From contig NZ_VEEP01000001.1 in assembly GCF_007678455.1 (NCBI RefSeq), forward strand, positions 620,001 through 684,000: a DNA stretch of 64,000 nucleotides. The letters are read 5' to 3'. How positions within the stretch are numbered: position 1 is the stretch's first letter; each line of letters begins with the position of its first letter. The stretch comes from Cytobacillus oceanisediminis 2691. Its GTDB lineage: Bacteria; Bacillota; Bacilli; Bacillales; Cytobacillaceae. Position numbers and translations under genes: made by a program. Positions 1 to 64,000 of the stretch are shown in pieces. The notes under the pieces were generated by a model that saw only the letters and a list, made by a program, of their open reading frames with translations, made no database searches and was not told the origin of the DNA.

Positions 1-326
1 ACCGCAGGAAGATGGTCGTCATGCAGCCAAAGGAAGGAAACTTTTCTTCATTTCTCAATAAAGCAATGGGAAAAACAGACAGCTCGGGAGCTGGAAATGG
101 AGTTAAAGTAACAAGAATCATAGAAGACAGAGAAAACCCGCTCAAAATGATATATGATCCAGAGCATCCCGATGCAGATGCAGATGGCTATGTTGCATAT
201 CCCAATGTGGACCCCTTGAGAGAAATGGTGGATTTGATAAGCGCTACTCGCTCCTATGAAGCAAACGTCACAGTTTTCAACGCCTCTAAAGGCATGATGA
301 TGAAAGCACTTGAAATTGGAAAGTAA
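1..326 (+). CDS. flgC: FlgC, flagellar basal-body rod protein (5' truncated)
   Basis: Proximal rod subunit of the flagellar axle, exported through the flagellar type III system. The reading frame is open from base 3, so about 107 C-terminal codons of a protein usually near 150 residues are visible. The first visible residues, RRKMVVMQP, correspond to the middle of FlgC. The C-terminus has the rod/hook family signature: YPNVDPLREMVDLISATRSYEANV, written here as YPNVDPL then a helix ending in RSYEANV, followed by a short amphipathic tail (KGMMMKALEIGK). fliE begins 12 bp downstream, as expected in a fla/che operon. The start codon and any flgB lie outside the window. Confidence 0.96.
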   Translation, partial: RRKMVVMQPKEGNFSSFLNKAMGKTDSSGAGNGVKVTRIIEDRENPLKMIYDPEHPDADADGYVAYPNVDPLREMVDLISATRSYEANVTVFNASKGMMMKALEIGK

Positions 327-338
327 GGAGATAACTAA

Positions 339-650
339 ATGAACACAGCTGGGATCAATTCAGTAACCCAAATGGTCAAGCCGTTTGAAACAAAAGGGTC
401 TACTCCCACACCTACACCATACGAAGCGCAGAAAAGTTTTTCGTCCGTACTTAAGCAATCAATTGAAAATTTAAATCAAACCCAGCTTCAATCCGATATA
501 CTGACAGAAAAATTGGCGCGTGGAGAAAATGTTGACCTCCACCAGGTGATGATCGCAAGCCAAAAGGCAAGCATAACACTGCAGGCAACCATGGAAGTCA
601 GAAATAAAGTAATCGAAGCGTATCAGGAAATGATGAGAATGCAAGTTTAA
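339..650 (+). CDS. fliE: FliE, MS ring-rod junction protein
   Basis: Small (103 aa) flagellar protein that connects the FliF MS ring to the rod. The C-terminal half carries the family pattern: a Gln/Leu-rich helix, then GENVDLHQVMIASQKASI and a final helix with VRNKVIEAYQEMMRMQV. Length matches the family. The ATG at 339 follows GGAGATAACTAA, a good ribosome-binding site. It sits between flgC and fliF, the usual order in Bacillus. The 77-bp gap after it holds a hairpin next to the fliF ribosome-binding site. Confidence 0.96.
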   Translation: MNTAGINSVTQMVKPFETKGSTPTPTPYEAQKSFSSVLKQSIENLNQTQLQSDILTEKLARGENVDLHQVMIASQKASITLQATMEVRNKVIEAYQEMMRMQV

Positions 651-678
651 TATTATAGGCTAAAAACTAAGATTAGAT

Positions 679-717
679 CGGTTATTAGCTGTATAAAAAG
701 AAGAGACATAATAACCG
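679..717 (+). promoter_or_regulatory. Inverted repeat abutting the fliF ribosome-binding site
   Basis: A perfect 9-bp inverted repeat, CGGTTATTA at 679-687 and TAATAACCG at 709-717, separated by 21 nt. The right arm ends at the first G of the fliF Shine-Dalgarno run (GGGGG, 717-721; ATG at 728). There is no T-run after it, so it is not an intrinsic terminator. It could affect fliF translation or mRNA processing; that is inference. Confidence 0.5.
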
Positions 718-727
718 GGGGATTGAA

Positions 728-2323
728 ATGAAAGAAACCGTTCAAAAGTATCTACATACAATGAAGGATTTCTGGCAAGGGCGCACCAGAAAACAAAAAA
801 TAAGTATTGGGGCTTCTATTTTCTTTGTTTTGACCGTTGCCGTCCTTACCGCCTTTTTTGTAACAAGGACTTCCCTAGTTCCGCTTTATAGCAATTTATC
901 GCCCGCAGAGACTGGAACGATCAAAGAAAGTCTGGATGCCAGGGGCATTACATCTGAAATAACGGATGGCGGAAAAACCATCATGGTTCCCGAAGAGGCG
1001 GTCGATAGCTTGAAAGTAGAGCTGGCGGCTGAAGGGATTCCGAAATCTGGCAGTATCGATTATTCCTTCTTTAGCCAGAACGCAGGTATGGGCATGACAG
1101 ATAATGAGTTCAATGTATTGAAGCTTGAAGCCATGCAGACGGAATTGGCCAACTTGATGAAAGGAATCGACGGAGTAAATGATGCTAATGTAATGATTAA
1201 CCTTCCTGAAAAGGGGATATTCGTCAGTGATAATGCTGGGCCGGCTTCAGCATCCATCGTGCTAAATACAAGTCCGGGTTATCAATTCAAAGATGAACAG
1301 ATCACTGCTCTTTACCATCTGGTAGCAAAAAGTGTTCCGAATCTTCCTACAGATAATATCGTCATCATGAATCAGTTTTTTGAGTATTTTGATTTAAAAA
1401 ATGAAAAAAATTCCAGTGGTGCTACATTTGCCTCACAGCATGAAATAAAACAACAGATTGAAAGAGACGTCCAGAGACAAGTCCAAAACATGCTCGGAAC
1501 GCTTATGGGTCATGATAAAGTCGTTGTTTCAGTAACTGCCGATATTGACTTTACCCAGGAAAACAGGGAAGAAAACATTGTTGAGCCTGTTGATAAAGAA
1601 AATATGGAAGGCATCGCAATCAGTGCCCAGCGGATCACAGAGACATTCACCGGCAATGCAGATCAGGCTGGAGGAATTCCTGAAGGAGGAAATCCTGGTG
1701 AAACGACTGGTTCCCAATACCTTGAAGGAGCGACCGGGAACGGTGATTATGAGCGAGTGGAAGAGACCATTAATAATGAAGTAAGCAGGATCCGAAAAGA
1801 GATAACAGAAAGCCCGTACAAGGTGAGGGATTTGGGAATCCAGGTAATGGTTGAACCTCCGACTCCTGATGACCCTAATTCATTGCCTCAGGAAAGAAGA
1901 GAAGATATAACAAAAATCCTGGGTACGATTATAAGGACAACAATTGACAAAGATGCTCTTGGATCAGAGTTGACTGATGAATTGATCGAGGACAAAGTCG
2001 TCGTTTCTGTCCAGCCATTCAACGGCAAGGTTACATTTGATAATCAGGTTGTTGAAAAACTGCCTTGGTGGATATACCTCATTGGCGGGTTGCTGCTGGC
2101 GGCAATCGTGATTCTGTTGCTGTTATTCATGAGATCAAGAAAGAACAAATTGGAAGAAGAAGAGTATGTCATGGAAGAAAAGTATGAACCAATTCGTGTT
2201 CCTGATGTGAACAAGGAATTTGAGACAGAGGGCACAATGAAGAAAAAACAGCTGGAAAAAATGGCGAAAGAAAAGCCAGAGGATTTCGCGAAGCTATTGC
2301 GGACATGGATTTCTGAGGATTAG
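728..2323 (+). CDS. fliF: FliF, flagellar MS-ring protein
   Basis: Builds the membrane MS ring that houses the export gate and carries the FliG switch ring. The 531-residue length fits the family. Two membrane segments are visible: about residues 25-47 (KISIGASIFFVLTVAVLTAF) and about 446-467 (WWIYLIGGLLLAAIVILLLL). Between them lies the periplasmic ring-building region with a low-complexity Gly/Glu loop near residues 312-345. The charged C-terminal tail (about 64 residues, ending FAKLLRTWISED) is the known FliG-binding part in this family. ATG 728 is preceded by a CGGGGGATTGAA ribosome-binding site. fliG follows after 14 bp. Confidence 0.97.
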   Translation: MKETVQKYLHTMKDFWQGRTRKQKISIGASIFFVLTVAVLTAFFVTRTSLVPLYSNLSPAETGTIKESLDARGITSEITDGGKTIMVPEEAVDSLKVELAAEGIPKSGSIDYSFFSQNAGMGMTDNEFNVLKLEAMQTELANLMKGIDGVNDANVMINLPEKGIFVSDNAGPASASIVLNTSPGYQFKDEQITALYHLVAKSVPNLPTDNIVIMNQFFEYFDLKNEKNSSGATFASQHEIKQQIERDVQRQVQNMLGTLMGHDKVVVSVTADIDFTQENREENIVEPVDKENMEGIAISAQRITETFTGNADQAGGIPEGGNPGETTGSQYLEGATGNGDYERVEETINNEVSRIRKEITESPYKVRDLGIQVMVEPPTPDDPNSLPQERREDITKILGTIIRTTIDKDALGSELTDELIEDKVVVSVQPFNGKVTFDNQVVEKLPWWIYLIGGLLLAAIVILLLLFMRSRKNKLEEEEYVMEEKYEPIRVPDVNKEFETEGTMKKKQLEKMAKEKPEDFAKLLRTWISED

Positions 2324-2337
2324 GAGGAGGACCAACA

Positions 2338-3351
2338 GTGAGGAAAGACCAAAAAGAATTAACCGGAAAACAGAAGGCAGCCATCCTCCTGATCTCGCTT
2401 GGACCAGATGTTTCTGCTTCGGTATACAAGCATTTAAGTGAAGAAGAAATCGAGAAGCTTACACTTGAAATCTCAGGTGTGAAAAAAGTGGATTCCATCG
2501 CAAAGGAAGAAATTCTTGAAGAGTTTCATAACATTGCCCTGGCGCAGGATTACATCACCCAGGGTGGAATCGGATATGCGAAAACGGTCTTAGAAAAAGC
2601 ATTAGGAAACGATCAGGCAGCGGTGATCATCAATAGATTGACCTCATCACTGCAAGTAAGGCCGTTTGATTTTGCGCGTAAAGCCGATGCTGGCCAGATT
2701 CTCAATTTCATACAAAATGAACATCCGCAAACGATCGCACTGATCCTTTCTTATTTGGACTCCGCCCAGGCCGGCCAGATTTTATCTGAACTGCCGCAGG
2801 AAGTACAGGCGGATATTGCCCGTCGTATTGCAGTGATGGACAGTACATCGCCGGAAATCATTAATGAGGTTGAACAAATCCTTGAAAGAAAGCTGTCAGC
2901 TACGGTCACGCAGGATTATACTCAAACAGGCGGAATCGAGGCTGTTGTTGATGTGTTGAACGGTGTAGACCGTGCAACCGAGCGCACAATTCTCGATGCC
3001 CTGGAAATCCAGGACCCTGAGCTTGCTGAGGAAATCAAAAAGCGGATGTTCGTATTTGAAGATATTGTCACACTTGATAACCGCGCGATCCAGCGTGTTA
3101 TCCGCGATTGTGAAAATGAAGATCTTATGCTTGCTCTTAAGGTTTCAAGTGATGAGGTCAAGGAGATTGTCTTTAAAAACATGTCTAAACGCATGGTTGA
3201 AACCTTCCAGGATGAAATGGAATTCATGGGCCCTGTAAGGCTTCGCGATGTGGAAGAGGCCCAATCAAGGATTGTCGCCATCATTCGCCGCCTGGAGGAA
3301 GCCGGTGAAATCGTCATTGCCCGTGGCGGAGGGGATGATATCATTGTCTAG
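2338..3351 (+). CDS. fliG: FliG, flagellar motor switch/torque protein
   Basis: Rotor protein that couples stator ion flow to rotation. It is 337 aa, the usual length, and starts with GTG at 2338 after a GAGGAGG ribosome-binding site. The middle domain has the conserved EHPQ motif at residues 128-131 (QNEHPQTIALILSYL). The C-terminal domain carries the charged torque helix, with KRMVETFQDEMEFMGPVRL followed by DVEEAQ. It lies between fliF, its anchor, and fliH. Its stop codon overlaps the start of fliH by 8 bp, suggesting translational coupling. Confidence 0.97.
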   Translation: MRKDQKELTGKQKAAILLISLGPDVSASVYKHLSEEEIEKLTLEISGVKKVDSIAKEEILEEFHNIALAQDYITQGGIGYAKTVLEKALGNDQAAVIINRLTSSLQVRPFDFARKADAGQILNFIQNEHPQTIALILSYLDSAQAGQILSELPQEVQADIARRIAVMDSTSPEIINEVEQILERKLSATVTQDYTQTGGIEAVVDVLNGVDRATERTILDALEIQDPELAEEIKKRMFVFEDIVTLDNRAIQRVIRDCENEDLMLALKVSSDEVKEIVFKNMSKRMVETFQDEMEFMGPVRLRDVEEAQSRIVAIIRRLEEAGEIVIARGGGDDIIV

Positions 3352-4108
3352 GCTAATCAAATCACAGTTCACCAGTACTTTGCCAACAGAGAAGAAAGTC
3401 ATTTCCATCAAGATGCTGGAAACTTCCTTAGAGGCAGAAACGGCTTCACCTGTATTCACCCATACAGAGGACGAGAGGAAGAGAATCCTAGATAACGCGT
3501 TAATGGAAGCGAATCATATCTTTTCAAAGGCGATGGAGGAAGCCGATCTTATCAGGAAGCAAGTTGAATTGGAAAAGCAGGATTGGGAGAGGCAAAAAAA
3601 TCTTCTGGCGGAAGAATCCAGACAATCGGGTTTTGAACAGGGATTCCAAGATGGCAGACATCAAGGCTACGAAGAATACCGTCAGGCAATAATGTTTGCG
3701 CAAGAAACGGTGGAAGCGGCAAAACAGGATTATCAGAACCATATCGATTCATCGGAAAAAGTGATTCTCGACCTTGGGGTAAAAATCGCTGGGAAGATCA
3801 TTGGAGAAAAACTGGCCGCTGAAGAAGGATTCCTTCCGCTTGTTAAAAGAGCGTTGAAAAACGCAAGGGATTATAAGGATATTCAGCTCCATGTCCATCC
3901 GAATCATTATCAGGAATTGCTTGCACACAAAGAAGAATTGATCGCTATCTTCCCAAAAGAGATTGTGTTCTATATCTATCCAGATGATGAACTGGAAGAA
4001 TCGGCCTGCGTGATCGAGTCTGAAAATGGCAGGACTGATGCGAGTGTGGACAGCCAGTTAGAGGAAATCAAGAATAAACTTTTCGAGATTTTGGAGAGTG
4101 AACTATAG
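3344..4108 (+). CDS. fliH: FliH, negative regulator/stator of the export ATPase
   Basis: Peripheral stalk that binds FliI and tethers it to the export gate and C-ring. I place the start at TTG 3344 (MSRLIKSQFTST), with GGAGGGG about 9 bp upstream, giving 254 aa. The frame stays open further upstream, but that part only reads through fliG in another frame. A long Glu/Lys/Gln-rich coiled-coil segment runs from about residue 40 to 120 and includes the Gly-rich stretch SGFEQGFQDGRHQGYEEY. The C-terminal domain resembles V-type ATPase subunit E. The fliI start overlaps its stop codon by one base. Confidence 0.93.
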   Translation: MSRLIKSQFTSTLPTEKKVISIKMLETSLEAETASPVFTHTEDERKRILDNALMEANHIFSKAMEEADLIRKQVELEKQDWERQKNLLAEESRQSGFEQGFQDGRHQGYEEYRQAIMFAQETVEAAKQDYQNHIDSSEKVILDLGVKIAGKIIGEKLAAEEGFLPLVKRALKNARDYKDIQLHVHPNHYQELLAHKEELIAIFPKEIVFYIYPDDELEESACVIESENGRTDASVDSQLEEIKNKLFEILESEL

Positions 4109-5421
4109 TGAAGGCTGAGGATTTATTGCAGCATGTCGACTCGTTGGATAGCTTCAAGCGCTATGGCAGGGTCAAGCGGGTAGTCGGCTTGATGATCGAG
4201 TCTCAAGGTCCTGAAAGTTCAATCGGAGATGTTTGTTTTATCCATGTAGGCACAAAGAAGAAACGGAAAATCCAGGCAGAGGTCGTTGGTTTTAAAGATG
4301 AAAATGTCATTCTGATGCCTTATACATCTCTTCATGATATCTCGCCTGGAAGTCTAGTGGAAACTACAATGAAACCACTTGAAATAAAAGCTGGACCGGG
4401 CTTGATCGGGAAAGTCGTTGATTCTCTGGGAGTCCCATTGGATCAATCCAGTCTTCCGAAAGGACTTGCCTCGGTTCCTACGGAGCAAGATCCACCCAAC
4501 CCTTTGAGCAGGCCGCCAATCTCAGAACCTATCGAAGTGGGAGTCAGGATGATTGACAGTCTGCTGACAGTTGGCAATGGCCAGCGTGTTGGGATATTCG
4601 CGGGTAGTGGCGTTGGGAAAAGTACATTGCTGGGGATGATTGCGAGAAACACCACCGCAGACCTGAATGTCATCGGGCTGATCGGAGAACGTGGAAGGGA
4701 AGTAAGGGAGTTCATTGAACGCGACTTAGGGCCTGAAGGTTTAAAGCGTTCGATTGTCGTTGTTGCAACATCAGATCAGCCGGCATTGATGCGGATCAAA
4801 GGGGCTTATACGGCAACCGCGATCGCAGAATATTTTCGCGATAAGGGCCTGAATGTCATGCTCATGATGGATTCAGTAACACGAGTCGCGATGGCTCAGC
4901 GTGAAGTTGGTCTTGCTGTTGGCGAACCCCCAACCACCAAAGGCTACACTCCGTCGGTGTTCGCGATCCTTTCAAGGCTTCTCGAAAGAACAGGTACCAA
5001 TGAATATGGGTCAATCACTGGCTTCTATACTGTCCTTGTCGATGGAGATGATATGAATGAGCCGATTGCGGATACGGTCCGGGGAATCCTGGATGGCCAT
5101 TTTGTACTGGACAGGGACTTAGCCAATAAAGGCCAGTACCCTGCAGTGAATGTCCTGAAAAGTATCAGCAGGATCATGAACAATATTGTCAGCGATGATC
5201 ATGTCAAGGCTGCTGAGAGATTGAGGGAATTATTAAGCACCTATATAAACTCTGAGGATTTGATCAATATAGGGGCATATAAGAAAGGCACGTCTGCAGA
5301 AATCGATGAAGCCATTACGAGATATCCTCAAATACTGAATTTTTTGAAGCAGAGTACGAATGAAAAGGTCTCGATCAATGAGAGTGTGGAGGCTTTATTG
5401 CAGCTAGTAAGGAAAGGTTGA
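4108..5421 (+). CDS. fliI: FliI, flagellar type III export ATPase
   Basis: Hexameric ATPase, F1-beta-like, that energises early steps of flagellar export. It is 437 aa with a GTG start at 4108. The Walker A motif AGSGVGKST lies at residues 165-173, the Walker B strand LNVMLMMDSVTR near residue 250, and the family signature with REVGLAVGEPPTTKGYTPSVF follows. The N-terminal beta domain and C-terminal helical domain are both present. It is flanked by its regulator FliH and by FliJ, the gamma-like central stalk, forming a complete ATPase set. Confidence 0.98.
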   Translation: MKAEDLLQHVDSLDSFKRYGRVKRVVGLMIESQGPESSIGDVCFIHVGTKKKRKIQAEVVGFKDENVILMPYTSLHDISPGSLVETTMKPLEIKAGPGLIGKVVDSLGVPLDQSSLPKGLASVPTEQDPPNPLSRPPISEPIEVGVRMIDSLLTVGNGQRVGIFAGSGVGKSTLLGMIARNTTADLNVIGLIGERGREVREFIERDLGPEGLKRSIVVVATSDQPALMRIKGAYTATAIAEYFRDKGLNVMLMMDSVTRVAMAQREVGLAVGEPPTTKGYTPSVFAILSRLLERTGTNEYGSITGFYTVLVDGDDMNEPIADTVRGILDGHFVLDRDLANKGQYPAVNVLKSISRIMNNIVSDDHVKAAERLRELLSTYINSEDLINIGAYKKGTSAEIDEAITRYPQILNFLKQSTNEKVSINESVEALLQLVRKG

Positions 5422-5428
5422 TTGTTCA

Positions 5429-5875
5429 ATGCGTTATCAATACAAATTTGATAAAATCCTATCTCTCAAATCAAGAGAAATGGACGAGGCACAAGTCGTA
5501 TACCAAGATTCAGTCAAAAGGTTCGAAGATGCAGCTGAAAGACTTTATGAACTTTTAAAGAAAAAAGAGGATCTTGAGAGCTTCCAGTCAGACAGGCTTT
5601 TAGGAGGTTTGCCGGTACAGGAAATACGCCACCATCAGCAATTTATCGGCAATCTGGAAAAATCGATTGCGCATTATCAAAAAGTTGTGATGAACGCGAG
5701 AAATATAATGAACTTTCAGCAAATGCAACTGATGGAAAAGAACAAGGAAGTCAAAAAGTACGAAAAAATCAAAGAGAAAGACCATCTCCAGTTTCTTGCG
5801 AATGAAAAATATGTCGAGAGCAGGATGATGGACGAAGTCTCGATTCAGCAATACATGAACCGGGAAATAAGGTGA
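5429..5875 (+). CDS. fliJ: FliJ, flagellar export chaperone/central stalk
   Basis: A 148-aa, highly charged, almost entirely helical protein without membrane segments. The N-terminus YQYKFDKILSLKSREMDEAQ matches the FliJ family start. FliJ forms an antiparallel coiled coil in the centre of the FliI hexamer and escorts cargo to FlhA. Position directly after fliI (7-bp gap) and length support the call more than any catalytic motif could, because the family has none. Confidence 0.92.
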   Translation: MRYQYKFDKILSLKSREMDEAQVVYQDSVKRFEDAAERLYELLKKKEDLESFQSDRLLGGLPVQEIRHHQQFIGNLEKSIAHYQKVVMNARNIMNFQQMQLMEKNKEVKKYEKIKEKDHLQFLANEKYVESRMMDEVSIQQYMNREIR

Positions 5876-5879
5876 TTAA

Positions 5880-6479
5880 ATGGCAGAGAGCATGGAGGAA
5901 AAAGAAAACCAGCGTGAGAGTAAGTTCCAGGGTTTTTTGCTCGTAGTAGCAATACCGATTTTATTTGCGATTGTTGTGGCTTTGGTTGCCCTTTCCTTTC
6001 TCGGAATCAATATTTTTGAAACAGCAAAGGATATCGGCGGCAGGGTCCCATTCCTATCAGAAATCGTGAATGAGGATAAGCAGCCTTCAGTTGAGGAGTT
6101 CCAAAAAAATATTGTCAGTCTGGAAGCAGAGATAAAGGATCGTGAAGCTAAAGTGGAACAGCTTCAGTCCAAAATCGAAAGCAAAGATACACAGCTGAAA
6201 AGGATCGAGCTCGAGAAAACCCAGCTCCAGGCGCAGATAGAGGAATTGACTGCAATCAAGGAAGAAAACAAACGAGCCTTTCGGGAAATTGTCAAAACGT
6301 ATGAAACGATGTCAGCCAAAAATGCCGCAGCAATTGTTTCTAAAATGGACTCAGATGAAGCGGTAAAGATCCTGACAAATATCAAACCCGAATCACTTGC
6401 TGCAATCATGGAAAAGCTTCCGGCAGATGTAGCAGCAAAGTATACGGAATTTTTGACTAACGAAACCGAAAGCAATTAG
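5880..6479 (+). CDS. ylxF: MotE-like membrane protein (YlxF family)
   Basis: A 199-aa protein with one membrane segment at about residues 20-43 (FLLVVAIPILFAIVVALVAL), a coiled coil from about 75 to 140 rich in Glu/Lys/Gln, and a C-terminal domain resembling the MgtE N-domain (MSAKNAAAIVSKMDSDEAV, then ILTNIKPESLAAIMEKLPADVAA). This architecture is that of YlxF in B. subtilis and MotE-type proteins, which are thought to act in flagellar assembly or stator function. It lies between fliJ and fliK. The exact role is not established from sequence. Confidence 0.85.
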   Translation: MAESMEEKENQRESKFQGFLLVVAIPILFAIVVALVALSFLGINIFETAKDIGGRVPFLSEIVNEDKQPSVEEFQKNIVSLEAEIKDREAKVEQLQSKIESKDTQLKRIELEKTQLQAQIEELTAIKEENKRAFREIVKTYETMSAKNAAAIVSKMDSDEAVKILTNIKPESLAAIMEKLPADVAAKYTEFLTNETESN

Positions 6480-6508
6480 AGAGTTGTATTTTGAAAGGGG
6501 GTGAAAAC

Positions 6509-7750
6509 ATGGAAGTTGGAGGTCTTGGGTTCTTTAATAGTGTCGCAGCCGTAAAACAGCCTGCAGCCGGCAAGAGTGAATTGGAAGGCGGTTTTGCTGG
6601 CATGATGGCAATGGTCCTTTCAGGGGCAAATGGCTCAAAGATTGCTGAAATACCAGGACAAGATACAAAAGCATTGGAGAGTCTGGCAGACTTGGCTGGC
6701 TTTTTGAACACTGAGGACCTGTTGGATTTGGAAGATGGACTGAAGCTGATGGAATCACTTATGGCAGATTCAGAAAATCTTTTAGGCAAGGCTCTTTCCC
6801 ATCTGGGAATCAGCATGGACCAAGTTCAGCAGCTGCTTCAGAAATGGCCTGGGAACAATGAGGAAAAGACAGACAATGTTCCGGAAGATGAATTGCTGGC
6901 GTCTCTTGCCGCTATCCTGGCTGGAATCGCAAATTTGCCAAAAAAAGAACTCGCCGCCAGGCTTGATACCAATGATGTTGAAACCATCAAGGTTCTAAAG
7001 CTGTATGAGCTGATGTCAAAGTATGCTGATGGCTATGAATCTAAGAAAACAGCATTACTGAAGGAGTCAATGCAAAACCTCGAGGAAGGTTTGACTAGTC
7101 TTTTAAAGCCTGATAACCGAAGTGGCCAAGAATATATCCAAAATCGATTTACCCAGTTAGCGAGAGAGTTAAACCTGTTAGATGCGAAAAAAACAAATTT
7201 TTTAGAGGTTAATAGTTTAGCAGAAACTGGATCGTCGATTAAGGCCGATGGGCAAACAGGGGCTGTCACATTTCTTCCGCAAATGGCAAGAGCTGAGCAG
7301 CTTACATTGATGATGAATAGTCCTGAAAGGCCGGTTTCCGCAGAGCAATTAATGAAACAATTCGAATCGATTCTCTCAAGGTCTCAATTCATGAGTAGCG
7401 GCGGAACACAAAAACTATTCATAAAATTGTTTCCAGATCACCTGGGCAGCATTCGGGTAGAGTTATTCCAAAAAGACCAGACAATGATGGCCAGAATCAT
7501 TACTACTTCAGGCAGTGCAAAAGAAACATTGGAATCCCATATTAACGGTCTCAAACAGGCTTTTGCTGCCCAAAACCTTTCAGTCGACAGAATCGAAGTT
7601 ACCCAGCAGCAGGCACAACAAGAACGTTTCCTGAATAGAGATTCCCAGCAGCAGGAAAGACAGCCTGACACCAGGGAACCGGAAAAGAAAGAAGAACAAG
7701 GGGATTTTAACCTTACTTTCGAGGAAGCACTGCTGAATACAGAAGCATAG
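6509..7750 (+). CDS. fliK: FliK, hook-length control protein
   Basis: Secreted ruler that measures the hook and switches FlhB export specificity. I choose ATG 6509 (MEVGGLGFFNSV), which has AAAGGGGGTGA 4-5 bp upstream; an in-frame TTG at 6491 overlaps that site. The 413-aa protein has a variable, Ala/Leu-rich N-terminal ruler and a C-terminal Flg_hook domain near residues 290-380, with LFIKLFPDHLGSIRVELFQ and LESHINGLKQAFAAQNLSV. The extreme C-terminus is Gln/Glu-rich, common in FliK. Confidence 0.93.
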   Translation: MEVGGLGFFNSVAAVKQPAAGKSELEGGFAGMMAMVLSGANGSKIAEIPGQDTKALESLADLAGFLNTEDLLDLEDGLKLMESLMADSENLLGKALSHLGISMDQVQQLLQKWPGNNEEKTDNVPEDELLASLAAILAGIANLPKKELAARLDTNDVETIKVLKLYELMSKYADGYESKKTALLKESMQNLEEGLTSLLKPDNRSGQEYIQNRFTQLARELNLLDAKKTNFLEVNSLAETGSSIKADGQTGAVTFLPQMARAEQLTLMMNSPERPVSAEQLMKQFESILSRSQFMSSGGTQKLFIKLFPDHLGSIRVELFQKDQTMMARIITTSGSAKETLESHINGLKQAFAAQNLSVDRIEVTQQQAQQERFLNRDSQQQERQPDTREPEKKEEQGDFNLTFEEALLNTEA

Positions 7751-7760
7751 GAGAAATACC

Positions 7761-8390
7761 ATGGTGAACTCAATTAATTCTTCTTATCTGCTATCGAATC
7801 TTCAAAAGGAAAGGAAAGCAGGTTCGGATATTCTTGGGAAAGATGATTTTTTGAAGATCCTGATGACCCAGCTTCAGAACCAGGATCCTTTGAATCCGAT
7901 GCAGGATAAAGATTTTATAGCACAAATGGCAACATTTTCGACACTTGAGCAAATAACGAATATGGGAAAATCCATCGACCGATTTGTACAGGCTGAACAG
8001 CAAAACAAAATGATTTCCTACAGCCAGTTTGTAGGCAAGGAGATTACTTGGCACAAGATTGATTCTGCTGACGGCCAGGAAACGATTAAACAAGGAAATG
8101 GAAAAGTTGCCTCTGTCCAGTTCAAGGAAGATACAGTTTCTTTTATTCTTGAAGATGGCACTGTTCTGGAACCCGCGAATATTTCGCAAATCAATGAGCT
8201 TTCAAGTGAAAACCATATGCTGCAGGCGAGCATGCTGATTGGCAAATCTGTTACCTATGTAGATGAAAATAAACAAGAGAAATCAGCTAATGTCCTGTCT
8301 GTCTCATTTAAAAATGGAAAGACATCCTATTTGCTGGATGATGAGAATAAAACAAGCATCATTTCTTCACAAATCACCAAAATTCAATGA
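7761..8390 (+). CDS. flgD: FlgD, hook-capping scaffold protein
   Basis: Cap required for polymerisation of FlgE into the hook. At 209 aa it is longer than the B. subtilis protein (about 140 aa by recollection) and closer to the common bacterial length. The N-terminus has the FlgD signature DDFLKILMTQLQNQDPLNPM followed by FIAQMATFSTLEQI. The C-terminal half is beta-rich (VGKEITWHKI...; SVTYVDENKQEKSANVLSV), like the FlgD Ig/tudor region. ATG 7761 follows TAGGAGAAATACC. It sits between fliK and flgE. Confidence 0.93.
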   Translation: MVNSINSSYLLSNLQKERKAGSDILGKDDFLKILMTQLQNQDPLNPMQDKDFIAQMATFSTLEQITNMGKSIDRFVQAEQQNKMISYSQFVGKEITWHKIDSADGQETIKQGNGKVASVQFKEDTVSFILEDGTVLEPANISQINELSSENHMLQASMLIGKSVTYVDENKQEKSANVLSVSFKNGKTSYLLDDENKTSIISSQITKIQ

Positions 8391-8407
8391 CCTAAGGAAG
8401 TGAGGTA

Positions 8408-8797
8408 ATGGATAAAACAAATTTTCGTCCAATTCATTCACTGCCTGTTAACAGGACAAACCAAAAACCTGTGAAAGCCAACAACTTTACGCAAACACCT
8501 TTTTCCTTGCAATTGCAAAATGCCATCCAATCGAAGAATGGACTGACCATTAGCAAGCATGCAACTGAACGGCTGGAGCAGCGGGGAATAAGTATTTCCC
8601 AGGAGCGCTGGAACAGGATAGAGGAGAAAGTCAGTCAGGCGAAGGCCAAGGGCGTGAGTGATTCGCTTGTCCTGCTGAAAGACGCAGCGCTGATTGTCAG
8701 TGCGAAAAACAACACCGTCATCACTGCGATGGGAAGGCAGGAAGCGGCAGAACAAATTTTCACCAATATAAATGGAACGATTGTGATGGATAATTAA
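8408..8797 (+). CDS. Flagellar operon protein, TIGR02530 type
   Basis: A 129-aa soluble protein whose C-terminal two thirds (from about residue 45: LTISKHATERLEQRGISIS, then VSQAKAKGVSDSLVLLKDAALIVS and NNTVITAMGR) match what I recall as the TIGR02530 flagellar operon protein family. Its position between flgD and flgE is typical for Bacillaceae and Clostridia that have it. I do not recall a counterpart in the B. subtilis 168 operon. Molecular function is unknown; a role in hook assembly is only inferred from position. Confidence 0.8.
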   Translation: MDKTNFRPIHSLPVNRTNQKPVKANNFTQTPFSLQLQNAIQSKNGLTISKHATERLEQRGISISQERWNRIEEKVSQAKAKGVSDSLVLLKDAALIVSAKNNTVITAMGRQEAAEQIFTNINGTIVMDN

Positions 8798-8831
8798 AAA
8801 ATACTAAATGGCTGGACCTTCACGGAGGCCT

Positions 8832-8857
8832 GGGCTGTGGACCGATTGAAGCAGCCC
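8832..8857 (+). promoter_or_regulatory. Hairpin upstream of flgE
   Basis: Inverted repeat GGGCTG (8832-8837) and CAGCCC (8852-8857) with a 14-nt loop, 26 bp before the flgE start and ahead of its GAAAGGAG ribosome-binding site. No T-run follows. A second hairpin with a GGGCT/AGCCC base follows flgE at 10114-10140. Confidence 0.35.
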
Positions 8858-8883
8858 CTAAATCGAAAGGAGTTTTACAAGTT

Positions 8884-10098
8884 ATGCTTCGTTCAATGTA
8901 CTCAGGAATCAGCGGAATGAAAAATTTCCAGACTAAACTTGATGTCATCGGCAACAACATCGCCAATGTAAATACATACGGCTTCAAAAAAGGCCGTGTC
9001 ACTTTTAAAGATACAATGAATCAAACCATCTCTGGTGCTAGTGCTGCGACACAGAATAAAGGCGGAAAGAACCCGATGCAGGTAGGCCTTGGGTCTACAA
9101 TTGCAAGCATCGATTTGATCGATACTCAATCAAGCTTGCAAACAACAGGTCGCGCTCTTGACCTTGCCATTTCAGGTGATGGATATTTCGTCGTAAAGCA
9201 AGGACAATCACAGATGTATACACGTGCCGGAAACTTCTATCTGGATGATAATGGTACGCTAGTTACTGGTGATGGATTGAAGGTTCAGTCTTTGAATAAT
9301 GGAATCCTAGAAGATATTACAGTTAACGTTAATGCGCTCTTGCCAGCTAAGCAAACGACTGAACTGGTGATGAAAGGCAATCTTCCAGAGGATGCTAAAG
9401 GGGCATCTGAACTGCTTCAGCAGTTAAAAGTCGTTGATGGAAATGGAATTGAGCATGTTATTGACATGACTATAAAGCCAGATGGTGCAAATGGTGCTGC
9501 AACAGGTAATTGGACGGTCTCTTTTGTTGATAAATCGATTCCGGTCGCTGATCCTACTCAGCCGAACCCCAATATCACGACAGTAAACATCCAGATACCG
9601 ACAAATACCGCTCAAAATATTACTTTAAATCTTAACAACGGGTCAGGTACAGCTGTACCATTTACCGTTGCATTGCCGCTTGGTGGCTTAACTGTCGACG
9701 GCGGCAGCATGGATGCAAACGCCTACCCTGACGGCAACACCCAGGGTGCTTTGGAAAGCTTCAACATCGGCTCAACTGGTGAAATCAATGGAGTATTCTC
9801 AAATGGATTAGTCCTCACACTTGGACAACTTGCGCTTGCGAAATTCAGCAACCCGTCAGGTCTTTCCAAGGTAGGGAATAATACTTTCCAGGAATCAGTC
9901 AACTCTGGAACGGCGAATATCAATGTTCCTGGAGAAGGCAGGGGGTCCATCGCGGCAGGTGCACTTGAAATGTCCAATGTAGACCTTTCAGAAGAGTTCA
10001 CCGAAATGATCACGGCTCAGCGTGGTTTCCAGGCAAATACAAGAATCATTACTACATCTGATGAAATCCTCCAGGAGCTCGTGAACTTAAAACGATAG
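8884..10098 (+). CDS. flgE: FlgE, flagellar hook protein (enlarged)
   Basis: Subunit of the hook, the universal joint. The N-terminal rod/hook signature is clear (MLRSMYSGISGMKNFQTKLD then GNNIANVNTYGFKK), and the C-terminal helix contains EMITAQRGFQANTRIITTSDE and ILQELVNLKR. At 404 aa it is much longer than the roughly 264-aa B. subtilis FlgE; the extra length lies in the central surface-exposed part, about residues 170-310, rich in Thr/Asn/Gly/Pro. ATG 8884 follows GAAAGGAGTTTTACAAGTT. FlgD and FlbD/SwrD flank it, so this is the hook protein and not FlgG. Confidence 0.95.
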   Translation: MLRSMYSGISGMKNFQTKLDVIGNNIANVNTYGFKKGRVTFKDTMNQTISGASAATQNKGGKNPMQVGLGSTIASIDLIDTQSSLQTTGRALDLAISGDGYFVVKQGQSQMYTRAGNFYLDDNGTLVTGDGLKVQSLNNGILEDITVNVNALLPAKQTTELVMKGNLPEDAKGASELLQQLKVVDGNGIEHVIDMTIKPDGANGAATGNWTVSFVDKSIPVADPTQPNPNITTVNIQIPTNTAQNITLNLNNGSGTAVPFTVALPLGGLTVDGGSMDANAYPDGNTQGALESFNIGSTGEINGVFSNGLVLTLGQLALAKFSNPSGLSKVGNNTFQESVNSGTANINVPGEGRGSIAAGALEMSNVDLSEEFTEMITAQRGFQANTRIITTSDEILQELVNLKR

Positions 10099-10113
10099 AT
10101 TAAGAGAGGAGCA

Positions 10114-10140
10114 GGGCTGAAAGGGTGATCCTTTTAGCCC
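10114..10140 (+). promoter_or_regulatory. 11-bp hairpin between flgE and flbD/swrD
   Basis: Arms GGGCTGAAAGG (10114-10124) and CCTTTTAGCCC (10130-10140) pair over 11 bp with one G-U pair and a 5-nt loop (GTGAT). No T-tract follows (next bases CTGTGGATAA), so simple termination is unlikely; an RNA-processing or 3'-end stability element for the highly expressed hook message is a reasonable inference. Confidence 0.55.
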
Positions 10141-10152
10141 CTGTGGATAATA

Positions 10153-10374
10153 GTGATAAAAGTAACGAAATTAAATGGTAAATCGTTCAGGCTTAATTCA
10201 TTATTTATTGAGACAATTGAGGCTTTTCCGGATACGACGATTACCCTAGCCAATGGCCGGAAGTATGTTGTCAGGGAAAGCGAAAATGAAGTAACGATTT
10301 TAATCAAGGAATATTACCAGAGTATCGGCCTATTGGGAGGCCGGTTGTTGGAGGAACTGGAACATGAAGAATAA
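10153..10374 (+). CDS. swrD: FlbD/SwrD family flagellar protein
   Basis: A 73-aa protein with the family pattern [20 protein letters not shown], then [18 protein letters not shown], and a C-terminal helix. B. subtilis SwrD (YlzI), in the same place between flgE and fliL, raises motor power for swarming. The start is GTG 10153, with only a weak ribosome-binding site, and the upstream hairpin at 10114-10140 is close. The 3' end overlaps the fliL start by 11 bp, so the two genes are probably translated together. Confidence 0.88.
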
Positions 10375-10792
10375 TAAACTGGTCATGATTATGACAGTCA
10401 TGCTGGTAGCCATCCTGCTTGTAGGGACAGTCGCAGTGGTAGCAGTGATGAAGCTTAAAGCTGGTGATGGTGAGAAAGAACCAAGTATTGAAGAGGTGCT
10501 GGAGGCTTCGGTAGATATTCCTGAGGTAACCACGAACCTTGCTTCAAATGACTTCATCAAGATTTCATTCAAAATTGAAACAGATGGAACAAAAGCAAAA
10601 GAGGAACTCGAGAAGAGAGATTTCCAGGTTAAGAACCTGATTATCTATGAACTATCCGAGAAAAAGGCAGAAGAACTGCAAGGCAAGGAAGGCAAGATGA
10701 ACCTTGAAGAAACTCTCAAAGTGAAGTTGAATGACCTGATGCAGGATGGAAAAATCAAAAAGGTCTATATAACAGGTTCTCTACTCCAGTAA
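10364..10792 (+). CDS. fliL: FliL, basal body-associated membrane protein
   Basis: Single-pass membrane protein that surrounds and stabilises the stator. It is 142 aa: a short cytoplasmic start (MKNNK), a membrane helix at about residues 5-26 ([20 protein letters not shown]) and an extracytoplasmic SPFH-like domain ending with [20 protein letters not shown], the usual FliL ending. It overlaps swrD and precedes the C-ring genes fliM and fliY. Confidence 0.93.
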
Positions 10793-10834
10793 CAGAATGA
10801 ATCCTATTACCGTAAACGTATGGAGGTGAAGAGA

Positions 10835-11833
10835 ATGTCGGGAGAGGTATTATCACAGAGTGAAATTGATGCTTTGCTGTCCGCCCTGTCAACAGGGGAA
10901 ATGGATGCGGATGAATTAAAAAAGGAACAAGTAGAAAAAAGGGTGAAAGTATATGATTTCAGGAGAGCGTTGCGCTTTTCAAAGGATCAAATCCGAAGCC
11001 TGACCAGGATTCATGAAAACTTTGCAAGGCTGCTGACTACCTTTTTCTCCGCGCAATTAAGGACATATGTCAATATCAGCGTTGCATCGGCAGACCAGAT
11101 TCCTTATGAGGAATTTATCCGTTCGATCCCTAAGATGACGATATTGAATGTATTCGATGTAGAACCGCTTGAAGGCAGGATTCTCATGGAAGTCAATCCG
11201 AACATTGCTTATGCCATGATGGACCGTCTGCTAGGCGGCAGGGGGACAAACCACAACAAAGTTGACAGTTTGACAGAAATTGAGACAAAAATCATGTCAA
11301 ATATGTTTGAGAAAGCTTTTGAGAATTTCAGGGAGGCTTGGAGTTCGATTTCGGATATCGATCCGCAGCTTTCGGAATTTGAGATCAACCCGCAATTCTT
11401 GCAGATGGTTTCGCCAAATGAAACTGTCGTAGTCATCTCTTTGAATACGACGATCGGGGAAGCGAGCGGAATGATCAATATATGTATACCGCATGTTGTC
11501 CTGGAACCGATCATTCCTAAATTGTCAGTGAAATATTGGATGCAATCGGATAAGAAACAAAGCTTGCCAATTGAAAATGCAGTACTGCAGAGTGAGATCC
11601 AGAAGGCTGATGTTTCAATTACAGCAGAAATAGGGTCGTCAGAAATATCGATCCAGGATTTCCTGATGCTTGAAATCGGCGATGTAATTGAATTGAATCA
11701 GCAGATTGACCAGCCGTTACTGATAAAAGTCGGAGATATCCCTAAATTTGTAGGACAGCCAGGGAAATTGAACAAGAAGTTAGCCATTCAAGTGTTTGAT
11801 ACATTTAAGGGGGGAGACGATGATGGTGAGTGA
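10835..11833 (+). CDS. fliM: FliM, flagellar motor switch protein
   Basis: C-ring component that binds CheY-P. I choose ATG 10835 (MSGEVLSQSEIDALLSALS), with GGAGGTG 6 bp upstream; the in-frame ATG at 10820 overlaps that site. This gives 332 aa, the usual size. The N-terminal EIDALL motif is the CheY-P-binding segment. The middle CheC-like domain includes VKVYDFRRALRFSKDQIRSL and the GGxG region (LLGGRGTN). The C-terminal SpoA domain runs from about residue 255. It overlaps fliY by 11 bp. Confidence 0.97.
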   Translation: MSGEVLSQSEIDALLSALSTGEMDADELKKEQVEKRVKVYDFRRALRFSKDQIRSLTRIHENFARLLTTFFSAQLRTYVNISVASADQIPYEEFIRSIPKMTILNVFDVEPLEGRILMEVNPNIAYAMMDRLLGGRGTNHNKVDSLTEIETKIMSNMFEKAFENFREAWSSISDIDPQLSEFEINPQFLQMVSPNETVVVISLNTTIGEASGMINICIPHVVLEPIIPKLSVKYWMQSDKKQSLPIENAVLQSEIQKADVSITAEIGSSEISIQDFLMLEIGDVIELNQQIDQPLLIKVGDIPKFVGQPGKLNKKLAIQVFDTFKGGDDDGE

Positions 11834-13100
11834 TGACATGTTATCTCAAGATGAAATTGATGCGCTTCTCAGAGGGACTTCTGATGAGGCGGAAGAAACA
11901 GAAAACATGATTGATGTAGATGACTATTTTTCTTTTATGGAGAGAGATGCCCTTGGTGAAATAGGGAATATTTCATTCGGCAGCTCGGCTACAGCATTAT
12001 CCACTCTGCTAAGCCAAAAGGTTGAAATAAATACACCTACGGTTACAGTTGTGCACAAGTCTAAACTGGAAGACGAATTCCCGGATCCGTATGTGGCCGT
12101 TCAGGTACATTATACTGAAGGATTCATTGGCAGCAATATGCTAGTAATCCAGCAAAATGACGCAGCGATCATCGCTGACTTAATGCTGGGCGGAGATGGC
12201 ATGAATCCAAGGGAACTGCTAGATGAAATCCAGCTTAGTGCAGTACAAGAGGCGATGAACCAGATGATGGGTTCGGCGGCAACCTCGATGTCAACTGTAT
12301 TTAGCAAGAGGGTCGATATTTCGCCTCCAAATATCAATTTATTGAATGTAGTTGAAGGAGAAGGAACAGAATCGATTCCTGAAGATGATATTTTAGTTAA
12401 GGTATCCTTTTCATTAAAAATTGGCAGTTTAATTGATTCAAACATCATGCAGCTTTTGCCGGTAACCTTCGCGAAAAGCCTTGTTGATGAATTATTGAAT
12501 CCAGGGGGATCAGGATCGGCCCAGGAGGAAGAGACAGTGTCTCAAACACCGCAGGCCAACCATGCTCCCGCAGCGCAAAACAATCCAAATGAACAAGGGC
12601 AGCACCAAAATACTGTTCAACATCAGGGTTTCCATCAGCCGGAATATCAGCCTCAGCAGGAGCAGGCTTATTATCAGCCTCATGCGCAGCAAAATATGCC
12701 GCAAGGATTTGGATATAATCCTCAGCCGATGCAGCCTGGGCCGCAGCATTATGGAGGAAATGTGATGACCGGAAGCCAGCCGACGGTCCAGCCCGCAGTC
12801 TTCTCCAGTTTCGAGAATGTCCAAGGGCAGCAGGCTGAAACAAAGAACCTTAATATGCTGCTTGATATTCCGTTACAGGTAACTGTGGAATTGGGAAGGA
12901 CGAAACGTTCGGTAAAGGACATCCTTGAACTAGGGTCCGGATCGATCATTGAACTGGATAAACTGGCAGGAGAGCCTGTTGATATCCTGGTGAACAACCG
13001 CTTGATTGCACAAGGGGAAGTAGTGGTCATCGATGAGAACTTTGGAGTCCGGGTTACAGATATTATCAGCCAGAGCGATCGAATTAAAAAATTGAAATAA
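11823..13100 (+). CDS. fliY: FliY, FliN-type switch protein with CheY-P phosphatase domain
   Basis: C-ring protein that also dephosphorylates CheY-P in Gram-positive bacteria. It has an N-terminal EIDALL CheY-binding motif, a CheC-like domain with two phosphatase patterns (ALGEIGNISFGSSATALSTL and LSAVQEAMNQMMGSAATSMS), a long Gln/Pro/His-rich linker at about residues 235-345, and a C-terminal FliN/SpoA domain (LDIPLQVTVELGRTKRSVKD). At about 425 aa it is longer than the roughly 378-aa B. subtilis protein, due to the linker. The start could be ATG 11820, ATG 11823 or GTG 11826; the AAGGGGGGAG site favours 11823. Confidence 0.95.
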   Translation: MVSDDMLSQDEIDALLRGTSDEAEETENMIDVDDYFSFMERDALGEIGNISFGSSATALSTLLSQKVEINTPTVTVVHKSKLEDEFPDPYVAVQVHYTEGFIGSNMLVIQQNDAAIIADLMLGGDGMNPRELLDEIQLSAVQEAMNQMMGSAATSMSTVFSKRVDISPPNINLLNVVEGEGTESIPEDDILVKVSFSLKIGSLIDSNIMQLLPVTFAKSLVDELLNPGGSGSAQEEETVSQTPQANHAPAAQNNPNEQGQHQNTVQHQGFHQPEYQPQQEQAYYQPHAQQNMPQGFGYNPQPMQPGPQHYGGNVMTGSQPTVQPAVFSSFENVQGQQAETKNLNMLLDIPLQVTVELGRTKRSVKDILELGSGSIIELDKLAGEPVDILVNNRLIAQGEVVVIDENFGVRVTDIISQSDRIKKLK

Positions 13101-13118
13101 TCTACAGGAGGAATTCCA

Positions 13119-13481
13119 ATGGCGAACAAAATTTTAGTCGTAGATGATGCGGCTTTCATGAGAATGATGATAAAGGATATTTTGACAAAGAATGGGTTTG
13201 AGGTGGTTGCTGAAGCTGCGGATGGAGCCCAGGCGCTTGAGAAATATAAAGAATTTCAGCCAGACCTCGTCACAATGGATATTACCATGCCTGAAATGGA
13301 TGGGATCACTTCACTGAAGGAGATCAAAAAAATCAATCCGAATGCCAAGGTCATTATGTGTTCTGCAATGGGCCAGCAGGCAATGGTCATTGATGCCATC
13401 CAGGCAGGAGCGAAGGATTTCATAGTGAAACCTTTCCAGGCAGATCGTGTTATTGAAGCGATTTCCAAAACATTAGCATAA
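13119..13481 (+). CDS. cheY: CheY, chemotaxis response regulator
   Basis: Single-domain receiver of 120 aa. The acidic pocket is at D9/D10, the phospho-acceptor at D54 (VTMDITMPEM), the conserved Ser at position 82 and the Lys at 104 (IVKPF). CheA phosphorylates it; CheY-P binds FliM and FliY at the motor, and FliY and CheC remove the phosphate. It directly follows fliY, which encodes one of its phosphatases. Confidence 0.97.
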   Translation: MANKILVVDDAAFMRMMIKDILTKNGFEVVAEAADGAQALEKYKEFQPDLVTMDITMPEMDGITSLKEIKKINPNAKVIMCSAMGQQAMVIDAIQAGAKDFIVKPFQADRVIEAISKTLA

Positions 13482-13515
13482 TGGACTTATTTATATATTT
13501 TAGAGGGTGCGGCAA

Positions 13516-14184
13516 TTGTTAAGACTAATCCGAACTGCCTCGGCCATTCTTTTCTTATTAGCTGCTCTGTTCAGTCCTATTGGCTTGACAAAGGCAGAGC
13601 AGCTGAATAAAAGTGTTCAGGATTGCATTAAAAATCCTGATTCTTGTGAAGAGGGACAGGCAAAAACTACAGCAAAGCAATCAGGTGAAGCACAGGCACA
13701 AGAAGCACAGGTAGGAGTAAGTTTCCTGGATTTTGTCAGGATGATTTTTGCTACGGTGTTCGTGGCAGCGTTAATCTATTTCCTTCTCAAATTCATCAAT
13801 AAAAAGAGTATGTCATATAAAAGCTCACAGCTTGTTGAGAATCTTGGAGGTACAAGCCTTGGAGCAAACAGGTCTGTCCAGATCGTAAAGGCGGGAAACC
13901 GTCTGTTGATTGTTGGAGTAGGAGAAAATATTCAGCTGTTGAGAGAAATAGACGATCCAGAAGAGTACGATCAAGTCATCCAGGAGTATAACAATAAAAT
14001 GGAACAGCTTATACAGCCAAGCGATATTGTGACAAAGTTGCTTAAAAGAGCGAAGAAAGATGGCAGCGATCCACAAAGTTCCAACTTTTCCGCATTGCTT
14101 AAAAGTCAGCTGAATGACATGGCGAGCGGACGAAAGAAGATGCTTGAGGAGATACAAAAGAAAGGATCAAAGAACGATGAATGA
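13516..14184 (+). CDS. fliZ: FliZ/FliO, flagellar export gate assembly protein
   Basis: Gram-positive FliO equivalent, needed for assembly of the FliP ring. I place the start at TTG 13516, with AGAGGGTG upstream at proper spacing; the GTG at 13507 overlaps that site. The 222-aa product starts with a signal-peptide-like segment (LIRTASAILFLLAALFSPIG) and a short extracellular part with two Cys (QDCIKNPDSCEEG). A membrane helix follows at about residues 75-95 (FVRMIFATVFVAALIYFLLK), then a cytoplasmic FliO domain with NLGGTSLGANRSVQIVKAG. It overlaps fliP by 8 bp. Confidence 0.9.
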   Translation: MLRLIRTASAILFLLAALFSPIGLTKAEQLNKSVQDCIKNPDSCEEGQAKTTAKQSGEAQAQEAQVGVSFLDFVRMIFATVFVAALIYFLLKFINKKSMSYKSSQLVENLGGTSLGANRSVQIVKAGNRLLIVGVGENIQLLREIDDPEEYDQVIQEYNNKMEQLIQPSDIVTKLLKRAKKDGSDPQSSNFSALLKSQLNDMASGRKKMLEEIQKKGSKNDE

Positions 14185-14842
14185 GTTCATGGAGTTTTTC
14201 AACAGCAGTGATCCAGAAAGTGTATCTACATCCGTAAAATTAATGCTCTTGCTCACTGTTCTTTCGATTGCGCCTGGCATCTTGATTCTAATGACCAGTT
14301 TTACAAGAATCATCATCGTTCTTTCCTTTGTCAGAACGGCGCTTGCCACTCAGCAAATGCCGCCTAACCAGGTACTGGTTGGTCTTGCGTTGTTCCTGTC
14401 ATTCTTCATCATGGCACCTACTTTCCAGGAAGTGAATGAACAGGCACTGACGCCGTTATTTAATGAAGAAATCAATCTGGAGCAGGCCTATGATAGAGCA
14501 TCGATTCCTTTTAAGGAGTTCATGAGCGCGCATACAAGGCAGAAGGACCTGGCATTATTCCTTCAATATGCTAAGGCGGAAACTCCTGAATCGGTGCAGG
14601 ATATTCCGCTGACAGCGCTGGTCCCGGCTTTTGCGATCAGTGAAATCAAAACCGCATTCCAGATTGGGTTTATGATTTTCATCCCATTCCTGGTGATTGA
14701 TATGGTAGTAGCGAGTGTCCTGATGTCAATGGGTATGATGATGCTGCCGCCGGTAATGATTTCTCTGCCATTCAAGATCCTCCTGTTTGTCATGGTGGAT
14801 GGCTGGTATTTAGTCGTGAAATCATTATTACAAAGTTTTTAA
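14177..14842 (+). CDS. fliP: FliP, flagellar type III export gate protein
   Basis: Core export-gate protein, five copies per gate. ATG 14177 (MNEFMEFFNSSDPESV) gives 221 aa, the same as B. subtilis FliP by recollection; longer in-frame starts lie inside fliZ. Conserved signatures are GILILMTSFTRIIIVLSFVR, ATQQMPPNQVLVGLALFL and the C-terminal MGMMMLPPVMISLPFKILLF. About four membrane helices are evident. It overlaps fliZ and is followed by fliQ and fliR, the other gate subunits. Confidence 0.97.
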   Translation: MNEFMEFFNSSDPESVSTSVKLMLLLTVLSIAPGILILMTSFTRIIIVLSFVRTALATQQMPPNQVLVGLALFLSFFIMAPTFQEVNEQALTPLFNEEINLEQAYDRASIPFKEFMSAHTRQKDLALFLQYAKAETPESVQDIPLTALVPAFAISEIKTAFQIGFMIFIPFLVIDMVVASVLMSMGMMMLPPVMISLPFKILLFVMVDGWYLVVKSLLQSF

Positions 14843-14856
14843 GCAGGTGATTGATA

Positions 14857-15126
14857 ATGACAGCAGAATCGGTAATCTCAATAGCCGAACGTGGAATATA
14901 TACAGTTTTGATGATATCAGGACCATTGCTTATTTTGGCGCTTGTAGTTGGCTTGATTGTCAGTATTTTTCAGGCAACCACACAAATACAGGAACAGACA
15001 CTGGCTTTCGTCCCGAAAATTGTAGCTGTCCTCGTCGGAATAATTTTTTTCGGGCCATGGATGCTCAGCTATATGCTTTCCTATGCAACAGAGATTTTTT
15101 CAAATCTTACAAGGTTCGTAGGCTGA
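14857..15126 (+). CDS. fliQ: FliQ, flagellar type III export gate protein
   Basis: Small (89 aa) two-helix membrane protein of the export gate. ATG 14857 (MTAESVISIAERGIYTV) has AGGTGA 6 bp upstream; the TTG at 14851 is less well spaced. Conserved parts are MISGPLLILALVVGLIVSIF and QATTQIQEQTLAFVPKI, the family hallmark. It sits between fliP and fliR as usual. Confidence 0.96.
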   Translation: MTAESVISIAERGIYTVLMISGPLLILALVVGLIVSIFQATTQIQEQTLAFVPKIVAVLVGIIFFGPWMLSYMLSYATEIFSNLTRFVG

Positions 15127-15130
15127 TGAG

Positions 15131-15907
15131 ATGCTAGATTTTATACCATCTTTTCCAGCTTTCCTGCTGATTTTTGTGAGGGTGACATCATTCTTTCTGA
15201 TGATGCCGTTATTTTCATATCGAACGATCCCGGCAACACATAAAATAGGTCTTGGCTTTATGCTGGCTCTTATCATGTTTTCTGCAATAGGTGCTCCTGA
15301 GGTGGCGATTGACAGCGTATATTTCTTGTTAGTCATCAAGGAGGCCCTGGTGGGTTTATTCATAGGGTTCATCGCTGCGTTAATGATGGCTGCTATCCAA
15401 ATTGCAGGCGGGTTTATCGATTTCCAGATGGGATTTGCAATTGCCAATGTCATCGATCCACAAACAGGCGCACAGAGTCCTTTGATGGGACAATATTTAT
15501 ATACCATCGCACTTTTGTTTTTACTGACTGTCAATGGCCATCATTTGCTATTGGACGGGATCTTTTACAGCTATAACTTTATACCGATAGACCAGATGAT
15601 GATCCCTTTCGGCAATGAAAACATCGCGGAATTCGTCATTCTTTCATTTAATAAGATGTTCATCATTGCCTTCCAGATGTCTCTTCCGGTTGTGGGCACA
15701 TTGTTTCTGGTGGACGTTGCTCTTGGGATCGTGGCTAGGACTGTGCCGCAGCTGAACATTTTTGTTGTTGGCCTGCCTATTAAAATCGGTGTCAGCTTTT
15801 TGGTCCTCATAGCAGTAATGGGTGTGCTAATCGCGGTTACATCGGATCTTGTTTCGACAACACTCGCGACGATGCGGGGATTGATGGAACTGATCGGGGG
15901 AGCATAA
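15131..15907 (+). CDS. fliR: FliR, flagellar type III export gate protein
   Basis: Single-copy export gate subunit of 258 aa with about six hydrophobic helices. Typical elements are FLLIFVRVTSFFLMMPLFSY near the start and FIGFIAALMMAAIQIAGGFID with MGFAIANVIDPQTGAQSPLMG after it. The second half contains ALGIVARTVPQLNIFVVGLPIK, split here for brevity, a strong FliR marker. It follows fliQ by 4 bp and precedes flhB, with which it can be fused in some bacteria, but not here. Confidence 0.96.
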   Translation: MLDFIPSFPAFLLIFVRVTSFFLMMPLFSYRTIPATHKIGLGFMLALIMFSAIGAPEVAIDSVYFLLVIKEALVGLFIGFIAALMMAAIQIAGGFIDFQMGFAIANVIDPQTGAQSPLMGQYLYTIALLFLLTVNGHHLLLDGIFYSYNFIPIDQMMIPFGNENIAEFVILSFNKMFIIAFQMSLPVVGTLFLVDVALGIVARTVPQLNIFVVGLPIKIGVSFLVLIAVMGVLIAVTSDLVSTTLATMRGLMELIGGA

Positions 15908-15908
15908 A

Positions 15909-16994
15909 ATGAATTTTTTGACATTGGACCTTCAATTTTTTGCTGGTGAAAAAACAGAAAAAGCGACTCCTAAGAAAAGACAGGATGCCCGAAAAAAAGG
16001 ACAGGTTGCCAAAAGCCAGGATGTCAATACAGCGATAGTGCTGCTTGCCGTATTCCTGTTTTTGATGTTTTTTGGAAAGACGATGACTGAGAGATTGATA
16101 GGAGTTCTGCGTCACTCGCTGCAAAATTATATGTTCATGGAATTGACTGCTAATAATATAGAATCAATTGTAATTGAGATACTTGGTGAACTGGTCATTT
16201 TCTTAGGACCAGTAATGGCCGTTGCCTTGATTGCAGGGGTAGCCGCTAATTATATGCAGGTCGGCTTTATGTTTTCCACTGAGGCAATCCAGATGAAATT
16301 AGAAAAAATCAATCCAATCAGCGGCTTTAAAAGGATTTTCTCGATGAGGGCAATTGTCGAATTGCTTAAATCAATTCTTAAGATCACCTTCATTGGAGTC
16401 ATCGCTTTTTCGATCCTTTGGCTGAGGATGGATGAAGTTTTGCTGCTTGCCAATAAAAGCGTTGGTGCTGCAATTGCGACTATTGCCGGACTTACGCTCC
16501 AAATGGGGCTTTTTGCTTCCGGAGCATTGCTATTTTTGTCATTATTGGACTTTTTGTACCAAAAATATGACTTTGAAAAGGGTATCCGCATGTCTAAGCA
16601 AGACTTGAAGGATGAGTATAAGAACATAGAAGGTGACCCGCTCATCAAATCAAAGATCAAGCAAAAGCAAAGAGAGATGGCAATGCGGCGGATGATGCAA
16701 GAAGTGCCAAAAGCAGATGTAGTCATAACGAACCCGACTCACTACGCTATTGCTTTAAAGTATGACGAAGAGAAGGCCGATGCACCCGTCGTGGTTGCCA
16801 AAGGTGTCGATTTTGTCGCCCAGAAAATCAAATTGATTGCCAAAGAAAATGAAATCATGACTGTTGAGAATCGTCCGCTTGCCAGGGCTTTATATAGTCA
16901 GGCTGAAATCGGGGATGCCATACCAGAGGAATTTTTCAAGGCTGTGGCCGAGATTCTCGCGTATGTATATCAAACAAAAAATAAAGTGCTGTAA
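15909..16994 (+). CDS. flhB: FlhB, export specificity switch protein
   Basis: Export gate protein that switches from rod/hook to filament cargo after autocleavage. It is 361 aa with four membrane helices in the N-terminal half and a cytoplasmic C-terminal domain. The self-cleavage motif NPTH is intact at residues 275-278 (ITNPTHYAIALKY). The N-terminus has the Lys-rich GEKTEKATPKKRQDARKKGQ signature. ATG 15909 follows GGGGGAGCATAAA. FliK, which triggers the switch, is encoded earlier in the operon. Confidence 0.97.
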   Translation: MNFLTLDLQFFAGEKTEKATPKKRQDARKKGQVAKSQDVNTAIVLLAVFLFLMFFGKTMTERLIGVLRHSLQNYMFMELTANNIESIVIEILGELVIFLGPVMAVALIAGVAANYMQVGFMFSTEAIQMKLEKINPISGFKRIFSMRAIVELLKSILKITFIGVIAFSILWLRMDEVLLLANKSVGAAIATIAGLTLQMGLFASGALLFLSLLDFLYQKYDFEKGIRMSKQDLKDEYKNIEGDPLIKSKIKQKQREMAMRRMMQEVPKADVVITNPTHYAIALKYDEEKADAPVVVAKGVDFVAQKIKLIAKENEIMTVENRPLARALYSQAEIGDAIPEEFFKAVAEILAYVYQTKNKVL

Positions 16995-17029
16995 TTTTCA
17001 AGGTATGCAGTGTTTAGGAGAGAAGAAAT

Positions 17030-19066
17030 ATGTCCGGAAAAGACCTATCTGTCATCTTCGGTGTCATTTTAATAGTTGCGATGCTAATCATCCCTTTCCC
17101 ATCCTGGCTGTTAAGTATACTGATCATGGTCAATATATCAATCGCGCTGCTTGTGCTTTTGAACACAATGAATATGACGGAGCCGCTGCAATTTTCTGTT
17201 TTTCCTTCATTGCTGTTAATTTTAACTTTGTTTCGTCTGGGCCTCAATGTCTCCACGACCCGTTCCATCCTGTCCCATGGAGAGGCTGGGGGAGTTGTTG
17301 AGGTATTCGGTTCTTTCGTTGTAGGTGGAAATGTAGTAGTAGGTATGGTTGTTTTCTTCATTTTGGTCATTATCCAATTCATAGTCATCACAAAAGGATC
17401 TGAACGTGTATCAGAGGTTGCTGCGAGGTTTACACTCGATGCGATGCCTGGTAAACAGATGAGCATCGATGCTGATTTGAACGCAGGGATGATCTCTGAA
17501 CAACAGGCCCGTGAACGACGCGAAAAGGTCAGCAGGGAGTCAGATTTCTATGGAGCGATGGACGGTGCCAGCAAGTTTGTTAAAGGGGATGCAATTGCTG
17601 GTATCATCATTGTTCTGATTAACCTGATTTTTGGTATCGTCATCGGTATGGCGCAGCAGGGACTGGCGATTGGCGATGCCGCTCAACGGTATTCGCTATT
17701 GACAGTGGGAGATGGCATTGTCAGCCAGATCCCAGCATTGTTGATTTCAACTGCTACCGGCATTGTCGTCACCAGGGCAGCATCAGATGGTAATTTGGGT
17801 TTCGACATAACTTCACAGCTAACTGCTTACCCAAAGATGCTTTATGTCGCCGGTGGTACGATCTTCATGCTTGGTTTGTTCACACCAATAACAGATTTGC
17901 TGACCATTCCGCTGGCCGGGTTATTAGCTTATGGCGGATATGCTTTCTCCCGTGTACCAGAACCTGATCAACAACAGCTTCAGGAAATGGAAGAGGATAT
18001 CCAGATGGATGAAATGAAGAGTCCGGAAAGTGTTGTCAATCTTTTGAATGTGGATCCAATAGAGTTCGAATTCGGTTATGGACTCATTCCACTGGCAGAC
18101 GCCAACCAGGGCGGGGACCTCCTTGACCGGATTGTCATGATCAGAAGACAGCTTGCCATTGAACTGGGACTCGTTATCCCAGTCGTCAGGATCCGTGACA
18201 ATATCCAGCTTCAGCCAAATGAATACAGGCTGAAAATCAAAGGAAACGAAATGGCCAGGGGAGAATTGCTGCTGGACCACTATCTCGCCATGAGTCCCGG
18301 AATCGAGGATGAATCGATTGAAGGAATTGATACGGTTGAACCTAGCTTTGGATTGCCGGCGAAGTGGATTACGGAAGAAATGAAGGAGCAGGCTGAAATT
18401 TTTGGTTATACCGTCGTTGATCCGCCTTCAGTCGTATCCACACACATTACAGAAGTAATCAAAGCAAATGCCCACGAGCTTCTAGGACGACAGGAAACAA
18501 AGCAGCTGATCGACCATCTTCGGGAAAGCTACCCTATACTGGTCGAGGAAGCTACGCCAAATCCATTGTCAGTCGGCGAAATTCAAAAAGTGCTTGGCAA
18601 GCTGCTTAGGGAGAATGTCTCAATCAGGAACCTGCCAATCATCTTTGAAACACTTGCTGATTATGGAAAGGTCACAACTGATACGGATATCCTTGCTGAA
18701 TATGTACGGCAGGCACTGGCAAGGCAAATTACCAACCAGTATTCAAGAAATGGAGAAACACTTAAGGTTATCACATTATCTGGCAGGGTAGAAAAAATGG
18801 TAGCCGAAGGTGTCCAACAAACCGAACATGGAAATTATCTATCGCTTGATCCCTCGGTTTCTCAGGGGATTCTTGAATCGGTTGCAAGTCAGGTGGAACA
18901 GCTGAGCATCATGGAACAGACACCGATCATCCTCTGCTCGCCAGCAGTAAGAATGTATGTGCGCCAGCTGACGGAAAGATATTTTGCGCAGATCCCTGTA
19001 TTGTCATATAACGAACTTGAAGCGAATGTCGAAGTCCAAAGTGTCGGAGTGGTGAATATAGAATGA
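17030..19066 (+). CDS. flhA: FlhA, flagellar export gate protein
   Basis: Nonameric export gate protein with an eight-helix membrane part and a large cytoplasmic docking ring for chaperone-cargo complexes. It has 678 aa, the usual size. The family signature is seen in LTLFRLGLNVSTTRSIL and GSFVVGGNVVVGMVVFFIL, with the charged FHIPEP loop including ERVSEVAARFTLDAMPGKQM. The C-terminal domain starts near residue 330 after a Glu/Gln-rich linker. The stop codon overlaps the flhF start by 4 bp. Confidence 0.98.
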   Translation: MSGKDLSVIFGVILIVAMLIIPFPSWLLSILIMVNISIALLVLLNTMNMTEPLQFSVFPSLLLILTLFRLGLNVSTTRSILSHGEAGGVVEVFGSFVVGGNVVVGMVVFFILVIIQFIVITKGSERVSEVAARFTLDAMPGKQMSIDADLNAGMISEQQARERREKVSRESDFYGAMDGASKFVKGDAIAGIIIVLINLIFGIVIGMAQQGLAIGDAAQRYSLLTVGDGIVSQIPALLISTATGIVVTRAASDGNLGFDITSQLTAYPKMLYVAGGTIFMLGLFTPITDLLTIPLAGLLAYGGYAFSRVPEPDQQQLQEMEEDIQMDEMKSPESVVNLLNVDPIEFEFGYGLIPLADANQGGDLLDRIVMIRRQLAIELGLVIPVVRIRDNIQLQPNEYRLKIKGNEMARGELLLDHYLAMSPGIEDESIEGIDTVEPSFGLPAKWITEEMKEQAEIFGYTVVDPPSVVSTHITEVIKANAHELLGRQETKQLIDHLRESYPILVEEATPNPLSVGEIQKVLGKLLRENVSIRNLPIIFETLADYGKVTTDTDILAEYVRQALARQITNQYSRNGETLKVITLSGRVEKMVAEGVQQTEHGNYLSLDPSVSQGILESVASQVEQLSIMEQTPIILCSPAVRMYVRQLTERYFAQIPVLSYNELEANVEVQSVGVVNIE

Positions 19067-20241
19067 AAGTAAAAAAATATACAGCTTCATCCATGCCCGA
19101 AGCAATGAAACAGGTTAGATCCGAGCTTGGCAGCGATGCCGTGATCCTGAATTCCCGTGTGATCCAGACAGGAGGATTCATGGGTTTCTTCAAGAAAAAC
19201 AGCATTGAAGTCATTGCAGCTATTGATCCGGACACTGAGCTAGTCCCTAAACAGGCAAACATGGATAAATCCATGAAATATCCCCCTTTATCGATAAAAA
19301 CAGAAGAAACTAAGGCAGAACCGAACTCTTATAAAAAGGGAGCGGGACTGGCGGCATCTTCAATGGCTGACAAAGATTTATTAAAGGAGATCTCACAGCT
19401 GAAAGACCTGCTGAAATCATCTGGCACTACAGAAGGAATTTCACTTCCAGAGCCTATAAGCAGACAACTCCAGCACTTAAGGGATCAGGATGTGGACCAG
19501 TCCATTATTGATGAATTGTCTGGTGTCATTCTGGAAAAATGGTATTTGAACGGAGCAGCCTCAAGTGAAGGTGAGATAGCCGATTGGAGTGCTCAAGCCA
19601 TTCAGCAAAGGTTAAGCAGACTTTCTTTCGGAGGAGTTACTTTTACAAAGAAATTCGTCAATGTAGTTGGCCCGACAGGAGTAGGTAAAACAACTACGCT
19701 GGCAAAAATCGCAGCTGAATGTGTTTTGAAGCATCAAAAAAATGTAGCTTTTATTACGACAGACACATATAGGATCGCAGCAATCGATCAGTTGAAAACA
19801 TATGCGAAAATCCTCAATGTGCCAATTGAGGTTTGCTACAACATGGACGATTTCAAGGCAGCGACCACGAAGTTCGCACAATATGACGTGGTTTTTATTG
19901 ATACAGCAGGACGTAATTTCAGGAATCAAAAATATGTAAATGATTTAAACGATGTAATTGACTTCAGTGAGGAAATGGAAACCTTCCTGGTCCTGGCGCT
20001 GACTTCAAAGCAAAAGGATATGGAGGAAATACGGAAGCAATTTTCGCTTATCAATATCGACAAATACATTTTTACCAAACTTGATGAGACATCCGTTTAC
20101 GGTTCAATGCTCAATATGGCAGAGAAGTTTTCGACCGGTATTGCCTATTTAACCAATGGACAGAATGTACCCGATGATTTAATCGGGGCCAGTCCTGAAA
20201 TTACGGCCAATACAATTATTGGAGTCAACCACTATGAGTGA
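19063..20241 (+). CDS. flhF: FlhF, SRP-type GTPase for flagellar placement
   Basis: GTPase related to Ffh/FtsY that controls where flagella are built. It is 392 aa: a basic N-terminal domain (MKVKKYTASSMPEAMKQVRS), a linker, an N domain, and a G domain with GPTGVGKTTTLAKIAAE beginning at residue 203, DTYRIAAIDQLKTYA and DTAGRNFRN, then TKLDET. FlhG, the next gene, stimulates this GTPase. The two genes overlap by 8 bp. Confidence 0.97.
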   Translation: MKVKKYTASSMPEAMKQVRSELGSDAVILNSRVIQTGGFMGFFKKNSIEVIAAIDPDTELVPKQANMDKSMKYPPLSIKTEETKAEPNSYKKGAGLAASSMADKDLLKEISQLKDLLKSSGTTEGISLPEPISRQLQHLRDQDVDQSIIDELSGVILEKWYLNGAASSEGEIADWSAQAIQQRLSRLSFGGVTFTKKFVNVVGPTGVGKTTTLAKIAAECVLKHQKNVAFITTDTYRIAAIDQLKTYAKILNVPIEVCYNMDDFKAATTKFAQYDVVFIDTAGRNFRNQKYVNDLNDVIDFSEEMETFLVLALTSKQKDMEEIRKQFSLINIDKYIFTKLDETSVYGSMLNMAEKFSTGIAYLTNGQNVPDDLIGASPEITANTIIGVNHYE

Positions 20242-21100
20242 CCAGGCAGAAAAGTTAAGAAAGCGGCTCATGACAAATATTCCGATGAATGAAGCAAAGA
20301 CCCTTGCTGTTGTCAGCGGAAAGGGAGGGGTAGGGAAATCGAACTTTTCTCTGAACTTCTCGATTTCCCTGGCAAAGCAGGGAAATCGAGTATTGCTCTT
20401 TGATCTGGATATCGGAATGGGAAACATCGAGATTTTAATGGGCAAGCATTCTCCGCTGTCGATAGCTGACTTTCTTTCAGGCAAAGCATCGATGGAAGAA
20501 GTGATTTTTCAAGGCCCGCATGGGATTGAATATATATCAGGCGGGACAGGCTTGAGCCATCTGGTCCGGATGGACAGGGAAAGTGTCGAATATTTTACCT
20601 CAAGCTTAAGTGATGTACTAAGAAAATATGATTATCTTATTTTTGATATGGGAGCAGGTTTGAATGAAGAAACTCTCTCAATCCTTCTCTCGGTAAACGA
20701 AATTTTCGTGATTACCACGACGGAGCCGACCTCCTTGATGGATGCCTACGCTACAATGAAATACATCCATCTTGCCGATGCCGGGCTGCCCTTTTATCTA
20801 GTAGTCAATAGGGCAGGCTCTGTCAAGGAAGGCAGGGAAACGATGGCCAGGCTTGAGGATGTACTCGTAAAATTTCTGGGCAGGACACCGATCAAGCTCG
20901 GTATGCTGCCGGATGATAAATCCGTCCAGGAAGCGGTAAAGCGGCAAATCCCTTTTGTGCTGTTCAATGAACGGTCACAAGCGTCAAAGGGAATGTCGCA
21001 GATTATCGAAAAATATATCAATAAACAGAGCTACAATGCCGAAAAGAGAGATAACAGGAGTTTTACAGCAAGATTGAAGCAATTCCTTTTCGAAAGGTAG
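20234..21100 (+). CDS. flhG: FlhG (YlxH), MinD-like ATPase
   Basis: MinD/ParA-type ATPase that partners FlhF and controls flagellar pattern. I choose ATG 20234 (MSDQAEKLRKRLMTNI), with TTGGAG about 9 bp upstream; TTG 20219 is an alternative five codons earlier. The deviant Walker A motif KGGVGKS is at residues 30-36, followed by DLDIGMGNIEILMG and the Walker B-like LIFDMGAGL. A basic C-terminal tail (NRSFTARLKQFLFER) is likely the membrane-binding helix. Length is 288 aa. Confidence 0.95.
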   Translation: MSDQAEKLRKRLMTNIPMNEAKTLAVVSGKGGVGKSNFSLNFSISLAKQGNRVLLFDLDIGMGNIEILMGKHSPLSIADFLSGKASMEEVIFQGPHGIEYISGGTGLSHLVRMDRESVEYFTSSLSDVLRKYDYLIFDMGAGLNEETLSILLSVNEIFVITTTEPTSLMDAYATMKYIHLADAGLPFYLVVNRAGSVKEGRETMARLEDVLVKFLGRTPIKLGMLPDDKSVQEAVKRQIPFVLFNERSQASKGMSQIIEKYINKQSYNAEKRDNRSFTARLKQFLFER

Positions 21101-21107
21101 TGGTCGA

Positions 21108-22196
21108 GTGGAAAAGATAAGAGTTCTCATCGTAGATGATTCAGCTTTCATGAGAAAGCTGATCAGCGACTTTCTATCAGAACACCCAGAGATAGAGGTT
21201 ATTGGCTCGGCGCGAAACGGAGAGGATGCAGTAAAGAAATTCCGGGAAATGCGCCCTGATGTCATTACGCTTGATGTCGAAATGCCAAAACTGAATGGGC
21301 TCGATGTCCTGAAAATAATCATGCAGGAACGCCCGCTTCCAGTCGTCATGCTTTCCAGCACGACTAAAGAAGGTGCGGACACGACACTGCAGGCAATTCA
21401 GGCAGGTGCTGTGGATTTTGTGGCAAAGCCTTCAGGATCCATATCAATTGATCTACATAAAGTCAAAACAGAGTTAATTCAGAAAGTGTTGTCTGCGAGC
21501 AAGGCAAATCTATCCAAAATAAACAGTCAGCACGAACCAAGAACGGTCAGGAAACAGTTATCCATTGCAATAGAACCAGAGAAAAAGCCAGCTGAGGCCC
21601 TGTACAACAGAAGATTCAGTCAAGAATCAAAAAAAATCGTCTGTATCGGAACTTCAACAGGCGGGCCAAGGGCTCTGCAGCAAGTTTTAACATCACTTCC
21701 AAAAGATATCTGCGTGCCTGTGCTTGTTGTCCAGCACATGCCGCCTGGCTTTACCAAGTCCCTTGCCAGCCGACTAAATTCCTTGAGCGAGATTACCGTC
21801 AAGGAAGCGGAGGATGGAGAGCTGCTGCAAAAAGGAACAGCATATATAGCACCTGGAGGATTTCATCTCGAGGTTAAGAGTGTTGGCCCGGCTCTGGCAA
21901 TCAGCCTGAGTCAATCACCTCCCCGAAACGGTCATCGTCCTTCCGTGGACGTAATGTTCGAGTCGGTCAGTACCATCCAGAATTACTCGAAAATCGCTGT
22001 CATCATGACCGGGATGGGTGCGGATGGCTCAAAAGGGCTGGTTGAATTGAAAAAGAACGGCATGGTAAAAGCGATTGCCGAATCGCAGGATACATCGATT
22101 GTATTTGGGATGCCTAAAGCAGCGATTGCAACGAACATGGTTGATGAAGTGGCAAATGTCGATCACATTGCTGACACAATCATGAATTATATTTAA
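21108..22196 (+). CDS. cheB: CheB, chemoreceptor methylesterase response regulator
   Basis: Removes methyl groups from chemoreceptors after phosphorylation by CheA. The receiver domain has D56 as phospho-acceptor (ITLDVEMPKL). A linker leads to the catalytic domain with the Ser-His-Asp triad visible at S183 (GTSTGGP), H210 (VVQHMPPGF) and D306 (MTGMGADG). It is 362 aa with a GTG start at 21108. No cheR is in the window; in B. subtilis cheR lies elsewhere. Confidence 0.96.
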   Translation: MEKIRVLIVDDSAFMRKLISDFLSEHPEIEVIGSARNGEDAVKKFREMRPDVITLDVEMPKLNGLDVLKIIMQERPLPVVMLSSTTKEGADTTLQAIQAGAVDFVAKPSGSISIDLHKVKTELIQKVLSASKANLSKINSQHEPRTVRKQLSIAIEPEKKPAEALYNRRFSQESKKIVCIGTSTGGPRALQQVLTSLPKDICVPVLVVQHMPPGFTKSLASRLNSLSEITVKEAEDGELLQKGTAYIAPGGFHLEVKSVGPALAISLSQSPPRNGHRPSVDVMFESVSTIQNYSKIAVIMTGMGADGSKGLVELKKNGMVKAIAESQDTSIVFGMPKAAIATNMVDEVANVDHIADTIMNYI

Positions 22197-22215
22197 GGCC
22201 GGAGGTGCGGTGCAC

Positions 22216-24279
22216 ATGGAATTAAACCAATATCTTGAAGTGTTTTTAGAAGAAAGTAGAGAGCATTTGCAGAACTGTAATGAGCAGCTGCTCGAGCTGG
22301 AGAAAAATCCACAGGATTTATCGATCATTAATGAAATTTTTAGATCTGCCCACACGTTAAAAGGGATGTCAGCAACGATGGGATATGAGGATCTCGCTAG
22401 CCTGACGCATCAAATGGAAAACGTTCTTGATGCTATCCGCAATAATCGTTTGCTCACGACTCCAGAAATACTCGATGTTATCTTTATGGCTGTTGACCAT
22501 CTCGAGGAAATGGTTGAATCAATTGCTGCCGGAGGAGATGGGAAGAAGAACGTTTCCGATACAGTCGAGAAGTTGAAGTTAATTGAAAAGGGAGAGCCCT
22601 TGTCCCGTTCGGCAGATTTGGAAGTGGCTGCTGCTGCAACGCTTGAAGCATCTCCTAAGTCCTCCTCCAACTATGATGAATTTGAACTGACCGTTTTAAA
22701 GCAGTCTAAAGAGCAGGGGTTCGGTGTGTATGAAATACAAATCGGATTGCGTGAAGATTGCCTGCTGAAAGCTGCCCGGGTGTACATGGTATTTGAAGTG
22801 CTGGAAAAAATCGGAGAGGTAATCAAAGCGAACCCTTCAGTTGAACAGCTAGAGGAAGAGCAGTTTGATGATGAGTTTTCTGTAACGATCATCACAAGGG
22901 AGAATCCTGAAGATGTCAAAGGCAAGATCATGAAGGTATCTGAAGTGGTCAAAACGGATGTAATGCCAATCGATTTCAATACAGCAAACCCGGAATTAAC
23001 GATTGAAATCCCGGAAAAAAAAGCCGTTGCAGATACAGAAAAGGCCCCAGCAGCTGAATCGTCCTCTGCCAATGCAATATCAGAGGCAGCGCCTGTCCAA
23101 GACGGTAAGAGCAGCATTAAACAGCAGACTAATAGCAAAACTATCCGTGTAAATATCGAACGGCTCGATATTCTCATGAATTTATTTGAAGAATTAGTCA
23201 TCGACCGCGGCCGATTAGAGCAAATATCCAAGGAATTGGAGAATGGTGAACTAACTGAAACGGTTGAGCGTATGTCCAGGATTTCCGGAGACTTGCAAAA
23301 CATCATCTTGAATATGCGGATGGTGCAGGTGGAGACGGTATTCAATCGTTTCCCTAGAATGATTCGCCAATTAGCGAGGGACTTGAATAAAAAAATCAAT
23401 CTTGAAATCGTCGGCGCGGAAACAGAATTGGATCGTACTGTCATTGATGAAATAGGCGACCCGCTTGTGCACTTACTGCGAAATTCTGTAGACCATGGCA
23501 TTGAATCACCCGAAGCTCGCAGGGCCAAGGGCAAGAACGAAGAAGGAACCGTGGTGCTGCGTGCATTCCATAGCGGAAACCATGTGTTCATTGAAATTGA
23601 AGATGATGGTGCTGGAATCAACAAAGACAAAGTATTGCAAAAAGCCATCAGCAAGGGAATCATTACGGAACAATCTGCTGCTGGCTTTACGGATAAACAA
23701 GCATTTGAATTGATTCTTTCATCAGGTTTTTCTACAGCAGAGACTATTTCGGATATCTCAGGACGTGGAGTAGGCCTGGATGTTGTTAAGAATACCATCG
23801 AATCACTGGGAGGCTCGATTTCTATTGATTCCAAGGAGAATCAGGGCACGATCTTCTCGATACAGCTTCCGCTTACATTATCAATCATTTCGGTCATGTT
23901 AGTGGAAATCCAGAAAGAGAAATTCGCTATTCCTCTGTCTTCCATCATTGAGACAGCGATAATCAAGGATTCTGAAATCATGAATGCCCATAATCAAAAG
24001 GTGATTGATTTCAGGGGCAAGGTCGTCCCGCTGCTATTCCTAAAAGATATCTTCGAGGTTCCTTACGAAGGTGATGAGGATCAATTCCACTCTGTCATTA
24101 TCGTTCGAAAAGGAGATAAAATGGCTGGTTTGATCGTCGACTCCTTCATTGGCCAGCAAGAGGTAGTCCTTAAATCGCTAGGAAATTACTTAACCAATGT
24201 TTTTGCGATTTCCGGTGCAACGATTCTTGGTGATGGCCAGGTAGCATTGATCGTGGATTGCAACGCATTGATTAAATAG
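22216..24279 (+). CDS. cheA: CheA, chemotaxis histidine kinase
   Basis: Central kinase of chemotaxis. I choose ATG 22216 (MELNQYLEVFLEES), 8 bp after GGAGGTG; the GTG at 22210 is too close. The 687-aa protein has an HPt domain with H46 (SAHTLKGMSATMG), a CheY/CheB-binding P2 domain, a dimerisation domain near residues 305-370, a HATPase domain with the N-box LVHLLRNSVDHGIE near residue 415 and GRGVGLDVVKN, and a C-terminal CheW-like domain. A small hairpin follows the stop codon (24281-24300). Confidence 0.98.
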   Translation: MELNQYLEVFLEESREHLQNCNEQLLELEKNPQDLSIINEIFRSAHTLKGMSATMGYEDLASLTHQMENVLDAIRNNRLLTTPEILDVIFMAVDHLEEMVESIAAGGDGKKNVSDTVEKLKLIEKGEPLSRSADLEVAAAATLEASPKSSSNYDEFELTVLKQSKEQGFGVYEIQIGLREDCLLKAARVYMVFEVLEKIGEVIKANPSVEQLEEEQFDDEFSVTIITRENPEDVKGKIMKVSEVVKTDVMPIDFNTANPELTIEIPEKKAVADTEKAPAAESSSANAISEAAPVQDGKSSIKQQTNSKTIRVNIERLDILMNLFEELVIDRGRLEQISKELENGELTETVERMSRISGDLQNIILNMRMVQVETVFNRFPRMIRQLARDLNKKINLEIVGAETELDRTVIDEIGDPLVHLLRNSVDHGIESPEARRAKGKNEEGTVVLRAFHSGNHVFIEIEDDGAGINKDKVLQKAISKGIITEQSAAGFTDKQAFELILSSGFSTAETISDISGRGVGLDVVKNTIESLGGSISIDSKENQGTIFSIQLPLTLSIISVMLVEIQKEKFAIPLSSIIETAIIKDSEIMNAHNQKVIDFRGKVVPLLFLKDIFEVPYEGDEDQFHSVIIVRKGDKMAGLIVDSFIGQQEVVLKSLGNYLTNVFAISGATILGDGQVALIVDCNALIK

Positions 24280-24280
24280 A

Positions 24281-24300
24281 TTCCTTGGCTGGCTAAGGAA
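24281..24300 (+). repeat. Small inverted repeat between cheA and cheW
   Basis: TTCCTT (24281-24286) and AAGGAA (24295-24300) with an 8-nt loop. There is no T-run after it, so it is not a normal terminator. It may mark an mRNA-processing point between cheA and cheW; this is weak. Confidence 0.3.
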
Positions 24301-24325
24301 GAATGATATTTTAGGAGTGATGAAG

Positions 24326-24781
24326 ATGGCTGAAAGTTTGGTTTCAGATTTGAAAGTGATCGTATTCCAATTGAATCAAAAAGAATATGCGGTTCCTGTT
24401 AGTCAGGTTAGGTCAATTGAAAAAATCATGCATATCACAAGAGTTCCACATGTGAACCCGTTTGTGAAAGGGGTTATGAACCTTAGAGGAGTGGTTACTC
24501 CGCTATTGGATTTGCGTGTCAGGTTCGGCATGGAGGAACAAAGTTACTCAGACAGCACTCGAGTTATCATTGTTGCGGATGAGGATAAAGAAGTAGGTTT
24601 GATTGTGGATGGAGCAAATGACGTCATTGATATACCGTCAAGCATGATTGAACCCCCGCCGGAGGTAGTAGGCCTTGCTGCAGAGGGGTTCATCAAAGGA
24701 GTTGCCAATCTCGACAGAAGGTTATTGATTTTAATTGATTTGGATAAAATTCTTGAGTCCGATGAAGAAAAAGCTTTATAG
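24326..24781 (+). CDS. cheW: CheW, receptor-kinase coupling protein
   Basis: Adaptor that links chemoreceptors to CheA. ATG 24326 (MAESLVSDLKVIVFQLNQ) has TTAGGAGTGA upstream at good spacing; the GTG 24317 and ATG 24320 starts overlap or crowd that site. The 151-aa product is a single SH3-like CheW domain with YAVPVSQVRSIEK, then VMNLRGVVTPLLDLRVRFG and LIVDGANDVIDI. It is followed by cheC. Confidence 0.96.
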   Translation: MAESLVSDLKVIVFQLNQKEYAVPVSQVRSIEKIMHITRVPHVNPFVKGVMNLRGVVTPLLDLRVRFGMEEQSYSDSTRVIIVADEDKEVGLIVDGANDVIDIPSSMIEPPPEVVGLAAEGFIKGVANLDRRLLILIDLDKILESDEEKAL

Positions 24782-24799
24782 GCGGAAAGGAATCTGGCT

Positions 24800-25441
24800 A
24801 TGACTTTTCTAAAAAGCATTTCGGACGTTCACCTGGATATTTTAAAAGAGGTAGGTAATATTGGAGCTGGACATGCTGCAACAGCCTTATCTACCTTAAT
24901 GAATAAAAAGATTGATATGAAGGTGCCCAGTGTCAGAGTTGTGTCTTTCGATGAAGTGATGGAACTGGCAGGAGGCGCGGACAATGTTGTAGCGAGCGTA
25001 TTCCTCCGGATTGAGGGGGAGGCTCCAGGGAGTATGTTTTTTATCCTTCCTCTCCCTCAGGCAGAAAAATATATCCGCCAGCTGACTAAGAACCAGACAT
25101 TCACATTCACCGATGAACAGGACAATGAGCTGGCATTGTCGGCACTTCAAGAATTAGGGAATATTCTATCAGGTTCATATCTTTCTTCATTGTCCGATTT
25201 TACAAATTTGAGCCTGTATCCATCTGTTCCTGCTCTTAGTATTGATATGGTGGGGGCAGTCATCAGTTTTGGGCTGTTGGAGTTATCACAGGTAAGTGAT
25301 TACGCAATCGTGATTGATACTGCACTGGATGAAGAAGATGCAAAGCTGCCAGAAAGTGTGAAAGGCCATTTCTTTTTGTTGCCTGATCCCGATTCATTCC
25401 ATATCATTTTTTCTGCGCTGGGAGTAAAGGTGGATGCATAA
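24800..25441 (+). CDS. cheC: CheC, CheY-P phosphatase
   Basis: Phosphatase in the Gram-positive chemotaxis adaptation system; it binds CheD. It has 213 aa and two phosphatase-type helices: DILKEVGNIGAGHAATALST near the N-terminus and SALQELGNILSGSYLSSLSD in the middle, each with the Glu and Asn needed for CheY-P hydrolysis. The cheD start overlaps its end by 8 bp, fitting their physical interaction. Confidence 0.96.
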   Translation: MTFLKSISDVHLDILKEVGNIGAGHAATALSTLMNKKIDMKVPSVRVVSFDEVMELAGGADNVVASVFLRIEGEAPGSMFFILPLPQAEKYIRQLTKNQTFTFTDEQDNELALSALQELGNILSGSYLSSLSDFTNLSLYPSVPALSIDMVGAVISFGLLELSQVSDYAIVIDTALDEEDAKLPESVKGHFFLLPDPDSFHIIFSALGVKVDA

Positions 25442-25931
25442 AACAGCAGAAATCATTAAAGTGGGCATTGCCGATATGAATATTGTGAAAGTTCCTGATT
25501 TGATCCGGACCACTGGACTGGGATCATGTGTTGGCGTAGTGCTGTATGATCAGGGTGCTGAATTGGCTGGCATGGCGCATGTTATGCTTCCCGATTCATT
25601 ACTCTCCCGTACCGAACCGCTGAATAAGGCGAAATTCGCTGATACAGCAATCAAAGAACTTTTGGAGCTCATGATTCAATCAGGTGCAAGACAGGCAGGC
25701 ATTAAAGCAAAGATTGCCGGGGGCGCACAAATGTTCCAATTTTCAGGCAGCAGTGACATGATGAGAATCGGACCAAGGAATGTAGAGGCAGTTTTACAGG
25801 AATTGAAAGAATTTCGTATCCCGCTTATGGCCCACGATGTCGGCGGCAATAGCGGCAGGACCATAGAATTCGACCCGAAGACCGGTTTAATGCAGATCAG
25901 GACTGTGAATAAAGGGAATAGTGAGATTTAG
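25434..25931 (+). CDS. cheD: CheD, chemoreceptor glutamine deamidase
   Basis: Deamidates receptor glutamines and is regulated by CheC. The 165-aa protein keeps the catalytic pair: C32 in TTGLGSCVGVVLYD and H49 in GMAHVMLPDS, plus the C-terminal IAGGAQMF and DVGGNSGRTI elements. It overlaps cheC by 8 bp (ATGCATAA). sigD follows. Confidence 0.95.
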   Translation: MHKTAEIIKVGIADMNIVKVPDLIRTTGLGSCVGVVLYDQGAELAGMAHVMLPDSLLSRTEPLNKAKFADTAIKELLELMIQSGARQAGIKAKIAGGAQMFQFSGSSDMMRIGPRNVEAVLQELKEFRIPLMAHDVGGNSGRTIEFDPKTGLMQIRTVNKGNSEI

Positions 25932-25979
25932 TTTGGATAGCAACTAGAAAAAAGCGTAATGCGCGTGAGGAGGATGACA

Positions 25980-26741
25980 ATGGTGCGAGGATCCACTTCG
26001 GAAGAACAGATTACATGGGATAAATGGGTACAATCCCGAGATCCGGATGCGGGGAATATGCTGATAAAAAAATATATGCCACTTGTTTCCTACCATGTGC
26101 AAAGAATCTCTGTGAGTCTTCCGAAGAGTGTTTCCAGGGATGATTTAAGAAGTTTAGGAATGATTGGATTATATGATGCTCTGGAAAAATTCGATCCAAA
26201 CAGGGATCTGAAGTTTGATACATATTCTTCATTTCGGATTCGCGGGGCAATTTTGGACGGATTAAGAAAGGAAGACTGGCTCCCAAGAAGTACCCGGGAA
26301 AAAGCAAAGAAAATAGACGCAGCAATTGAGAGGCTCGAACAGCGCCACATGCGCAATGCGACCATCGAGGAAATCGCCACAGAATTGAATATGGATGAAA
26401 CGGAGATATACACGACTATAAATGAACATTTTTTCGCGAATGTCCTCTCAATAGATGAGCATCCAAATGAAAATGATGAGCGTGATAACCAGTCATTCAT
26501 AATCAAGGACGATAAGGCTGAAATTCCTGAGGACAAGCTGATAAAGTCTGAACTGCTTGAAGAAGTAGCTGATAAAATCTCTAAATTGAATGATAAAGAG
26601 CAGCTTGTATTAAGTTTGTTTTACAAAGAAGAATTAACGTTAACAGAAATCGGTCAAGTCATGAATTTATCTACCTCCAGAATTTCGCAGATTCATTCAA
26701 AGGCAATTTTTAAGCTAAGAAAATGGCTGGAGTCAGCCTGA
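25980..26741 (+). CDS. sigD: Sigma-D (FliA family), flagellar sigma factor
   Basis: Sigma-28 factor for late flagellar, chemotaxis and autolysin genes. I choose ATG 25980 (MVRGSTSEEQITWDKWV), 6 bp after GAGGAGG; upstream ATGs at 25959 and 25974 overlap or abut that site. The 253-aa product has region 2 (LRSLGMIGLYDALEKFDPNR, FDTYSSFRIRGAILDGLRKE, DWLPRSTREKAKKI) and region 4 (EQLVLSLFYKEELTLTEIG, NLSTSRISQIHSKAIFKLRK). Its late position in the fla/che operon is linked in B. subtilis to expression heterogeneity. Confidence 0.97.
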   Translation: MVRGSTSEEQITWDKWVQSRDPDAGNMLIKKYMPLVSYHVQRISVSLPKSVSRDDLRSLGMIGLYDALEKFDPNRDLKFDTYSSFRIRGAILDGLRKEDWLPRSTREKAKKIDAAIERLEQRHMRNATIEEIATELNMDETEIYTTINEHFFANVLSIDEHPNENDERDNQSFIIKDDKAEIPEDKLIKSELLEEVADKISKLNDKEQLVLSLFYKEELTLTEIGQVMNLSTSRISQIHSKAIFKLRKWLESA

Positions 26742-26754
26742 TAGAAGGCAGGAG

Positions 26755-28143
26755 ATGGATTTGGCGACGGATTATTTAGTGAGGATATCCAAAGATAGGC
26801 TTTCTGCAGAACTGGAACTCAATATCCAGGATCAGGATTTTGTTATATCTGTTCGAAATCTATTGAGTTACTTGGAGAAAGAGCAAGTCGTGTTCGGTAT
26901 TAAAATGGATGTATTGGCGCAAATTGCCGAAAGTCCTGCTTCTGTTGAATATCCTGTGGCAATAGCGGTTGGAATGGAGAATGTGGATGGTGAAGATTCC
27001 TATCTGCGCAATGAACTAGAACAAACAAGCATTGAGGAACAGAAAGTCTTTCATTTCCGCACGATTATGCATATCCCTTCAGTAACGAAAGGTCAGCTGC
27101 TCGCAAGTGTGGTCCCTCCTGTCAATGGAACACCTGGAAAAGACGTGACCGGAAGAATCATTCCTGCAAAGCCTGGCCGGCCGCTAAAGGTTAAAGCAGG
27201 GAATAATGTTGTGTTCGAAGCTGGACAATTCTATGCCGCATGCGATGGACAAATGAGTGTTACGCAGAAATCCATTTCCGTTAATCCTGTGTATGAGGTA
27301 AGAGGAGATCTTGATCTGAGAACAGGGAATTTGGATTTTGTAGGCAATATCGTCATAAAAGGCAATGTTCCCAGCGGCTATGAACTGAAAGCCGGCGGGG
27401 ATATCATCGTAGATGGACTTGTTGAAGCAGCCAATCTCCAGGCTGGAGGGAATATTGTCATTAAAGGCGGAGTGGCCGGAGCCATGAAGGGCCGGCTGAC
27501 TGCAGGCGGGAACGTGTTCGCCAATTACCTTAACCAGGCAAATGTAAAAGCTGGCCAGGATATCATTGTCAAGACATCCATTCTGCACAGCAAACTGACA
27601 GCTGCTGGAAATGTGGACTGCCAAACTGGAACCATCATCGGAGGCACTATTTCGGCTGGCCGAAATATTTCAGTCAAGGAATTGGGGAATGAGCTCTTTA
27701 CTAAAACAGAATTAGCTGTGGGCTGGGACCCATTGTTGGAGAAAACTGAACAGGACACGATTGCTTCCATCGAAACAGCCAAAATCAATATCCGGAAACT
27801 GACAGAAATAGAAGTGAAGCTTGCTGAAATTGGCAGGCATGCAGGTACCTTAACGAACGAGCAGAAGCAAATGATAGCGAAACAGCGGAATACCAGGCTG
27901 CAAGTTGAAAAATCCCTTGAGGAACTGTTGGCCGATCTGGAGTTTTTACAGCTTGAAAAACAAGATCGATTGAATTCCTGCTTAACCGTAAATGATAAGG
28001 TATTTCCAAATACGAAAGTTTTTTTCGGGAAGTACGCTTTCCTGACAAACCAGATATATAAAAAGGTGAATTTCCATCTCGAAAATAGTGAGATTTCGAT
28101 TAATCCGATTGTAAAACTCGAACCATCACTAGTTAGGAAGTGA
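26755..28143 (+). CDS. FapA-family DUF342 protein
   Basis: A 462-aa protein of the DUF342/FapA family. The N-terminal third is a mixed domain; the centre has a right-handed beta-helix-like region with repeated Gly turns (AGGDIIVDGLVEAANLQAGG, AGGNVFANYLNQANVKAGQD, AAGNVDCQTGTIIGGTISAG). The C-terminus is a coiled coil of about 100 residues followed by a short beta part. FapA proteins are tied to flagellar assembly or polarity in some bacteria, but the function here is not proven. ATG 26755 or TTG 26761 may be the start; both have usable ribosome-binding sites. It is absent from this position in B. subtilis, as I recall. Confidence 0.85.
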   Translation: MDLATDYLVRISKDRLSAELELNIQDQDFVISVRNLLSYLEKEQVVFGIKMDVLAQIAESPASVEYPVAIAVGMENVDGEDSYLRNELEQTSIEEQKVFHFRTIMHIPSVTKGQLLASVVPPVNGTPGKDVTGRIIPAKPGRPLKVKAGNNVVFEAGQFYAACDGQMSVTQKSISVNPVYEVRGDLDLRTGNLDFVGNIVIKGNVPSGYELKAGGDIIVDGLVEAANLQAGGNIVIKGGVAGAMKGRLTAGGNVFANYLNQANVKAGQDIIVKTSILHSKLTAAGNVDCQTGTIIGGTISAGRNISVKELGNELFTKTELAVGWDPLLEKTEQDTIASIETAKINIRKLTEIEVKLAEIGRHAGTLTNEQKQMIAKQRNTRLQVEKSLEELLADLEFLQLEKQDRLNSCLTVNDKVFPNTKVFFGKYAFLTNQIYKKVNFHLENSEISINPIVKLEPSLVRK

Positions 28144-28147
28144 CATG

Positions 28148-28459
28148 ATGAGCCTCAAAGCAATCGAAATGCAGATTGCTCTTCCGAGGACACATGATGC
28201 CGGCAAAATTCAAGAGCAACTTCAACAGCGGGGACAGCATCTTCAGGAACATGCGGCACAAAGTGTGACGAAGGAAGATGAATTAAAACGCAAAACGGTG
28301 ATTAAAAACAACCAGAAGCAGGAAGCCCGCCTGAATCAGGATGGCGGCCAACCAGGCCACCATCAGCAAAAAGGCAGGGACGATAAAAAAAGCAAGGATG
28401 ATCAAGATGTACAGCCACACCACCCTTATAAAGGGAAGGTGATTGATTACAGCGGATAG
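28148..28459 (+). CDS. Small Gln/His/Lys-rich protein of the flagellar operon tail
   Basis: I do not recognise this 103-aa protein as a named family. It starts with a possible beta strand and helix (MSLKAIEMQIALPRTHDAG), then becomes very hydrophilic (rich in Gln, His, Lys, Asp) with no membrane segment, and ends in the compact motif HPYKGKVIDYSG. It has a good ribosome-binding site (TAGGAAGTGA) and lies 4 bp after the FapA gene and 9 bp before the SwrB-like gene, so it is very likely a real member of the operon. Start is ATG 28145 or 28148. Confidence 0.75.
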   Translation: MSLKAIEMQIALPRTHDAGKIQEQLQQRGQHLQEHAAQSVTKEDELKRKTVIKNNQKQEARLNQDGGQPGHHQQKGRDDKKSKDDQDVQPHHPYKGKVIDYSG

Positions 28460-28468
28460 AGGGATATA

Positions 28469-29053
28469 ATGACCACTTTTCTACTACTCTTAAGCCTCAT
28501 ACTGAACGCGGCAGCAATCTTCGCCATTATCCTATTATATTTACGGCAGAATCGGCTTGTTGAAGCAGAAAAAAAACAGGGAAAAATCATCAGCGAAATG
28601 GAAGAGATTTTTTCGTCCTATCTATTTGAATTGAAAGAAGAGAATGATAAGTTTCTTGAGTTGATGTCAAACAGCAATATTAAATTAAATACGGACAAAG
28701 CGGAAAAGCCTGCTGATGTAACAGATATGGGATCACAGAAGGACCCCGAAGCCAGAGACCACGAAATCCAACAACACCGTCCCGGTAAAGGTATATCTTA
28801 TCACGCTGCAAGACAGGCATATCATAAAGCCAGTGAAACAACCACAATTACCCCTGGAGATACGGATGAGACAGAAATCGATAGCGGCCAAACTGCGGAT
28901 CCAGGGCCAGAAACAAAAGAACTCAGCTTGTTTGATCAGGTTACAGCCATGAGACATCAGGGGCTGACGATCGAAGAAATAGCCAGGGATCTTGATAAAG
29001 GGAAAACAGAGATTGAACTTTTGCTTAAATTTCGGCAAAATACGAAAGATTAA
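28469..29053 (+). CDS. swrB: SwrB-like membrane protein
   Basis: A 194-aa protein with an N-terminal membrane segment (FLLLLSLILNAAAIFAIILL), a coiled-coil stretch (about residues 28-70), a disordered middle, and a C-terminal helix-turn-helix-like segment (FDQVTAMRHQGLTIEEIARD, then LDKGKTEIELLLKF). This layout and the last position of the fla/che operon match B. subtilis SwrB (YlxL), which promotes flagellar type III export activation and swarming. Sequence similarity is modest, so the symbol is assigned mainly by architecture and place. Confidence 0.75.
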   Translation: MTTFLLLLSLILNAAAIFAIILLYLRQNRLVEAEKKQGKIISEMEEIFSSYLFELKEENDKFLELMSNSNIKLNTDKAEKPADVTDMGSQKDPEARDHEIQQHRPGKGISYHAARQAYHKASETTTITPGDTDETEIDSGQTADPGPETKELSLFDQVTAMRHQGLTIEEIARDLDKGKTEIELLLKFRQNTKD

Positions 29054-29054
29054 C

Positions 29055-29083
29055 TTGATTGTCAGTTTTATTTATGCTATATT
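29055..29083 (+). promoter_or_regulatory. Sigma-A promoter for rpsB
   Basis: TTGATT (-35, 29055-29060), a 17-bp spacer and TATATT (-10, 29078-29083), with TGC just before the -10 (extended -10). It lies immediately after the swrB stop codon and separates rpsB transcription from the flagellar operon. No clear terminator lies between swrB and this promoter. Confidence 0.65.
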
Positions 29084-29118
29084 ATCTCATGGTGTTAATA
29101 CACACGTTCAATGATTTG

Positions 29119-29148
29119 GCCAGATGGTGCTGCCAGGCAGTTCCTGGC
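29119..29148 (+). promoter_or_regulatory. rpsB leader hairpin(s)
   Basis: In the roughly 105-nt rpsB leader, GCCAGG (29132-29137) pairs with CCTGGC (29143-29148) around a 5-nt loop. An upstream GCCAG at 29119-29123 could pair with the same CTGGC, giving two mutually exclusive structures. Autoregulation by ribosomal protein S2 is known in other bacteria; its use here is inference. Confidence 0.4.
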
Positions 29149-29157
29149 TGAAGGTGA

Positions 29158-29907
<750 letters not shown>

Positions 29908-29915
29908 TTTAAAAT

Positions 29916-29953
29916 AAGGTGATATAGGGAAGCGCCCTTTATCACCTTTTTTT
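29916..29953 (+). terminator. Terminator or attenuator between rpsB and tsf
   Basis: AAGGTGATA (29916-29924) pairs with TATCACCTT (29940-29948); an inner AGGG/CCCT stem extends it. Five further Ts follow. It should stop part of the transcription after rpsB. Only a weak promoter candidate (TTGGCA ... TATAGT, 19-bp spacer, 29992-30022) precedes tsf, so read-through probably supplies tsf. Confidence 0.75.
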
Positions 29954-30055
29954 AAGACTTTATTCCATATAAGCCTCGTTAGGGTTTATATTGGCAAAAT
30001 CAAGTTAAAATAAAGTATAGTTACATATAACCGAGATTTTAGGAGGAATTTCATT

Positions 30056-30940
30056 ATGGCAATTACTGCACAAATGGTAAAAGAATTGCGCGAAAAAACT
30101 GGCGCAGGTATGATGGACTGCAAAAAGGCACTTCAGGAAACAAATGGTGATATGGACCAGGCTATCGATTTCCTTCGTGAAAAAGGTATCGCTAAAGCTG
30201 CAAAAAAAGCTGACCGTATCGCTGCGGAAGGTACAACTTACATCCTTACAGAAGGAAATGAAGCAGTCATCCTAGAAGTAAACTCTGAAACAGACTTCGT
30301 AGCAAAGAACGAAGGCTTCCAGGTTCTTGTTAAGGAAATCGCTGAGCACCTTCTTAAGAATAAGCCAGCATCTGTAGAAGAAGCTAATGCTCAAACTATG
30401 GAAAATGGCGATTCAGTAGAAACTACTATCAACAATGCAATTGCTAAAATTGGTGAGAAACTGTCACTTCGCCGCTTTAAAGTTGTAACTAAAACTGATA
30501 ACGATGCATTCGGTGCTTACCTTCACATGGGCGGACGCATTGGCGTACTTTCAGTTCTTGAAGGAACTACTGACGAAGCAGCTGCTAAAGACGTTTCTAT
30601 GCACATCGCTGCATTGAACCCTAAATATGTATCACGTGACGAAGTATCTCAAGAAGAAGTTGAGCATGAGCGTCAAATCCTTACTCAACAAGCTCTTAAC
30701 GAAGGCAAGCCGGAAAACATCGTTGCTAAAATGGTTGAAGGCCGCCTAAGCAAATATTTCGAAGATGTGTGTGTTCTTGACCAGGCATTCGTTAAAAACC
30801 CTGACCAAAAAGTACGCCAGTTTGTTGAATCAAAAGGCGGAACACTTCGTGAGTTCACTCGTTATGAAGTAGGCGAAGGCATCGAAAAGCGTGAAGATAA
30901 CTTTGCTGAAGAAGTAATGAATCAGGTAAACAAGAAATAA
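30056..30940 (+). CDS. tsf: Elongation factor Ts
   Basis: Nucleotide exchange factor for EF-Tu. 294 aa. The N-terminal UBA-like domain contains [20 protein letters not shown] and the signature [16 protein letters not shown] follows; two dimerisation/core domains come after. Codon bias is strong, as in rpsB. ATG 30056 follows TTTTAGGAGGAATTTCATT. A strong terminator lies just after it. Confidence 0.99.
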
Positions 30941-30963
30941 TCTTTCACTAGCCTATGTAATTG

Positions 30964-30992
30964 CAGGGAACACTCCAGTGTTCCCTGTTTTT
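30964..30992 (+). terminator. Intrinsic terminator after tsf
   Basis: Perfect 11-bp inverted repeat CAGGGAACACT (30964-30974) and AGTGTTCCCTG (30977-30987) with TTTTT after it. Bidirectional symmetry is weak because no A-run precedes it beyond ATTG. Confidence 0.88.
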
Positions 30993-31004
30993 GGACATAG
31001 CTTT

Positions 31005-31051
31005 AATTAGGCTTTTTCCGTGAGCATGCCTGCTTTCGGAAAGCCTTAAAT
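31005..31051 (+). promoter_or_regulatory. Imperfect inverted repeat upstream of pyrH
   Basis: AATTAGGCTTTTTCCG (31005-31020) and CGGAAAGCCTTAAATT (31037-31052) form an imperfect stem with small bulges around a 16-nt loop containing GCATGC. It lies about 20 bp before the pyrH start and just ahead of the GGAGGT ribosome-binding site. No T-run follows. A leader-control or processing role is possible but unproven. Confidence 0.4.
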
Positions 31052-31069
31052 TACATATGGAGGTACCCT

Positions 31070-31795
31070 ATGACCAGCCCTAAATACAAAAGAGTTGTTT
31101 TAAAGTTAAGTGGAGAAGCATTAGCCGGAGAACAAGGATTTGGCATCAATCCGTCGGTAATCAAAAATGTTGCAGACCAGGTAAAGGAGATTGCTGAACT
31201 GGATGTGGAAGTCGCTGTAGTAGTAGGCGGAGGAAATATCTGGAGAGGCAAGATCGGCGAAGAAATGGGAATGGACAGAGCGACGGCAGACTATATGGGC
31301 ATGCTTGCTACCGTCATGAATTCCCTGTCATTGCAGGACAGTCTGGAACAAGCGGGAATCGAGACAAGGGTTCAAACTTCCATCGAAATGCGTCAGGTTG
31401 CAGAACCGTATATCAGAAGAAGGGCAATCAGACATCTCGAGAAGAAACGCGTTGTTATATTTGCTGCCGGAACAGGGAATCCGTACTTCTCGACGGATAC
31501 TACTGCTGCACTCCGGGCTGCAGAAATCGAAGCAGATGTAATCCTTATGGCGAAAAATAACGTCGATGGTGTATACTCTGCTGATCCGCGCGTTGATAAG
31601 AATGCGACTAAATACGAAGAACTTTCTTATTTGGATGTGTTGAAGGAAGGTCTTGCTGTCATGGATTCAACTGCGTCATCCCTATGTATGGACAATGATA
31701 TCCCGTTAATTGTATTCTCAATTATGGAAAAGGGGAATATTAAACGCGCAGTAATGGGTGAAACAATCGGAACAATCGTGAGGGGGAAAAACTAA
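31070..31795 (+). CDS. pyrH: UMP kinase
   Basis: Hexameric bacterial UMP kinase making UDP for nucleic acids and cell wall precursors. 241 aa of the amino-acid-kinase fold: [20 protein letters not shown] at the N-terminus, [31 protein letters not shown] and [23 protein letters not shown] 31070 follows ATGGAGGTACCC. Its stop overlaps the frr start by one base (TAATG). Confidence 0.98.
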
Positions 31796-32352
31796 TGCCA
31801 AAAGAAGCTATTGCTAATGTAAAAGAAAGAATGTCAAAAGCGATCCAAGCTTTTACACGCGAACTTGCCAGCATCCGTGCAGGGAGGGCAAATGCCTCTC
31901 TTTTAGACAGGATTCAGGTGGATTATTATGGTGCACCAACTCCGGTCAATCAGCTTGCGGGAATCTCTGTGCCGGAAGCACGTCTTCTGGTCATCCAGCC
32001 GTATGATAAGTCAATCCTTGGCGAAATTGAAAAGGCAATCCTAAAGTCTGATTTGGGGCTAAACCCAGCTAATGATGGATCCATCATCAGAATCGCGATT
32101 CCTCAGCTAACAGAAGAACGACGGAAAGAACTTGCGAAGCTCGTGAAAAAGGAAGCTGAAGAAGCAAAAATCGCTGTCCGCAACATCCGCCGTGATGGAA
32201 ATGAAGATTTGAAGAAACTAGAGAAAAACGGAGAAATCACTGAAGATGACCTTCGTGGATACTCTGACGATATTCAAAAGCTTACTGATGAGCATATTGC
32301 CAAGATCGATCAGATTGCGAGAGACAAAGAAAAAGAAATCATGGAAGTTTAA
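31795..32352 (+). CDS. frr: Ribosome recycling factor
   Basis: Splits post-termination ribosomes together with EF-G. 185 aa, exact family length. Key segments are [40 protein letters not shown], and [12 protein letters not shown]-type sequence seen here as [17 protein letters not shown]. It is translationally coupled to pyrH and followed by a terminator. Confidence 0.98.
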
Positions 32353-32371
32353 TTCCAGGTAATGATCATCG

Positions 32372-32400
32372 AAAACCCTCTGTTTTCCAGGGGGTTTTTT
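32372..32400 (+). terminator. Intrinsic terminator after frr
   Basis: AAAACCCTCTG (32372-32382) pairs with CAGGGGGTTTT (from 32388), loop TTTTC, with a T-run ending at 32400. It ends the rpsB-tsf-pyrH-frr segment. Confidence 0.85.
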
Positions 32401-32872
32401 CTCTATACATATTAGCGGGAATGAAGAAAAGTGGAATTGGCACCAGCCAACTAAGTCAGGGTTTTGCTAGAGAGACTTTTGGGAAGTGGAATCAGCTTTC
32501 ATTCTGATAAAACTGCAAATTTTCGTAAAGTACATAAAACAATGAGTTTACGTAAACGGCCTGAATGATAGAATATAATAATATCAGCCGTATTATTCTG
32601 TTTTACTTTTGAACAACATAGTCTGTTTATAAGGCTGCTATTGAAATGGAGCAGACAAAAACAAAATAATATCACGCATAGTCCATCCGTTTATAGAGAT
32701 ATCTTTATTCTTTTTTGGTATGATAGTGGCATATGGAAAAGAAAGAGAGAAGAAAAGGATTACTCTATGGCTTTTGGTGAGCAGTCCAGCTTCAGTGCCA
32801 AACCATTTCCGGTAAAAGTCAGCCGGAATGAATGTTTGGTGCTAAAGATAATCTTTTGGGGGAGCTGTCACA
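32401..32872 (+). other. Long non-coding interval between frr and uppS
   Basis: About 470 bp without a credible gene. It holds a perfect 12-bp palindrome GTTTACGTAAAC at 32546-32557, a TATAAT hexamer at 32574-32579 without a convincing -35, an AT-rich hairpin AATAATA/TATTATT at 32577-32597, and an extended -10 element TGGTATGAT at 32716-32724 that could drive uppS. A short open frame at 32641-32883 has no family features and no ribosome-binding site, so I do not call it a gene. Confidence 0.55.
32716..32724 (+). promoter_or_regulatory. Candidate extended -10 promoter for uppS
   Basis: TGG followed by TATGAT, an extended -10 element, about 150 bp ahead of uppS and after the frr terminator. 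No good -35 hexamer is visible at 16-18 bp upstream, so this is weak. Confidence 0.35.
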
Positions 32873-33649
32873 ATGTTAAATAAAATGAATCCGTGGAAGA
32901 AGGAGCCAAGTCCATCCGGTTTCCGAGATCGTATACTTCAGATAAAAGAACATCAAGTACCATCTCATGTAGCCATTATCATGGATGGAAACGGACGCTG
33001 GGCCAAAAAACGCGCATTGCCCCGTGTAGCTGGCCACCACGAAGGGATGAAGGTTGTCCGCAAAATAACCAAACTGGCCAATGAGATTGGAGTCAAAACA
33101 CTGACTGTATATGCTTTCTCTACAGAGAACTGGAAAAGGCCGAAAATGGAAGTTGATTTCCTTATGAAGCTGCCCGAAGAGTTCCTGGGTACCTTCCTTC
33201 CTGAATTGATTGAAGAAAATGTCCGTGTCGAAATGATTGGATATATGGATAAGCTTCCGGAGCATACAAGAAAAGCGGTCGGGAAAGCGATGGAGGATAC
33301 AAAGGATAATACGGGCCTTGTTCTGAACTTTGCCCTTAATTACGGTAGCAGGGCAGAAATTTTAGATGGTGTGAAAAAAGTCATTGAAGATATAAAAAAT
33401 GGCAAGATTTCAGAGGATGATTTAACCGAAGAAGCTTTTTCTTCATACTTGATGACAAAGGACATGAATGATCCCGATTTACTGATTAGGACAAGCGGAG
33501 AAATTCGTTTGAGCAATTTCATGCTTTGGCAGCTTGCCTATACAGAGTTCTGGTTCACAGACGTACTTTGGCCCGACTTTAACGAAGAACATTTAATTGA
33601 TGCAATAGAAGCATTCCAGGGCCGTCAGCGGCGTTTTGGAGGAGTATAA
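32873..33649 (+). CDS. uppS: Undecaprenyl diphosphate synthase (isoprenyl transferase)
   Basis: Adds isopentenyl units to farnesyl diphosphate to build the C55 lipid carrier for cell wall synthesis. 258 aa. The catalytic Asp is D38 in IIMDGNGRWAKKR, followed by AGHHEGMKVVRKI and the C-terminal signature DPDLLIRTSGEIRLSNFML and YTEFWFTDVLWPDF. ATG 32873 follows GGGGGAG. cdsA follows, as in B. subtilis. Confidence 0.98.
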   Translation: MLNKMNPWKKEPSPSGFRDRILQIKEHQVPSHVAIIMDGNGRWAKKRALPRVAGHHEGMKVVRKITKLANEIGVKTLTVYAFSTENWKRPKMEVDFLMKLPEEFLGTFLPELIEENVRVEMIGYMDKLPEHTRKAVGKAMEDTKDNTGLVLNFALNYGSRAEILDGVKKVIEDIKNGKISEDDLTEEAFSSYLMTKDMNDPDLLIRTSGEIRLSNFMLWQLAYTEFWFTDVLWPDFNEEHLIDAIEAFQGRQRRFGGV

Positions 33650-33668
33650 AAAAGGTGTGAATAAGTAA

Positions 33669-34457
33669 ATGAAGCAAAGAATCATTACAGCAGTCATAGC
33701 AGCAGCTATTTTCCTTCCAATCGTGATTTTCGGGGGCTGGCCATTCATCGCAATGGTATATTTAATAGCTTCCGTAGCCTTATATGAAGCGCTGAAAATG
33801 AAGCAGTTAAATCTTTTCTCAGTTCCGGGGATTCTATCCCTGGTCCTATTATGGATTTTCCTGATTCCCAGTCAGTACAGCGGCTTTCTAAATGAGATTG
33901 ATTATACAAAATTGGAGCTTTTCTTCCTTGGAGTACTTTTGTTTTTGACTTATACTGTCATCACTAAAAATCGCTTCACTTTTGAAGATGTTGCCTTTTC
34001 GATTATGTCGACTCTTTATGTCGGACTTGGTTTTTATTTCTTCATTGAAACCCGTGAAGCAAGCCTGATTTATGTATTTTATTCGCTGTTCATCATTTGG
34101 GCGACCGATTCAGGAGCGTATTTTATCGGAAGGGCAATTGGCAAACATAAGCTTTGGCCAGAAATCAGCCCGAACAAGACGACAGAGGGCTTTTTTGGCG
34201 GTGTAGGATCCGCGCTTGTCGTTGCTCTGCTGTTCAGCATATTCGGTGATATGGATGTACCGGCCATCATCCTTTTGGCTGCGACTGCCTTCTTATCAGT
34301 TTTTGGACAAATAGGCGATCTTGTCGAGTCAGCACTGAAACGCCATTATAATGTAAAGGACTCAGGCAACATCCTTCCTGGACATGGCGGCATGCTAGAC
34401 AGGTTTGACAGTCTGCTGTTCGTCTGGCCATTAATCCACTTAATCCATCTGTTGTGA
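33669..34457 (+). CDS. cdsA: Phosphatidate cytidylyltransferase (CDP-diglyceride synthase)
   Basis: Membrane enzyme making CDP-diacylglycerol from CTP and phosphatidic acid. 262 aa with about eight hydrophobic helices. The family signature is at the C-terminus: [20 protein letters not shown] then [19 protein letters not shown], with the Asp residues that bind metal. It lies between uppS and dxr, a lipid/isoprenoid cluster. Confidence 0.97.
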
Positions 34458-34534
34458 TTGATTTTCAATTCAAAAGCATGATCGTTCAGGATGTGGACCT
34501 TAACCCCGTTGAAGATATTAGGAGTGAAAGTATT

Positions 34535-35677
34535 GTGAAAAGAATCAGCTTGTTGGGTGCGACAGGATCGATTGGGATCCAGACACTTGAAGTCCTCAGG
34601 GAGCACCCTGAGGAATTCAAACTTGTTTCAATGTCTGCTGGCCGGAACATAGAGCTTTGCAGGAAAATCATCAATGAATTTCAGCCGGAACTGGTTTCGG
34701 TACAGGAGAAAGATGATGCTGACCGGTTAAAGCCAGAATTTCCATCGGTCAAAATAGTGCATGGGCTGGATGGTCTTGAAGAAACAGCGGTCTTTAACAA
34801 GGCTGATGTACTTGTTAACGCTGTTCTTGGCAGTGTAGGGTTAAAGCCGACACTCGAAGCAATTCGTTCAGGCAAAACCATCGCGATTGCGAATAAAGAA
34901 ACACTTGTCACCGCCGGCCATATCGTCATGGAAGAAGCAAAACGCCATAAAGTGGCCATCCTTCCGGTCGACAGTGAACATTCCGCCATCTTTCAGGCTT
35001 TACAGGGAGAAAAAGAAAAGAATATTGAACGTCTAATTCTTACGGCCTCAGGAGGAAGCTTCAGGGACCGGACAAGGGAAGAACTGCATGGTGTGACAAA
35101 ATCAGATGCTTTGAACCACCCAAACTGGTCGATGGGAGCAAAAATAACGATTGATTCCGCGACAATGATGAACAAAGGTCTAGAGGTCATCGAAGCACAC
35201 TGGCTATTTTCTCTTCCTTATGACGATATTTCGGTTTTGCTCCACCGGGAGAGCATCATTCATTCGATGGTTGAATTCCATGATACCAGTATCATCGCCC
35301 AGCTTGGGACGCCAGATATGAAAGTGCCGATTCAGTATGCTCTTACATACCCAGACAGGCTGCCGCTTGTGTCAGGGAAGAGGCTGAACCTGGCCGAAAT
35401 CGGAAGGCTTCATTTCAAGGATATGGATTTTGAACGATTCCGCTGTCTGAAATTTGCTTATGATGCCGGGCGGGCAGGAGGTACGATGCCTGCAGTGATG
35501 AATGCGGCAAATGAAGCCGCGGTTGCCGCCTTTTTAGAGGACAAAATCACTTTCCTCCAAATTGAAGACTTAATAGAGAAAGCAATGGAACACCATGGCA
35601 TCATTGAAACTCCGGACCTCGAAACAATCCAAGAGGTTGACAGAGAGACAAGAAACTTTGTAAATTCGCTAGTATAA
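34535..35677 (+). CDS. dxr: 1-deoxy-D-xylulose 5-phosphate reductoisomerase
   Basis: Second step of the MEP isoprenoid pathway, NADPH-dependent. I choose GTG 34535 ([20 protein letters not shown]), with TTAGGAG about 10 bp upstream; the frame is open earlier but that part is not family-like. The NADPH motif GATGSIG is at residues 8-14; metal and substrate residues are in [16 protein letters not shown] and the loop [20 protein letters not shown]. 380 aa, the usual size. Its product feeds the substrate of the neighbouring UppS. Confidence 0.97.
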
Positions 35678-35729
35678 AGGTGAGTCTAACAAAGTGGATT
35701 CTTATCCTTAAAAAAGGTGGTTAGATAAT

Positions 35730-36992
35730 TTGAATACAGTTATAGCCTTCATTGTTATTTTTGGCGCCCTCGTATTCTTCCATGAACTTGGGCATCTGAT
35801 ATTCGCCAAACGGGCTGGCATCCTTTGCCGGGAATTTGCGATTGGATTCGGTCCTAAAGTCTTCTCGCACAAGAAAAATGAAACGGTTTATACGATCCGT
35901 CTCCTCCCCATCGGCGGCTTTGTGAGAATGGCTGGCGAAGACCCTGAAATGATTGAAATCAAGCCAGGGCACAGAGTGGGTTTGCTTTTTAATAAGAATG
36001 ATGAAGTTCAAAAAATCATCCTTACGAACAAGGAAAAGTATCCTGATGCAAGAGTCATCGAAGTTGAAAAAGCGGATATTGAACACGAGCTTTTTATTAA
36101 CGGTTATGAGGAAGGGGAGGACGACAGCCTGCTGAAATCCTTTCCTGTCAGTAAAACAGCGGTACTTGTCGAGAACGGGGTAGAAACACAGATTGCGCCA
36201 TTTGACAGGCAGTTCGCTTCTAAAACACTTGGCCAAAGAACAATGGCAATCTTCGCAGGACCGATGATGAATTTTATCCTGGCAATGGTGATTTTCATTA
36301 TCCTTGCTTTGTTCCAGGGGATTCCATCGAATGAACCGGTACTGGGCAAGCTAACTCCTGATGGCAGTGCCCTTAAGGCGGGTCTTCAGGAAGGGGATGT
36401 AGTCAACAGCATTGAAGGCTCAGAAGTTTCAAGCTGGCAGGATGTTGTGGAAATCATCCGCAAAAACCCTGGAAGTGAGCTTGATTTCTCGATTAACCGG
36501 GAAGGACAGAGCATGGATGTGACGGTTACGCCTGAAGTGAAAGACGTAGAAGGTGAAAAAATCGGTTTGATTGGTGTTTATAGCCCTGTTGAAAAATCAC
36601 CATTAAAATCGATCTCATACGGAGTCAAAGAAACGTATTTCTGGACAACGGAAATTTTCTCCATGCTGGGGAAACTTCTGACTGGCCAATTTTCGATTGA
36701 CGCCTTGTCGGGCCCGGTAGGAATCTATGTGTCCACTGATACTGTGGCCAAGTCAGGGATTTTCTATTTAATGAAATGGGCTGGGATCCTGAGCATTAAC
36801 CTTGGGATCATGAACTTGCTTCCATTCCCAGCTTTGGATGGCGGCAGGCTGACCTTTTTTGCAGTTGAAGCGCTTAGAGGAAAACCAATCGACAAGCAAA
36901 AAGAAGGAATGGTCCACTTCATTGGATTCGCGTTATTGATGCTTCTGATGCTAGTTGTCACATGGAACGATATTCAAAGGTTTTTCCTGTAA
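35730..36992 (+). CDS. rasP: RseP/RasP, site-2 intramembrane metalloprotease
   Basis: Zinc protease that cuts membrane proteins such as anti-sigma factors and leftover signal peptides. TTG start at 35730, 9 bp after AAGGTGG. 420 aa. The active site HELGH is at residues 18-22 in the first membrane helix; a PDZ domain covers about residues 195-275 (LKAGLQEGDVVNSIEGSEVS); the second active-site motif NLLPFPALDGGRL lies near residue 370. About four membrane helices. Genes for its known B. subtilis substrates are not in this window. Confidence 0.96.
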   Translation: MNTVIAFIVIFGALVFFHELGHLIFAKRAGILCREFAIGFGPKVFSHKKNETVYTIRLLPIGGFVRMAGEDPEMIEIKPGHRVGLLFNKNDEVQKIILTNKEKYPDARVIEVEKADIEHELFINGYEEGEDDSLLKSFPVSKTAVLVENGVETQIAPFDRQFASKTLGQRTMAIFAGPMMNFILAMVIFIILALFQGIPSNEPVLGKLTPDGSALKAGLQEGDVVNSIEGSEVSSWQDVVEIIRKNPGSELDFSINREGQSMDVTVTPEVKDVEGEKIGLIGVYSPVEKSPLKSISYGVKETYFWTTEIFSMLGKLLTGQFSIDALSGPVGIYVSTDTVAKSGIFYLMKWAGILSINLGIMNLLPFPALDGGRLTFFAVEALRGKPIDKQKEGMVHFIGFALLMLLMLVVTWNDIQRFFL

Positions 36993-37014
36993 AAAACAGA
37001 AGGATAGAAATGGA

Positions 37015-37051
37015 CTTCCTGCCTGGGATTCATCGGGCAGGAAGATTTTTT
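37015..37051 (+). terminator. Intrinsic terminator after rasP
   Basis: CTTCCTGCC (37015-37023) pairs with GGCAGGAAG (37036-37044), 12-nt loop, followed by ATTTTTTC. It lies 22 bp after the rasP stop codon. Confidence 0.8.
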
Positions 37052-37088
37052 CAAAAGATATGAAATTATCATAATGAGGTGTTAATCA

Positions 37089-38792
37089 ATGAAGCAAAGT
37101 ATGTCGCTTATTCCTACTTTAAGAGAAGTACCAGCTGACGCAGATGTAAAAAGCCATCAGCTTTTGCTAAGAGCCGGCTTCATCCGTCAAAATGCTAGCG
37201 GTATCTATACATACATGCCTTTAGGACGAAAGGTCCTGCAAAAAGTAGAGGCAATCATCAGGGAAGAAATGAATCATGCCGGTGCGGCAGAGTTATTCAT
37301 GCCTGCACTTCAGCAAGCGGAACTCTGGCAGGAATCCGGCCGCTGGTATTCTTATGGACCAGAGCTAATGAGACTGAAGGACAGGAATGATCGTGAGTTT
37401 GCCCTCGGTGCGACTCATGAAGAGGTCATCACCAGCATTGTGCGTGATGAAGTAAAGTCTTATAAGCGCCTGCCGCTGACACTTTACCAGATCCAAACGA
37501 AATTCCGCGATGAAAAGCGCCCAAGATTCGGACTCCTTCGCGGCCGCGAATTCATCATGAAGGATGCGTATTCTTTCCATGCCACCCAGGAGAGTCTGGA
37601 TGAGGTATATGAACGCATTTTCCAGGCGTATTCCAATGTGTTCCGGAGGTGTGGGTTGAATTTCCGTGCGGTCATTGCTGATTCGGGAGCAATGGGAGGA
37701 AAGGACACACACGAGTTCATGGTTCTTTCAGATATTGGAGAGGATACCATTGCCTACTCTGATACGTCTGATTTTGCTGCAAACATTGAAATGGCTCCAG
37801 TCACTGCAGTGTACGAAAAGAGCGGCGAACCGGCTAAGGAACTGGAAAAAGTCCACACAGAAAGCAAGAAGACAATCGAAGAAGTTTCAAGCTTCCTGAA
37901 TGTCGAAGAAAAAGACTGCATCAAGTCACTTCTGTTCAAAGTAGATGATCGCTTTGTACTTGTTTTAGTACGTGGCGACCATGAAGTGAACGATATCAAG
38001 CTTAAAAATTATTATGGAGCTGCTATCGTTGAATTAGCAGATACCAATACAACTAAAGAAGTACTTGGCTGCTCTGTTGGCTCCCTGGGACCAATCGGAG
38101 TGGATGGCGTAGAGGTGCTTGCAGACCATGCTGTTGAAGCAATTGTCAACGGTGTCTGCGGTGCCAATGAAGAAGATTACCATTATACAAATGTAAACCC
38201 TGAACGTGATTTCAAGGTTACAGCCTACACTGATCTTCGTTTTATTAAAGAAGGAGATCCATCACCTGATGGGCAGGGGACGATCGTTTTTGCAAAAGGA
38301 ATCGAAGTAGGACATGTATTCAAGCTTGGCACAAGGTATAGTGAATCAATGAATGCTGAAATCCTTGATGAAAATGGAAGGTCCAAGCCGATGATCATGG
38401 GTTGCTATGGTATCGGGGTATCCCGTACAATGGCAGCAGTTGCAGAACAATTCAATGATGAGAACGGACTAGTATGGCCAACGAATATTTCTCCATTCGA
38501 TGTCCATCTCATTGCTGTGAACATGAAAGACAGTGCCCAGGCAGACCTGGCTGAAGAACTGTATTCCAGCCTGCAGCAAGCTGGAATGGAAATCCTGCTG
38601 GACGACCGACAGGAACGCCCAGGAGTGAAGTTCGCTGATTCGGACCTCATTGGTTTGCCTGTAAGAGTCACCGTCGGCAAGAAAGCCAGTGAAGGAATCG
38701 TCGAAGTGAAAATCCGTAAAAATGGAGAAATGCAGGAAGTACACAAAGATGACCTGGCGGATACGCTGAAAAACATTTTGAAAGAACTATAA
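37089..38792 (+). CDS. proS: Prolyl-tRNA synthetase
   Basis: Class II bacterial-type ProRS with the inserted editing domain. 567 aa. Motif 1 region near [20 protein letters not shown], motif 2 [20 protein letters not shown], motif 3 [18 protein letters not shown]; the insertion (about residues 225-390) is the YbaK-like editing domain that clears Ala-tRNA(Pro). The 37-bp interval between the rasP terminator and ATG 37089 is too short for a T-box, so no T-box control is seen. Confidence 0.98.
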
Positions 38793-38796
38793 TCAG

Positions 38797-38827
38797 AAGG
38801 CGGATCCTTTTCAGGGTCCGCTTTTTT
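38797..38827 (+). terminator. Intrinsic terminator after proS
   Basis: GCGGATCC (38800-38807) pairs with GGGTCCGC (38814-38821), flanked by AAG and a TTTTTT run. It ends transcription 4 bp after the proS stop codon. Confidence 0.85.
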
Positions 38828-38855
38828 CATTACACGCAGATAATTATATTTTTAT

Positions 38856-39103
38856 TGTGATTGGAGTGGAAGGCGGTAGACTCCTCCGAAAATGCTAACG
38901 CATTTTCATCGTGAGTGGGCAGGTTCAGGAACCTTCTCAATGTCCTGTGGGATCAGCTTGACAGGTGAGACCCCGCAGACGCCAACGGCGGCGAGGAGGC
39001 TCACCGCCAGCCCCAAGAAAGAATTGCTTATGAAAAAGACAGCAGATAGTCTTTTTCATATTCTTCCACCGGAAAGCGAAGCGCCTGAAACGGAAATCAA
39101 CAG
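38856..39103 (+). repeat. Bacillaceae dispersed repeat element with inserted hairpins
   Basis: This stretch resembles a non-coding repeat I recall from many Bacillaceae genomes: GTGATTGGAGTGGAAGGCG on the left (38857-38875), GACAGGTGAGACCCCGCAGA in the centre (38960-38979), GCGAGGAGGCTCACCGCC (38991-39008), and GGAAAGCGAAGCGCC with GGAAATCAAC at the right (to 39101). The two ends are imperfectly complementary. Three extra inverted repeats interrupt it: GAAAATGC/GCATTTTC (38888-38907), AGGTTC/GAACCT (38921-38934), and ATGAAAAAGAC/GTCTTTTTCAT (39030-39059). An open frame across it (38892-39170) is not gene-like. Confidence 0.7.
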
Positions 39104-39236
39104 CCCACTTCCCAACTCGAATAAGTGGAAAAAGGTTAATTTTGTCTTGATTTTAACCACTCGAGATTAGTTGTCAGGAATGTATTGATTAATCGAAATG
39201 GAAATATCAAACACAGGTAACGGCACAACCATTTTA

Positions 39237-39245
39237 TGTTATAAT
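39237..39245 (+). promoter_or_regulatory. Extended -10 promoter for polC
   Basis: TGT followed by a consensus TATAAT (39240-39245), about 100 bp before polC. The -35 position (39217-39222, GTAACG) is poor, as is common for extended -10 promoters. Confidence 0.5.
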
Positions 39246-39348
39246 AACCTTTGCTATTAAACACTTAATATAAAACTAGAACAGTTTCCAACGGGCCATT
39301 TTGCCCGATAGATAGAATTCAAGCTTTTCAGATGGGAGAGAAATAAAC

Positions 39349-42300
39349 ATGAGTGATCTTTCGTCAGGGAAAAAAGAAAGGTTTCAGCTCCTGCTGCAGC
39401 AGCTGCAGCTTACAGAAGATGCCATTGTCACCTATTTTCAAAATGCTGAAATTGACAGGGTCATAATTGAAAAGCAGGCAAGGAAATGGCATTTCTTTTT
39501 CCAGTTTGAAAGAATCATTCCTTGTCAGCTTTTTAGCAGCTTCGCAGAAAAACTCGAACAGACTTTTTCACATATTGCAAAAATATCCTACTCGGTGAAA
39601 GTGCTGGAGCAAGCAATCAGCGAACAGCAAATCCTTGATTACTGGAAGATGTGCATCAAGGAAATCGATGGTATAGCACCTCCGTTGTTGAAACTTCTGA
39701 ATGAACAGGTACCGAAAGTACAGGGGACAAAAATCATTCTAACAGCCAGGAATGAAGCAGAGGGACTTGCTCTTAAAAGGAAATACGGAGTCATTATTGC
39801 TGAGATCTACCAGGGTTTCGGTTTTCCGCCATTGTCGATCGATACTGTCGTCAGTGAAGAGAGTACTTCTGATGAATATGAAAAGTTCATCAAGGCAAAG
39901 GAGAAGGAAGACCAGGAACGCGGATTGATGGCGATGATTGAAATGCAGAAGAAGGAAGCAGAAAAAGCTCAGGGTGATGGACCAGCTCAGGATGGGCCAG
40001 TAACCATCGGCCTGACAATCAAAGATGATGCTGATTTCCGCAAGCTTGAAGACATCGTTGATGAAGAGCGCCGCGTAGCCGTGGAGGGATATGTTTTCTT
40101 TGCTGAGACAAAAGAGCTTCGCAGCGGCAGGACGCTTCTGACTTTCAAGATTACCGATTACACCAGCTCCATCATGGTAAAAATGTTCTCTCGAGATAAG
40201 GAAGACGCTGCTATTTACCAGCGCATATCAAAAGGAATGTGGCTAAAGGTAAGAGGAAGCATCCAGAACGACACCTTTGTTCGCGATCTAGTCATGATTG
40301 GAAATGACGTGAATGAAATCAAACCTAAAGGAAGAATCGATTCTGCGCCAGAAGGCGAAAAAAGAGTCGAGCTTCACCTTCACAGTCCAATGAGCCAGAT
40401 GGATGCTGTGACTCCTGTAAGCGCACTGGTCGCCCAGGCAGCAAAGTGGGGACACAAGGCTGTTGCGATTACAGACCATGCAGTCGTCCAGTCTTACCCG
40501 GAGGCATATGGTGCCGGGAAGAAAAATGATATCAAAATTCTTTATGGTGTAGAAATCAACCTCGTGGATGATGGGGTGCCGATTGCCTATAATGACGCTC
40601 ATCGAGTCCTTGCTGATGATACGTATGTTGTTTTTGACGTCGAAACAACTGGTCTGTCAGCTGTATATGATACGATCATTGAACTTGCCGCTGTCAAAAT
40701 ACGCGGCGGTGAAATCATTGACCGGTTCGAATCGTTCGCAAACCCGCACCATCGGTTGTCGGCCACGACAATTAACCTGACCGGCATTACGGATGATATG
40801 GTCCGAAATGCACCAGAGATAAGTGAAGTCCTGCAAAAGTTCCATGATTGGACAGCAGACAGTGTTCTTGTTGCCCACAACGCATCATTCGATATGGGCT
40901 TCCTGAATGTCGGCTATAAAAAGATTGGGATAGGAAAAGCTCCAAATCCGGTAATCGATACACTGGAATTAGGCCGCTTCCTGTACCCTGATATGAAGAA
41001 CCACAGATTGAATACCCTTGCGAAAAAGTTCGATATTGAATTGACACAGCATCACCGTGCCATTTATGATGCCGAAGCGACTGGGTACCTATTGTTGAAA
41101 ATGCTGAAGGATGCCGCTGAAAAGGGACTGGAATACCATGACCAGCTTAATGATAATATGGGGCAAGGGAAAGCTTTCCAGAGAGCGCGTCCATATCACG
41201 CTACTTTGATGGCTAAAAATGAAGTCGGTTTGAAAAACATCTTTAAGCTTGTTTCGATTTCTCATATTGATTACTTTTACAGAGTGCCAAGAATTCCGCG
41301 TTCTTTGCTGAATAAGCATCGCGAAGGGATCCTGATTGGTTCCGGATGCGACAAAGGGGAAGTTTTTGAAGGCATGATGCAAAAAGGACCAGAAGAGGTC
41401 GAAGAGGCAGCGCAGTTCTATGACTATCTTGAAGTCCACCCAAAAGCGGTTTATGCCCACTTGCTTGAGCTGGAATTAGTCCGGGATCAGAAAGCGCTTG
41501 AGGATATCATTAACAATATCGTCAAGCTTGGAGAGAAGCTGGACTTGCCAGTGGTGGCTACAGGAAATGTACACTATTTGAATGAGAATGATAAGATATA
41601 CCGCAAAATCCTGGTCAATTCCCAGGGTGGTGCCAATCCGCTGAACCGCCATGAGCTTCCTGACGTGCATTTCAGGACCACAAATGAAATGCTAGACGCC
41701 TTTAAGTTTCTGGGAGAGGAAAAAGCGAAAGAAATTGTCGTTGAAAATTCGAATAAGATTGCTGACATGATCGATGCCATCAAACCAATCAAAGACGATC
41801 TTTACACGCCGAAAATTGAAGGCGCCGATGAAGAAATGCGCAGCATGAGTTATGGGATGGCCCGAAGCATCTATGGGGACGACCTTCCAGAAATCGTAGA
41901 GGCGCGCCTTGAAAAAGAACTGAAGAGTATCATAGATAATGGATTTGCTGTTATCTATCTGATTTCTCACAAACTAGTTAAAAAGTCACTGGATGACGGC
42001 TATCTTGTAGGTTCGCGTGGATCGGTCGGATCTTCCTTCGTTGCAACGATGACGGAAATCACCGAGGTCAATCCGCTTCCTCCGCACTATGTATGCCCTA
42101 AGTGCAAAAAATCAGAGTTCTTCAATGATGGGTCCGTCGGTTCAGGTTTTGACCTTCCTGACAAAGATTGTCCTGATTGCGGAATTAAATATAAAAAAGA
42201 CGGCCATGATATTCCGTTTGAAACTTTCCTCGGATTTAAAGGAGACAAGGTTCCCGATATCGACTTGAACTTCTCAGGTGAATACCAGCCGCGCGCCCAT

Positions 42301-43674
42301 AACTACACAAAGGTATTGTTCGGTGAAGATTATGTTTATCGTGCCGGAACAATCGGTACCGTTGCCGATAAAACCGCTTATGGTTATGTAAAAGGCTATC
42401 AGGGTGACAATAACCTTAATCTGAGAGGGGCAGAAATTGACCGCCTTGCATCTGGCTGTACGGGTGTCAAACGTACAACCGGACAGCACCCTGGCGGCAT
42501 CATCGTAGTGCCGGATTACATGGATATTTTTGATTTTTCGCCGATCCAGTTTCCGGCAGACAGCAGCACTTCCGAATGGAAAACAACCCACTTTGATTTC
42601 CATTCGATTCACGATAACTTGTTAAAGCTGGATATTCTCGGTCACGATGATCCGACGGTAATCAGGATGCTGCAGGATTTAAGCGGGATCGATCCCAAGA
42701 CAATCCCGACTGATGACCCTGAAGTGATGAAGATTTTCAGCGGCACAGAGTCATTGGGAGTGACAGAGGAACAAATCATGTCCAAGACTGGGTCATTGGG
42801 AATACCGGAATTCGGTACACGATTTGTACGCCAGATGCTTGAAGACACGAAGCCAACGACATTCTCTGAGCTTGTCCAGATTTCAGGACTTTCACATGGA
42901 ACGGACGTTTGGCTCGGCAATGCCCAGGAATTGATCCATAACAATATTTGTAACCTTAGTGAGGTAATCGGCTGCCGTGATGATATCATGGTATACCTGA
43001 TCTATCAGGGACTTGAGCCGGCATTCGCGTTTAAAATCATGGAATCCGTCCGTAAAGGTAAAGGCCTGACAGATGAAATGGAAGAGGAAATGCGGAAAAA
43101 TAAGGTTCCTGAATGGTATATTGATTCTTGTAAAAAAATCAAGTACATGTTCCCTAAAGCTCACGCGGCTGCCTACGTTTTGATGGCTGTAAGGATCGCG
43201 TATTTCAAAGTGCACCATCCGCTCATGTACTATGCAGCATACTTCACGGTCAGGGCAGATGATTTCGATGTAGACGCTATGGTCCGTGGATCTGAAAGTA
43301 TCCGTGCCGTCATCGAGGAAATCAACGTTAAGGGGCTTGATGCTTCCACAAAAGAGAAGAACTTGATGACCGTCATGGAACTAGCACTTGAAATGTGCGA
43401 GCGAGGTTTTGGATTCGCAAAAGTAGATTTGTACAAATCGAGTGCGACAGAATTCATCATTGAAGGCGATAAATTGATTCCGCCATTCAATGCGATTCCA
43501 GGACTTGGTACAAACGCTGCAATCAATATCGTCAATGCGCGTGAACAGGGAGAGTTCCTTTCTAAAGAAGACCTCCAGCAACGGGGGAAAATTTCAAAAA
43601 CAATCCTGGAATATCTCGACAATCATGGCTGCCTGGAAGGAATGCCCGACCAGAACCAATTGTCATTATTCTAA
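39349..43674 (+). CDS. polC: DNA polymerase III alpha subunit, PolC type
   Basis: Replicative polymerase of low-GC Gram-positives with built-in proofreading. 1441 aa. Domains in order: N-terminal region, OB domain near residues 225-325, PHP domain from about 335 ([18 protein letters not shown]), a DnaQ-like 3'-5' exonuclease inserted at about 426-600 ([20 protein letters not shown]), PHP remainder, the palm with a four-Cys zinc finger near residues 914-945 (CPKCKK and CPDCG), and [15 protein letters not shown] near 966, then fingers and the C-terminal beta-clamp-binding end (DQNQLSLF). A terminator follows. Confidence 0.99.
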
Positions 43675-43697
43675 AGCTGACTTACTAGTAATGAATA

Positions 43698-43728
43698 AAA
43701 TAGACTCCGTTTCCGGGGTCTATTTTTG
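43698..43728 (+). terminator. Intrinsic terminator after polC
   Basis: AAATAGACTCCG (43698-43709) pairs with CGGGGTCTATTT (43714-43725) over 12 bp with one G-U pair; loop TTTC; TT follows the arm. It separates polC from the rimP-nusA operon. Confidence 0.85.
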
Positions 43729-43781
43729 TTAGACAATAAACATGGCTAACTGCATGAAATCAACGTTGAGACACCCTTTAT

Positions 43782-43810
43782 TTGCAATAAATATCTGGTT
43801 ATGTTATATT
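43782..43810 (+). promoter_or_regulatory. Sigma-A promoter for the rimP-nusA-infB operon
   Basis: TTGCAA (43782-43787), 17-bp spacer, TATATT (43805-43810) with TGT directly before it (extended -10). Transcription would start near 43817 and give a leader of about 125 nt with the hairpin at 43846-43865. Confidence 0.7.
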
Positions 43811-43845
43811 TTTATTGGAAATACTAAGGATAACTCTGGCAGAGG

Positions 43846-43877
43846 AGAGTGGGGCAACCCGCTCTTTCTTGTTTGTT
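43846..43877 (+). promoter_or_regulatory. Attenuator-like hairpin in the rimP-nusA leader
   Basis: AGAGTGGG (43846-43853) pairs with CCCGCTCT (43858-43865), 8 bp with one G-U, closed by a GCAA tetraloop, followed by an interrupted U-tract (TTCTTGTTTGTT). I recall that in B. subtilis nusA is autoregulated by NusA-dependent termination in the leader of this operon; a stable stem with a poor U-tract is what such a terminator looks like. Function here is inferred from position and form. Confidence 0.65.
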
Positions 43878-43943
43878 AAGCACTTTTTCGTGGGATGATA
43901 ACCAAAAAAGTATGAAGTCATGTTATGTCAAAGGAGGGATTTT

Positions 43944-44414
43944 ATGAGCAAGGTTACAGAAACAGTGGAAGAGCTAGTAACTCCCATCTTAAATGAAAAT
44001 AACTTGGAATTAGTAGACATTGAATACGTCAAAGAGGGAAAGAACTGGTTCCTGCGCGTATACATTGATAAGGACAACGGTATTGATATTGAGGAATGCG
44101 GCATCGTCAGTGAGCGCCTTAGCGAGAAGCTTGATGCCATTGATCCAATCCCGCATAACTACTTTTTGGAAGTTTCCTCACCAGGTGCAGAACGCCCTTT
44201 GAAAAAGGAAAAGGATTATCAAAAAGCCATCGGCAAAAATGTCTTTATAAAGACGTATGAACCAATAGATGGGGAAAAGGCATTTGAGGGGATCTTGACC
44301 GATTATAATGGTGAGACCGTAACTGTGGAAATGAAGATTAAAACCCGAAAGAAAACAGTTCAAATACCTTTTGATAAGATTGCCGGCGCAAGGCTTGCAG
44401 TCACTTTTTCATAA
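43944..44414 (+). CDS. rimP: Ribosome maturation factor RimP
   Basis: Needed for maturation of the 30S subunit. ATG 43944 ([19 protein letters not shown]) has AAAGGAGGGA 5 bp upstream; the ATG at 43920 precedes this site. 156 aa, as in B. subtilis. The two-domain fold is represented by [40 protein letters not shown] and a C-terminal SH3-like part ending [17 protein letters not shown]. Confidence 0.96.
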
Positions 44415-44534
44415 TCTGTCCAGAAATATCTTCAGTTAATTAATTTAAAGGCCAATTTGGGATTATTCTGGTTACATAGTTTCTGAAAAAAGCCTTAAAA
44501 AGATGGGTAGTTAAAAAAGGGGGATTTATATCTC

Positions 44535-45644
44535 ATGAGCAGCGAATTGTTGGATGCTCTTACAATTCTTGAAAAAGAAAAAGGGATTTCCAGGGACGTT
44601 TTAATTGACGCAATTGAAGCAGCACTTATTTCTGCGTACCGACGCAACTTTAATCAAGCCCAAAACGTTCGGATCGACTTGAATTTGGGAAATGGTTCAA
44701 TGCGTGTTTTTGCCAGAAAGGAAGTCGTTGATGAAGTCTTCGATCCGCGCCTGGAGATTTCACTGGAAGAGGCACAAAAAATCAATCCTAACTATGTGGT
44801 AGAAGATGTTGTCGAACTCGAGGTCACACCGAAGGACTTCGGCAGGATTGCTGCACAGACTGCCAAACAAGTTGTCACACAGCGTGTCCGTGAAGCTGAA
44901 AGAGGTATCATCTATTCAGAATTCATCGATCGTGAAGAGGATATCATGACAGGCATTGTCCAGCGTCAGGATCCAAAGTTCATCTATGTGAGCCTGGGTA
45001 AGATCGAGGCGATCCTGCCAGCGAATGAGCAGATGCCAAACGAACATTACAAGCCTCATGACCGCATCAAAGTTTTTATCACCAAGGTTGAAAAAACCAC
45101 TAAAGGTCCACAAATTTTCGTTTCCAGAACCCACCCGGGGCTGTTAAAGAGACTTTTCGAAATTGAAGTACCTGAAATCTATGACGGCACTGTTGAAATT
45201 AAGTCAGTTGCACGTGAAGCAGGAGACCGTTCAAAGATCTCTGTCCATTCTGATAATTCAGAGGTTGACCCAGTTGGTTCATGTGTCGGTCCACGCGGAA
45301 ATCGTGTTCAGGCTGTCGTCAATGAGCTTAAGGGCGAAAAAATCGATATCGTCAAATGGTCTGAGGATCCAGTTGTATTTGTTGCAAATGCATTGAGCCC
45401 TTCTAAAGTACTTGATGTCATTGTCAATGAAGAGGAAAAAGCAACAACGGTAATCGTTCCTGATTATCAGCTATCACTGGCGATTGGAAAACGCGGACAA
45501 AACGCGCGACTTGCCGCTAAGCTGACTGGATGGAAAATTGACATCAAGGCGGAAACTGAGGCGAGGGAGTCCGGGATTTATCCACGTGACAATGAGCCAT
45601 TATTATCTGCTGATGATGATTATGAAGATGAAGACATCGATTAA
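44535..45644 (+). CDS. nusA: Transcription termination/antitermination factor NusA
   Basis: RNA polymerase-binding factor controlling pausing and termination. 369 aa, Gram-positive length (no C-terminal acidic repeats). Domains: N-terminal RNAP-binding part ([20 protein letters not shown]), S1 near residues 133-200, KH1 ([20 protein letters not shown]), KH2 ([20 protein letters not shown]), and a short acidic tail. ATG 44535 follows AAAAAAGGGGGATTTAT. It may control its own operon through the leader hairpin at 43846-43865. Confidence 0.98.
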
Positions 45645-45660
45645 TGTGAGGTGAATGATC

Positions 45661-45942
45661 GTGAACAGCCGTAAAAAAGTTCCTATGCGAAAATGTGTCG
45701 CAACCGGTGAAATGAGACCGAAAAAAGAACTAGTTCGCATCGTTCGCTCTAAAGAAGGAGAAGTATCCGTTGACCTGACGGGGAAGAAATCAGGCCGTGG
45801 AGCTTATCTTTCAAAAGAAAAAGAAGCAGTGGAATTAGCAAGGAAACGAAATATATTGTCCAAGCAGCTTGAGACACAAGTGGACGATGCAATATATGAT
45901 GAGCTAAATGAACTCATCGAAAAGGAGAGCAGACGATCCTGA
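45661..45942 (+). CDS. ylxR: YlxR, RNA-binding DUF448 protein
   Basis: Small nucleic-acid-binding protein of the nusA operon, reported in B. subtilis to affect expression of metabolic genes and RNase P. I choose GTG 45661 ([18 protein letters not shown]), 6 bp after GAGGTGA; the ATG at 45655 abuts that site. 93 aa with the family signature [20 protein letters not shown] and [11 protein letters not shown]. It overlaps ylxQ by one base. Confidence 0.93.
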
Positions 45943-46244
45943 TGAACTCTAATCAATGGATGTCACTGCTTGGTTTAGCCAATCGAGCGCGGAAAATTAT
46001 TTCAGGGGAAGAGCTTTCCGTCAAAGAAATCAGAAGCGGAAAAGCGAAACTCATTTTGCTTTCAGCGGATGCATCCGCAAATACTACAAAAAAGATTACC
46101 GACAAGTGTAAATCCTATAACGTTCCCTGCAAGATGGTTCCGGACAGGTTCCAGCTTGGCCAGGCGATTGGAAAGGATGCACGTGTTGTAGTAGCCCTGT
46201 TGGACGAGGGTTTTGCAAAAAAACTGTTGACGTTGCTCGATTAA
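45942..46244 (+). CDS. rplGA: YlxQ, L7Ae-family RNA-binding protein
   Basis: 100-aa member of the L7Ae/L30e fold, which binds kink-turn RNA. Family elements are [35 protein letters not shown] and [20 protein letters not shown]. It lies between ylxR and infB, its fixed place in Firmicutes. Its cellular target is not settled. Confidence 0.95.
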
Positions 46245-46263
46245 TTCTAGCGGGGGTGAAAAT

Positions 46264-48570
46264 ATGAGTAAAACACGCGTTTATGAATATGCAAAGAAGC
46301 ATAATTTATCGAGTAAAGACGTGATTATAAAATTAAAAGAAATGGACATTGAGGTTTCCAACCATATGACTGCAATGGAAGAGGAAACTGTCAAGAAGCT
46401 TGATGCGATCTACCAAAAGAAGGATGGTAATCAGCCAGCAAAGAAGCCGCAGCAAAACCAGCCAAAGGCTTCACAGGGCGACAATCAGGGCCAGAACCGC
46501 AACCAGGGACAACAAAAGCCAAACCAAGGCCAGAACCGCAATCAGGCCCAAAATCAACAAAGAAACAATAATGGACAGCAAAAACCGCAGCTTAAGACGA
46601 CTGCCAGCGCGTTTTCTGATGATGAGCGCCGTGCGACAACACCTGAAAAGGTAAAAACATCAGCAGCAGCTAAAAAGCCTGGTAATTCCCAGCCGTTCAA
46701 CAAAAACAATAAGAACAAACAAAACAACAACAACAACAGGAACAGAAACCAGCAGAACCAAAATAAAGGCAGACAGAACCAGCAGCAGGTGCAACAACAG
46801 CCGAAGAAGGTAAAAGAGCTTCCAGCAAAGATTACTTTCAGTGAATCCCTCACAGTAGCTGAACTGGCCAAGAAGCTGAACCGTGAGCCTTCAGAAATCA
46901 TCAAGAAGCTCTTCATGCTGGGTGTCATGGCAACAATCAACCAGGATCTTGATAAAGACGCGATCGAATTGATTGCAACTGACTATGGTGTTGAAGTAGA
47001 AGAGGAAATCAAGATCGATTCAACAGACCTTGAAGTATACTTCACTGAAGATGAGTCTGCAACACTAGTTGAGAGACCTTCAGTCGTTACGATCATGGGC
47101 CACGTTGACCATGGTAAAACAACGCTGCTAGACTCTATCCGTAATACTAAGGTGACTGCTGGCGAAGCTGGCGGAATCACTCAGCATATCGGTGCTTACC
47201 AGGTCGAAGATAATGGCAAGAAAATCACATTCCTTGACACACCAGGTCACGCGGCCTTCACAACCATGCGTGCCCGCGGTGCGAAAATTACGGATATCAC
47301 GATTCTCGTTGTTGCTGCTGATGACGGTGTAAAGCCACAGACAGTGGAAGCATTGAACCATGCAAAAGCGGCTGAAGTACCAATTATCGTTGCCGTGAAC
47401 AAGATGGATAAACCAGCTGCAAATCCTGATCGTGTAATGCAGGAATTGACAGAGTATGGCCTTGTACCTGAAGCATGGGGCGGGGATACAATCTTTGTAC
47501 CAATCTCGGCATTGACAGGTGAAGGGATCGACAGCTTACTTGAAATGATCCTTCTTGTAGGTGAAGTGGAAGAATACAAAGCAAATCCAAATAGAAATGC
47601 AATTGGTACTGTAATTGAAGCTCAGCTCGACAAAGGGCGCGGCTCTGTGGCGACATTGCTTGTCCAGAATGGTACTTTGAAAATCGGGGATCCGATCGTT
47701 GTTGGAAACACATTCGGACGTGTGCGTGCTATGGTGAACGACTTAGGACGTCGCGTTAAAGAAGCTGGCCCGTCTACTCCTGTTGAAATTACAGGTTTGA
47801 ATGATGTACCACAGGCGGGTGACCGCTTCGTTGTGTTCGAAGATGAAAAAACTGCACGCCAAATTGGCGAAACACGTTCACAGCAGGCATTGCAGGCACA
47901 GCGCAGCGAAAAAACACGCGTAAGTCTCGATACATTGTTTGAACATATGAAACAAGGGGAAATGAAAGACCTAAATCTAATTATTAAAGCCGACGTTCAA
48001 GGTTCAGTTGAAGCACTTGCTGCAGCATTGCAAAAACTGGAGGTTGAAGGTGTAAATGTAAGAATCATTCACACTGGTGTTGGTGCGATCAATGAGTCTG
48101 ACATCACCCTTGCAGCAGCTTCAAATGGTATCGTCATCGGTTTCAACGTCCGTCCGGACAATAACGCAAAACGTGCCGCAGATTCTGAAAGTGTCGATAT
48201 CCGACTTCACCGCATTATCTATAAGGTAATCGAAGAGATCGAATCAGCGATGAAGGGCATGCTTGATCCTGTTTATGCTGAAAAGGTCATTGGCCAGGCT
48301 GAAGTCCGCCAGACTTTCAAAGTATCAAAAATCGGAACAATTGCTGGCTCATATGTCACTGATGGTAAGATCACGCGTGACAGCGGCGTTCGTCTGATCC
48401 GTGACGGAGTCGTCATTTTTGAAGGGGAAGTCGATGCGCTGAAACGTTTCAAAGATGATGCCAAGGAAGTAGCGCAGGGTTATGAGTGCGGTATTACCAT
48501 TAAAAACTTCAATGACGTCAAGGAAGGCGATGTAATTGAAGCATATATCATGGAAGAAGTGGAACGTTAA
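46264..48570 (+). CDS. infB: Translation initiation factor IF-2
   Basis: GTPase that brings fMet-tRNA to the 30S subunit. 768 aa. An N-terminal IF2N domain ([20 protein letters not shown]), then a long Gln/Asn/Lys-rich linker (about residues 55-185), a second IF2N domain, and the G domain starting near residue 278 ([47 protein letters not shown]). Domains II-IV follow. An internal start producing a shorter isoform, known in other species, is possible. ylxP starts at the stop codon (TAATG). Confidence 0.99.
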
Positions 48571-48851
48571 TGGTAGTAGGCTTAGCAGCCTGTGAATGCA
48601 TCATCTATGATGCTCATTCTCTAAAAGAAAAGAGAGCTGTACTGCAGCGGATTATCACAAGGCTGAAGCAAAAGTTCAATGTCTCAGTTTCTGAAGTGGA
48701 CCACCACGATGTCTGGCAGCGGACAACGATAGCGGTTGCTGCTGTCTCTGCATCAAAGGTGGCTACAGAGAGAGAGCTTCATAATGCCTTGAAAATGATT
48801 GATTCTTTTCCTGAGATCGAACGTACCATCACCAATATAGAATGGCTTTGA
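48570..48851 (+). CDS. ylxP: YlxP, DUF503 protein
   Basis: 93-aa DUF503 protein with the family pattern VGLAACECIIYDAHSLKEKR, VLQRIITRLKQKFNVSVSEV and DHHDVWQRTTIAVAAVS. It is coupled to infB and lies before rbfA. Its role is uncertain; a link to ribosome assembly is inferred from position. Confidence 0.93.
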   Translation: MVVGLAACECIIYDAHSLKEKRAVLQRIITRLKQKFNVSVSEVDHHDVWQRTTIAVAAVSASKVATERELHNALKMIDSFPEIERTITNIEWL

Positions 48852-48869
48852 TTAAAGAGGTGATTGAAA

Positions 48870-49250
48870 ATGGGTCATAGAGTAAATCGTGTTGGCGAAC
48901 AAATGAAAAAAGAATTGGGCGACATCATCAGCCGTAAAATCAAGGATCCGCGAGTCGGTTTCGTGACCGTGACGGATGTCCAGGTTACCGGAGACCTACA
49001 GCAGGCGAAGGTGTACATCTCTGTTTTAGGCGACGAACAACAGAGAGAAGATACACTAAAAGGGTTGGCAAAAGCCAAAGGGTTCATCAGGACAGAAATT
49101 GGCCAGCGAATCCGACTGAGAAAGACGCCTGAACTGATCTTTGAGTTTGATGAAACAATGGCATACGGAAATCGCATCAATTCACTGATCCATGAGCTGC
49201 AAAGAGAAAAACAGCCTGGAGAAGAAGAGCAAGATAAAGATACTGACTAA
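48870..49250 (+). CDS. rbfA: Ribosome-binding factor A
   Basis: KH-fold protein for late 30S maturation and cold adaptation. ATG 48870 ([19 protein letters not shown]) has AGAGGTG 7 bp upstream; the TTG at 48864 is too close. 126 aa with [37 protein letters not shown] and [20 protein letters not shown] strong terminator follows. Confidence 0.97.
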
Positions 49251-49281
49251 AAGGTTAATTTAGTCAGGAAACTTAACCGAT

Positions 49282-49316
49282 AAAAATGGATAGACAAAAC
49301 GTCTATCCATTTTTTT
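49282..49316 (+). terminator. Intrinsic terminator after rbfA
   Basis: AAAAATGGATAGAC (49282-49295) and GTCTATCCATTTTT (49301-49314) form a perfect 14-bp stem with a 5-nt loop, followed by TT. It splits rbfA from truB, although truB has no clear promoter of its own, so partial read-through is likely. Confidence 0.9.
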
Positions 49317-49362
49317 CGAGATTTTTTATTTTTAATACATAAAGACTTAAGGAGGAAGGGAT

Positions 49363-50280
49363 ATGGAAGGGATTCTGCCTCTTTTTAAACCAGCTGGAAT
49401 GACTTCACATGATTGTGTGTTTAAACTAAGAAAGCTGTTAAGGACGAAGAAGGTGGGCCATACAGGGACTCTGGACCCTGATGTAACCGGGGTACTGCCA
49501 ATCTGTGTCGGCAAGGCAACGAAAATAGCAGAATACATTACAGATGCAGGAAAAGCCTATGAGGGTGAAGTAACCCTTGGATTCACCACAACGACCGAAG
49601 ATGCTTCAGGAGAAAAGGTTGATGAAAAATCAGTGGACCGGACACTGACAAAAAAGGAAATAGAAAGTGTCCTTCATTCACTTGTGGGTGAAATTGAGCA
49701 AACTCCACCGATGTATTCGGCGGTAAAAGTGAACGGAAAGAAACTTTATGAATATGCAAGGCAAGGAATCGAAGTCGAACGCCCAACCAGGAAGGTGACG
49801 ATCTATAGCATAGAACTGCTCGATGATCGAGATTCTTATGCTGGCGAGCTGGTCAGCTTTAAGTTCAGGGTATCTTGCAGCAAAGGTACATATATTCGGA
49901 CCTTAGCGGTTACGATTGGTGAAAAATTAGGATATCCGGCACATATGTCTTCGCTTGTCAGGATTCAGTCGGCCTCCTTTTCCCTGGAAGATTGCTTTAC
50001 ATTCGCGCAGCTTGAAGAAATGGCGGAGGAATCCAGGCTCGAAACAGCTCTATACCCTTTGGAAACTGGTATTTCTTATTTGCCGAAATATCGCATTAAT
50101 GATAAAGTAGCAGAGAAAGTGAAAAATGGGGCATTGCTTCAAATTCCAAAGGATCTTGAAGGGGTTGAAGGCCCTATTGTAGCAGAAACAGAAGACGGAA
50201 AAGCGCTCGCTATCTACAGGGCACACCCAACCAAACACGGGATGATGAAACCTGACAAAGTATTGAGAAATGAGCAATAA
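49363..50280 (+). CDS. truB: tRNA pseudouridine-55 synthase
   Basis: Makes pseudouridine 55 in the T-loop of tRNAs. 305 aa. The catalytic Asp is D38 in VGHTGTLDPDVTGVLPICVG; other family parts are GILPLFKPAGMTSHDCV and TPPMYSAVKVNGKKLYEYAR, and a C-terminal PUA-like domain. ATG 49363 follows TTAAGGAGGAAGGGAT. ribF follows after 90 bp. Confidence 0.98.
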   Translation: MEGILPLFKPAGMTSHDCVFKLRKLLRTKKVGHTGTLDPDVTGVLPICVGKATKIAEYITDAGKAYEGEVTLGFTTTTEDASGEKVDEKSVDRTLTKKEIESVLHSLVGEIEQTPPMYSAVKVNGKKLYEYARQGIEVERPTRKVTIYSIELLDDRDSYAGELVSFKFRVSCSKGTYIRTLAVTIGEKLGYPAHMSSLVRIQSASFSLEDCFTFAQLEEMAEESRLETALYPLETGISYLPKYRINDKVAEKVKNGALLQIPKDLEGVEGPIVAETEDGKALAIYRAHPTKHGMMKPDKVLRNEQ

Positions 50281-50370
50281 AAAGTATTGCCACATTAGGA
50301 TACGTAATCAGCAATCAATAAGAAAGTCCTGATTAAAAGAGCAGCTGGGTCAGAAAAGGTGAGTTAAATC

Positions 50371-51324
50371 GTGGAATTGATTAAGCTAAACCATCCTCAT
50401 GGGTATAAAATAGAAGATTTTCCGGCAATGGCCATCGCATTAGGCTATTTTGACGGAGTTCACCTGGGCCACCAACAGGTGATCAGAGAAGCGAAAAAAG
50501 TGGCCGAAGCCAAGAGAATCAAGAGTGCAGTTATGACATTTGATCCCCACCCTTCAGTCGTGCTGGGAAAAAGCATCCAACACATAGAATATATCACGCC
50601 ATTGGAAGAAAAGGCCCGATTGATTGAAGCAATGGGAGTAGATTATTTATTCGTGATCACCTTCTCGACCGAATTCTCAGGTCTATTGCCCCAGGAGTTC
50701 GTCGATCAATATATCATTGGACTGAATGTCCGTCACGTCGTGGCTGGCTTTGATTACTCCTATGGCAAGATGGGCAAGGGGAATATGGAAACAATCCAGT
50801 TCCATTCAAGGTCAAAATTTGATTTCACAATAGTATCCAAACTTTCCACTCCAGAAGATGAAAAGGTAAGCTCTACCTTGATCCGCGGATTCTTAAGAGA
50901 TGGAAAAGTAGATGAAATGCCACATTTGCTAGGAAGATACTTTACAACAAAGGGAATCGTGATTAATGGTGAGCGGCGAGGACGCACAATCGGGTTTCCG
51001 ACTGCGAACGTGCTGATGGATGAAGAATACATCCTCCCGCCAACAGGTGTTTATGCCGTGAAAATCAAGGTTGACGGCAAATGGCATGAAGGGGTCTGCA
51101 ATGTCGGCTATAAACCAACCTTCCATCTGGAGAAAAAAGCAAAACCATCGATAGAAGTCCATATCTTTAACTTCAACAAAGAAATTTACGGGGAATCGGC
51201 CATTATTGAGTGGCACCTCCGACTGAGAAGTGAACGTAAATTCGAGGGGATTAAGCAGCTTGTTGCCCAAATCGAAAAAGATAAACAGGAAGCAATCCTT
51301 CACTTTGAAAAAAACAAGGGTTAG
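50371..51324 (+). CDS. ribF: Bifunctional riboflavin kinase/FAD synthetase
   Basis: Converts riboflavin to FMN and FAD. 317 aa with GTG start at 50371 after AAAAGGTGAG. The N-terminal FMN adenylyltransferase has the HxGH-like GYFDGVHLGHQQVIREAKKV and SSTLIRGFL; the C-terminal flavokinase has RRGRTIGFPTANVLMD and YAVKIKVDGKWHEGVCNVGY. This gene is called ribC in B. subtilis. No FMN riboswitch is visible upstream, as expected for this locus. Confidence 0.98.
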   Translation: MELIKLNHPHGYKIEDFPAMAIALGYFDGVHLGHQQVIREAKKVAEAKRIKSAVMTFDPHPSVVLGKSIQHIEYITPLEEKARLIEAMGVDYLFVITFSTEFSGLLPQEFVDQYIIGLNVRHVVAGFDYSYGKMGKGNMETIQFHSRSKFDFTIVSKLSTPEDEKVSSTLIRGFLRDGKVDEMPHLLGRYFTTKGIVINGERRGRTIGFPTANVLMDEEYILPPTGVYAVKIKVDGKWHEGVCNVGYKPTFHLEKKAKPSIEVHIFNFNKEIYGESAIIEWHLRLRSERKFEGIKQLVAQIEKDKQEAILHFEKNKG

Positions 51325-51326
51325 AC

Positions 51327-51355
51327 TTGCTTTTTGTCGTAAAAAGATGTATTCT
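51327..51355 (+). promoter_or_regulatory. Sigma-A promoter for rpsO
   Basis: TTGCTT (51327-51332), 17-bp spacer, TATTCT (51350-51355). It starts 3 bp after the ribF stop codon and would give a leader of roughly 85 nt for rpsO. Confidence 0.5.
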
Positions 51356-51376
51356 TATTAACGTATCAAAAAGGAA

Positions 51377-51442
51377 CCTTTGCTTGGCAAGTCGAGTCAC
51401 CGACGCTTGCTCGGTAACAGGGGATTATAAAATTGGAGGTGA
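51377..51442 (+). promoter_or_regulatory. rpsO leader, probable S15 autoregulatory RNA
   Basis: The leader contains CTT/AAG (51384-51392) and ACCGA/TCGGT (51400-51416, 7-nt loop) hairpins ahead of GGGGATTATAAA and a GGAGGTG ribosome-binding site. In Geobacillus and other bacteria S15 binds a folded leader of its own mRNA and represses translation. The match here is by position and folding, not by a verified motif. Confidence 0.45.
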
Positions 51443-51448
51443 ACATGG

Positions 51449-51718
51449 ATGGCAATCTCAAAAGCACGTAAAAATGAACTGATCAATGAATTCAAAGTTC
51501 ACGAAAGTGACACTGGATCTCCAGAAGTTCAAATCGCTGTCCTTACTGCAGAAATCAACACATTGAACGATCACTTACGCGTTCACAAAAAGGACCATCA
51601 CTCACGTCGCGGTCTTTTAAAGATGGTAGGTAAGCGTCGTAACCTTTTGACTTACCTTCGTAACAAGGATGTTGCTCGTTACCGCGAGTTAATCAACAAG
51701 CTTGGTCTACGTAGATAG
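51449..51718 (+). CDS. rpsO: 30S ribosomal protein S15
   Basis: Primary 16S rRNA-binding protein of the small subunit. 89 aa, exact family length: [60 protein letters not shown]. Codon use is strongly biased as for other ribosomal genes. A strong terminator follows; pnp comes next as in many bacteria. Confidence 0.99.
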
Positions 51719-51723
51719 TCTGT

Positions 51724-51749
51724 AAAAGCGGGATTTATCCCGCTTTTTT
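51724..51749 (+). terminator. Intrinsic terminator after rpsO
   Basis: AAAAGCGGGA (51724-51733) pairs with TCCCGCTTTT (from 51738), short AT loop, T-run to 51749. Confidence 0.88.
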
Positions 51750-52012
51750 ATTAGGCAATTTTTTGTCCTTTACATAACCTTTGATTGATATGAAGTGCTC
51801 GTTTTTTGGAGATAATATAACATAAAAGACATTTTAACGTAACTCCCTTGAAAAGTACCTGTTGATGGACTAGCTTTTATCTAAAGCTGGATAGGGAGGT
51901 TTATGGGTTTTATCATTGTTTATTAAGGTATATTGGTTATATGACAAACATGTTTAAATAAATACCCGGGCACAGCCAGGGTGTATTTAGTGGTAGAGAG
52001 GGGCTAAAAAGC
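51750..52012 (+). promoter_or_regulatory. pnp upstream region with two hairpins
   Basis: A 263-bp non-coding leader. It has several AT-rich -10-like hexamers but no clear promoter pair. Two hairpins are visible: AGCTTT/AAAGCT (51872-51888) and a stronger composite stem at 51961-51987 (AATA, CCC and GGC paired with GCC, GGG and TATT, loop ACA). The latter ends about 10 bp before the pnp ribosome-binding site (GAGAGGGG). In E. coli, pnp is autoregulated through a leader stem; a parallel here is only a hypothesis. Confidence 0.45.
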
Positions 52013-54130
52013 ATGGTACAAGAAAAACAAAGTTTTTCCTTTGACTGGGCAGGACGCAAGCTGACAGTCGAAATCGGACAGCTTGCAAAGCAGGCAAGTG
52101 GTGCAGTCCTTGTCCGTTATGGAGATACAGCTGTATTAAGTACAGCTACTGCGTCAAAAGAACCGAAGAATCTGGACTTCTTCCCTTTGACTGTTAACTA
52201 TGAAGAGAGACTATATGCTGTCGGGAAAATCCCTGGCGGTTTCATTAAGCGAGAAGGCCGCCCTAGTGAGAAAGCGATCCTTGCAAGCCGTTTAATCGAC
52301 CGACCAATCCGCCCGCTATTTCCGGATGGATTCCGAAATGATGTTCAGGTAATCAGCATTGTCATGAGTGTTGACCAAGACTGTTCATCAGAAATGGCTG
52401 CTATGTTTGGGTCATCTTTGGCACTTTCAGTTTCTGATATTCCATTTGGAGGACCAATCGCTGGTGTTACTGTGGGAAGGATCGATGGTAAATTTGTGAT
52501 TAATCCATCAGTTGAAGAAACCGAGAAAAGTGATATGCACCTCGTAGTGGCTGGTACAATGGATGCAATCAACATGGTTGAAGCAGGTGCTGAAGAGGTA
52601 CCTGAAGAAGTGATGCTTGAAGCAATCATGTTCGGACATGATGAAATCAAGCGCTTGATTGCGTTCCAACAGGAAATCGTCGCACAGGTTGGTAAAGAAA
52701 AAAGAGAAATAAAACTTTTTGAATTGGATAAAGAGCTTGAAGCTGAAGTCCGCGGAATCTGTGAGCAAGACATGGTTGCTGCTATCCAGGTCCAGGAGAA
52801 GCATGCACGTGAAGACGCGATCAAAGAAGTGAAAAATGCTGTTGTCGCCCGCTATGAAGAGCAGGAAGCGGATGACGACAAGCTGAAGCAGGTCAAACAA
52901 ATCCTTGATAAAATTGTAAAAGGTGAAGTTCGCCGCCTGATCACAGAGGAAAAAGTCCGTCCAGATGGACGTGGCGTCGATGAAATTCGCCCGCTTTCTT
53001 CTGAGGTAGGCATGCTTCCTAGAACCCACGGTTCCGGATTATTCACAAGGGGCCAAACTCAGGCATTGAGCATTTGTACTCTTGGTGCAATGGGAGATGT
53101 GCAGATTCTGGACGGCCTTGGAATCGAAGAAGAAAAACGATTCATGCACCATTATAATTTCCCATTATTCTCTGTTGGTGAAACAGGACCGATCCGCGGA
53201 CCTGGCCGACGTGAAATCGGGCACGGTGCACTTGGTGAAAGAGCACTAGAACCAATCATTCCAAACGAAAAAGATTTCCCATATACAATCCGTCTTGTTT
53301 CAGAAGTATTGGAGTCAAATGGCTCAACTTCACAAGCGAGTATTTGTGCAAGTACATTAGCGATGATGGATGCAGGTGTACCAATTAAAGCACCTGTAGC
53401 GGGTATTGCAATGGGTCTAATCAAGTCAGGTGAGCACTATTCAATCCTTACTGATATCCAGGGCATGGAAGACCACCTTGGCGATATGGACTTCAAGGTA
53501 GCAGGTACTTCCAAGGGTGTTACTGCTCTTCAAATGGATATAAAGATTGAAGGCTTGTCACGTGAGATTCTTGAAGAGGCTTTGCAGCAGGCTCAAAAAG
53601 GCCGCATGCAAATCCTTGAATCAATGATGGCAACAATCAACGAGCCGCGCGGCAACTTATCAAAATACGCTCCAAAAATCATCACAATGTCTATCAATCC
53701 TGATAAGATCCGTGATGTCATTGGACCAAGCGGCAAGCAAATCAATAAGATCATCGAAGAAACCGGCGTAAAAATCGATATCGAACAAGATGGTACAGTT
53801 TTCATTGCTTCCGTTGATGAAGAAATGAATCAAAAAGCAAAGAAAATCATCGAAGATATCGTCCGTGAAGTCGAAGTTGGCCAAATGTACCTCGGAAAAG
53901 TCCGCCGTATCGAAAAGTTCGGTGCTTTCGTGGAAATTTTCCCTGGAAAAGATGGTTTGGTCCATATTTCCGAACTTGCTGAAGAGCGAGTAGGAAAAGT
54001 CGAAGATGTCCTGAAGCTTGGCGATGAACTCCTTGTCAAGGTCACCGAAATTGACAAACAAGGAAGAGTAAATCTTTCACGCAAAGCAGTATTGAAAGAA
54101 CAGCGCGAAAAAGCTGAAAAACAATCATAA
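52013..54130 (+). CDS. pnp: Polynucleotide phosphorylase
   Basis: 3'-5' phosphorolytic exoribonuclease, main mRNA-degrading 3' exonuclease in Bacillus. 705 aa: first RNase PH domain ([20 protein letters not shown]), helical linker, second RNase PH domain ([40 protein letters not shown]), KH domain ([20 protein letters not shown]) and S1 domain ([20 protein letters not shown]). A terminator follows. RNase J is encoded at the right end of the window. Confidence 0.99.
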
Positions 54131-54139
54131 GATAAAAAC

Positions 54140-54165
54140 AAGGCCGGGAAATCCCCGGCCTTTTT
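54140..54165 (+). terminator. Intrinsic terminator after pnp
   Basis: AAGGCCGGG (54140-54148) pairs with CCCGGCCTT (54154-54162), loop AAATC, followed by TTT. Very stable GC-rich stem. Confidence 0.9.
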
Positions 54166-54292
54166 ATGTATGTGAACAAATCACACTCGTTCTACCTTGT
54201 CCTTCTGCTTCATAAAATAAAATAAGGCCATCTTTAATCAAAGACGAACATACATAGCTTTGGATGCCCTAACAGAAGAGGAGGCACATAGA

Positions 54293-55264
54293 ATGAGAAT
54301 GAGAAAAATTGCGCTGGTTTCTATCATGCTGATTTCAGCCTGGACCATGGTTAATAATCCATTTTCCCATACATATGTAGCAGGACTTAAAACGGGAAGC
54401 ATGGCTGTTTCAGGACAGGAAGATTCCTTGATGGCGGAAATTGAAATGAAGGCAAAAGATTATGAGGTTGAACCCTCTGACGCAAGAAAGGATCCAGTCT
54501 GGAAGGTAATTCCGGGCTATAACGGACTAAAAGTCGATGTGAAAAAATCATACGCCAGGATGAAAAAGGCAGGCAAATTCAATCCTGACAAGCTTGTTTT
54601 TGTTCAAGTGCCGCCTGAAATCCATTTGAGTGACTTGCCGCCTCAAGCAGTCTACAAAGGACATCCAGAAAAACCTATGGTCAGCTTTATCATCAATGTG
54701 GCATGGGGAAATGAGTATCTTTCCGGTATGCTTGCCACATTAAAAAAGCATAATGTGACCGCAAGTTTCTTTCTGGAGGGAAGATGGGTAAAAAATAATC
54801 CGGGTATGGCGAAAATGATTTCTGATGCAGGCCATGAAATTGGCAACCACTCCTTCACGCACCCTGATATGAAACAACTATCAGCACCTAAAATTAATGA
54901 GGAAATCAGGAAGACAGATGAGGTCATTGAAGCTGTGACTGGTGAAAAGACTAAATGGTTTGCACCACCAAGCGGTTCTTATAAAGACGAAGTAGTAGAC
55001 ATTGCAGCAGCTCATAACTTAGGCACAGTCATGTGGAGCGTGGATACGATCGATTGGCAGAAGCCCACCCGGGAAAAGCTGATTAGCAGGGTGATGGGAA
55101 AGGTTCATAACGGAGCATTGATCCTGATGCACCCCACCGAGGCGACTGCTTCATCGCTGGACCAATTGATCACGGAAATCAAGAGTAAGGGCTTGCAAAT
55201 AGGAACTGTATCGGAATTGTTAAGTGAAAATCGCATCCTCCCGGCAAAAAATATGAAAGAATAG
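54293..55264 (+). CDS. ylxY: YlxY, polysaccharide deacetylase-like protein
   Basis: NodB-fold protein, probably exported or membrane-anchored. I choose ATG 54293 (MRMRKIALVSIMLISAWTM), with GAGGAGG 8 bp upstream; that gives a signal-anchor-like N-terminus and 323 aa. The NodB region covers about residues 125-310. Motif 2, HEIGNHSFTHPDM, keeps both metal-binding His. The usual catalytic Asp pair of motif 1 is absent: the sequence reads MVSFIINVAWGNEYL. The same change occurs in B. subtilis YlxY as I recall it, so activity may be altered or lost. Role in cell wall or sporulation is inferred. Confidence 0.92.
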   Translation: MRMRKIALVSIMLISAWTMVNNPFSHTYVAGLKTGSMAVSGQEDSLMAEIEMKAKDYEVEPSDARKDPVWKVIPGYNGLKVDVKKSYARMKKAGKFNPDKLVFVQVPPEIHLSDLPPQAVYKGHPEKPMVSFIINVAWGNEYLSGMLATLKKHNVTASFFLEGRWVKNNPGMAKMISDAGHEIGNHSFTHPDMKQLSAPKINEEIRKTDEVIEAVTGEKTKWFAPPSGSYKDEVVDIAAAHNLGTVMWSVDTIDWQKPTREKLISRVMGKVHNGALILMHPTEATASSLDQLITEIKSKGLQIGTVSELLSENRILPAKNMKE

Positions 55265-55272
55265 CATTGTAT

Positions 55273-55302
55273 TTGGAAAAAGTAAGTTAAATGGACTATA
55301 CT
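55273..55302 (+). promoter_or_regulatory. Sigma-A promoter for mlpA
   Basis: TTGGAA (55273-55278), 18-bp spacer, TATACT (55297-55302), about 48 bp before the mlpA start and just after the ylxY stop codon. Confidence 0.5.
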
Positions 55303-55350
55303 AAGTAAATGCAGTAGTTTTTTAGCAGCAGGTTCCAGAGGAGGAATATA

Positions 55351-56583
55351 ATGATAAAGAAATATACATGCCAAAATGGGGTAAGAATTGTACTAGAACA
55401 AATCCCGACAGTCCGGTCAGTAGCCATAGGAGTTTGGATTGGAACGGGCTCCCGCAATGAAAATCCTGATAATAATGGAATCTCCCATTTCCTTGAACAT
55501 ATGTTTTTTAAAGGCACCAAAACCAGGTCTGCCAGAGAAATAGCCGAATCATTTGACAGCATCGGCGGTCAGGTGAATGCCTTCACCTCCAAGGAATATA
55601 CATGCTATTATGCAAAAGTATTGGATAACCATGCCCAATATGCCCTTGAAGTATTGGCTGATATGTTCTTTCATTCTACTTTTGATTCTGAAGAATTGAA
55701 TAAAGAGAAGAATGTAGTCAATGAAGAAATCAAAATGTATGAGGATACGCCTGATGATATCGTCCATGATTTGCTAAGCCAGGCTATTTACGGTGATCAT
55801 CCACTGGGGTATCCGATCCTAGGTACTGAGGAAACGCTCCAAACCTTTACAGGAGAAAAATTAGAGCAATACATGCATGACATGTATAGGCCTGAGAATG
55901 TAGTCATTTCAATTGCCGGGAATGTCCCGGAATCATTCATTAAAAATGCTGAACAATTCTTTGGCTCCTACGAAGCGAGCAAGGAAGAGTTGGAATACAT
56001 TAAGCCGGAATTCCATACGAAACAAATATCACGCAAGAAAGAGACTGAGCAAGCCCACCTTTGCCTGGGATTCGAAGGGCTGCAGATCGGCCATTCTGAC
56101 GTATACAACTTGATTGTCCTGAATAATGTGCTCGGCGGAAGCATGAGCAGCAGATTATTTCAGGAAGTCAGGGAACAGCGCGGTCTAGCCTACTCTGTAT
56201 TTTCCTATCATTCCGCATACAGGGATAGCGGGATGGTCACAATTTATGGAGGAACTGGTTCAAATCAGCTGAATGTTTTGTATGAGACCATTCAGGAGAC
56301 GCTCGATAAGCTTCGCGCAGACGGCATTACGGAAAAAGAACTTAATAACAGCAAAGAACAACTGAAAGGCAGTTTGATGTTAAGCCTTGAGAGCACAAAC
56401 AGCCGGATGAGCAGGAATGGGAAAAATGAGCTTCTGCTTGGAAGGCATCGCTCTCTTGATGAAATCGTCGAACAAATCGATCAGGTGACAAAGGACCGTG
56501 TTGACGGCATGGCCAATAAGATATTCACAGACCAATATTCAGTATCCCTGATCAGCCCTAGCGGCGAGCTCCCAACACAATAA
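55351..56583 (+). CDS. mlpA: M16-family zinc peptidase (YmxG/MlpA)
   Basis: Pitrilysin/mitochondrial processing peptidase-like zinc protease. 410 aa with the inverted zinc motif HXXEH at H46, E49 and H50 (ISHFLEHMFFKGT) and the third ligand region NEEIKMYEDTPDD. The second half has the inactive-like domain with RLFQEVREQRGLAYSVFSYH, which carries the substrate-binding Arg/Tyr. ATG 55351 follows GAGGAGGAATATA. In B. subtilis this gene has been linked to processing of regulatory proteins and lies in the same place. Confidence 0.96.
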   Translation: MIKKYTCQNGVRIVLEQIPTVRSVAIGVWIGTGSRNENPDNNGISHFLEHMFFKGTKTRSAREIAESFDSIGGQVNAFTSKEYTCYYAKVLDNHAQYALEVLADMFFHSTFDSEELNKEKNVVNEEIKMYEDTPDDIVHDLLSQAIYGDHPLGYPILGTEETLQTFTGEKLEQYMHDMYRPENVVISIAGNVPESFIKNAEQFFGSYEASKEELEYIKPEFHTKQISRKKETEQAHLCLGFEGLQIGHSDVYNLIVLNNVLGGSMSSRLFQEVREQRGLAYSVFSYHSAYRDSGMVTIYGGTGSNQLNVLYETIQETLDKLRADGITEKELNNSKEQLKGSLMLSLESTNSRMSRNGKNELLLGRHRSLDEIVEQIDQVTKDRVDGMANKIFTDQYSVSLISPSGELPTQ

Positions 56584-56595
56584 TGAATTCCAGGA

Positions 56596-56626
56596 CAGCA
56601 GTTTCTTTAAGAAGCTGCTGTTTTTT
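56596..56626 (+). terminator. Intrinsic terminator after mlpA
   Basis: An 11-bp stem with one G-U pair: CAGCAGTTTCT (56596-56606) with AGAAGCTGCTG (56610-56620), 3-nt loop, T6 run. Confidence 0.88.
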
Positions 56627-56691
56627 ATATTCTAAAAAGGGTTCCGAAACGATAAATATAGAATAAGGACAAAGTGACGGGGAGGTCCATC

Positions 56692-56934
56692 ATGAAACTG
56701 AGTGAACTTGGCGGCAAAGAAATTGTCGATGTGAAAAGGGCAGAGAGGTTAGGAGTACTTGGTCAAACAGATTTGGAAATCAACGAAAGAACAGGGCAAA
56801 TCGAAGCATTGATCATTCCATCATTAAAATGGTTTGGCCTCCGCAAGCAATCCGGGGAGGTAAGGGTGCCATGGAAGCACATCAAGAAAATCGGTTCAGA
56901 TATGATCATCATCGATATACCAGATGATGAGTAA
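56692..56934 (+). CDS. ymxH: YmxH, PRC-barrel protein (YlmC family)
   Basis: 80-aa PRC-barrel domain protein: MKLSELGGKEIVDVKRAERL, GVLGQTDLEINERTGQIEAL, LKWFGLRKQSGEVRVPW. I choose ATG 56692 with GGGGAGGT upstream; a longer frame from 56674 has no better site. The YlmC/YmxH family is common in spore formers and YlmC-type genes are often sporulation-associated; the function is unknown. Confidence 0.92.
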   Translation: MKLSELGGKEIVDVKRAERLGVLGQTDLEINERTGQIEALIIPSLKWFGLRKQSGEVRVPWKHIKKIGSDMIIIDIPDDE

Positions 56935-56935
56935 A

Positions 56936-56966
56936 AAGCGGGCTTTCATGCCGGCTTATTTTTTTT
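56936..56966 (+). terminator. Terminator after ymxH
   Basis: AAGCGGGC (56936-56943) pairs with GCCGGCTT (56950-56957) with one mismatch, loop TTTCAT, followed by A and a T8 run. Confidence 0.75.
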
Positions 56967-57030
56967 GCTGATTATTAAAAGATTAGTGAGTTCACAGCCG
57001 CTTGTGGGTGCTTTTCTTTTATGGAAAACT

Positions 57031-57059
57031 CACCTATTCCGCGTTTGATACATATGATG
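57031..57059 (+). promoter_or_regulatory. Sigma-K-type promoter for dpaA-dpaB
   Basis: CACC at 57031-57034, a 16-bp spacer, and CATATGATG at 57051-57059. This fits the mother-cell sigma-K consensus (CAC-type -35; CATA, three bases, TA-type -10) with one mismatch at the last position. The dipicolinate synthase operon is known to depend on sigma-K in B. subtilis. The start codon is 67 bp downstream. Confidence 0.65.
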
Positions 57060-57125
57060 TTGAAGTAGTTCATGTTGAATAGAAATTTTAATCCAGGATT
57101 AATGGAAAAGAAGGTGATTGTTCTC

Positions 57126-58028
57126 ATGCTGACAGGTATGCAAATCGCGGTTATCGGCGGTGATGCTAGACAGCTGGAGATTATTCGCAAGCTGACAGAG
57201 CTTGATGCAAAGCTTTCTTTAATAGGCTTCGAGCAGTTGGACCATGCTTTCACAGGTGCCTCAAAAGAAAAGATAGATGAAGTTGATTTTTCAGTACAGG
57301 ATGCTTTGATCCTGCCTGTTCCCGGAACTAGCCTGGAGGGTCAGGTCGAAACCATTTTCTCAAATGAAAGAGTTGTAATCATAAAAGAAATGCTTGAACG
57401 GACTCCGGAACACTGTAAGGTTTATTCTGGTATCAGCAACTCGTACTTGACGGGGATCGCCAGCCAGGCCAACCGCAAACTCGTACAGCTATTCTCCCGT
57501 GATGATGTCGCCATTTATAACTCGATTCCGACAGTGGAAGGAACGATCATGATGGCAATCCAGCACACGGATTTTACGATACATGGTTCCAATGTTTCTG
57601 TTCTGGGACTTGGCAGGGTCGGTATGAGTGTTGCGAGAACCTTCCATGCGCTTGGAGCAAAGGTTAAGGTAGGTGCCCGGAAAAGCGAGCATATTGCAAG
57701 GATTACTGAAATGGGATTAGAACCTTTCCTTTTATCAGACATAGGAAAGGCAGTTTCTGATAGCGATATTTGCATCAATACCATTCCTAACCAGATTGTT
57801 ACTGCTTCTGTCATTTCGAGGATGCCCGCCCATACCTTGATCATTGACCTTGCATCGAAACCAGGTGGAACGGATTTTCGCTATGCTGAAAAACGGGGAA
57901 TCAAGGCTTTGCTTGCGCCAGGTTTGCCGGGCATCGTAGCCCCAAAGACTGCTGGGCAAATTCTGGCGAATGTTCTTTCTCAGCTGCTTATGGAAGACTT
58001 TTCTAACCGAAAGGAGAAAGAAGTATGA
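57126..58028 (+). CDS. dpaA: Dipicolinate synthase subunit A (SpoVFA)
   Basis: Makes spore dipicolinic acid in the mother cell, using the product of DapA as substrate. I choose ATG 57126 (MLTGMQIAVIGGDARQLEII), with AAGGTGA upstream; the frame from 57072 is not family-like. 300 aa with two Rossmann elements: IAVIGGDAR near the start and VLGLGRVGMSVARTFHALGA in the middle, then LIIDLASKPGGTDFRYAEK and GLPGIVAPKTAGQILANVLS. It overlaps dpaB by 4 bp. Confidence 0.98.
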   Translation: MLTGMQIAVIGGDARQLEIIRKLTELDAKLSLIGFEQLDHAFTGASKEKIDEVDFSVQDALILPVPGTSLEGQVETIFSNERVVIIKEMLERTPEHCKVYSGISNSYLTGIASQANRKLVQLFSRDDVAIYNSIPTVEGTIMMAIQHTDFTIHGSNVSVLGLGRVGMSVARTFHALGAKVKVGARKSEHIARITEMGLEPFLLSDIGKAVSDSDICINTIPNQIVTASVISRMPAHTLIIDLASKPGGTDFRYAEKRGIKALLAPGLPGIVAPKTAGQILANVLSQLLMEDFSNRKEKEV

Positions 58029-58621
58029 GTTTACAAGGAAAAAAGATCGGATTTGGATTGACAGGTTCTCATTGTACGTATGATGCTGTTTTTCCCGAAA
58101 TTGAAAAATTAGTGAATGCAGGTGCAGAAGTTCTGCCTGTTGTCACCTTCACCGTAAAAAATACTGAAACACGTTTTGGAAAAGGGGAGGACTGGGTACA
58201 GCGGATTGAGGAGCTTACCGGCAATAAGGTGATCGATTCAATTGTGAAGGCAGAGCCTCTTGGGCCCAAAATCCCGCTGGATTGCATGGTCATTGCGCCT
58301 CTCACCGGAAACTCGATGAGCAAGTTTGCAAATGCCATGACTGATTCACCAGTTTTGATGGCTGCGAAAGCGACTTTAAGAAACCAAAAACCAGTAGTGC
58401 TCGGCATTTCCACGAACGATGCCTTGGGACTCAATGGCGTCAACCTGATGAGACTAATGGCAACCAAAAATATTTTCATGATTCCTTTTGGCCAGGATGA
58501 TCCGGTAAAAAAACCAAATTCAATGGTTGCCAGAATGGAGATGCTCTCCGAAACGGTTTTGGAGGCAATGGAAGGAAAGCAATTGCAGCCAGTTCTTGTT
58601 GAACGTTATAAGGATAACTAG
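58025..58621 (+). CDS. dpaB: Dipicolinate synthase subunit B (SpoVFB)
   Basis: Flavoprotein-like (HFCD-fold) subunit of dipicolinate synthase. 198 aa: KIGFGLTGSHCTYDAVFPEI near the start, the PxTxNSxxK-type motif in MVIAPLTGNSMSKFANAMTD, and PVVLGISTNDALGLNGVNLM. It is translationally coupled to dpaA. Its presence shows that the organism forms DPA-containing spores. Confidence 0.98.
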   Translation: MSLQGKKIGFGLTGSHCTYDAVFPEIEKLVNAGAEVLPVVTFTVKNTETRFGKGEDWVQRIEELTGNKVIDSIVKAEPLGPKIPLDCMVIAPLTGNSMSKFANAMTDSPVLMAAKATLRNQKPVVLGISTNDALGLNGVNLMRLMATKNIFMIPFGQDDPVKKPNSMVARMEMLSETVLEAMEGKQLQPVLVERYKDN

Positions 58622-58998
58622 GGAAAATCCAAGGAAGGATACCGTCAAATCAGCAGAAATCAAGATAAACGACCTGACTAGTCTAACTGGAAACGCTTTT
58701 CTCCGGCAGTGAAGCAAAATCTTTCTTTCCTTAATGATTGAATATGATAAAATATAGGATAATATACAAGGCGGTTTTTAAGACAAGTAAAAAATGTCTA
58801 GAATCTGCGCCTGGCCTGTTTTAACTCAGGAGAACGTCCCAAAGTACCATGCGAAAAGCTTTCGTACGGAGTGAGGATGGGTTTCTGGGCTGGCCTGGGC
58901 GCTTGCGCATTTCTTATAAGCCGCCGTTATACTTATGTTCAAACAACCGGCTTTTAACGGATATTAAAACGATAATGGCAGTGGAAGGGGAAACAGAT
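58622..58998 (+). promoter_or_regulatory. asd upstream region with a structured leader
   Basis: A 377-bp gap with no credible gene. An extended -10 element TGATAAAAT (58745-58753) may start transcription near 58760. A long-range stem follows: GCGCC and GGCC (58807-58811, 58813-58816) pair with GGCC and GGCGC (58892-58895, 58898-58902). It encloses a hairpin with CGAAA/TTTCG (58852-58864). Further down, AAGCCG/CGGCTT (58918-58923, 58948-58953) and CCGTTA/TAACGG (58924-58929, 58955-58960) cross and exclude each other. I do not recognise a lysine riboswitch, T-box or other known class. Confidence 0.5.
58745..58753 (+). promoter_or_regulatory. Candidate extended -10 promoter for asd
   Basis: TGA then TAAAAT (58748-58753), with another -10-like GATAAT at 58758-58763. 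The -35 region is weak. It lies about 250 bp upstream of asd, implying a long leader. Confidence 0.4.
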
Positions 58999-60048
58999 AT
59001 GTCAGAGAGAAAAGGTTACCGAGTAGCAGTAGTTGGAGCAACAGGAGCAGTTGGGCAGCAAATGATCCAAACGCTTGAAAACAGGGATTTTCCAGTTTCG
59101 GAACTATTACTGCTTTCTTCAGCAAGATCTGCTGGTACGAAGGTTCATTATAAAGGTAACGAAATAACAGTTCAGGAAGCAAAACCGGAAAGCTTTGAAG
59201 GAGTGGATATAGCTCTTTTCAGCGCAGGCGGCAGTGTATCGAAACAATTGGCTCCTGAGGCTGTCAAGCGCGGAGCAATCGTTGTTGATAACACAAGTGC
59301 CTTCAGGATGGAAGAAAATATTCCGCTGGTAGTACCAGAAGTTAATGAAGAAGATTTGCGCAATCATAATGGAATCATCGCTAATCCAAACTGCTCGACA
59401 ATCCAGATGGTCGTGGCACTGGAGCCGCTCCGCAAGAAATACGGCCTTGATAAGATCATCGTCTCAACCTACCAGGCAGTTTCTGGTGCAGGTGCAGCAG
59501 CCGTGGAAGAGATGAAGGAACAAACTAGGGCGATTCTGGATGGCAAAGAATATGAGCCAAAGATCCTTCCTGTTAAATCTGGAGAAAAGCACTACCAGAT
59601 TGCCTTCAATGCCATTCCGCAGATTGACACATTCGTTGAAAATGGGTTCACGTATGAAGAAATGAAAATGATCAATGAAACCAAGAAAATCATGCATATG
59701 CCTGAGCTTCAGGTTGCTGCTACTTGTGTGCGGCTCCCTGTCGGTACTGGCCATTCTGAATCAGTTTACATCGAAATTGGCGAAGGCGGAGTAGCCGCAT
59801 CTGAAGTGAAGGAATTGCTCGCAGATGCTCCAGGAGTTGTCCTTCAAGATAATCCGGACCAGCAGTTATATCCTATGCCTGCATTCTGTGTAGGAAAAAA
59901 CGATGTATTCGTTGGCCGAATAAGGAAGGACCTTGACAACGATAAAGGCTTCCATATGTGGGTAGTATCAGATAACCTGCTGAAAGGTGCTGCGTGGAAC
60001 TCTGTCCAGATTGCTGAAAGTCTTGTAAAACTCGGTCTTGTAAAATAA
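58999..60048 (+). CDS. asd: Aspartate-semialdehyde dehydrogenase
   Basis: NADPH-dependent enzyme that reduces aspartyl phosphate; branch point to lysine/DAP, threonine and methionine. ATG 58999 ([19 protein letters not shown]) has AAGGGG 8 bp upstream; the open frame further upstream is leader sequence. 349 aa. The NADP motif GATGAVG is at residues 13-19 and the catalytic Cys is C132 in NPNCSTIQM. The substrate loop is [17 protein letters not shown]. dapG follows. Confidence 0.98.
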
Positions 60049-60087
60049 TTGCATTAGGTTAAATGACAGAATTTCTGAGGTGTTACG

Positions 60088-61332
60088 ATGAAAATAATCG
60101 TTCAAAAATTTGGCGGTACGTCTGTTCGTGATGAGCAAAGCCGCAGTCACGCAATAGGCCATATTAAAAATGCGGTTGCTGACGGATATAAAGCAGTTGT
60201 GGTTGTTTCTGCGATGGGCAGGAAGGGTGATCCGTACGCTACAGACACTCTCCTCAGCCTGATTGGTGGAAATGGGAGCAGGATCAGCAAGCGCGAGCAC
60301 GACCTGCTGCTTTCTTGCGGTGAAACGATTTCGAGTGTGGTTTTTACAAATATGCTGATAGAAAATGGCATCAATGCGACTGCCCTTACTGGTGCACAGG
60401 CAGGGTTCAGGACCAACAGCGAGCATACGAACGCAAGGATCCTGGATATGAAGTGTGACCGTTTGCTGCGGGAACTGGACCATGTTGATGCAGTCGTTGT
60501 AGCAGGATTCCAGGGAGCAGCCAAAAATGGAGACGTAACAACGATTGGCAGAGGCGGCAGTGATACGTCCGCAGCAGCATTAGGCGCGGCTTTGAACGCT
60601 GAATGGATTGACATCTTTACCGATGTTGAAGGAATCATGACAGCTGATCCGAGGATTGCGGATAACGCACGGCCTCTTTCTGTGGTGACCTATACAGAGG
60701 TGTGCAATATGGCATATCAGGGCGCGAAGGTCATCCACCCTCGTGCTGTCGAGATTGCCATGCAGGCAAAAGTACCGATCAGGATCAGGTCCACGTATTC
60801 TGATGGCCTCGGGACATTAGTTACAACCCTGAATCGTGAAAATAAAGGAACTGACATCAAGGAGCGTCCTGTTACAGGCATCGCCCATGTTTCGAATGTC
60901 AGCCAAATCAAAGTTTTTGCCAAAAAGGACCAATACAATCTACAATCAGAAGTGTTCAAGGCTATGGCCAATGAAAACATCAGCGTGGATTTCATCAATA
61001 TTTCCCCTAATGGAGTAGTGTATACTGTGCTGGATGAAATGACAGACCGGGCAGTGAAAGTCCTCGAAGGATTAGGCCACACACCGCAGATAGAGAAGAA
61101 TTGTGCGAAGGTCTCTGTCGTAGGGGCAGGTATGGCAGGTGTTCCAGGTGTGACCTCGAAGATCGTTACAGCACTGTCTGAGAAGGGCATCCGGATTCTC
61201 CAATCCGCTGACAGCCACACAACCATTTGGGTCCTGGTCAAACAGGATGATTTGGGGAAGGCAGTGAATGCACTTCATGATGCTTTCCAGCTCGAAGAAG
61301 AAACAATAGAGTTCGAAAGACACGATATATAA
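60088..61332 (+). CDS. dapG: Aspartokinase I (DAP-sensitive type)
   Basis: First step of the aspartate pathway. 414 aa with KIIVQKFGGTSVRDEQSRSH at the N-terminus, the kinase fold signature TTIGRGGSDTSAAALGAAL and FTDVEGIMTADPRI, and two C-terminal ACT domains (SQIKVFAKKDQYNLQSEVFK and KVSVVGAGMAGVPGVTSKIV) for feedback control. In B. subtilis the enzyme from this locus is inhibited by diaminopimelate. It lies between asd and dapA, forming one transcription unit. Confidence 0.96.
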   Translation: MKIIVQKFGGTSVRDEQSRSHAIGHIKNAVADGYKAVVVVSAMGRKGDPYATDTLLSLIGGNGSRISKREHDLLLSCGETISSVVFTNMLIENGINATALTGAQAGFRTNSEHTNARILDMKCDRLLRELDHVDAVVVAGFQGAAKNGDVTTIGRGGSDTSAAALGAALNAEWIDIFTDVEGIMTADPRIADNARPLSVVTYTEVCNMAYQGAKVIHPRAVEIAMQAKVPIRIRSTYSDGLGTLVTTLNRENKGTDIKERPVTGIAHVSNVSQIKVFAKKDQYNLQSEVFKAMANENISVDFINISPNGVVYTVLDEMTDRAVKVLEGLGHTPQIEKNCAKVSVVGAGMAGVPGVTSKIVTALSEKGIRILQSADSHTTIWVLVKQDDLGKAVNALHDAFQLEEETIEFERHDI

Positions 61333-61385
61333 AATGGCTTCCAGCCTTGGCAGACGGAAGCTTTTGAGAATAGGAGTGAACAGGA

Positions 61386-62252
61386 ATGGTTCAATTCGGA
61401 AGAGTATCTACAGCAATGGTGACCCCATTTGATCATAAAGGTCACATTGATTTCGCTAAAACGACCCAGCTAGTCAACCATTTGATTTCGAACGGTACAG
61501 ATTCACTGGTTGTCGCGGGAACGACAGGTGAATCTCCGACTCTTTCAAAGGAAGAAAAAATCGCTTTATTTCAGCATGTCGTGAAAGTCGTTGACAAAAG
61601 AGTTCCCGTCATAGCAGGTACAGGCAGCAACAACACTTATGCTACTATCGAATTGACGAAAAAAGCCGAAGAAATTGGTGTGGACGCGATAATGATCGTT
61701 GCCCCTTATTATAACAAGCCAAACCAGGAAGGACTCTACCAGCATTTCAAAGCAGCAGCTGAAGCTACTTCATTGCCAGTGATGGTGTATAACATCCCGG
61801 GCAGGTCTGTAGTCAATATTCTTCCTGAAACGGTGATCAAGCTGGCAGAAATCCCGAATATCGTGGCCGTCAAGGAAGCAAGCGGCGACCTTAACGCGAT
61901 GACGAAAATCATTGCCAGCACACCTGATGATTTCCTTCTTTACAGCGGTGACGACGGGTTGACACTTCCTGTGCTTGCTATTGGCGGGGTGGGCATCGTC
62001 TCTGTAGCATCCCATGTGATTGGCAACGAGATGCAAGCGATGGTTGATGCATTCTTCAGTGGAAGAAACGAGGATGCAGCGAAAATGCACCAGCGTCTCC
62101 TTCCAGTCATGCAAGGTTTGTTTGCCGCACCGAGCCCTGGACCAGTTAAAACTGCATTGCAGCTGAAAGGGCTCGACGTCGGCTCAGTGCGCTTGCCGAT
62201 GGTTCCATTGACAGAGCAAGAAAGAACAGCGGTAGCGAAATTATTCGAATAG
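61386..62252 (+). CDS. dapA: 4-hydroxy-tetrahydrodipicolinate synthase
   Basis: Condenses pyruvate and aspartate semialdehyde, first committed step to DAP, lysine and dipicolinate. 288 aa, class I aldolase fold. The Schiff-base Lys is K163 (VAVKEASG), with Y135 (VMVYNIPGRS) and T46/T47 (VAGTTGESPTL) in the active site. ATG 61386 follows AGGAGTGAACAGGA. A terminator follows, ending the asd-dapG-dapA operon. Confidence 0.98.
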   Translation: MVQFGRVSTAMVTPFDHKGHIDFAKTTQLVNHLISNGTDSLVVAGTTGESPTLSKEEKIALFQHVVKVVDKRVPVIAGTGSNNTYATIELTKKAEEIGVDAIMIVAPYYNKPNQEGLYQHFKAAAEATSLPVMVYNIPGRSVVNILPETVIKLAEIPNIVAVKEASGDLNAMTKIIASTPDDFLLYSGDDGLTLPVLAIGGVGIVSVASHVIGNEMQAMVDAFFSGRNEDAAKMHQRLLPVMQGLFAAPSPGPVKTALQLKGLDVGSVRLPMVPLTEQERTAVAKLFE

Positions 62253-62255
62253 TAC

Positions 62256-62288
62256 AAGGGCCGGCCTGGTAAGGCTGGCCTTATTTTA
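62256..62288 (+). terminator. Intrinsic terminator after dapA
   Basis: AAGGGCCGGCC (62256-62266) pairs with GGCTGGCCTT (62273-62282) with one G bulge and one G-U pair, then ATTTTATT. Confidence 0.82.
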
Positions 62289-62368
62289 TTGTGTATAAGT
62301 GTTTTGTATTTTTCTTTTTATGACCTGGATATGGAAGCCCACTGCCAATAGAGAGCCGGAGAATAAAG

Positions 62369-62398
62369 TTGTAAAGATTTTCTGCCATCAAGTATAAT
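62369..62398 (+). promoter_or_regulatory. Sigma-A promoter for rnjB
   Basis: TTGTAA (62369-62374), 18-bp spacer, consensus TATAAT (62393-62398), about 50 bp before the rnjB start. Confidence 0.65.
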
Positions 62399-62447
62399 GA
62401 TTTTAACTGATTTTGTTCGGGAGAAAACTCATAGGAGGGGCAGGGAA

Positions 62448-64000
62448 TTGATTAAAAAGAAAAACGAAATTATTAAAATCATTGCGCTAGGTGGCGTAGG
62501 GGAAATCGGCAAAAATATGTATGTCACCGAAGTGGACAATGATATTTTTGTGGTGGATGCCGGGTTGATGTTTCCGGAGGATGAAATGCTGGGGATCGAC
62601 ATCGTCATTCCCGACTTTTCATATTTGAGTGCTAACAGTGAAAGAGTAAAAGGAATTTTCCTGACTCATGGCCATGAAGACCATATAGGAGCGCTGACCT
62701 ACGTCCTGCGGAAAATGAATGTCCCGGTATATGGAACAAAGCTTACTCTTGCGCTGGCAAAGGAAAAAATGAGTGAGCAGGAATTTGTCGGCAAAGTCGA
62801 ATTCCATGAAATTACGGCAGATACCAAACTGGACTTTGGCGTGGTTTCTGTTTCATTTTTCAAGACAAACCATAGTATCCCAGACTCTGTCGGAGTTTGT
62901 ATCCATACATCGGAAGGGGCCATTGTACATACAGGGGACTATAAATTCGACCAGGCTGCAGCACCGATGTATAAGCCGGATATCGGCAGGATGGCCGCCA
63001 TTGGCGAGCAAGGGGTTCTCTGCCTTCTTTCGGACAGTACAGAGGCTGAAAAACCTGGTTATACGCCTTCTGAAACAACTGTTATAGAGGAACTATCGAG
63101 CGTTTTTTATAAGGCAAATGGCCGCATCATTGCTGCCTGTTTTGCTTCGGATTTAAACAGGGTCCAACATCTTTTCAATAGTGCAGCTTCGCATGGCCGC
63201 AAGGTAGCGGTGGTGGGAAAAAGCCTGAAAAGGGTTTTTGATATCGCTCTGGAGCTCGGCTATCTTCAAGTTGAAAGTGACTTGCTCATTGCAGTGGATG
63301 ACCTGAAGAAGTACGGCGATGCTGAAGTAGTTATTTTAACGACTGGCAGCCAGGGAGAGCCAATAGAAGTCCTGCAGAAAATGGCTAAGCAAGCCCATCC
63401 TCAGGTGAATATCAAGGAAGGGGACACTGTCCTGTTCGCTGCCTCTCCTCTAAGGGGAAGCGAAGTATTCATTTACAAAACAATGGATATGCTTTACCGG
63501 GCCGGAGCGAACGTAGTGGCGAGCAAGAAAAGTGTCCAGGTTTCAAGTCATGGAAGCCAGGAAGAATTAAAATTCATGATCAATTTGATGAATCCGAAAT
63601 TCTTCATTCCTGTACACGGTGAATATAAAATGTTGAAAGCACATAAAAAAGTAGCTCAGTCATGTGGCATACCTGAAGAAAATATTTTCATACCTGACCG
63701 TGGAGATGTGATTGAGATTTCAGGCGGTAAACTAAAGGCCACAGAAAAAGTGCAGGCAGGAAACATATTGATAGATGGAATCGGTGTTGGAGATGTAGGG
63801 AATATCGTACTCCGTGACCGGAGACTGCTTTCACAGGATGGTGTATTAATTGTTGTCGTGACACTGAATAAAGCAGACAGGAAAATTGCTGCAGGGCCAG
63901 AAATTATTTCACGTGGGTTTGTATATGTACGCGAATCGGAAAAAATGATGGCAGAGTCAGCCTCCCTTATAAGGGATATTGTTGAAAAAAACCTTCTAAA
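62448..64000 (+). CDS. rnjB: Ribonuclease J (RnjB type), 3' truncated by window end
   Basis: Beta-CASP metallo-beta-lactamase RNase with endo- and 5'-exonuclease roles in mRNA decay and rRNA maturation. It starts with TTG 62448 (MIKKKNEIIKIIALGGVGEI), 7 bp after GGAGGGG, and stays open to the end of the window (517 full codons; the family is about 555). The metal site HGHEDH is at residues 74-79 (FLTHGHEDHIGALTYVL); other marks are NHSIPDSVGVCIHT, TTGSQGEPIEVLQKMA and PVHGEYKMLKAHKKVA. Position after dapA matches ymfA/rnjB of B. subtilis; assignment as paralogue B rests on this context. Confidence 0.95.
   Translation, partial: MIKKKNEIIKIIALGGVGEIGKNMYVTEVDNDIFVVDAGLMFPEDEMLGIDIVIPDFSYLSANSERVKGIFLTHGHEDHIGALTYVLRKMNVPVYGTKLTLALAKEKMSEQEFVGKVEFHEITADTKLDFGVVSVSFFKTNHSIPDSVGVCIHTSEGAIVHTGDYKFDQAAAPMYKPDIGRMAAIGEQGVLCLLSDSTEAEKPGYTPSETTVIEELSSVFYKANGRIIAACFASDLNRVQHLFNSAASHGRKVAVVGKSLKRVFDIALELGYLQVESDLLIAVDDLKKYGDAEVVILTTGSQGEPIEVLQKMAKQAHPQVNIKEGDTVLFAASPLRGSEVFIYKTMDMLYRAGANVVASKKSVQVSSHGSQEELKFMINLMNPKFFIPVHGEYKMLKAHKKVAQSCGIPEENIFIPDRGDVIEISGGKLKATEKVQAGNILIDGIGVGDVGNIVLRDRRLLSQDGVLIVVVTLNKADRKIAAGPEIISRGFVYVRESEKMMAESASLIRDIVEKNLL

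Follow-up and report, generated by a model that had tools for sequence, protein, structure and literature searches.

Interspersed repeats of the MITE-like and BOX-like kind are already known (PMC3049150, PMC2267715, PMC3733652). Bcr1 is listed among the bacterial MITEs (PMC3733652), and a title cited in PMC2267715 describes bcr1 as specific to the B. cereus group. The pneumococcal BOX elements are presented as interspersed, structured and modular; for BOX and RUP, inverted ends as well as duplications are described, SPRITE is placed near gene 3' ends, a repeat is reported to form a composite with T-box leaders, and BOX, RUP and SPRITE are described in the pneumococcus and in S. mitis (PMC3049150). 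REPs are given a length of 20-40 bp and a tag that reads GTAG or CGTC (PMC3733652). Bhal-1 of Bacillus halodurans, a 74-nt repeat of one genome, stands without a literature entry in a table of PMC2267715.

Here we examined the leader of the asd operon in a window of 64,000 nt, i.e. the whole stretch of DNA that was analysed. An earlier note had seen in this leader the layout of a switchable RNA and had named a new cis-regulatory RNA, a dispersed repeat and a sporulation-related small RNA as the options. With high confidence we consider the leader to contain an old copy of a dispersed repeat of about 123 nt, inserted in the loop of a native hairpin, and not to be a conserved switch. The neighbours are as the note had them, dpa genes on one side and aspartate pathway genes on the other; Pfam supports dpaA, a flavoprotein gene, asd and aspartokinase. 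The flavoprotein ORF (58025-58621, plus strand; Pfam Flavoprotein, PF02441) adjoins a DpaA_N (PF16924) protein and is assigned by position to dpaB, dipicolinate synthase subunit B. Downstream on the same strand is asd, aspartate-semialdehyde dehydrogenase (58999-60048; PF01118 and PF02774). The aspartokinase gene is dapG by position, and dapA would be next in order, as judged by position and by a reading of its translation. At 58745-58753 the plus strand reads TGATAAAAT, a predicted promoter element of the asd operon which, from its consensus, we take to be an extended -10. It was found in all 20 dpaB-asd intervals counted below; 58745-58767 is unique within the window and 58745-58769 is identical in the relative ISL-80. 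The element would fit an asd transcript starting near 58760. A promoter scan of 58500-59200, which needs a -35 region, returned a single site on the opposite strand against 1.0 expected and none on the asd strand. The ribosome-binding site of asd, GGAAGGGG (58983-58990, plus strand), is invariant in 10 aligned leaders of relatives lacking the insert. The stretch TGGAAACGCTTTTCT (58688-58702), which lies some 45 nt ahead of the asd -10, resembles a CcpA cre site by its consensus. The surrounding stretch is conserved in Mesobacillus, and several relatives have TGGAAATGC.

All four pairings which had been noted in the leader are present, as a direct reading of the sequence demonstrated. A closing GC stem is formed on the plus strand by GCGCCTGGCC (58807-58816) and GGCCTGGGCGC (58892-58902), and it encloses an apical hairpin at 58847-58869. 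Further downstream, two 6-bp pairings cross each other, AAGCCG (58918-58923) with CGGCTT (58948-58953) and CCGTTA (58924-58929) with TAACGG (58955-58960). One pairing had been missed. On the plus strand, GGCGGTTT (58770-58777) and AAGCCGCC (58918-58925) are the left and right arm of a native 5' UTR hairpin with 8 of 8 pairs, one of them G-U. This hairpin competes with the AAGCCG:CGGCTT pairing. The leader looked switchable because a native hairpin arm had been paired with a chance partner downstream. Neither the apical hairpin nor the crossing pairs are conserved; with any register and G-U allowed, crossing 6-bp pairs are possible in 5 of 19 intervals, and three of these five are the window, its near-identical relative G075 and ISL-80. 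The complete leader of 239 nt folds at -67.3 kcal/mol; shuffled sequences had a mean of -60.95 (z -1.43), and 19 of the 200 were at least as stable. The whole-leader fold is no better than chance, and its outer stem is explained by the repeat family described below. No Rfam family reached its gathering score anywhere in the window, and a known Rfam family is rejected for the leader. Two Rfam hits obtained for 58600-59100 at E up to 10 were both far under the gathering score. The observation of a structured leader was real; its cause is very probably ordinary, a repeat inserted in a 5' UTR hairpin.

The repeat became apparent when the dpaB-asd interval was compared with its own genome by BLAST. 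Besides itself, the interval had 30 matches (E up to 10). Ten of them begin at query position 263, i.e. 58884 of the window (best E 1.3e-4), the remainder was scattered. When up to 3 mismatches were tolerated, the right-end pattern GGCGCTTGCGCWTTTCTTA was present at 46 places in the genome vs 6 for a reversed control; for the left-end pattern the numbers were 49 vs 0. Left and right ends are spaced by 121-124 nt in 19 cases and by 243-246 nt in six more. This delimits a unit of about 123 nt, TGTCCAGCTCCAGCGCC...AAGGCGCTTGCGCTTTTC, often preceded by an A/T-rich extension of about 45 nt (GATAAGAAAG...CACTTnGAGAAT) which is absent from empty sites. With the same tolerance of up to 3 mismatches, a right end follows on the same strand at no more than 366 nt from 32 of the 49 left ends, whereas for the other 17 there is none within 4 kb. 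Candidate terminal inverted repeats are GATAAGAAAG at the left and CTTTTCTTATC-like letters at the right. The T-rich letters of the right end are in many cases present before insertion (at the L022 site, empty in G086, they read GCTTTTCTTAGTATAAT), therefore some of what looks conserved at this end belongs to the target. Copies also lie in tandem or inside one another; the form of about 243 nt consists of a second element inside the internal loop of a first one. Since members sit inside members at recurring points, the family seems to evolve by nesting. Four loci (L003, L014, L031, L159) have members which carry other members or unrelated modules at recurring hairpin points. When 21 copies of the window's genome were aligned, a single long hairpin emerged; of its 37 pairs, 10 have a change on both sides. 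Folded as DNA, the consensus had a z of -3.86, and none of 200 shuffles was as good. Like a MITE, the repeat is short, non-coding, dispersed and absent from orthologous empty sites.

Is the insert at asd a member of this family? A covariance model, R1, was built from the 21 copies with the asd copy left out. At E up to 10 it hit the window once, at 58795-58916 on the plus strand (model positions 1-123, 19.5 bits). The E-value was 0.0058 in 160,736 bases and, with filters off, 1.3e-5 in 379 bases, where the next best hit had 4.5 bits; after a short calibration these R1 E-values are rough. The right end of the asd copy also matches other genomic copies (best E 1.3e-4). The score is low because only the two ends align to R1; 64 interior bases are unaligned, and the asd copy lacks the canonical interior hairpin GAAGTC...GACTTC. 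Other copies likewise have replaced or nested interiors, and the interior at asd is unlike that of any other copy examined. Both sides of the long GC-rich stem align to stem columns of R1, and this stem, which exists as had been noted, is the closing stem of the repeat. From its position, the stretch 58778-58794 (plus strand) is a probable remnant of the A/T-rich 5' extension. The R1 match, together with the empty sites in relatives, supports the option of a dispersed repeat.

The empty sites were found by comparing 20 dpaB-asd intervals of the Mesobacillus clade. Duplicates of named loci (L121, L123, L126, L127, L129, L130, L132, L134 and L136) were left out of this count, as were L100, L106 and other genera. 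Ten intervals are empty, six are filled, three contain remnants and one lacks the hairpin. In an empty leader there is just a short hairpin, GGCGGTT...AACCGCC, e.g. GGCGGTTATTTCTTATAAACCGCC, downstream of the extended -10 region, which is conserved. In the filled ones, i.e. the window, G075, ISL-80, boroniphilus, G071 and G073, a copy sits in the hairpin loop. G077, G074 and G089 have remnant sites. In L046, which is placed closest to ISL-80 on the tree, hairpin and insert are both lost. R1 clearly recognised the filled siblings L044 (90.2 bits) and L122 (56.9 bits) and more weakly L124 (29.2 bits) and L039 (21.8 bits); G075 was outside the sources of this search. The remnant L133 (G089) scored 17.6 bits (E 0.022). 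The remnants L128 and L131 (G077, G074) had no R1 hit and were called by eye from right-end letters. R1 found no copy in the leaders of the ten empty intervals. Measured against the refuting condition of the note, the long stem and the enclosed hairpin, the latter present in the window as noted, are absent from 10 of the 20 close intervals; other intervals hold different repeat copies or remnants, and one is without the whole structured part. On a tree of dpaB and asd coding sequences (23 rows), presence and absence require at least four changes without L046 and five if L046 is scored as empty. Because the inserts differ in interior and left junction, the comparison favours several insertions or repeated turnover at this spot; one ancient insertion that was later lost several times would be a less favoured course. 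Two entries have Bacillaceae-like dpaB-asd loci at odds with their titles, L039 (Chryseobacterium sp. ISL-80; DpaB identity 100%) and L053 (Pseudomonas sp. ISL-84; DpaB identity 92%). Both are probably mislabelled or contaminated.

In the window the arms of the native hairpin can still form all their pairs, because the insert sits in the loop. Among the other filled and remnant sites, G075, ISL-80, boroniphilus and L131, where the arms read GGTGG/CCACC, keep 7 or 8 of the 8 pairs; L122, L133 and L128 keep 6. We give about even chances to the reading that this hairpin alone is functional, as a 5'-end stabiliser or a protein-binding site, and that the insert is irrelevant. Its helix is intact in the ten empty leaders (six pairs in 10 of 10, a seventh in 9 of the 9 with letters there), its arms are largely kept in most of the filled or remnant relatives, and several other genera have, as judged by eye, a GC-rich hairpin of unrelated sequence after the promoter. 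However, no pair of this helix has changed on both sides among the ten empty rows. The empty leaders have a second hairpin further downstream, for which 84.7% of cells are paired; of 500 shuffles, 134 reached the covariation score of the two helices combined. Also, the hairpin is deleted in L046 and damaged in L124. A functional hairpin is compatible with the insertion of a repeat and not opposed to it. A reasonable inference is a simple 5' stem-loop which, for example, may stabilise the mRNA.

Next to be weighed is a domesticated insert, i.e. a lineage-specific cis-regulatory RNA which would tune stability, termination or translation of the asd operon mRNA in the species group of the window. 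The insert is kept in the window's species, in G075 and in ISL-80, and its position is right for a leader. Its ends are better conserved than its interior: between window and ISL-80 they are 92% and 88% identical, the interior 73% with 5 gap positions in addition, and the stem base could be under selection. Yet the rest of the leader is equally kept (58745-58794, 100%; 58917-58998, 90%), therefore the insert ends, with few positions, are not unusual for this leader. Upstream of the -10 the identity is 81%, at third codon positions it is 79% for dpaB and 72% for asd. Nine of the ten closing-stem pairs are unchanged across the three leaders sharing the insert (window, G075, ISL-80), and one is broken in ISL-80. 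Against domestication, only one of the 53 pairs predicted for these leaders changed on both sides, and 8 of them cannot form in one or more rows; effectively, these are two independent sequences. L046, although nearest to ISL-80, has neither insert nor hairpin, and a terminator scan of 58500-59200 returned no terminator-like site. We consider this reading improbable, and the proposal of a new cis-regulatory RNA is not supported, the stems being neither conserved nor covarying across relatives. A new riboswitch for the aspartate pathway, which would bind a ligand and have downstream pairings that exclude each other, or a pseudoknot, can practically be dismissed: in spite of a position ahead of asd and an aspartokinase gene and of pairings which exist in the sequence, the window has no Rfam match, the fold energy is ordinary, 14 of the 20 related intervals are empty, with remnants or without hairpin, and crossing pairs are possible in 5 of 19 intervals.

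Insertion was also followed elsewhere in the window's genome. The joined flanks of nine copies were searched in five relatives; 19 of 59 matches, chosen as spanning both flanks, were aligned. None of the nine sites is filled in every relative, i.e. one or more relatives lack the repeat there. Some relatives are filled; at the L154 site in G081 the flank matches are 186 bases apart, with an R1 copy exactly between them. Insertions fall in T-rich stretches, and T-rich duplications of differing possible lengths were seen (TTTTCTTT on both sides of L025; TAA at L004). Terminator statistics were obtained for 30 of the 49 left-end loci. An intrinsic-terminator-like hairpin was present upstream on the same strand at 8 of 30 loci vs 0 of 30 downstream on either strand (Fisher p 0.0046); letter-shuffled upstream flanks had a mean of 0.2 and at most 1. 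Upstream on the opposite strand there were 4 such hairpins, each at a site which also has a same-strand one.

How widespread is the family? Within the family, R1 matched in 192 of 193 genomes (E up to 0.001), and none of the 25 genera was without a match. In a sample of 299 genomes of the order, 212 had matches, and these represent 82 of 116 genera (E up to 1e-6); the two samples overlap. Copy numbers are lower bounds because few candidates were scored per genome (at most 18 for the family, 11 for the order). Copy L008 was compared by blastn (E up to 1e-5) with 72,556 plasmid and 50,697 phage records and matched none of them, and carriage on plasmids or phages is rejected at this sensitivity. 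Nine loci, most of them with copies, had no Rfam match to the repeat; only glmS and T-box were found, outside the copies. A second regulated 5' UTR contains one full copy, which follows a T-box leader (Rfam RF00230) and precedes a putative hisS, identified by eye (L023:1085-1320 and L008:1411-1533, the same locus of the window's genome). In L016 a repeat copy (1397-1519) precedes a glmS ribozyme (1687-1856) by some 170 nt. At L172, the genome's only Y1_Tnp match has a different, GGGACGGTTCTTCTGCTCCC-like repeat beside it. An origin of the REP/RAYT type was rejected: neither a copy nor the ends of the present repeat are in this 3.3-kb locus. A broader reading is possible and, in our estimate, rather doubtful, i.e. 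that this is an undescribed, order-wide mobile repeat which moves in one orientation into T-tracts after terminators or into T-rich loops, with no clear inverted ends or recognisable transposase. As part of it we would entertain, with the same reserve, a possibly hairpin-guided mechanism and an asd insertion which became a stable extension of a 5' UTR hairpin.

For the asd leader, we infer that a repeat copy, accompanied by its A/T-rich 5' extension, entered the native hairpin (GGCGGTT...AACCGCC) at its T-rich loop, just downstream of the asd promoter, and that its interior has since decayed. The asd operon would be read through the insert as a lengthened 5' UTR. As the arms still pair, promoter, hairpin base and ribosome-binding site would be undisturbed. 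In the best reading, the insert is a transcribed relic of a mobile MITE-like repeat which is tolerated in a hairpin loop, presumably with no regulatory effect. This removes a false riboswitch candidate before asd and demonstrates that insertion of a repeat can imitate a switchable leader. Copies in any 5' UTR can be mistaken for new regulatory RNAs, and this structured repeat, found neither in Rfam nor in the literature searched, is very abundant. The linkage of insertions to terminators makes the mode of movement testable from empty and filled sites.

The literature searched, in which subscription journals are thinly covered, contained no description of the repeat, including a text search with stretches of it, and within these limits the family appears to be unnamed. 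A text match with one stretch was a REP of Citrobacter koseri with 13 letters shared, and another with the same stretch was a paper on a human eye disease. The comparison with known systems is by description. REP/BIME sequences, which go with RAYT (Y1) transposases, are, like the present repeat, short palindromic repeats in many intergenic places. Bhal-1 is also a stem-loop repeat of a Bacillaceae genome. Unlike the inverted ends of BOX and RUP, those assigned to the present repeat are provisional. It resembles BOX, RUP and SPRITE in being interspersed and structured; its copies are nested and in tandem, and one lies beside a T-box leader. With bcr1 and the repeats of the B. cereus group it has in common that it is short, non-coding and dispersed.
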